The notes below the pieces were generated by a model. It ran no database searches, was not told the origin of the DNA, and worked only from the letters and a program-made list of their open reading frames with translations. Positions 1 to 24,467 of a stretch of 24,467 nt of DNA are shown piece after piece. Source of the stretch: a virus; IMG/VR virus record IMGVR_UViG_3300046683_000134, positions 1 to 24,467 of that record; one strand, written 5' to 3'. The first letter of the stretch is position 1; every line of letters starts with the position of its first letter. A program made the position numbers and the translations under genes.

Positions 1-127
1 GTGGCGATATCGCGAAAACGCCGCTCAACCTCGTCGCGCTCGACGACGACGGGATCTGGACCGAGACGACGTCGCCGGCCTTTTCGCCCGTCCTCACCAA
101 ACCGAACCGCTACCAGACGATCGGGCA
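1..127. repeat. Contig-end overlap (copy at 24341-24467)
   Basis: These 127 bases are repeated exactly at 24341-24467. The portal reading frame continues without a break when the copies are superimposed, so the molecule is circular or circularly permuted, with a unit of 24,340 bp. A length of 127 matches the largest k-mer commonly used in de Bruijn assembly, which suggests the repeat is an assembly overlap and not a packaged terminal redundancy. That last step is inference. Confidence 0.95.
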
Positions 128-1154
128 ATTTCTCGAGCAGTGGACGATCTCGAAATTGCTCTATGGGAACACCTATGTCCTGAAGGATCGGGATCTGCGC
201 GGCGTCGTCGTCGCGTTGTACGTGCTCGATCCGCGCATGGTCAAGCCGCTCGTCGCGCCCGACGGCGCCGTGTTCTATCAACTCTCGCCGAACCTCCTGG
301 CCGGCCTGCCGAACGGCGAGCTCGGCGTCCCGGCGCGGGAGATGATCCACGATCGCTGGAATTGCGCCTATCACCCGCTCGTCGGGATCTCGCCGCTCTA
401 TGCCTGCGGCGCGCAGGCGAACCTCGCGAACCTGATCGGCAACTCGCAGATTAATTTTTTCACCGCCGGCGGCCGGCCCTCGGGCCTCCTCGTCGCGCCG
501 ACCGAGATCGACGAGAAAACCGCGAAGCGCCTCAGCGAAACCTGGCACGGCCTCGGGCCCGGCAAGACCGCCGTCGTCGGCTACGGCATGAAGTACCAGG
601 ATATCGGGACGAGCGCGGTCGACTCGCAACTCACGACGCAATCCGATCAGGCGACGGCGATGATCGCCGGCTGTTTCGGCGTCCCGATCTCGTACGTCGA
701 CTCGAGCAAGCAACCGCCCTACGCGAATAGCGAGGCGACGCAGTTGCAGTATCAGAGTCAGTGCTTGCAGGTGCATATGACGGCGCTCGAGTGCGCCCTC
801 GACGAAGGCCTCGAGCTGCCGGCGCCCTACGGGACCGAATTTGATATCGACGCCTTGATCTGGATGGATACGGCGACGCGCACCAAGGCCGCGCACGATA
901 CGATCATGGCCGGCGTGTTGTCGCCGAACGAGGCCCGGCTCAAGTACTTCGGCCTCGGGCCCGTCGACGGCGGCGAGACGCCGTACCTCCAACAACAAAT
1001 GTATAGCCTGGCGGCGCTCGCGGGCCGGGATCCCGCGGCGCCGAACGCCATGTCGGCGCCTGCGGCCCCTGCGCCGTCGCCCGAGCCCGCGGCGTCGCCA
1101 GATCCGACCGAGCAACAAGTCGCCGCCGCGATCGGCGAGCTCGCCGAGGCCTGA
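1..1154 (+). CDS. Phage portal protein, C-terminal part (gene begins at 24145)
   Basis: This is the larger part of an HK97-family portal protein, the dodecameric ring through which DNA enters the capsid and to which the tail attaches. The frame enters at base 3 and continues the ORF that starts at 24145. Joined across the circle, the protein is 449 residues. Family-typical stretches include PLNLV, YGNTYVLKDR near the start of this part, a region reading MIHDRWN followed by VGISPLYA, and a proline/alanine-rich C-terminus after about residue 405. The connector gene follows 3 bases after the stop. A start at 156 inside this window would be artificial, because the coding sequence upstream is unbroken through the junction. 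Confidence 0.93.
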   Translation, partial: GDIAKTPLNLVALDDDGIWTETTSPAFSPVLTKPNRYQTIGQFLEQWTISKLLYGNTYVLKDRDLRGVVVALYVLDPRMVKPLVAPDGAVFYQLSPNLLAGLPNGELGVPAREMIHDRWNCAYHPLVGISPLYACGAQANLANLIGNSQINFFTAGGRPSGLLVAPTEIDEKTAKRLSETWHGLGPGKTAVVGYGMKYQDIGTSAVDSQLTTQSDQATAMIAGCFGVPISYVDSSKQPPYANSEATQLQYQSQCLQVHMTALECALDEGLELPAPYGTEFDIDALIWMDTATRTKAAHDTIMAGVLSPNEARLKYFGLGPVDGGETPYLQQQMYSLAALAGRDPAAPNAMSAPAAPAPSPEPAASPDPTEQQVAAAIGELAEA

Positions 1155-1157
1155 ACA

Positions 1158-1511
1158 ATGGCGCCCTTAGATTTTTCCCGCGTCACCCTCGCCGGCCCGC
1201 TCTGGACCGTCGACGAGGTGAAACCGCATTTACGGATCCGCGATGCTGATCACGACGCCGATATCGGGCAAAAACTCGACGCCGCCGAGGAGGCGATCGT
1301 CGCGTATCTCAAGACCGCGGCCGATCCGACGTGGGATGCGGATACGGCGCCGCTCGCCGTCAAACATGCGGTCCTCATCCTGACGACGCATTTGTACGAA
1401 CACCGCGGCGACGATATGGCGCCGAGCGCGTCGGGCTCGACGCCTGACGCCGATGTGTGGCAGGCGATCGCCCGCTTGCTCGCCATGTACCGGGATCCGA
1501 CGCTCGCATGA
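1158..1511 (+). CDS. Head-tail connector protein (HK97 gp6-like)
   Basis: A 117-residue protein directly after the portal. It has the organisation of the gp6-like head-tail connector family (Phage_connect_1 type): an N-terminal WTVDEVKPHLRI stretch followed by a helical bundle with DADIGQKLDAAEEAIVAYL and a C-terminal helix ending in LLAMYRDP. Members form a ring under the portal that extends the DNA channel. The ATG follows the portal stop by 3 bases, and its TGA overlaps the next ATG by 4 bases, indicating translational coupling. Assignment rests on the DEVK-HLRI pattern, the length and the position between portal and tail-completion genes. Confidence 0.85.
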   Translation: MAPLDFSRVTLAGPLWTVDEVKPHLRIRDADHDADIGQKLDAAEEAIVAYLKTAADPTWDADTAPLAVKHAVLILTTHLYEHRGDDMAPSASGSTPDADVWQAIARLLAMYRDPTLA

Positions 1512-1852
1512 CCGCGATCGGCCAGTACCGCCACGTCGTGAGCCTCGAGAACCCCGGCGATCCCGCGCCCGACGGCGACGGCGGCTATACCGAAACCTTC
1601 GAGGCGCTCGATCCGGCCTTCTGGGATTGCGCGATTACGCCGGCCTCGCAACGCCTGAGAACGCTCGAGACGCTCGCCTCGTCGGCCGTCCTCGCCCAGG
1701 CGACGCACGTCCTCACCGGGCCCTATCACGCCGGGATCACGATCGAGACGCGGATCACGTTCAACGGGCGACGGTTCAATGTGATCAACGTCGCCAACCT
1801 CGAGGAGCGCGGGATCGAGACGCAACTGCTCGCCGTCGAGGTGCTCACCTAA
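1508..1852 (+). CDS. Head-tail joining / head closure protein
   Basis: A 114-residue protein resembling the phage head-tail joining family (Phage_H_T_join, SPP1 gp16-like), the stopper that sits between connector and tail. An N-terminal YRHVVSLENP strand, an acidic glycine-rich loop, a tryptophan in AFWDCAI and a C-terminal RFNVINVANLEERG strand match the usual small beta-barrel. The start chosen is the ATG at 1508, overlapping the connector stop by 4 bases; the upstream in-frame start at 1457 would lie inside the connector gene. The stop shares one base with the next ATG. Confidence 0.82.
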   Translation: MTAIGQYRHVVSLENPGDPAPDGDGGYTETFEALDPAFWDCAITPASQRLRTLETLASSAVLAQATHVLTGPYHAGITIETRITFNGRRFNVINVANLEERGIETQLLAVEVLT

Positions 1853-2289
1853 TGGCAAGCGTCACCTGGGATGGCCTCGACGACCTCGAGGAGGAGCTCG
1901 GCAAGCTGCCCGAGGATCTCGCGCAGGCCGGCGGCGCCCTGGCGACCGAGAGCGCCGAGCAGGCGGCCGTCGAGATCAAGGCGGCGTATCCCTATCGCGA
2001 CGACGTGACGCATAAGGCGTACGCCGCGAGGGGCTGGGCGACGCATTTACGCGACGGCGTGATCGTGCGCGAGAAGCGTCTCGACTACGGCAAGGTCGTG
2101 TACCTGATGAACACGGCGCCCTATGCGTACGCCTATGAGAGCGGCCGGCGCAAGGGCAAGCACGGCACGACGCCGGCGCGGCCGACGTTTATCCCGATCC
2201 GCAACAAGTATCAACGCGGGTACATCGAGGCGATCGTCGCGCTGCTCGAGGAGCGCGGCCTCAGGACAAGCGGCAGTGCCGAAACCTGA
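1852..2289 (+). CDS. Tail-completion / neck protein (HK97 gp10-like)
   Basis: A 145-residue protein of the HK97 gp10-like family, which completes the neck between the head closure ring and the tail. The N-terminal helical part (residues 1-45, LEEELGKLPEDLAQAGGAL) leads to a basic region around YPYRDDVTHKAYAARG and then the characteristic APYAYAYESG with a following PARPTFIPI. In the family this APYA-xxxE-G element precedes the conserved P-x-P-F-x-P segment. The start overlaps the previous stop by one base. Its 3' end overlaps the following tail-terminator gene by 14 bases. Confidence 0.85.
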   Translation: MASVTWDGLDDLEEELGKLPEDLAQAGGALATESAEQAAVEIKAAYPYRDDVTHKAYAARGWATHLRDGVIVREKRLDYGKVVYLMNTAPYAYAYESGRRKGKHGTTPARPTFIPIRNKYQRGYIEAIVALLEERGLRTSGSAET

Positions 2290-2704
2290 TACCTCGGCGA
2301 TCGACGCCGCGCTCGTGAACGTGCTTTATCAGGACACGACGTTGAAAAGCCTCGTGCCCGACGGCGTGTACATGGACGAGGCGCCGCCGAACGCGCAACG
2401 GTTCGTGATCGTCGCCCTGGCCGACGCCGTCGATAACGCGACCTACGATGCCGGCCGGGCCTTCGAGGAGAAAACCTATACCGTCGTCGCGAAAATGCTC
2501 TCGACGGCCGGCGGCGATATCAAGGGCGCGGCGGCGCGGATCGACGTGCTCCTCGAGGACGCCGCGCTCACCGTCACCGGGTACGCCGACGTGCGGGCGC
2601 GCCGCGAGCGGCCGATCCGCGAGACGGACGTCGACACGGTCGATCCCTCGCTGCGCTGGTTTCACCGCGGCGGCGAGTACCGGGTACATGCAGCTATCAC
2701 CTAA
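2276..2704 (+). CDS. Tail terminator protein (DUF3168 / gp17-like)
   Basis: A 142-residue protein at the expected place for the tail terminator, which caps the tail tube and joins it to the neck. The pattern DAALVNVLYQDTTLKSLVPDGVY with a following EAPPNAQRFVIV, then EEKTYTVVAKML and a long helix with AAARIDVLLED, is that of DUF3168/tail-completion proteins. GTG at 2276 is taken as the start because the frame is open only through gp10 coding sequence before it; the overlap is 14 bases. No strong Shine-Dalgarno is visible, so coupling to gp10 translation is likely. Confidence 0.82.
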   Translation: MPKPDTSAIDAALVNVLYQDTTLKSLVPDGVYMDEAPPNAQRFVIVALADAVDNATYDAGRAFEEKTYTVVAKMLSTAGGDIKGAAARIDVLLEDAALTVTGYADVRARRERPIRETDVDTVDPSLRWFHRGGEYRVHAAIT

Positions 2705-2719
2705 ACGAGGGCCCGAACG

Positions 2720-3319
2720 ATGAGTATCAAAACCGGCCGCTACGGCAAAGTCTCTTACGATCCGCTCGGCGGATCGGCGCTCGTTCAGATCATTTCGATC
2801 AACGCCTGGAAGGGCTCGTTTGCGACCGACTACGAGGACGTCTCGTGTTTCGGTGATACGAACAAGGTTTACATTCCCGGCCTCATGGACATCGGCGGAT
2901 CGTTCTCGGGGTTCTGGAATTCGGCCGAGCTCACGCTATTCAAGGCGGCGATGCAACCGAGCCCGGGCGCCTTACAGTTGATGCCGAACACGACCGAGCC
3001 GAGTTTTTTCTGGTCGGGGCCCGCGTACATGTCGGCGGATATCGATTGTTCGATGAACGCGCCGAAAGTCACGGGCACGTTCAAGGCGGCCGGATCGTGG
3101 TCGGTACCGGGTCAGGTGATGGCCACCGGCGCCGGGCCGGGCACGGGCCTGGGCACGTTCACGCCGAGCGGCGCGACGCCGCCGCAAAACTTCGCCGCGC
3201 TCTCGACGGTCGTGGCGAACCCGGCGACGAACTGGACGACGGGTCAGTACATCCAACTCGGCGACGGCTCGCGCGCGAATTGGACCGGCTCGGCGTGGGC
3301 CGTCGGGGTACACGCCTAA
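2720..3319 (+). CDS. Major tail tube protein with C-terminal add-on domain
   Basis: A 199-residue tail tube subunit. Residues 1-140 look like the tube beta-barrel: GRYGKVSYD, then INAWKGSFATDYEDVSCFGD, and IGGSFSGFW, which fits tubes of phages with short genomes. Residues 145-199 form a separate module, GTFTPSGATPP to the end, with WTTG, LGD and SAW signatures. The same module, 28 of 55 residues identical without gaps, ends the head protein at 23770. Such C-terminal add-ons commonly decorate the outside of the tube. SD-like GAGGG lies upstream of the ATG at 2720. Confidence 0.85.
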   Translation: MSIKTGRYGKVSYDPLGGSALVQIISINAWKGSFATDYEDVSCFGDTNKVYIPGLMDIGGSFSGFWNSAELTLFKAAMQPSPGALQLMPNTTEPSFFWSGPAYMSADIDCSMNAPKVTGTFKAAGSWSVPGQVMATGAGPGTGLGTFTPSGATPPQNFAALSTVVANPATNWTTGQYIQLGDGSRANWTGSAWAVGVHA

Positions 3320-3323
3320 GACC

Positions 3324-3599
3324 GTGTTCACCGAAGGGATCACCCTGCGCGGCCTCGAGGCGACGATCGTCTGGGGCTACCGCACGGCGGCCGTCTGCAA
3401 AGAGTGGACGGCCGCCAGAACACCAGGCGGCCTCTGGACGGTACGCGCCCAGGTCGCGCGGGCGGATCCCTTTTCACTGAAACAAGCGGGCCTCAAGTTT
3501 ACGGCGCCGCGGATCGGCGGGCGGTTCTGCTGGCCCGTCGTCGCCGTCACCCTCACGGGATCCTCGCTCGCCGGGCAACTCGGCCCACCGGAGTCCTAA
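3324..3599 (+). CDS. Hypothetical protein between tail tube and tail chaperones
   Basis: A 91-residue protein starting at GTG 3324, four bases after the tail-tube stop and three before the next gene. No family was recognised. It is rich in beta-prone stretches (ATIVWGYRTAAVCKEW, GGLWTVRAQVARAD, RFCWPVVAVTLTG) and has two cysteines. Its location in the tail operon and tight spacing argue that it is translated and has a tail-related role. The shadow ORF starting at 3404 in another frame contains the chaperone extension further on and should not be confused with it. Confidence 0.7.
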   Translation: MFTEGITLRGLEATIVWGYRTAAVCKEWTAARTPGGLWTVRAQVARADPFSLKQAGLKFTAPRIGGRFCWPVVAVTLTGSSLAGQLGPPES

Positions 3600-3602
3600 C
3601 CT

Positions 3603-4052
3603 ATGTCGCGCTTCGTCCGACCGGAAACCACGACGATCGCCCTGAGCGGCGGCGAGACCCTCACGATCCGCCGGCGCCTGAGCGCGGGCGAGGCCCGGGC
3701 CCGCACCGAACGCTGGACCGAGCAAGTCGAGGATCCGCTCACCGGCGGCGTGAAGCTCGTCCCGCGCCTCACGCGCGCCGGCCTCGCGACGATTACGGCG
3801 TACCTCCTCGACTGGTCGCTCACCGACGACGCCGGGCACCGCGTCGAGATCCAGGGAATCGCGCAGGCCGAGCTCGAGGCGATCGTCGACAACCTCGACG
3901 GCGACGCCTTCGCCGAGATCCGCCTGGCGATCGAGGCGCACGAGGAGGCCCTGCGCGCCGAGCGGGACGCGCAAAAAAAAACGGCTGGGCCGAGCGCGTC
4001 GTCGCCGACCTCAACATCGCCCGTCGCTGTGGCTGGCGCTATGAGTGGGTAA
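3603..4052 (+). CDS. Tail assembly chaperone, short form (gpG-like)
   Basis: A 149-residue protein directly upstream of the tape measure, the standard place for tail assembly chaperones, which bind the tape measure and recruit tube subunits. The body up to about residue 126 (LSGGETLTIRRRLSAGEARA, then LLDWSLTDDAG and EAHEEALRAERDAQKK) is chaperone-like. After a run of nine As at 3973-3981 the zero frame degenerates into a serine/proline/alanine tail, SASSPTSTSPVAVAGAMSG, ending at 4052. The other product, produced by a -1 shift, is given separately. ATG 3603 follows the previous stop by three bases. Confidence 0.85.
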   Translation: MSRFVRPETTTIALSGGETLTIRRRLSAGEARARTERWTEQVEDPLTGGVKLVPRLTRAGLATITAYLLDWSLTDDAGHRVEIQGIAQAELEAIVDNLDGDAFAEIRLAIEAHEEALRAERDAQKKTAGPSASSPTSTSPVAVAGAMSG

Positions 4053-4126
4053 CCGACCTCGACGCCGATGTGTACGCGATCCTCGTCGAGGAGCTCCTGA
4101 AGGAACAAGCGCAGGCCGAGGCCTAA
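3603..4126 (+). CDS. Tail assembly chaperone, frameshifted long form (gpG-T-like)
   Basis: Reading the first 126 codons in frame 0 to 3980 and then shifting -1 on the A-run continues as NGWAERVVADLNIARRCGWR to a stop at 4126. This gives a fusion of about 174 residues. The extension has the look of real tail chaperone T-domains (a WRYEWVTDLDADVYAILVEEL pattern in two parts) and ends four bases before the tape-measure ATG. Zero-frame codons CAA AAA AAA ACG contain the slippery A AAA AAA. The -1 G/GT arrangement is conserved among long-tailed phages; its use here is inferred from the sequence. Confidence 0.85.
3973..3981 (+). promoter_or_regulatory. Programmed -1 frameshift slippery site (A9)
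   Basis: Nine consecutive As occur at the end of the chaperone domain. Slippage of tRNA-Lys from AAA to AAA by one base puts ribosomes in the frame of the T-extension. Transcriptional slippage on A9 is also possible. No downstream pseudoknot was modelled. Confidence 0.85.
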
Positions 4127-4129
4127 CCG

Positions 4130-5968
4130 ATGCCGATTACCGGGAAATTCGAGGCCGATTTTTCGCAATTCTCAGACGCAACGCAAGAGGCGACGAGCGA
4201 TCTCAAAACCTTTCAAGCCTCGGCGACGAGCGCGACGCAGGCCGTCTCCGACCTCGAAAAAACGACCGCGACGGCCGTCCCGCATACCTCGAGCCTCGCC
4301 GAGTCCTACTCGAAATTTGACGGGGCGCTGAACGCCGTCGGGATCCACATCGGCCCACAGATCAAAGCGGTCGAGGATCTCGGGGCTGTCGCCGGGAAAA
4401 GCGCCGGGCAAATCGGCCTCCTCGGGACCGCCGGCCTCGTCGTCGGCGCCGCGATGGCCGGCTGGGACGTCGGCCGCTGGATCGCCAAGATCACCGGCGC
4501 GGATCAAGCCGTCGTGAACCTCACCGACAAGCTCCTCGGGACGGGCCTGGCCGCGCAAACCGCCGGCGCCGAGCAGGACGCGATCGCGTTGGCCTTGCAA
4601 CGAACCGGGATCCATGCGGCCAACGGCGCCGAGGCCCTCGCCCTGAATACCAAATGGGCGAAAGAGAACCAGGCCGCGGCGAAAGAGGCCGCGAAAGAAC
4701 ATAAGGCCTGGGCCGACGCCATGGTCGAGCTCAACGCGGCCGGGACCGGCTGGAAAGGTACGCTCATGACGATCGACGGGGAAACCGTCGAGGCGATCAA
4801 GTACTACCTGGCCGCCGGCGTCTCACAGGGCAAGCTCGCCGAGGCGTATGCGCTGACCGACGTGCAAGTGAAGGCCGTCGCCTCGTCGATGGCCGATCAG
4901 AAGAAAGCGACCGAGGACGCGACGAAGGCGGCCGACGAGGCGGCGCGGGCCGCCGAGCGCTATAGCCTCGCCTGGGAAAAGGCGCAGAAAGAGACGGCGC
5001 AACTGTGGGCGAAACAGGGCGAGGCCTTCGCCGACTACCAACGCAATACGGTGCAACTCGAGGATCAAACCGCGAAGGCGCGCCTCGATCACGATCTCAC
5101 GTTTTGGAAAAGTCGCCTCGATCAAGGCCTGATCTCGACGAAGTTGTACGACGCCGAAGTTTCGGCGCTCAATCGGACCTACGCCGCCGAGCACGACGCC
5201 GCGCTCGCGAGCGAAACCGCCGCACGGATCGACAAGCTGCGCCAGGCGCAAGAGGGCGAGATCGCCGTCGTCGCCGAACGCTACGGCAAAGGCGTGATCG
5301 ACGAAGCGACCTACCAGGAACAGATTGAGGCGATCCGCTCGCGGTACCGGATCCTCGAACAGAGCGCGCAGGATACCGCCGACACCCAGGCGGCGATCCG
5401 GCGCCAGCAACGGCTCGACCAAGAGATCCAGGCGGCACAGACGGCGGCGAAGGCGACGATCGCGGCGATCTCGTCGGTTGACGCCTTTATGAACGCGAAT
5501 CAGCGCGTCTCGCTCTCGCAACAGATTGCGCCCGCCGATATCACCGAGGCCAACAAGGCCGGCGCCGTCGCGCGCCTGAAACAACTCGAGCAAGGGTTTC
5601 AGGATTTTCCCGGCCGCGCGCCTGGCGGGACGGGGAAAACGGGCCTCGCGTCGGACGATCTCGCCGGGTACATGCAAATGCTGCGGGAGCGGATCGAGTA
5701 CGCCTCCCTCAAGGCCGCGCTCCCAGGGCTCGCGGCGGGCGGGCCCGTGCGGGCCGGCGGCGCGTATATCGTCGGCGAGCGCGGGCCCGAGCTCTTTCTC
5801 CCGGGCGTGAGCGGCGCGATCTCACCGAACGCACCAGGCGCCGGCGCCTCGAGTATCCAGATCGTGATTAACGGATCGCTCCTCTCGACGCAGACCGAGC
5901 TCGCGGCCCTCGTGCAACAGGCGTTTATGACGGCGTACCGCACGGGCGGCAATCGCCTGCCGGCCTAG
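4130..5968 (+). CDS. Tape measure protein
   Basis: A 612-residue tape measure, which sets tail length and is ejected ahead of the DNA. At about 1.5 angstrom per residue it predicts a tail of roughly 90 nm. The N-terminus (PITGKFEADFSQFSDATQEA) has the helical threading pattern of the family. A small hydrophobic segment near residues 98-115 (GLLGTAGLVVGAAMAGWDVG) may act on the membrane. Long charged coiled-coil regions occupy about residues 170-450. The C-terminus has the hallmark AYIVGERGPELFLPGVSGAI, found at the end of many tape measures. It starts three bases after the chaperone fusion stop. Confidence 0.92.
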   Translation: MPITGKFEADFSQFSDATQEATSDLKTFQASATSATQAVSDLEKTTATAVPHTSSLAESYSKFDGALNAVGIHIGPQIKAVEDLGAVAGKSAGQIGLLGTAGLVVGAAMAGWDVGRWIAKITGADQAVVNLTDKLLGTGLAAQTAGAEQDAIALALQRTGIHAANGAEALALNTKWAKENQAAAKEAAKEHKAWADAMVELNAAGTGWKGTLMTIDGETVEAIKYYLAAGVSQGKLAEAYALTDVQVKAVASSMADQKKATEDATKAADEAARAAERYSLAWEKAQKETAQLWAKQGEAFADYQRNTVQLEDQTAKARLDHDLTFWKSRLDQGLISTKLYDAEVSALNRTYAAEHDAALASETAARIDKLRQAQEGEIAVVAERYGKGVIDEATYQEQIEAIRSRYRILEQSAQDTADTQAAIRRQQRLDQEIQAAQTAAKATIAAISSVDAFMNANQRVSLSQQIAPADITEANKAGAVARLKQLEQGFQDFPGRAPGGTGKTGLASDDLAGYMQMLRERIEYASLKAALPGLAAGGPVRAGGAYIVGERGPELFLPGVSGAISPNAPGAGASSIQIVINGSLLSTQTELAALVQQAFMTAYRTGGNRLPA

Positions 5969-5969
5969 T

Positions 5970-8684
5970 ATGGCAACCCTCCAACCGGGCGAGAAGGCGC
6001 GCATGTATGCCCTCGGCAAGATCGCCCGCGGCGGCGCGACGCGCGGCGGCTACGTGAGCGCCCGCGCCTTTATCGCGATCGACGGGGTGCATGTGGGGTT
6101 TGGTGGGACGCCGGGCGCCGGGCACGTCGGGACGATCATCACCTCGCTGTCGATTACGGACACGCTGAACGAGGCCGCGAACACGGCGCAATTTCGGATC
6201 AATGGGATGGTTCCCGCGGCCGGCGCCGAGATCAAGATCACCCTCGGGAGTAAGAACGCGACCGGCGCCCTGTTCGCCGGGTTTGCGCTGCACGTGCAAC
6301 AGGGCTACGCCGCCGACAAGCCGGCCAATATCAACGCCGACGTCTCGGCCGTCGATTACACCTGGCTCTTAGGCTTTACGAAAGTGACGAAGGCGTACCG
6401 GAACCAATCGGCGAGCGCGATCGCCGCCGACCTCGTCGCGACGTATGCCGCGGCGAACGGGTTCACGACGCACAACGTCGCGGCGGGCCTCCCGACGCTC
6501 ACCGAGATCACCTATACGAACGAGGAGCTCGATCAGGCCCTGACGCGCCTGGCGCAACGGATCGGCGGGTACTGGTATGTCGATTATCAAAAGGACGTCC
6601 ATGTTTTTCTCAACGAAACGCTGAACGGCGCGCCCGAGGTGCTGACGCCGGCGCACAAATCCCTCGCCGACGTCCGCAAAACCGCCGACCGGACGCAAGT
6701 ACTGACCCGCGTGTACGTCGAGGGCCGGGGCTCGAATATCCTCGGCGCCGTCGCGGCCGGCGACACGATGATCCCGATCGAGGCCGTCGATATGTTCGAG
6801 GCGGCGGCCGACGTGTTCGCGAAAGTGTCGCCGCACGGATCCGAGGGCGCGGCCGAGTGGGTGAGCTATACCGGCGTGATCCCTGGCGGCGCCGGCTCGC
6901 TCGTCGGGCCCGGCGTCGGGCCGCCAGGCGCGCCGACTGTGGGCAGGGCCGCGGGCGCGGGCCTCAGCGTCGGCCGGTATCAGTACGCCTACACCGACGT
7001 CACGCCGAGCGGCGAAACCCTGCCGAGCCCGATCGCGGCGATCGACGTCGGATCGCCCGTGGCGCCGCCGCCGACCGCGCCGGGCGCGACACCGCAACCC
7101 GCGACGAGCGGCGTCGACCTCGGGACGCACATCTACAGTTACACGTACGTGACCGGCGCCGGCGGCGAAACGACGCCGGCCCTGCAAGCAACGACAGTGA
7201 ACACGCAAGCGCCGCTCACGCCGACGGGCGGGATCGATCATGTGGCGGCCCATAGCGGGGGATCGCTCGTGGCTGGCGCGTATGCGTACCGCGTGACCTA
7301 TATCGGCACGGCGCCAGGGAGCGGCCAGAGCACCGCCGCGCCGTATGGCGGCGCGATCACCCTCGCCGGGCCGAATCAATCCAACCAGCTCTTTATCGGC
7401 GGCACACCGCAGACCGTGGTACCGGCTGGCGTGACGCGCGTGATCGTATACGGATCGAATATCAATGCGACCAGCGGGCCGTTTTTCGGCCTCGGCGACG
7501 CGAGTAAAAACGCCGACGGTACGTGGACGTTTATCGACCAATTTTTACGCAATCCCGGCGGCCTCGGCGGCGCGCCGCTCCCGACGACGAACGCCGCGCT
7601 CGCCTGGCTCGCCCAAGTGCACGTCACGACGCCCGCGAGCCCGGATCCCGTCGTCACCGGCGCCAAGATTTACCGAACGCGCCTCGATGGCACCTGGCAC
7701 CTCGTCGCCTCGGTCACTGGCCCGCAAGGCGCGATCGCGTACGACGACGTGATCCCGGATGCGAGTCTCGGCGCGGCGCCGCCGACCGTCGATAGCTCGG
7801 CCGGCGGGTACCGCGCCGTCGCGCTCTCGAATATTGCCCCGGGACCTGGCGCGACGACGGACCGGAAGTTATACCGCACGGCCGTGAACGGGACGCAATT
7901 GCGATTACTCGCGGCCTTTGGCAATAACACCGTGAGTACGGTCACGGATATCAACCCGGATACCGCGCTCGGCGTGAACGCGCCGACGAGCGATACCTCG
8001 GGCCTGCAACAAATCGCCGGACAAGTACCGGCCGGCTCGGCGGCGATCGTCGTCGCGAACCTGGGCCCGTTCGAGAGCGGCGGCGGGTGGGCGGTGATCG
8101 GCAACGGTGAACAGGTGATCCGGTACGCCGGCAAAACCGGGAACACGCTCAGCGGGATCCCGGCCGTCGGGATCGGCGCGATCGTCGCGGCGATCGCCTA
8201 CAACTCGACGATCACGGCCGCGCCGATGTTGACCGGGATCCCGGCGAGCGGCGCCTATGCGATCGTCGAGGATCTCAACCCGGGCGACGAGATCAACCTC
8301 GTCGTGAAACGCGAGGACGCCGCCCGGCAGACGGCGCTCGCGGCGATGATCAAGACCGGGCCGGGCTGGCGCGAGGAGTGGATCCAAGATCGCCGGCTGT
8401 CGATCGCCGAGGCGCGCGCCCGCGGCGACGCGACGCTCGCGCTGCGCCCGCTCGAGGACGTCACGATCACGTATACCTGTCGGGATCTGCGGACGGCCTC
8501 GGGCAAGTCGATCACCGTGAACCTCCCGGCGCCGACGAACCTGAGCGGGACATTCAAAATTCAATCGGTGACGATCAGCAATTTTCGGCCGTACCCGACG
8601 CAGTACCCGACGTTCAGCGTGACGGCCTCGAGCTCGATGTTCTCGTTCGAGGACTGGCTGAGACAAATGCAAACGAAGGTATAA
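5970..8684 (+). CDS. Tail hub / tail-associated protein with inserted repeat region
   Basis: A 904-residue protein following the tape measure. Residues about 20-300 resemble the gp27-like siphophage hub (AFIAIDGVHVGFGG start, LTRLAQRIGGYWYVDY, a VHVFLNETL strand), and the last 130 or so (DEINLVVKREDAARQTALAA, TYTCRDLRTASGKSITV, GTFKIQSVTI) resemble the hub's final domain. Between them, about residues 315-720, lie several Ig/fibronectin-like repeats with GRYQYAYTDVTPSGETLPSP, THIYSYTYVTGAGGETTP, GAYAYRVTYIG and two KIYRT or KLYRT units. The insert probably projects outward to touch the host surface. Start ATG 5970 directly follows the tape-measure stop. Confidence 0.8.
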   Translation: MATLQPGEKARMYALGKIARGGATRGGYVSARAFIAIDGVHVGFGGTPGAGHVGTIITSLSITDTLNEAANTAQFRINGMVPAAGAEIKITLGSKNATGALFAGFALHVQQGYAADKPANINADVSAVDYTWLLGFTKVTKAYRNQSASAIAADLVATYAAANGFTTHNVAAGLPTLTEITYTNEELDQALTRLAQRIGGYWYVDYQKDVHVFLNETLNGAPEVLTPAHKSLADVRKTADRTQVLTRVYVEGRGSNILGAVAAGDTMIPIEAVDMFEAAADVFAKVSPHGSEGAAEWVSYTGVIPGGAGSLVGPGVGPPGAPTVGRAAGAGLSVGRYQYAYTDVTPSGETLPSPIAAIDVGSPVAPPPTAPGATPQPATSGVDLGTHIYSYTYVTGAGGETTPALQATTVNTQAPLTPTGGIDHVAAHSGGSLVAGAYAYRVTYIGTAPGSGQSTAAPYGGAITLAGPNQSNQLFIGGTPQTVVPAGVTRVIVYGSNINATSGPFFGLGDASKNADGTWTFIDQFLRNPGGLGGAPLPTTNAALAWLAQVHVTTPASPDPVVTGAKIYRTRLDGTWHLVASVTGPQGAIAYDDVIPDASLGAAPPTVDSSAGGYRAVALSNIAPGPGATTDRKLYRTAVNGTQLRLLAAFGNNTVSTVTDINPDTALGVNAPTSDTSGLQQIAGQVPAGSAAIVVANLGPFESGGGWAVIGNGEQVIRYAGKTGNTLSGIPAVGIGAIVAAIAYNSTITAAPMLTGIPASGAYAIVEDLNPGDEINLVVKREDAARQTALAAMIKTGPGWREEWIQDRRLSIAEARARGDATLALRPLEDVTITYTCRDLRTASGKSITVNLPAPTNLSGTFKIQSVTISNFRPYPTQYPTFSVTASSSMFSFEDWLRQMQTKV

Positions 8685-8687
8685 CCG

Positions 8688-9152
8688 ATGCCGATTACGC
8701 GGACGCCCATCATTGACGACGACGGCACCGGTACGACGGGCTCGGTGCTCGATAACGCCTGGAAACAACAACTCTACGATCAGATCGACGCGCTGAGCGC
8801 GAGCGGCGCGGTCTATGGGAATTGGACGCCGATCGACGGGAGCGGCGCGGCAATCCCGTTGACGATCCTCGGCGCGCGCTATTGCAAAATGGATAAGCTC
8901 GTGAGTGTCTGGGCGGATATCGTCTATCCGTCGACGGCGAGCTCGTTACAGGCGACGATCTCCGGCCTCCCGTTCGGCAACGCGGGGCCGAATTGCGCCG
9001 GCTGTTTTTTGACGTTTGGGCCGCCCATGCTGTTTTTTCAAGGGGTCGGCGTGACCTACCTCTTAATGTTTACGCCCGCGATGGCGAATCAACCCAACAG
9101 CGCCGTCAGCGGCGCGCGCGTCGTCTTTCAAGGCTCGTTTCTCACCACGTAA
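8688..9152 (+). CDS. Distal tail / fibre-like protein
   Basis: A 154-residue protein beginning three bases after the hub. The N-terminus reads TPIIDDDGTGTTGSVLDNAW followed by KQQLYDQID, a short trimer-forming-like helix of the type that anchors phage tail appendages. The rest is a beta-rich jelly-roll-like domain (YGNWTPIDGSGAAIPLTI, CKMDKLVSVWADIVYP, ATISGLPFG), as in small receptor-binding or tail-tip proteins. I infer a minor tail or receptor-binding role from architecture and position. No enzymatic motif is visible. Confidence 0.65.
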   Translation: MPITRTPIIDDDGTGTTGSVLDNAWKQQLYDQIDALSASGAVYGNWTPIDGSGAAIPLTILGARYCKMDKLVSVWADIVYPSTASSLQATISGLPFGNAGPNCAGCFLTFGPPMLFFQGVGVTYLLMFTPAMANQPNSAVSGARVVFQGSFLTT

Positions 9153-9164
9153 CAGGGGGCACCG

Positions 9165-9488
9165 ATGGCCGCTCCGTTTCCGCCCGCGGGCGGGCAAAAG
9201 CAATACACCGAGCGCCCGCTCAAGGTGTACGGCGAGCAGTACCTCGCGGGCCAGGCCTTGCCCGTGCACGTCGTGATCGATCCCGTCCTGACGCTGCCCG
9301 ACGGATCGACCGCTCCGATCTACGCCGACGGCCAGGCGCGCGCGCCGCTCGCGGCCGGCTGGGTTGTCTTGCACCCGGGCGACTGGCTGATCTCGAGCCG
9401 CTTTAGCGGCGCGCCCGTCGAGGTGATCTCGAATGAAGAATTTGCCGAACGGTTCGGCGGCGGGCCGGCCGTCGTCGAGGGCACCTAA
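9165..9488 (+). CDS. Conserved phage protein with PGDW motif
   Basis: A 107-residue protein in the distal tail cluster, preceded by an AGGGGG Shine-Dalgarno-like stretch. The C-terminal half has VLHPGDWLISSRFSGAPVEV, then ISNEEFAERFG. A V-x-PGDW-[IL]-V strand followed by an F-x-x-x-[FY] helix is seen in many small phage proteins of unknown function. The N-terminal part has no distinctive motif. It may contribute to tail tip, head decoration or host interaction; the sequence does not decide between these. Confidence 0.65.
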   Translation: MAAPFPPAGGQKQYTERPLKVYGEQYLAGQALPVHVVIDPVLTLPDGSTAPIYADGQARAPLAAGWVVLHPGDWLISSRFSGAPVEVISNEEFAERFGGGPAVVEGT

Positions 9489-9502
9489 CCAAGGAGGCCG
9501 CT

Positions 9503-9640
9503 ATGGTGACGCTCAAGATCGGGCTGATGATCGCCGCGCTACTGCTCGAGGTGTTCGCCGCGCTCGGCGTCCCGTCGCCGCGGCTGAACCTGATCGCCGC
9601 GGGTTTAGCCTGTTATCTCGCCGCGATCATCATCGCGTAA
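9503..9640 (+). CDS. Small two-helix membrane protein (holin candidate)
   Basis: A 45-residue protein with a strong ribosome binding site, AAGGAGG at 9491-9497. Two hydrophobic helices, about residues 5-22 (KIGLMIAALLLEVFAAL) and 28-44 (LNLIAAGLACYLAAIIIA), are separated by a short GVPSPR turn. The layout resembles a small holin, but the same turn also occurs in tiny membrane proteins of unknown function. No endolysin was found beside it. It is too short for the usual ORF cut-off but is well supported by its RBS and the operon position. Confidence 0.65.
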   Translation: MVTLKIGLMIAALLLEVFAALGVPSPRLNLIAAGLACYLAAIIIA

Positions 9641-9660
9641 GGGCGCCCGGGCGCGCGAGG

Positions 9661-9771
9661 ATGCCCCAGGCGCGGCGATCGCCCTGGCGCCTGCGCCTCA
9701 CCCTCATCGCGCTCGTGCTGCTCGAGCTCGGCGTCGGGCTGTTCGTGCTGTGGTGGGGGAGTGGACGCTGA
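9661..9771 (+). CDS. Tiny single-helix membrane protein overlapping the tRNA
   Basis: A 36-residue ORF, the last on the late strand. A basic N-terminus (PQARRSPWRLR) precedes one strong hydrophobic helix (LTLIALVLLELGVGLFVLWW), giving an N-in/C-out prediction. Its last ten bases lie antisense within the tRNA 3' end. A weak GAGG lies very close to the ATG. It could be a lysis accessory protein, or the frame may be open by chance; the membrane topology is the only support. Confidence 0.45.
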   Translation: MPQARRSPWRLRLTLIALVLLELGVGLFVLWWGSGR

Positions 9772-9835
9772 CGGACTCGAACCGCCGACCTCCTCGGTGT
9801 GAACGAGGCGCTCTAACCAACTGAGCTAAGCGTCC
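9762..9835 (-). tRNA. tRNA-Val (CAC)
   Basis: A complete 74-nt cloverleaf reads on the minus strand. The acceptor is GGACGCT paired with AGCGTCC, followed by discriminator A. The D-arm is GCTC/GAGC. The anticodon stem is CCTCG/CGAGG with loop TTCACAC, giving anticodon CAC (valine). The T-arm is GGCGG/CCGTC around TTCGAGT, with one G-T pair. The 3' CCA is not encoded. It may be a functional phage tRNA or a host-derived attachment sequence, since it lies on the integrase side of the genome. Its T-arm contains the same GGTTCGAG octamer repeated in the neighbouring block. Confidence 0.93.
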
Positions 9836-9841
9836 AAATTC

Positions 9842-9858
9842 TGCATTTGCAAAATGCA
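9842..9858. repeat. Short hairpin upstream of tRNA
   Basis: TGCATTT and AAATGCA form a perfect 7-bp stem around a 3-base GCA. It lies just 5' of the tRNA on the tRNA's own strand, so it could be a protein-binding site near its promoter. No function is established. Confidence 0.5.
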
Positions 9859-9870
9859 ACTTACGGGCAT

Positions 9871-9923
9871 CCTCGAACCTGTTCTACGCGGTAAAGCGCT
9901 TTACCAAAAAAGTAGGTTCGAGG
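9871..9923. repeat. Nested inverted repeat
   Basis: CCTCGAACCT at 9871-9880 and AGGTTCGAGG at 9914-9923 are a perfect 10-bp inverted pair. They enclose, almost concentrically, the perfect 16-bp palindrome GGTAAAGCGCTTTACC at 9890-9905. The outer arms contain the octamer that recurs across the block. The symmetric layout suggests binding of a dimer or tetramer, such as a recombinase or initiator. Confidence 0.7.
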
Positions 9924-10016
9924 ACGGTTCGAGCAACCTGCAACTACCTGCGCAACCTACCTTTCCGGCTATGGCTTCGAGCGTGTGAAAAGAGACTAAC
10001 GCCGGCGCTCAACCCA

Positions 10017-10114
10017 CAAAAACACTCAGTAAATCAGGCGATTTCGGCACGTTTCGGCCTGTTTTACTCGAACCACTTACCAGAAAATATATTGAAATAT
10101 ATTGAGTGTTTTTG
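10017..10114. repeat. 12-bp inverted repeat enclosing an AT-rich tandem repeat
   Basis: CAAAAACACTCA (10017-10028) is exactly complementary to TGAGTGTTTTTG (10103-10114). Inside the right end, AAATATATTG is repeated in perfect tandem (10085-10094 and 10095-10104), the most AT-rich spot seen in this GC-rich genome. It could be a duplex-unwinding element, or an IHF-bendable segment of attP. Confidence 0.7.
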
Positions 10115-10146
10115 AAGGTGTTTTCCTCGAACCAACGGGGAGTGGT

Positions 10147-10232
10147 TCGAGGGGTAAGAGGCCACAGGCCGCCGGAGGGATCGCGACGCTCGAACCATGG
10201 GGCGTCGGCTCGAGGGGTAAGAGGCCATAGGC
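10147..10232. repeat. 23-bp direct repeats, 63 bp apart
   Basis: The 23-bp units at 10147-10169 and 10210-10232 differ at one base; each begins TCGAGGGGTAAGAGGCCA. Part of the same unit (GAGGCCATAGG) recurs at 10258-10268. A spacing of 63 bp is six helical turns, which places copies on the same DNA face. Confidence 0.75.
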
Positions 10233-10274
10233 GATCGGACGGATGCGGCGCGCGCACGAGGCCATAGGTTCGAG

Positions 10275-10508
10275 TTAATCGGTTCGCTCGGTGTGCTGGC
10301 GGAGTCGCTGCTCGAGCTCGAGCTCGAACGCCGTCGGCGGGCCGATGATGATCAGGGCGTAACTTGTGGGATCTGGCTCGTACCGTTTCCAGCCATCGAC
10401 GGGCTCGACCTCGATCGCCCGTCGATACCACGACACCCGCACGTCCTCGCTACGCTCGAGAAGCGCCGTGAAGGCCTCGATCAGTTTGCGCTTTTCTTCG
10501 GACGTCAT
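10275..10508 (-). CDS. Unknown 77-residue protein downstream of integrase
   Basis: The ATG at 10508 overlaps the integrase stop by 4 bases, so the two genes are co-transcribed and translationally coupled. The protein begins with a charged helix (EEKRKLIEAFTALLERSED), followed by RVSWYRRAIEVEPVDGW, a short YALIIIGPP strand and a final helix FELELEQRLRQHTERTD. No family was recognised. Its position next to the presumptive attP and behind the integrase makes a recombination accessory role possible, but it lacks the clear winged-helix of an excisionase. The longer start at 10574 would sit inside the integrase. Confidence 0.7.
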   Translation of the reverse strand: MTSEEKRKLIEAFTALLERSEDVRVSWYRRAIEVEPVDGWKRYEPDPTSYALIIIGPPTAFELELEQRLRQHTERTD

Positions 10509-11851
10509 GACCGGCGAACGATCTTGAGCGGCGTCGGCGGCGTGAGGGGCTCGGCCAGGTGACGATCGAGCCAAGCCGTAAGCGCCTCGTTCGCCTCGCG
10601 CAGCGTCGGATCGACGGCCGAGGCGGTATAGATCCGCGACGTGCGCGCCGACCGATGATCGAGCGCCCGGATGACGGCCGGATTGATTTGCAGCTGGCCG
10701 CGCCGATCGAACAGGCCATTCGTCGCCTGCGCCAACGCGGACGCGAGCGAGTGCTTCAGGTGGTACAGCGTCATCGTCGAGAGATCGACCGGGACGCCGG
10801 CGGCGCCGAGCGAGGCCTGCGCCCGAGCCGCCGCGCCCTTGAATTGCTTATTGAGGCCCGAGACCGAAAACTTACCCCAGGCGGCCGGCGTCGCGGCGAA
10901 CGCCCGCATGGCGTCGACGCCGTACGGCGTGAGCGGGATCGTTTCGGGCGCCGGGATCACCTTCGCCCGGCCCTTAAAGCGCGGCGGTTTGGTGAGGGTA
11001 ATGACGCCGGCGGCCATCTCCTCGCGCGTCGCGTCGGGGTCGTCATGAAACGCCGTCTCCGGTTTCAACAGGCTGAGTTGTTTCGGCGTGATGTTCACCC
11101 AGGCGAGGACCGCGAGCCGGAGCTCGCCGTGGCGCGACTGCTTACCGAACGGCCGGCGCACCGACGCGAGCACCTCGCGCACGAGGCGCATATCCTGGCC
11201 GGATAACTTGGCGCCGGCCCGGGCGCGCGTCTCGATGAGGGCGATCGGATTGCGCGGCGCCTGCGGATCGTTGCGGTTCAGGATCCGAAACAGCTGATAG
11301 AGCGCCTGGCGGTAGTGGTTCGACGTCGTACCGAACTCGGTCGGATCGGTATCGCGATCCGTCGGCGCGAACGCCTCCTCGAGCACCTTGCGGATCCGAT
11401 CGATCACCTCGGCCCGGATCGAGACGGATTTACCCACGCGCACGAACGCGATCTCACCGAGGGTCCGACCGACGTCCTGATCGCGCGCCGCCTTGTATTG
11501 CGCCGGCGTCACGACGGGCGCCGTCGGCGCAGACGGTTGGGCCATCCAGAAGGCCAGCTGAAACGTGCGGACCTTTTTTGTCGCCGGCGAGAGGTTCGCG
11601 ACCTCGAGGTACCGTTCGACGCCCGCGGCCAGCGTCCCGGCCGTCGGCGTCGGATCTTTCGCGCGCTCGCGCTCGAGAGCGGCGCGCGTCGTCGTCACCC
11701 ATCGCACCATCGCGGCGTCGTCGCGTTTCTTCCAGGATCTCGAATCACGCAAGGCGCCCGGCCCTGAGCCGACCTTCACCTTGCCCTCATAGCCGTACGA
11801 GGTTTTGTAAATGTTCGCCGGGAGGGGTAACTCAACTGTAAGCGATTTCAT
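10505..11851 (-). CDS. Tyrosine recombinase / integrase, divergent catalytic residues
   Basis: A 448-residue integrase that would insert the phage genome into the host chromosome. The N-terminal part contains arm- and core-binding-like segments, for example GTLAAGVERYLEVANLSPAT. The C-terminal catalytic domain ends with LDHRSARTSRIY, giving the box II His399 and nucleophile Tyr408. The usual HxxR is read as YHLK, with Tyr363 and Lys366. The first catalytic Arg is apparently replaced: the box I segment around 246-265 (VNITPKQLSLLK) shows Thr255 at that place. Lys for the box II Arg occurs in other integrases; loss of the box I Arg is less usual. It lies on the minus strand beside tRNA-Val and the repeat block. 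Confidence 0.85.
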   Translation of the reverse strand: MKSLTVELPLPANIYKTSYGYEGKVKVGSGPGALRDSRSWKKRDDAAMVRWVTTTRAALERERAKDPTPTAGTLAAGVERYLEVANLSPATKKVRTFQLAFWMAQPSAPTAPVVTPAQYKAARDQDVGRTLGEIAFVRVGKSVSIRAEVIDRIRKVLEEAFAPTDRDTDPTEFGTTSNHYRQALYQLFRILNRNDPQAPRNPIALIETRARAGAKLSGQDMRLVREVLASVRRPFGKQSRHGELRLAVLAWVNITPKQLSLLKPETAFHDDPDATREEMAAGVITLTKPPRFKGRAKVIPAPETIPLTPYGVDAMRAFAATPAAWGKFSVSGLNKQFKGAAARAQASLGAAGVPVDLSTMTLYHLKHSLASALAQATNGLFDRRGQLQINPAVIRALDHRSARTSRIYTASAVDPTLREANEALTAWLDRHLAEPLTPPTPLKIVRRS

Positions 11852-11921
11852 ATATTTGCTCTATGCGATTTGGGTTAGTATGCGTCTTTGGTATTCGCCG
11901 TCGTCGTCGCGAGGTTCTCAT

Positions 11922-12107
11922 ATGCTGACGTCGATCGAGTCTCCCGAGCTCACCCACCAAGAGCGGCGCCTGCTCGCTCTATTTCGTTCACTGGATCCCG
12001 ACCTGCGCGCGCGCGTCGAGGAGTTTATGGTCGAGGCGGCCGTCGTTTGCGCTGATGCGTCTGACGAAGGCTTGTCAACATCTCCAGAAGGGTCTGACGG
12101 GTCTTAG
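11922..12107 (+). CDS. Small helical protein convergent with the repressor
   Basis: A 61-residue protein on the strand opposite to both flanking genes. GAGG at 11911-11914 sits seven bases before ATG 11922. The last 83 bases overlap the 3' end of the repressor gene on the other strand. Residues about 10-40 form a helical pair (LTHQERRLLALFRSLDPDLR and VEEFMVEAAV), rather like the C-terminal helices of Cro/CI-type proteins; the tail is Ser/Gly-rich. I do not recognise a family. Transcription through it would be antisense to the repressor end, so a regulatory role is conceivable. Confidence 0.55.
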   Translation: MLTSIESPELTHQERRLLALFRSLDPDLRARVEEFMVEAAVVCADASDEGLSTSPEGSDGS

Positions 12108-12402
12108 GCGGGAGGGCGCGCACCTCCTCGATGAGGCGCGCCTCGAACGGATCGCTCGGCAGGTTCAGCAACCCCACCAGGGTAAAGCCGAACATCTGGG
12201 CCATGCGGTCGAGCGTCGTGAGATCGGCGTCGAATTCGCCCTTCAGGTAGCGACTCATCCAGGCCTGCGTACGGCCGATCCGTTCGCCGAGCTGCGCCTG
12301 CGTGACGCCGGTCGTCTGGATCCAGGAGCGGATCCGCTCGCGGGCCTGCTGATCAAGGGTCTGGGGCACGGGTACCAGAATCGGTGCATCAGGCATCAAC
12401 AT
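12025..12402 (-). CDS. CI-like HTH_XRE repressor
   Basis: A 125-residue DNA-binding protein, read divergently from the Cro-like gene at 12482. The N-terminal part has an XRE helix-turn-helix at about residues 30-60: GVTQAQLGERIGRTQAWMSR, then YLKGEFDADLTTLDRMAQMF. A C-terminal helix (ALPPKTRQTLLEMLTSLRQ) may dimerise. No LexA-like protease domain is present, so induction must differ from lambda CI. ATG 12402 is chosen because a TATACT -10 ends seven bases before it and no ribosome binding site is visible; a second ATG lies at 12396. The longer frame to 12564 would run through the operator and the opposing promoter. Confidence 0.85.
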   Translation of the reverse strand: MLMPDAPILVPVPQTLDQQARERIRSWIQTTGVTQAQLGERIGRTQAWMSRYLKGEFDADLTTLDRMAQMFGFTLVGLLNLPSDPFEARLIEEVRALPPKTRQTLLEMLTSLRQTHQRKRRPPRP

Positions 12403-12408
12403 GCAAGC

Positions 12409-12414
12409 AGTATA
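12409..12414 (-). promoter_or_regulatory. Leftward repressor promoter (-10 element)
   Basis: TATACT reads on the minus strand from 12414 to 12409, with no good -35 at 16-18 bp. The predicted start point is near the repressor ATG at 12402, so the transcript would be leaderless. The element overlaps the operator at 12411-12427, which allows autoregulation. A weak -35 is typical of activator-dependent promoters such as lambda PRM. Confidence 0.55.
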
Positions 12415-12427
12415 CACGTTCTGTATA
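12411..12427. promoter_or_regulatory. Repressor operator
   Basis: TATACA and TGTATA form a perfect 6-bp inverted repeat around CGTTC, a 17-bp site as expected for an HTH_XRE dimer. It covers the leftward -10. A further TGTATA half-site at 12464-12469 covers the rightward -10, so the same protein could block both promoters. Confidence 0.75.
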
Positions 12428-12441
12428 TTCCAGCCTAGCAG

Positions 12442-12471
12442 TTGACACGGCCGCGCCCGAAAGTGTATATC
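12442..12471 (+). promoter_or_regulatory. Rightward early promoter (PR-like)
   Basis: A consensus -35, TTGACA at 12442-12447, is followed by GTATAT at 12465 (17-bp spacer) or TATATC at 12466 (18-bp spacer). The transcript should start near 12477-12479, only 3-5 bases before ATG 12482. It drives the overlapping early genes. The -10 contains a TGTATA operator half-site. Confidence 0.8.
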
Positions 12472-12481
12472 CATATTCGTT

Positions 12482-12742
12482 ATGAAACGCCGTCGCCTGC
12501 CGGCCAAGAATCCGCACCCGAAATACCCCAACCTTCGCGCGTACATGCAAATGACCGGCGACACCCAGGAGGCGATCGCCGCCGAGCTCGGGATTAGTCA
12601 GGCGCATATCTCGCGGATTCTGGCGGGGAAGGTGGTACCCCGCGCCGAGCTCGCGATCCGCCTGGCCGCCTACGCCGATATTCCCGTCGACTCGTTCACC
12701 TGGGCCGCGGCGCGCCAGAACCAGAAAGGCGCCGTCGCGTGA
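12482..12742 (+). CDS. Cro-like HTH_XRE regulator
   Basis: An 86-residue protein, first gene of the rightward operon. A basic start (MKRRRLPAKNPHPKYPNLRA) is followed by an XRE-type helix-turn-helix, about residues 30-55: TQEAIAAELGISQAHISRIL, then AGKVVPRAELAIRLAAY. Size and the position divergent from a CI-like repressor indicate a Cro or early regulator role at the same operators. The presumptive promoter leaves a leader of only 3-5 bases, so translation may not need a Shine-Dalgarno. Its stop overlaps the following GTG by 4 bases. Confidence 0.85.
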   Translation: MKRRRLPAKNPHPKYPNLRAYMQMTGDTQEAIAAELGISQAHISRILAGKVVPRAELAIRLAAYADIPVDSFTWAAARQNQKGAVA

Positions 12743-13020
12743 TCCCTGAGCCGGCCGTCGACGACGCCCTCGAGGCCCGCCGCCAGGAGGCCCTCGCCCG
12801 CGTCGACCGCGGCGAGCTCCTCACGCCCGACGAAATGGCCGCGATCTTTCGGATGAGCCGGCCGACGTTCAATACCCACCTCGGCGCCGGCGAATTCGAC
12901 GCCTTTCGGGTAACGCCCCAAATCGGGCGCCCGTTGTTCTCGGGCGTGATCGTCCGCAAGTACCTCGCGGGCGAGCCGCTCTATGAGCCCACCTTCGGGC
13001 GCAAGCGGGGCGCGCGATGA
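12739..13020 (+). CDS. HTH DNA-binding protein (excisionase-like)
   Basis: A 93-residue protein with GTG start overlapping the Cro-like stop by 4 bases. Residues about 25-60 (GELLTPDEMAAIFRMSRPTF then NTHLGAGEFDAFRV) resemble the HTH_17/excisionase type, in which a helix-turn-helix is followed by a short wing and a G-[RK]-P-LF strand (QIGRPLFSGVIVRKYL). It could act as Xis, directing excision at the att region, or as an early regulator. The fold is well supported; the function is inference. It overlaps the next ATG by 4 bases. Confidence 0.7.
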   Translation: MIPEPAVDDALEARRQEALARVDRGELLTPDEMAAIFRMSRPTFNTHLGAGEFDAFRVTPQIGRPLFSGVIVRKYLAGEPLYEPTFGRKRGAR

Positions 13021-13181
13021 GGGCGCGGGCCTTCTGGCGCCTCGTGCGGATCCGCTGGCGCCTCTGGGCCGTCTCGCGCGAGGTCCGCCGGCGCCGCGAG
13101 CTCGCCGCGGCCGTCGGGCCCGTCTCGGAACGCTGGATCAAAACCGCGATCTACACCCGCGGCACACGTCGAGAGGAGTAA
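13017..13181 (+). CDS. Small basic protein of unknown function
   Basis: A 54-residue, arginine-rich ORF (MRARAFWRLVRIRWRLWAVS then REVRRRREL) coupled by a 4-base overlap to the HTH gene. Tryptophan and arginine alternate in one amphipathic helix, which could bind nucleic acid or membrane. A GAGAGGAG sequence at its own 3' end serves as the ribosome binding site of the next gene. Its reality rests on coupling and tight packing only. Confidence 0.5.
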   Translation: MRARAFWRLVRIRWRLWAVSREVRRRRELAAAVGPVSERWIKTAIYTRGTRREE

Positions 13182-13184
13182 CCC

Positions 13185-14039
13185 ATGCCCGAGACCGCCG
13201 TCGCACCGAAACCGCCCGAACTCGACGCGCAGACGATCGAGCGCGTTCTGCTCCAGGGCGATCTCAGTCGGCTCTCGCCCAAGCAAAAAATTGATTACTA
13301 CGGCGCCGTCTGTGAAAGCGTCGGCCTCAACCCGCTGACGCGGCCCTTCGATTACCTCGTGCTGAACGGGAAAGAGATCCTCTACGCCCGGCGCGAGGCG
13401 ACGGAACAACTGCGCCGCCTGTACGACGTGAGCGTCACGATCACGGCCCGCGAGCTCACCGAGGATATCTACGTCGTCACGGCGCGCGCGACGCTGCCGA
13501 GCGGCCGTACCGACGAGAACATCGGCGCCGTGCCCGTCGGGACGCTCAAGGGCGAGGCCCGGGCAAACGGCATGATGAAGGCCGAGACGAAGGCCAAGCG
13601 GCGGGTGACGCTCGCCATTTGCGGCCTCGGGATCCTCGACGAGTCCGAACGCGACGGCCTGCCGGACGAGGACACGCCGCGCCGGCTGTCGGCCGCGCTC
13701 GCGCGCGAACTCGAGCCGACGCCCGTCCGACCGATGAACGACTACGCGACCGTCGTCGCGCCGCCGCCGGCCGAGGGCGAGACGGCGCCCGTCCCGCCGC
13801 CGGGGTTTGTCCTGATCGAGCGCGTCGACTCGGCGCCGACGCGCAACAAAAACGTGACGAAGTACCGGATCCAGTTGTCGACGGGCGAACTCGTCACGAC
13901 GATCAAGCCGCTGTATGCCGCCGTCGCGCAAACCTGCGCCGACGCGCACACGCCGTGCAAGGTGACAACTGAGCGCACCGATTGGGGGCTCGAGCTCGTC
14001 ACGATCGAAGCGATCCCGCCAGGCGAGATCCCTTTTTAG
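13185..14039 (+). CDS. Putative phage ssDNA-annealing (RecT-like) recombination protein
   Basis: A 284-residue protein with a strong GAGAGGAG ribosome binding site. The core, residues about 28-150, has a conserved phage pattern: LSPKQKIDYYGAVCESVGLN, PLTRPFDYLVLNGKEILYAR, then VSVTITARELTEDIYVV and MKAETKAKRRVTLAICGLG. Proteins with this pattern are common in small phages next to nucleases and are generally placed among RecT-like annealing proteins. A proline-rich linker (about residues 190-215) leads to a separate C-terminal domain with SNNN-type strands (KYRIQLSTGELVTTIKPLYA). It would help replication or recombination using host enzymes. The pattern recall is good; biochemical proof is absent. 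Confidence 0.65.
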   Translation: MPETAVAPKPPELDAQTIERVLLQGDLSRLSPKQKIDYYGAVCESVGLNPLTRPFDYLVLNGKEILYARREATEQLRRLYDVSVTITARELTEDIYVVTARATLPSGRTDENIGAVPVGTLKGEARANGMMKAETKAKRRVTLAICGLGILDESERDGLPDEDTPRRLSAALARELEPTPVRPMNDYATVVAPPPAEGETAPVPPPGFVLIERVDSAPTRNKNVTKYRIQLSTGELVTTIKPLYAAVAQTCADAHTPCKVTTERTDWGLELVTIEAIPPGEIPF

Positions 14040-14047
14040 GTGCGGCC

Positions 14048-14227
14048 GTGCCCGAGAAACACTGGTACCCGCCGGCCGAAACGCATTTCGTCGATTGGGA
14101 CGTCCGCGGCAAACGGTTACGCCGCGCGATTTGCGGGCGCCTGATTTCGGTGAGCGATGAGTCCGTGCGGCCGACGTGCGGCGACTGTCTGCGGATCCTG
14201 CGCGCGCGCCTCGAGGATCAACCGTGA
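14048..14227 (+). CDS. Small zinc-ribbon-like protein
   Basis: A 59-residue protein read from GTG 14048 with AGGTG upstream. It contains CGRLI and CGDCL elements (Cys-x22-Cys-x2-Cys) and an upstream THFVDWD histidine, giving a potential zinc site. This arrangement of a short HF.D segment and CxxC is frequent among tiny phage proteins. It overlaps the methyltransferase GTG by 4 bases. No function is claimed. Confidence 0.6.
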
Positions 14228-15129
14228 CGCGCGCTCTTACGAAACGGACGGTCGATCGCTCGCTCTCGAAATACGAGCCCGCGAAAGGCGCGAGGCGGAT
14301 CGCCGGCGCCGAAGCGGCCATGAAGCATTACGCGCGCGCGAAGGACGCGACGAACCTCGCCCGCGCGATCCGAGAAAAGCTCGAGGCGCAAGCCGAGTTT
14401 GTGTACTGGTGGGATAGCCGCCTAAAAAACAAGGCCGGGCGACCGAAAGAATCGATAACTGATCGGTTATCGATTACCAAAGACGCGAAGCTCGCCGAGC
14501 GACTCGGTACGAGCCTCATGCGGATCTCGCGCTGGCGCAAAAAGCTGAACGATCCGCGCGCGTTTGAAAACACGTTCGAGGCCTTGCGCGCGAAGTATCC
14601 GAAGCTGGTCGAGTTTGAGACGACCGCGCACGTCGGGCAGAACACCGGCGAGAACGACTGGTACACGCCGGCCGAGTACGTCGACGCTGCGCGCGACGTG
14701 ATGGGCGGGATCGATCTCGATCCGGCCTCTAATCCCGTCGCGAACGAAGTGGTCAAAGCGACGCGCATTTTTACGCCTGCCGACGACGGCCTCAAGCAGG
14801 CGTGGTTTGGGCGCGTCTGGATGAATCCGCCGTACGCGCAACCGCTGGTCACGCAATTCTGCGAGCTGCTCGCCGAGAGCGTCCGCGCCGGGATGGTGAC
14901 GAGCGCGATCGTGCTCGTGAACAACGCGACCGAAACGCAGTGGTTTCGATCGCTGGCGGACGTCGCCGCGGCGATCTGTTTTCCCTCTGGGCGCGTCCGG
15001 TTCTGGCACCCGGATCGCGAGAGCGCGACGCCTTTGCAGGGCCAGGCCGTGCTCTATTTCGGCCCGACCGTGCAGGCCTTCGCGGATCGGTTTCGATCGT
15101 TTGGATTCGTCGTTGAGGTGCTCAGGTGA
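14224..15129 (+). CDS. DNA N6-adenine methyltransferase (phage Dam type), with N-terminal HTH
   Basis: A 301-residue protein. Residues about 140-301 match the phage Dam family (PF05869): NDWYTP at 144-149, a DLDPAS motif at 164-169, the catalytic NPPY at 201-204, then FPSGRVRFW and GQAVLYFG strands. It transfers a methyl group from S-adenosylmethionine to adenine, probably in GATC, the usual target of this family. GATC is unusually frequent in the genome. Residues 1-130 are an additional region with a helix-turn-helix-like [18 protein letters not shown] at about 91-108. GTG 14224 is coupled to the preceding gene. Methylation could protect from host nucleases or affect regulation. Confidence 0.88.
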
Positions 15130-15587
15130 CGCAACTCCGGAAGGCCGGCGACGCCGTGTCGAACTATTTCGATGATCTGTTCGCCGGGATCGGGCATCGG
15201 GGAAGTTCGTTCTGCAATCTCGACGGGATCGACTATTCGGTCCAAATGACGCAGGACGAGGCGACCGAGCGCGTCCTGATCTTTGAACTCAAGAGCGAAT
15301 CCGACACGACCTCGGCCGGCCAGTGGCGCGCGCTCAAAGGCCTCGCGCGGATCAGCGCGCAGATCGACGTCTGGATCTTGCGGCGCCGCGCGGACGGCGC
15401 GATTGATTTCTTTGATTTTCGCAATAGCCGCACGTACCAAGCGATCACCGCGGCCGAGTGTCGGACGCGCTACGAGGCCTGGTGGAATCGGCGCCCGTGT
15501 TGGTGGGGCGACGTGCCGACGACGAACGAGCGCGACGATCGCTGGATTCTCGAGCAGGACGGCCGCGCGGCGAGGGCGGCGCGCTGA
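15126..15587 (+). CDS. Putative PD-(D/E)XK-like phage protein
   Basis: A 153-residue protein with GTG overlapping the methyltransferase stop by 4 bases. The segment [14 protein letters not shown], then [20 protein letters not shown], followed by [10 protein letters not shown], matches a common small phage family in which an acidic residue and an E-x-K motif form a presumed PD-(D/E)XK nuclease site (Asp in NLDGIDY, ELK). The C-terminal part carries [12 protein letters not shown]. Nuclease activity is unproven. Coupling to the methyltransferase might indicate a joint role, but two very generic features do not prove restriction-modification. Confidence 0.55.
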
Positions 15588-15946
15588 TGGTTTGGATCAA
15601 GCTCGAGGATCAGATCGCGCACCACCCGAAATTTATCAAGGCCGGGCCCGTCGCGTCCTGGCTGTGGGTCTGCGGGAACGGGTACGCGAACAAGTTTCTC
15701 ACCGACGGATTTATCCCGGCGCCGGCCGTCAAAACGCTCGGCGGGATCGAGAACGCCGGCAAACTGGCGACGGTGCTCGTCGACGTCGGCCTCTGGGAAC
15801 GTGTCGACGGCGGGTACCAGATCCATGATTTTCACGATCACAACCCGACGGCGGCCGAGGTACGGGCAAAGCGGCGCCAGGCGGCCGAGGCGGGGAAGGC
15901 GGGCGCGGATCAGCGATGGGGAAAAAATGGCGGACGGCATAAGTAA
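15587..15946 (+). CDS. Phage winged-helix-like replication-associated protein, possibly truncated by frameshift
   Basis: A 119-residue ORF starting at ATG 15587 (TGATG overlap). It has the N-terminal pattern of a phage family of winged-helix/DnaT-like proteins: [55 protein letters not shown] basic linker, RAKRRQAAEAGKAGADQRWG, follows. In the family the linker continues for tens of residues; here it ends after GKNGGRHK, straight after a run of six As (15922-15927). The +1 frame from this run continues the expected linker to 16118 (next entry). Either an indel or frameshifting has shortened the annotated gene. Confidence 0.75.
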   Translation: MVWIKLEDQIAHHPKFIKAGPVASWLWVCGNGYANKFLTDGFIPAPAVKTLGGIENAGKLATVLVDVGLWERVDGGYQIHDFHDHNPTAAEVRAKRRQAAEAGKAGADQRWGKNGGRHK

Positions 15947-16118
15947 CCGTATAGCGAAACGCGAAGCGGATCGTATAGCGATCATGGATCTCAGCCTGCA
16001 TACCCCCGTCCCGACCCGTAAGAACGTACTAGCTAGATCGTGGTACCTGGGATCGTTAGATCCGATCGTCGTACTTGAAGCAATTAGTACAGGCGCTTCG
16101 CGCCGATTCACGGGTTGA
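15927..16118 (+). CDS. +1-frame continuation of the replication-associated protein
   Basis: The frame entered by dropping one A of A6 reads MADGISNRIAKREADRIAIM, DLSLHTPVPTRKN and onward to a stop at 16118, one base before the next ATG. Repeated S/N-R-I-A units and a P-V-P stretch are the kind of linker seen after this protein family. If included, the fused product is 176 residues and the otherwise exceptional 170-base gap vanishes. Against it, codon use (ATA, AGA, TTA) is unlike the rest. It might instead be a separate 63-residue gene beginning at ATG 15927, or non-coding. Confidence 0.5.
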   Translation: MADGISNRIAKREADRIAIMDLSLHTPVPTRKNVLARSWYLGSLDPIVVLEAISTGASRRFTG

Positions 16119-16119
16119 A

Positions 16120-16317
16120 ATGACGAAAAGCCCGACCCGCCTCCTCGCGGCGCTCGTCCATGAGGCCCTCAACCGGGAGGCCTTCGCGACGCTCGCCGAC
16201 CTGGCCGAGGCGACGAAAACCCGGGCCGCGCACCTGCGGATCCCCTACGACGCCGGCCGGGTTAGCGAGGCCTTCGCCCTCGTCGCCAGAACGCGCCGGC
16301 TCGTGGTGAACCAATGA
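16120..16317 (+). CDS. Small helical protein (HTH-like)
   Basis: A 65-residue protein. ATG 16120 is preferred over an in-frame TTG at 16075 because it begins right after the +1-frame stop and gives the compact form. The middle (NREAFATLADLAEATKTRAA, HLRIPYDAGRVSEAFALVA) resembles a helix-turn-helix or a winged-helix fragment. It has only one Pro in the middle helix. It overlaps the next nuclease-like gene by 4 bases. DNA-binding is plausible but not proven. Confidence 0.6.
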   Translation: MTKSPTRLLAALVHEALNREAFATLADLAEATKTRAAHLRIPYDAGRVSEAFALVARTRRLVVNQ

Positions 16318-16574
16318 GACGCGACGCGCGCAAGGACGCGAACCAGGCGGCGCTCGTCGAGGCCCTCCGCAAGCTCGGCGCGAGCGTGACGATCCTGAGC
16401 GCGCCCGGCCTGCCGGATCTGCTCGTCGGGTTTCGGCACCACAATTTTCTCTTTGAAGTGAAAACGGCCGACGGCACGACGACGCCGGCCCAGGATCTCT
16501 TTCTCGCGACCTGGCGCGGGCAAGCGCGCGTGGTGCAGACGCTCGACGAGATCCGCGAGGTGCTCGGATGCTAG
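16314..16574 (+). CDS. VRR-NUC / PD-(D/E)XK-type nuclease-like protein
   Basis: An 86-residue protein with ATG overlapping the previous stop by 4 bases. It matches small phage VRR-NUC/Holliday-junction-resolvase-like proteins: DANQAALVEALRKLGASVTI, then GLPDLLVGF (catalytic Asp of the PD motif), FLFEVKTADGTTTPAQ (the E-x-K motif and conserved T-P-x-Q) and WRGQARVVQTLDEI. It probably cleaves branched or nicked DNA during replication or recombination. Catalytic residues D, E and K appear intact. The stop overlaps the following gene by 7 bases. Confidence 0.8.
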   Translation: MRRDARKDANQAALVEALRKLGASVTILSAPGLPDLLVGFRHHNFLFEVKTADGTTTPAQDLFLATWRGQARVVQTLDEIREVLGC

Positions 16575-16750
16575 ACCCTGAGGATCTCGAACGCGTCGTC
16601 GACGCGCTCGCGGAGATCGCCCGGCTCCTCGAGGCCGTGACGCATATTCTCGAGCGGGCGATCGGACGCAGCATGGAGGAGGCCGAGGCGATCCCGGGCG
16701 ATCGCCACACCGACCGCGCCGGCCTGCTCGACGACGAGGGCGAGGACTGA
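16568..16750 (+). CDS. Small acidic helical protein, unknown
   Basis: A 60-residue acidic ORF with a long helix (DPEDLERVVDALAEIARLLE, AVTHILERAIG), which overlaps the nuclease by 7 bases and shares one base with the next ATG. The helical part could oligomerise. No family was recognised. Operon packing argues that it is real. Confidence 0.6.
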   Translation: MLDPEDLERVVDALAEIARLLEAVTHILERAIGRSMEEAEAIPGDRHTDRAGLLDDEGED

Positions 16751-16932
16751 TGGCGAATAGCGTCACCGTGGGCGACACCATGCGGATCTCCGTGCCGTTA
16801 CTGCGCGAGATCCACGATCGACCGCTGCATCGTTCCGCGCTCGTGCGCGTCGTCGACGTGCGGATTGACGCCGACGGGCACAAAGAGCTCGTCGTGACAA
16901 CTGTCGACGAGCGCCTCGAGGGCGACGAATGA
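16750..16932 (+). CDS. Small beta-rich protein, unknown
   Basis: A 60-residue ORF coupled on both sides (1-base and 4-base overlaps). Its centre, TMRISVPLLREIHDRPLHRS, then ALVRVVDVRIDADGHKELVV, looks like a small beta-rich fold with RVVDVRIDADG reminiscent of a beta hairpin. No motif or family was recognised. It belongs to the run of very short genes at 16568-17380. Confidence 0.6.
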   Translation: MANSVTVGDTMRISVPLLREIHDRPLHRSALVRVVDVRIDADGHKELVVTTVDERLEGDE

Positions 16933-17108
16933 TCGTCGGCTCGCTGCTCGTCACCGACGGCGAACTGCGGGCCCTGGCGCGCGGGCTCGTGCCCTTGCGC
17001 GTCCGCGCCCAGGCGCTCGCGCTCTCGCAATCGCTCCTCATCAAACTGCGCCAGAACGCCGCGAAACCCGAACGCAAGCGCGCGGCGAAGGCCGCGATCC
17101 GCACGTAA
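16929..17108 (+). CDS. Small basic protein, unknown
   Basis: A 59-residue ORF, ATG 16929 overlapping the upstream stop by 4 bases. The C-terminal half is basic (LIKLRQNAAKPERKRAAKAA), preceded by SLLVTDGELRALARGLVPLR. It could bind nucleic acid. It is slightly shorter than many ORF thresholds, so it is easily missed. The position and coupled start are the main support. Confidence 0.55.
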   Translation: MIVGSLLVTDGELRALARGLVPLRVRAQALALSQSLLIKLRQNAAKPERKRAAKAAIRT

Positions 17109-17125
17109 CCCCGAAGGAGATCAGC

Positions 17126-17380
17126 ATGGACATTCAACAGAAGCTGGACGAGATCCTCGCCGACAATCCCGACCTCCAGAAGTACATCGCGGCCTGGTAT
17201 TACGTGCCCGACGGCGCGACGCCGCCGCGCGACGTCTCGCACCTAATCCGCGTCACGTCGACGACGACGGCCGCGCGACACGCCTCGATCGGGATCGTGG
17301 CGACGCCGGCCGCGGGCGCGATCCTCGAGGCGATCCTCGCCCTGATCGCGACGCAACCGATCCCGCCCGAACCGAAGTGA
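17126..17380 (+). CDS. Hypothetical 84-residue protein
   Basis: A good Shine-Dalgarno, GAAGGAG, lies before ATG 17126, the first independent ribosome binding site after a string of coupled genes. The protein starts with a charged helix (QQKLDEILADNPDLQKYIAA) and ends in a hydrophobic helix (AAGAILEAILALIATQPI), which may be membrane-associated. The middle YYVPDGATPPRDVSHLIRV is not recognised. The final bases include GAGGAG used by the lipoprotein gene. Confidence 0.65.
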   Translation: MDIQQKLDEILADNPDLQKYIAAWYYVPDGATPPRDVSHLIRVTSTTTAARHASIGIVATPAAGAILEAILALIATQPIPPEPK

Positions 17381-17391
17381 GGAGTAACGTG

Positions 17392-17844
17392 ATGCGCATG
17401 AGTCTCACGCTCGCGCTCGTCGTCGTCGGGACGTTGTTCGCGGCGAGCTGCGGCGATACCGTGATCAACCCGCCGACCTACCCGGCGCCGATCGCCCCGA
17501 CGCCGACGCCGCAACCCGCGCCGACGCCGCCGCCGGCGCCGCGCAGTAACACGATCGAATTTCGCGTGAGCGGGAACGCCTCGAGCGCGCGGATCCGGTT
17601 TAGCAATCCCGTCGACGGGCTCACGCAAGTGATTACCGGCCTGCCGTACATCGTCGAGGCGACGACGACGCAAACGATCATCTTTCTCTCGCTCGACGTG
17701 ACGCCGATCGCGTATCCGATCGGGATTACGGCGCCGTTTCTGTCGGCGCAGATCGTCGTCAATGGATCGCTGTTTCGCGAGGCGACGGCGACCGATACCG
17801 CGCTGAATACGTTGTCCGTCAATGGCACCTGGCGCGCCAACTAG
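17392..17844 (+). CDS. Secreted lipoprotein (possible superinfection or surface factor)
   Basis: A 150-residue protein. The start chosen is ATG 17392, seven to eight bases after GAGGAG; further upstream starts would overlap the preceding gene. The N-terminus (MRMSLTLALVVVGTLFAASC) is a signal peptide with an AASC lipobox, so Cys20 would be lipidated. A proline-rich spacer at about residues 27-50 follows, then a beta-rich domain (IEFRVSGNASSARIRF, VITGLPYIVEATTTQTIIF, SAQIVVNGSLFREAT). Phage or prophage lipoproteins frequently block further infection. That function is inferred, as no family was identified. Confidence 0.75.
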   Translation: MRMSLTLALVVVGTLFAASCGDTVINPPTYPAPIAPTPTPQPAPTPPPAPRSNTIEFRVSGNASSARIRFSNPVDGLTQVITGLPYIVEATTTQTIIFLSLDVTPIAYPIGITAPFLSAQIVVNGSLFREATATDTALNTLSVNGTWRAN

Positions 17845-17853
17845 GAGGACGAA

Positions 17854-18501
17854 TTGACCGCCGCGTCCCGCCCCCCTGACGACACCCCGCTGCCATCTCA
17901 GTGTCGGAACTGTGGCTATTCACCGGAAGCCTGCGTGCAAGTCAACGGCTGTTGTAAATCCTGCACGCACGTTGGTCCGATGCCTTATCAATGGGTCGCC
18001 CCTGACGACACCCCCACACGCCTCCTCGACTTCAAATATGCGATTGCGCTTATTGAGAACCGCATTCCACTTGAAGGGCCAGTGAACCGTGAACCATTGC
18101 GCCAGCGTGTTGAGCGACTGAAAGCATACGAGGCCAATATGTCCCGTCTAATTGAGGAGCGAGATGGACATAAACGGGGGGCTGCGCTTCTCGCTACGAC
18201 TGCCGCGAATAATCTAGCTCGTGCTGAAGCCGCCGAGGCCGAAGTCTCCCGTCTCCGCGAGGCGCTCGTGACGGAAGAGGCTGGAAATGGCTTACTCAAG
18301 CGTGCCCTCGTGACGGCCGAGGCCGAAGTCTCCCGTCTCCGCGAGGCGCTGGAACTTGCCGAACGGCGTAATGGAGGCTTGCGAGAATCGTTAGATGTGA
18401 AGTCGAGAGCGCTTCACAATGCCGAGGCCGACGTCTCCCGTCTCCAGCAGGAGAACGCCTTACTCCGTCGTAGCCTCGAGGTTTTGAGTCGTGACACCTA
18501 A
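17854..18501 (+). CDS. Zinc-cluster and coiled-coil protein of foreign composition
   Basis: A 215-residue protein starting at TTG 17854, five bases after a strong AGGAGG. Residues 15-40 hold a Cys-rich cluster (CRNCGYSPEACVQVNGCCKS) like a small zinc ribbon. From about residue 80 the protein is a coiled coil made of duplicated blocks, AEAEVSRLREAL twice and AEADVSRLQ once. The two 35-bp DNA copies at 18232 and 18316 are identical and 84 bp apart; the third at 18421 is 105 bp from the second. The base composition is visibly poorer in GC than neighbouring genes. It is probably a recent acquisition; its function is unknown. Confidence 0.75.
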   Translation: MTAASRPPDDTPLPSQCRNCGYSPEACVQVNGCCKSCTHVGPMPYQWVAPDDTPTRLLDFKYAIALIENRIPLEGPVNREPLRQRVERLKAYEANMSRLIEERDGHKRGAALLATTAANNLARAEAAEAEVSRLREALVTEEAGNGLLKRALVTAEAEVSRLREALELAERRNGGLRESLDVKSRALHNAEADVSRLQQENALLRRSLEVLSRDT

Positions 18502-18507
18502 CGCCGC

Positions 18508-18575
18508 TCGCGAGGCGGGCCTCTGGGACGCGGGATCGCCGCGGATACGGCGAGCCGTCGGGCCCGGCCTCGCGA
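18508..18575. repeat. Large stem-loop between early and late genes
   Basis: TCGCGAGGC-GGGCC at 18508-18521 pairs with GGCCC-GGCCTCGCGA at 18561-18575, leaving one bulge, around a loop that itself contains TCGCCG/CGGCGA. It sits in the 90-base gap before the HNH gene. No T-run follows, so it is not a standard intrinsic terminator. It could be a structured regulator or cruciform. Confidence 0.5.
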
Positions 18576-18591
18576 CGGCGCCGGAGACGTG

Positions 18592-18885
18592 ATGCCCCTG
18601 CGCCCGCCGACCGGCCGCGGCCTCGAGGCCCGACACGAGCGCGACGCGAACCGCCGCAACGTCGCGATCCGCCGGCTCTACTCGACGCGCCGCTGGGAGC
18701 TCCTGCGCGCGCGCGTCCTCGTCGAGGCGGCCTATACCTGCGCCAACTGTCGGCGCGTCGTGCTCGACCTCGACGTCGATCACGTCCAGAAGCACGACGG
18801 CCACCTCGCGCGCTTCTGGGATTACGCGAACCTTCAGGCGCTCTGCCGGCAGTGTCACCGCGACAAAACCATGAGGGGCCAGTGA
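18592..18885 (+). CDS. HNH endonuclease
   Basis: A 97-residue HNH nuclease. ATG 18592 is preferred over the adjacent GTG 18589, since GGAG lies eight bases upstream. Motifs are complete: CANC at about residues 45-48, the catalytic DVDHV, an Asn in YANLQALC, and the second CRQCHRD with His. HNH proteins beside the terminase are needed for DNA packaging in HK97-type phages, where they stimulate terminase cleavage at the ends. The gene overlaps the following cupin-like gene by one base. The lack of a recognisable small terminase makes this protein's packaging role more likely. Confidence 0.88.
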   Translation: MPLRPPTGRGLEARHERDANRRNVAIRRLYSTRRWELLRARVLVEAAYTCANCRRVVLDLDVDHVQKHDGHLARFWDYANLQALCRQCHRDKTMRGQ

Positions 18886-19307
18886 TGGATCCCGGCGTCG
18901 CCCGCGCCTGGTGCGAGACGCTCGCGCGCGGCCTCCCCTCCCAGGACATTCGCCCGCAAGGCGCCGCGCCCTACCTGCGCCGGTACTTCGTCGCCGGCTG
19001 GAGTCCGCGCAACGGCGCCGCCGGCCCGGCCGTGTTTCTGCACCACTTCCTGAGCTCCGATCCCGACGACGCCGTACACTCGCACCCGTGGACGTGGGGC
19101 CTCTCGCTCATCCTCGTCGGCGGCTACATCGAACAACGCCTTACCGAGGACGACGAGCTCGCCGCGCGCACCTATCACCCCGGCGAGGTGAACGTCCTCA
19201 CGCCCGTCGACCGTCACCGGATCGTCTTGCTCGAGCGCGACTGTTGGACGCTCTTTCTCGCCGGCCCATATGGACAGCCGTGGACGTTCTACCCGCTCAC
19301 ACCATGA
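18885..19307 (+). CDS. Cupin-like protein of a phage family
   Basis: A 140-residue protein; ATG 18885 overlaps the HNH stop by one base. It contains LRRYFVAGWSPR, then FLHHFLSSDPDDAVHSHPWT with a histidine pair as in cupins, GLSLILVGGYIEQRL, YHPGEVNVLTPVDRHRIVLL with a further His, and ends WTLFLAGPYGQPWTFYPL. Many small phages carry this H-x-H-P-W metal-binding beta-barrel among terminase or head genes, with unknown function. The metal ligands may be His75, His77 and the His of DRHRI (positions approximate). Enzymatic activity cannot be predicted. Confidence 0.7.
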   Translation: MDPGVARAWCETLARGLPSQDIRPQGAAPYLRRYFVAGWSPRNGAAGPAVFLHHFLSSDPDDAVHSHPWTWGLSLILVGGYIEQRLTEDDELAARTYHPGEVNVLTPVDRHRIVLLERDCWTLFLAGPYGQPWTFYPLTP

Positions 19308-19513
19308 GACGCCGAGATCCGGCCGAGATCCGAACGGGCCGAAACCGCGAAACCGCAAACTGCTTGATTCGATAAAGTCGCGGGCCGCAAGTGCTTGACT
19401 CGATAGACGATACGGTGGGGGGAGGGCAAAGGTTCGCGGCCGACGGGCCAGGATACCCCCTGCGCCGAGAGTTAACAATCACGCTAAAGTACACGCGCTA
19501 AAGGGTTTAGTCA
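19308..19513 (+). promoter_or_regulatory. Non-coding gap before the large terminase (late promoter or packaging site candidate)
   Basis: 206 bases hold no ORF. TGCTTGAYTCGATARA occurs twice (19361-19376 and 19392-19407), 31 bp apart, and CGCTAAAG occurs twice just before the start (19482 and 19496). TTGATT or TTGACT in the repeat could be a -35 but no -10 fits well. This is the natural position for the late promoter, for a terminase recognition site (cos/pac), or both. None is proven. Confidence 0.45.
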
Positions 19514-21358
19514 ATGGCTGAGGCGTTAGAGCCCGTCCCGACACGCAAAACGGGACGCCCGCGCGTACCGAAGGCCGAAAAGGACGCCCGCGGGTATACG
19601 CAGGCACCTGGCCGAGAACCGGGCGAGAAGGCACCAGGACGCCGTAGGAACCGCGTACCGAAGGCGCCCGCACCTCGGGCCTTCACCACGATCGCGCGGG
19701 CCTATATGGCCGATGTGACAGGCGAGGTCATACCGGCCTGCAAGTGGGTCAAATTAGCGGTCGAACGGCAGAGGCGCGACCTCGAACGGGCCGGCGATCC
19801 CGCCTGGCCGTATGCCTGGGACGAGGCCGAGGCGGCGGCCGTCTGCGCCTTTGTCGAGCGCCTCCCGCACGTCGAGGGCCGCTGGACGTCGCCGCTGATC
19901 AAGCTCGAGCCGGCCCAGGTGTTTTTGCTGTCGACGTTGTTTGGTTGGCGCCTGAAGGCCGATCCGCGGCGCCGGCGGTTTACCGCGCTCTATTGGGAGC
20001 TCGGGCGCAAGGGGGCGAAAAGTACGCTGATGGCCGGGATCGCGCTGTATCACCTACTCTGCGAGGACGAGCCCGGGCCGACGGTGATCTGCGGGGCGAC
20101 GACGGGATCGCAGGCGCGGATCGTGTTTGGGATCGCGCAGCAAATGATCACCCGCTCGGCCTTTCTGCGGGGCCAGGGCCTCCGCTCGTTTGTCAATGCG
20201 ATCTGCCTGATGCCCGACGGGCACCAGACGATCGGCGGGATGCGGCCGATCAACGCGAAGGCCTCGACGCAGGACGGGCTGAACCCGTCGCTCATCGTGC
20301 TCGACGAGAGTCACGCCCAGACATTCGAGCTTCACGACGTGCTCAAGAGCGCCCAGGGCGCGCGCGCGAACCCGCTCCTCCTCTGCCCGACGACGGCGGG
20401 GTACAACCAACTCTCGATCGGGTTTGCCCTGCGGACGACCGTCACCAAGATCCTCGAGCGCGTCGTCGAGGCCGAGCACCTCCTCGGGATGATCTACACG
20501 CTCGACGAGGGCGACGACTGGCGCGACGAGCGCCTCTGGATCAAGGCGAACCCGCTGATCGGCGTGACGCCGACGCTCGACTACATGCGGCGGTATTGTC
20601 TCGACGCGCAACAGACGCCCGGCCTCGAGGGCGAATTCAAAGTGAAATGCTGCTCGATGTGGGCGACGGCGGGCTCGGCCTGGCTGAGTATGTCGCATTG
20701 GGAGGCCTGCACGGATCGCGCGCTGCGCCTCGAGCAGTTTGTCGGGCGCCCGTGCTGGATCGGCGCCGACCTGGCGCAACTCGACGACCTGGCCGCCGTC
20801 GCGTACGTGTTCGAGGACGAGGATCGCCTCGTCGCCTTTGTGACGTGTTACCTCCCGGCCGACGTCGTGCTCGAGCGGGCGCGGGCCGTGCCCGAGTATC
20901 GCCTCTGGAATGAGCGCGGCGAGCTCGTGCTCACCTCGGGCACGATGATCGATTTCGCGCGGATCGAGGCCGACATTCGCCTCGCCTGTACGCGCTTCGC
21001 CGTGCGCGATATCTGTTTCGATCAGTTTGGCTCGGTGCAAATGATGGGATCGTTGTTCAACTCGGGCTATCCGGCGCGCTCGGAGCAGAAGAACCCGAAG
21101 TCGACGACGCCGCCGGCGCGCGAGCTCGAGGCCCGCGTCAAGCATGGGCGGTTTCGGCACGATGGGAACACCTGTCTCAAATGGCAGGCCTCGAACGCCG
21201 TCGTACGCCGCGGCACGGACGATACGATCCTCCCGCAGAAAGAGCGCGTCGACTCGCCGAACAAGATCGACGCAATCGACGCGCTCACGCTCGCGATCGG
21301 CGGCTACCTGCGCGCGCAAGAGGCGACGCCGAAATACAACATGCTGGTGATGGGGTGA
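19514..21358 (+). CDS. Terminase large subunit
   Basis: A 614-residue packaging ATPase and nuclease of the HK97-like Terminase_1 family. A basic N-terminus (about residues 1-55) precedes the ATPase. Walker A is GRKGAKST at 164-171 and Walker B with the catalytic Glu is IVLDESH at 261-267. The RNase H-like nuclease begins at GADL (Asp419), with FDQFG (Asp503) and the IDAIDALTLA helix (Asp586 and Asp589) completing the metal site. It translocates DNA into procapsids and cuts it. No recognisable small subunit is encoded upstream, where one is normally found. The start follows a non-coding gap with repeats. Confidence 0.93.
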   Translation: MAEALEPVPTRKTGRPRVPKAEKDARGYTQAPGREPGEKAPGRRRNRVPKAPAPRAFTTIARAYMADVTGEVIPACKWVKLAVERQRRDLERAGDPAWPYAWDEAEAAAVCAFVERLPHVEGRWTSPLIKLEPAQVFLLSTLFGWRLKADPRRRRFTALYWELGRKGAKSTLMAGIALYHLLCEDEPGPTVICGATTGSQARIVFGIAQQMITRSAFLRGQGLRSFVNAICLMPDGHQTIGGMRPINAKASTQDGLNPSLIVLDESHAQTFELHDVLKSAQGARANPLLLCPTTAGYNQLSIGFALRTTVTKILERVVEAEHLLGMIYTLDEGDDWRDERLWIKANPLIGVTPTLDYMRRYCLDAQQTPGLEGEFKVKCCSMWATAGSAWLSMSHWEACTDRALRLEQFVGRPCWIGADLAQLDDLAAVAYVFEDEDRLVAFVTCYLPADVVLERARAVPEYRLWNERGELVLTSGTMIDFARIEADIRLACTRFAVRDICFDQFGSVQMMGSLFNSGYPARSEQKNPKSTTPPARELEARVKHGRFRHDGNTCLKWQASNAVVRRGTDDTILPQKERVDSPNKIDAIDALTLAIGGYLRAQEATPKYNMLVMG

Positions 21359-21362
21359 CGTC

Positions 21363-21581
21363 ATGACGATCCCGAGTCCGCGAACGATCGCCGTCCTGAT
21401 CGCCGCCTGCCGAGCGGCGATCGCGTATGACGAGGCGATCGCGCGTCACGGCCTGGTCGACGATTGCAAGCCGCTCGCGGGCCAGTTCGGCGCCGTCACG
21501 CAGGGCGACGACCTGGACGCGCTCTATATGGATTGGATGACGAAGGCGCGCGCGGCGCTCGCGCTACTCGAGGGCGAGTGA
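21363..21581 (+). CDS. Small hypothetical protein after the terminase
   Basis: A 72-residue protein four bases after the terminase, mostly helical (RTIAVLIAACRAAIAYDEAI, ALYMDWMTKARAALALLEGE). Its stop overlaps the RHH gene GTG. No family was recognised. Its placement between terminase and capsid genes suggests a minor role in packaging or head assembly. Confidence 0.65.
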   Translation: MTIPSPRTIAVLIAACRAAIAYDEAIARHGLVDDCKPLAGQFGAVTQGDDLDALYMDWMTKARAALALLEGE

Positions 21582-21757
21582 AGGCCCGCGGGCGCCCGCG
21601 GATCGACGCCGGCGACTCGTCGCAAGTGATCACCGTCCGATTGACGACGAAACAATACGATCGCTTGTGCGCGGAGGCGCGCCGCGGCGATCTCAGCGTC
21701 CCGGCCGTGATCCGCAAGGCCCTCGAGCGCGACCTCGAGCGGCGCCGGCGCGAATAA
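21578..21757 (+). CDS. Ribbon-helix-helix DNA-binding protein
   Basis: A 59-residue protein starting at GTG 21578 with a 4-base overlap. The sequence VITVRLTTKQYDRLCAEARR, then GDLSVPAVIRKALERDLE, fits CopG/Arc-type ribbon-helix-helix proteins: a beta strand for DNA contact, then two helices. It has a basic GRPR start. It could regulate late genes, or bind packaging DNA in place of the missing small terminase; the latter is speculation. It is not preceded by its own promoter. Confidence 0.75.
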   Translation: MKARGRPRIDAGDSSQVITVRLTTKQYDRLCAEARRGDLSVPAVIRKALERDLERRRRE

Positions 21758-21810
21758 AGTACTTAAAAATCGACACGGCGCCCGGCCGGCCGCAAGCTCG
21801 ACGGCCAACA

Positions 21811-23646
21811 ATGGATCGGGCGTACGCGCTGCTCGAGATCAAGGCCGTCGACGCCGAGCGGCGCCGGTTTTCTGGTATCGCCTCGACGCCCGAGCTCGAT
21901 CGCCAGGGCGATAGCATCGATCCCGCCGGCGCCACCTTTCGCGCCGAAATTCCGCTCCTGTTTCACCACGATCAAAAGCAACCCGTCGGCACGGCGCGCC
22001 TAAGCCTGTTACCGGACGGCCGGATCGGGTTTGACGCCGAGATCGCGACCGTCGACGAGCCCGGCGTCCTCAAGAATCGCGTCGATGAGGCCTGGCAGTC
22101 CGTCAAGGCGGGCCTAATGCGCGGCGTCTCGATCGGGTTTCAGGCCGCGAAGGACGGGATCGAGCGCCTCGCGAGCGGCGCCCGCAAGCTCACCAAAACC
22201 GAAATTTGCGAGCTCTCGCTCGTGACGATCCCGGCGAACCGAAACGCCACAATTTTAACCGTCAAATCGTTAGCGGCGCCTGCGCGCCCGAGGTCTGCTA
22301 TGAAAACGACAACCGGCGAACACGTCACGAACCTCGAGCACAAGCGCGCCGCGCACGTCGGACGCATGACCGAGATCATGGAAACCGCCGCGGCCGACGC
22401 CGCGACGCTCACCGACGAGGCCGCGACCGAACACGACGAGCTCGGCCTCCAGGTGAAACAGATCGACGCGGATCTCGTGCGCTGGCGCGAGCTCGACAAG
22501 ATGCAAGTCGCCGCGGCCGTGCCCGTGCCCGAGACGCCGAAGGGCGGCGGCCTGTTTATCGCCAACCCGCGCCCGGTGATTTCAGTCAAGGCGAACGTCG
22601 AGCCCGGGACCGGATTCATCCGGTACTGCCAGGCGCTCGCGGCCTCGAGGGGCAACGCGATGCAGGCCGTCGAGTACGCCAAACGCTGGCACGACTCGAC
22701 GCCCGAGGTCGAGCTCGTGCTCAAGGCGGCCGTCGCCGCCGGCACGACGACCGACGCGACCTGGGCCGGGCCGCTCGCGCCGATCAAGCCGCTCACCGAC
22801 GAATTCATCGCCTACCTGCGACCGGCCACGATCCTCGGCAAGATTCCGACGTTTCTCAAAGTGCCGTTCAACGTCTCGATCGCGGCGCAGACCGGCGGCG
22901 GGACGTACGGCTGGGTCGGCCAGGGCGCGCCGAAACCCGTCGGGAAACTCGCCTTTGCGACCGTGACCCTCGGGATCACCAAGTGCGCCGGGATCATCGT
23001 GATCACCGAGGAGCTCGCGCGCAATTCGTCGCCCGACGCGGAATCGGTGATCCGGCGCGATATGGTCGCCGGGATCGCGCAATTCCTCGATCAGCAATTC
23101 ATTGACCCGGCCGCCGCGGCCGTCGCCGGCGTCGCGCCGGGCTCGGTGACGAACGGCGTCACGCCGATCACGACCGCCGGCTCGACGCCCGCGAACGCGC
23201 GCACCGACATTCAGGCGATGGCGAACGCCATGACGGCGCTCAACATCTCGACGGCCGGCGCCTATCTGATCCTCTCGGAATCGAACGCGCTGGCGCTGAC
23301 GAACGCGCTCAACCCGCTCGGTCAGCAACTATTCCCGGGCATGGGCCAGCAAGGCGGCACGATCATGGGCTACCAGGCCGTCGCCTCACAGGCCGCCGGC
23401 ACGACGGTTGCGCTGATCAAACCGGATCAAATCCTCTACGCCGACGACGGCGGCGTGACGATCGACGTCTCGCGCGAGGCCTCGCTCCAAATGGACTCGG
23501 CGCCGATGGCCGTGCCCGATGCGACGGTTGTCCTGACGAGCCTCTGGCAAATGAATTATGTCGGGTTGAGAGCCGAGAGATTTGTCAATTGGAAAAAAGC
23601 GCGGACGGGCGTCGTGCAGTACACCGTCGCGACGTATGCCGCCTAA
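21811..23646 (+). CDS. Fused prohead protease and major capsid protein
   Basis: A 611-residue polyprotein. Residues 1-155 are an HK97-type (U35) protease with the catalytic set His52 or His53 (LLFHHDQKQPVG), Ser107 (GLMRGVSIGF) and Glu134 (EICELSLVTIPANRNA). Residues about 165-240 form the helical delta-like scaffold domain, and the rest is the HK97-fold capsid subunit (FIRYCQALAA, GGGTYGWVGQGAPKPV, IVITEELARNS). Cleavage should separate the parts. Met164 at 22300, preceded by a weak GAGG, could also start the capsid alone. ATG 21811 is used because the frame upstream overlaps the RHH gene. Confidence 0.92.
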   Translation: MDRAYALLEIKAVDAERRRFSGIASTPELDRQGDSIDPAGATFRAEIPLLFHHDQKQPVGTARLSLLPDGRIGFDAEIATVDEPGVLKNRVDEAWQSVKAGLMRGVSIGFQAAKDGIERLASGARKLTKTEICELSLVTIPANRNATILTVKSLAAPARPRSAMKTTTGEHVTNLEHKRAAHVGRMTEIMETAAADAATLTDEAATEHDELGLQVKQIDADLVRWRELDKMQVAAAVPVPETPKGGGLFIANPRPVISVKANVEPGTGFIRYCQALAASRGNAMQAVEYAKRWHDSTPEVELVLKAAVAAGTTTDATWAGPLAPIKPLTDEFIAYLRPATILGKIPTFLKVPFNVSIAAQTGGGTYGWVGQGAPKPVGKLAFATVTLGITKCAGIIVITEELARNSSPDAESVIRRDMVAGIAQFLDQQFIDPAAAAVAGVAPGSVTNGVTPITTAGSTPANARTDIQAMANAMTALNISTAGAYLILSESNALALTNALNPLGQQLFPGMGQQGGTIMGYQAVASQAAGTTVALIKPDQILYADDGGVTIDVSREASLQMDSAPMAVPDATVVLTSLWQMNYVGLRAERFVNWKKARTGVVQYTVATYAA

Positions 23647-23650
23647 ACGT

Positions 23651-23857
23651 ATGACCGTCCTGCGGGACGGGTATTTCGACGGCGCGTACCGGCGGCCGGG
23701 CGATGTGATCGAGGTCGAGGAGGCCTGGATCGAGTCGCTCGAGCAGGCGCGGTTTGCAGAGGGGGAATCATGGCCGGCGACTCGCTCGACGTCACCGCTC
23801 GGATCTATCACACCGAAAACGGCGTCGCTCACGACGAAGGCGAAACCTACGCCGTAA
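23651..23857 (+). CDS. Small protein downstream of capsid, long overlap with next gene
   Basis: A 68-residue protein; an alternative ATG at 23636 overlaps the capsid stop. The first half (TVLRDGYFDGAYRRPGDVIE, VEEAWIESLEQARF) resembles short SH3-like phage proteins found behind capsid genes. From about residue 40 the frame overlaps the next gene by 88 bases, and the sequence there (SWPATRSTSPLGSITPKTAS) has the look of a shadow translation, so the true gene may have lost its stop. Function is unknown; a head-decoration or connector role is possible. Confidence 0.6.
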   Translation: MTVLRDGYFDGAYRRPGDVIEVEEAWIESLEQARFAEGESWPATRSTSPLGSITPKTASLTTKAKPTP

Positions 23858-24141
23858 CCGATCGCGTCCTCGCCGAAACGCTCCGCGGGATCGGGTTCGT
23901 CTCGATCGAGGGCTGGACGGACGCGCCGCCGCCTGAGTCCCTACCGGCGACCGGCGCGACCGCCGGGACGCCCGGCACGTTTACGCCGGCGGGGTGCGTG
24001 ATCCCGGCGACGCTCGCCGCCATGACGGGCCTGGCGGCGACGCCCGCGACGGCCTGGACGACTGGCGAGTCCGTCGTCCTCGGCGACGCGAGCGAGGCCT
24101 CCTGGGACGGGACCGCCTGGATCGCGGGGCCGGCCGCCTAG
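23770..24141 (+). CDS. Putative head decoration or head-neck protein with tail-tube-like C-terminal module
   Basis: A 123-residue protein with a GAGGGGG ribosome binding site. Residues 1-50 (VTARIYHTENGVAHDEGETY, AVTDRVLAETLRGIGFV) form one small domain. Residues 69-123 are a module reading GTFTP, AATPATAWTTG, LGDASEAS and GTAW, which is 51% identical (28/55, ungapped) to the end of the major tail protein. Genes between capsid and portal often encode capsid decoration or stabilisation proteins, and the shared module suggests a surface role. It ends three bases before the portal ATG. Confidence 0.65.
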   Translation: MAGDSLDVTARIYHTENGVAHDEGETYAVTDRVLAETLRGIGFVSIEGWTDAPPPESLPATGATAGTPGTFTPAGCVIPATLAAMTGLAATPATAWTTGESVVLGDASEASWDGTAWIAGPAA

Positions 24142-24144
24142 GCT

Positions 24145-24467
24145 ATGGGAATCCTCGACGCGATGCGCGCGCGCCTCTCGCGGTCGAGTGCGGCCGCGAC
24201 GCCGGCGGCGAGCGCCGGATCGGGCGCCTGGTACCCGATCGTCCACGAGCCGTATCCGGGCGCCTGGCAGAACAACGACGCGCTCGTCCTCGACACGCCG
24301 CTCAGCAATCCGACGGTGTTTCGGTGCATCTCCCTCATTAGTGGCGATATCGCGAAAACGCCGCTCAACCTCGTCGCGCTCGACGACGACGGGATCTGGA
24401 CCGAGACGACGTCGCCGGCCTTTTCGCCCGTCCTCACCAAACCGAACCGCTACCAGACGATCGGGCA
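24145..24467 (+). CDS. Phage portal protein, N-terminal part (continues at base 3)
   Basis: The first 107 codons and two bases of the portal gene. The ATG at 24145 follows the preceding stop by three bases. The translation MGILDAMRARLSRSSAAATP leads to HEPYPGAWQNNDALVLDTPL and then SNPTVFRCISLISGDIA. The last is the conserved N-terminal portal pattern in which a first V-[FY]-x-C-[IV] helix precedes the core. After the 127-base overlap, the frame continues at window base 3 and ends at 1154. Confidence 0.93.
   Translation, partial: MGILDAMRARLSRSSAAATPAASAGSGAWYPIVHEPYPGAWQNNDALVLDTPLSNPTVFRCISLISGDIAKTPLNLVALDDDGIWTETTSPAFSPVLTKPNRYQTIG
24341..24467. repeat. Contig-end overlap (copy of 1-127)
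   Basis: This is the right-hand copy of the 127-base overlap. Counting only one copy gives the 24,340-bp circle. Confidence 0.95.

Follow-up and report, generated by a model that had tools for sequence, protein, structure and literature searches.

Why does a short non-coding block of a phage genome, lying beside a tRNA gene, hold so many copies of one octamer, and what might bind them? The window, by which we mean the whole 24,467-base stretch of DNA analysed here, is an IMG/VR virus record with a terminase, a capsid/protease gene and CI/Cro-like regulators; a Dam-type adenine methyltransferase domain (PF05869) is found at 14176-15129. GGTTCGAG occurs in it nine times, always within 9776-10274: eight copies fall in the non-coding interval 9872-10274, and the only copy outside this array is in the T-arm of tRNA-Val, at 9776. 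Four of the eight are on the plus strand (9915, 9926, 10144, 10267) and four on the minus strand (9872, 10067, 10126, 10189), with one-mismatch copies at 9974 (GCTTCGAG) and 10207 (GGCTCGAG), exactly as counted in the initial annotation, which also described the block correctly as non-coding: it runs from 9836 to 10274, bounded on one side by the tRNA (9761-9835) and on the other by the stop of a 77-codon ORF (10275-10508). The frequency assumed there, about one octamer per 30 kb on both strands, was somewhat low, an order-2 Markov model giving 2.06 per window on both strands, and in 500 simulations under such a model no 500-bp stretch contained more than 3 copies. When the whole window is counted no comparable density is seen elsewhere, and the array is retained in relatives while the flanking sequence diverges, so that the proposal of a repeated site stands on both counts.

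Relatives of the predicted integrase encoded beside the array were found in IMG/VR (L002, 100% identity; L003-L005 and L007, 74-75%; L006, 68%; L026, 51%) and in a later DNA pattern scan (L049/L050, 43%; L048/L051, about 27-30%). The window and each of L002-L007 contain TTCACAC exactly twice, once as a predicted att core and once in the anticodon loop of the tRNA; the two copies are 186 bp apart in the window and exactly 120 bp apart in L003-L007. Measured from the core, the octamers of the window lie at -162, -144, -85, +56 and +67, and also at -285, -207 and +110; those of L003-L007 lie at -161, -143, -83 and +56 (and +67), and L026 keeps the -162 site and has another at +77. The offsets thus agree to within 2 bp where the integrases are 68-75% identical, and the -162 site survives at 51%. 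A lambda-type attP is marked by repeated arm-type sites that flank a core at fixed distances and, read from its sequence, the 9872-10274 array is a putative attP of this type, its P and P' arms lying to either side of a 7-bp core (Table 1). The gene order, attP-int-repressor, resembles that of P2.

Table 1. Coordinates of the features of the putative attP region and its associated genes in the window.
Feature	Position	Strand	Remarks
Complete tRNA-Val(CAC) gene, predicted replacement for disrupted host tRNA	9761..9835	-	5/5 decayed-core records
Putative attP arm-site array	9872..10274	.	Eight exact GGTTCGAG, two one-mismatch copies
Octamer at +110	9872..9879	-	Within extra 66 bp between core and tRNA, only in window/L002
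P'-arm octamer, offset +67	9915..9922	+	+67 in L007; one mismatch in L003-L005
P'-arm octamer, offset +56	9926..9933	+	+56 in L003-L007 (L006: one mismatch); +77 in L026
Putative decayed tRNA-Val 3' half and 3'-flank relic	9938..9982	-	Same length, no indel relative to L026/L049/L048
Putative attP core, predicted 7-bp overlap TTCACAC	9983..9989	-	Anticodon-loop sequence of tRNA-Val(CAC)
P-arm octamer, offset -85	10067..10074	-	-83 in L003-L007
P-arm octamer, offset -144	10126..10133	-	Inverted pair with 10144, 18 bp
P-arm octamer, offset -162	10144..10151	+	-161/-162 in all relatives including L026
Octamer 10189(-) and degenerate partner 10207(+)	10189..10214	.	Second inverted pair, from 63-bp duplication
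tRNA-like element GCACGAGGCCATAGGTTCGAG	10254..10274	+	Anticodon-stem 3' strand, variable loop, T-arm
Predicted integrase, divergent tyrosine recombinase, 448 aa	10505..11851	-	Profile-profile score 51
HTH_17 protein, 93 aa, candidate excisionase/RDF	12739..13020	+	Match below Pfam cut-off

Several other features of the region deserve mention. A 63-bp tandem duplication at 10126-10244, its copies 79% identical, repeats the inverted octamer pair and provides copies additional to those of L003-L007. The P-arm sites enclose an AT-rich tandem AAATATATTG at 10085-10104 that is a possible DNA-bending site, and a palindromic TGCATTTTGCAAATGCAG at 9838-9862 adjoins the tRNA; L026 has a similar palindrome, TGCACTTTCGAAATGCAG, past its P' arm (7920-7942). 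Matches to the inverted-pair pattern in L016, L017, L019 and L020 consist locally of one lone palindrome in each and were taken as chance. No terminators or sigma-70-like promoters were found in 9600-10600.

The initial annotation had also considered iterons, and the proximity of the repeats to the AT-rich stretch at 10085-10104 would suit these or a replication origin. We regard such a function as very improbable: the octamers are of mixed orientation, irregularly spaced at 11-141 bp rather than forming regular direct repeats, and centred on the att core, and the more distant relatives have different repeats at similar offsets. An operator array for the CI- or Cro-like regulators, or a hairpin element acting at the level of RNA, is just as hard to entertain. 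A transcript of the array does fold better than its shuffled counterparts (z = -4.9), as it must do because of the inverted repeats, but the repressor genes are without any octamer nearby, single, unpaired octamers are conserved in position and the array is centred on TTCACAC. The GTATATA-like repeats at 12395-12480, which lie between the genes for these two regulators, are probable operators and are unlike the octamer.

The 448-aa protein is an unusual candidate for the recombinase. Searches of Pfam, NCBIfam, PHROGs and PDB sequences gave no significant match, close relatives were not found among named phages and the PF00589 profile had no match at E<=1 in the G000, L004, L006 and L026 contigs. 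An earlier profile comparison with four integrases also failed to match, whereas one with nine phage integrases gave a clear result, with a score of 51 over 297 colinear columns against 24 or less in 60 column shuffles and 23 non-integrases (19 from P22 and four window proteins). The best Foldseek matches were to tyrosine recombinases, but they lend weak support because the AlphaFold model was poor (pLDDT 42.5) and the matches were at E >= 0.02. H399 and Y408, the last His and the Tyr, are kept; the catalytic motif of PF00589 is otherwise incomplete, with no Arg at arginine I (the TGxR position) in any family member and, at the HxxR position, YHLK in L026 and the window clade, YDLR in L048 and KQLR in L050. 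Arginine II is Arg in L048/L050 and Lys in L026 and the window clade. The lack of canonical arginine I and HxxR in the family means that activity is not assured, and dN/dS values of about 0.28-0.37 against L003 and L006 point to purifying selection. We describe the protein as a divergent relative of tyrosine recombinases and a putative integrase.

Such an integrase would be the natural ligand of the octamers, and the distant relatives are informative here. The octamer is replaced in L051 by CTACCAGACAC at -173, -160, +55 and +68, and in L050 by GGGTCCTA at -205, -150 and -137. Because these phages, whose integrases differ, have repeats of another sequence at similar offsets, the octamers are probably arm-type sites of the integrase, and of the functions first suggested for them this one is now well supported, by the constant spacing of the octamers from the core in both arms and by the similarly placed repeats of the outgroups. 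Some Xis sites may contribute as well, but it is improbable that the octamers, although part of attP, are bound mainly by the HTH_17 protein acting as a recombination directionality factor (RDF). Sites for an RDF commonly lie within attP arms and this protein has been kept, with homologues in the L003, L004, L006 and L026 contigs; however, its homologue in L050 is closer (49%) than that in L026 (41%), yet it is L026 that has the octamers and not L050, whose arm repeats are different, and the flanking of the core on both sides is that of integrase arm sites. The 77-residue protein was rejected as a general octamer binder, being present only in the window and L002.

The core, TTCACAC, and the probable role of the tRNA gene had escaped the initial annotation, and the identity of the core points to the target of integration. 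In L026 it opens a tRNA-Val 3' half, TTCACAC GCACG AGGTC ACACG TTCAAGT CGTGT AGCGCCC ACCA; that of L049/L050 is identical, and L048/L051, L045 and L052 have variants, while to the left of TTCACAC the sequences of all these phages diverge. Since in the integrase relatives L026, L049/L050 and L048/L051 the core passes directly into a full tRNA-Val 3' half with CCA, integration would rebuild the host tRNA gene. L045 and L052 are unrelated phages whose integrases are recognised by a profile of known phage integrases, and because they too carry that core and 3' half, the tRNA-Val anticodon loop appears to be a shared target. The tRNA-Val(CAC) 3' half, from TTCACAC on, occupies 4312-4358 in L045 and 1197-1243 in L052; the site is an integration hot spot.

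In the window clade the corresponding stretch, from core to flank, resembles the tRNA at both ends and matches it only at chance in the middle, and overall similarity is weak (p about 0.002-0.06 in letter shuffles). Its flank reads GTTGCAG in the window, at +46 to +52 from the core, where relatives have TTACAG. We read this stretch as a decayed remnant of the tRNA 3' half with a relic of its flank, though TTACAG could be a functional motif rather than a relic. An attP without a usable tRNA 3' half would, by this reasoning, destroy the host tRNA gene on integration. Hosts were sought among genome contigs by integrase alignment and with the L026 tRNA half allowing a free T-stem; neither search found a host genome or lysogen, hence no attL or attR, and it is from the phage side that we infer attB to be the anticodon loop of the host tRNA-Val(CAC) gene.

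A complete phage tRNA-Val(CAC) gene accompanies the decayed core. It was detected with Rfam in 5/5 decayed-core records searched and in 0/5 records with an intact 3' half, contigs that may be fragments and in which its absence is not proof, and it is the only tRNA in each record. The att core equals the anticodon loop of this tRNA, which lies 186 bp away, on the P' side, and reads in the same direction. We think it probable, at roughly four chances in five, that the array is an attP directed to the anticodon loop of the host tRNA-Val(CAC) gene, that the octamers are the integrase arms and that the phage tRNA replaces the disrupted host tRNA; what is read directly from sequence is the array with its core and geometry, the tRNA gene and, in the relatives, an intact tRNA 3' half. 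The adjacent divergent tyrosine-recombinase-like integrase would bind the GGTTCGAG arm sites around TTCACAC, at about -162, -144 and -85 and extra copies in the P arm and at +56 and +67 in the P' arm, and integration at TTCACAC would split the host gene in its anticodon loop. Because core and tRNA are co-directional, recombination within TTCACAC would bring the P' arm, and with it the phage tRNA, to the junction directly downstream of the promoter and 5' half of the host tRNA, where the phage tRNA is predicted to be expressed by read-through from the host promoter. The phage tRNA would then take over from the destroyed one, in a case of tRNA-dependent lysogeny, and it is indeed of the isotype of the gene presumed to be disrupted. 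In many phages tRNAs serve translation or counter anticodon nucleases (a subject discussed in PMC10865867), and the present tRNA might have been kept for lytic growth or anti-defence and lie beside attP by chance, the host gene being rebuilt or unaffected. Such a coincidence seems to us unlikely, given that the tRNA has the anticodon of the att core, sits at a fixed spacing of 120 bp in L003-L007, co-occurs strictly with the decayed core and is the sole tRNA per record.

The octamer had been recognised at the outset as the T-arm of the adjacent tRNA-Val and, as the exact copy at 9776 bears out, this is so, with a likeness that exceeds one octamer. GCACGAGGCCATAGGTTCGAG matches the tRNA-Val segment of L045 that spans anticodon stem to T-arm at 18/21 positions and the L006 copy does so at 20/21, against 16/21 at most in order-2 shuffles; because GCACGAGGCCATAGGTTCGAG-type sites match so well (18-20/21), the octamer probably either descends from the target gene or mimics it. 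The tRNA-like elements of L003 (7398-7430), L006 (7785-7820) and L026 (7520-7550) follow CGTGC-type inverted repeats with loops of about 7 bases (GTCAATC, TCCTGAC and CTGATAT, respectively) that resemble att cores with other overlaps. The tRNA-like pattern scan also matched L043 and two tRNA-rich contigs, L044 and L046. One may speculate, with little confidence, that the divergent recombinase recognises tRNA-gene DNA, its arm sites copying the T-arm and anticodon stem of the target, and that one clade swapped a self-healing attP for a complete tRNA behind the host promoter; in that event the new phage tRNA would not itself be a target because its anticodon stem (CCTCG/CGAGG) is unlike the core flank.

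Integration that breaks a host tRNA gene, for which a phage tRNA substitutes, was described in 2024 as tRNA-dependent lysogeny in actinophages (PMC10865867). Those actinobacteriophages (Fionnbharth, cluster L and others; PMC10865867) carry tRNA Lys, Ile2 or Leu, whereas the window has tRNA-Val(CAC) and an integrase of another family; in Fionnbharth the tRNA overlaps gene 37 and is served by a strong promoter of its own (PMC10865867), unlike that of the window, which adjoins the P' arm and is collinear with the host gene. The window clade consists of uncultivated soil phages, and its requirement for the tRNA is suggested by analogy. Another reported case, in which a host tRNA is replaced by a phage tRNA of unrelated lineage, is likened to this one by its description only. 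The canonical tRNA-restoring attP of L026, L049/L050 and L048/L051, with P2- or HP1-like gene order, shares with that of the window an anticodon-loop core with arm sites, a related integrase and the same target tRNA; the window differs in having lost, it appears, the tRNA 3' half with which the host gene is rebuilt.

As judged from these sequences, one integrase family now includes two states, restoring and, putatively, tRNA-dependent, directed to the same target. In the integrase tree the sampled tRNA carriers (the window, L003 and L006) form one group with the three restoring lineages outside it; the value of 98/100 refers to the carrier group, and the branches are long and the deeper nodes left unordered. 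The tRNA-dependent state looks derived from the restoring one, the simplest order being a self-restoring attP, then the gain of a cognate tRNA and then decay of the attP half. This order is supported by the retention, in the tRNA-dependent clade, of a decayed tRNA-half remnant of the same length. The discoverers of tRNA-dependent lysogeny (PMC10865867) left open its frequency elsewhere and whether it came before or after the canonical systems that restore the tRNA, and a restoring-first order is one of the alternatives that they allowed. The presence of both states in one family makes the evolutionary order testable, and a decayed core with a cognate tRNA beside attP provides a signature by which more cases may be found in metagenomes. 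It may also help to explain why the tRNA complement of some phages is a single gene.
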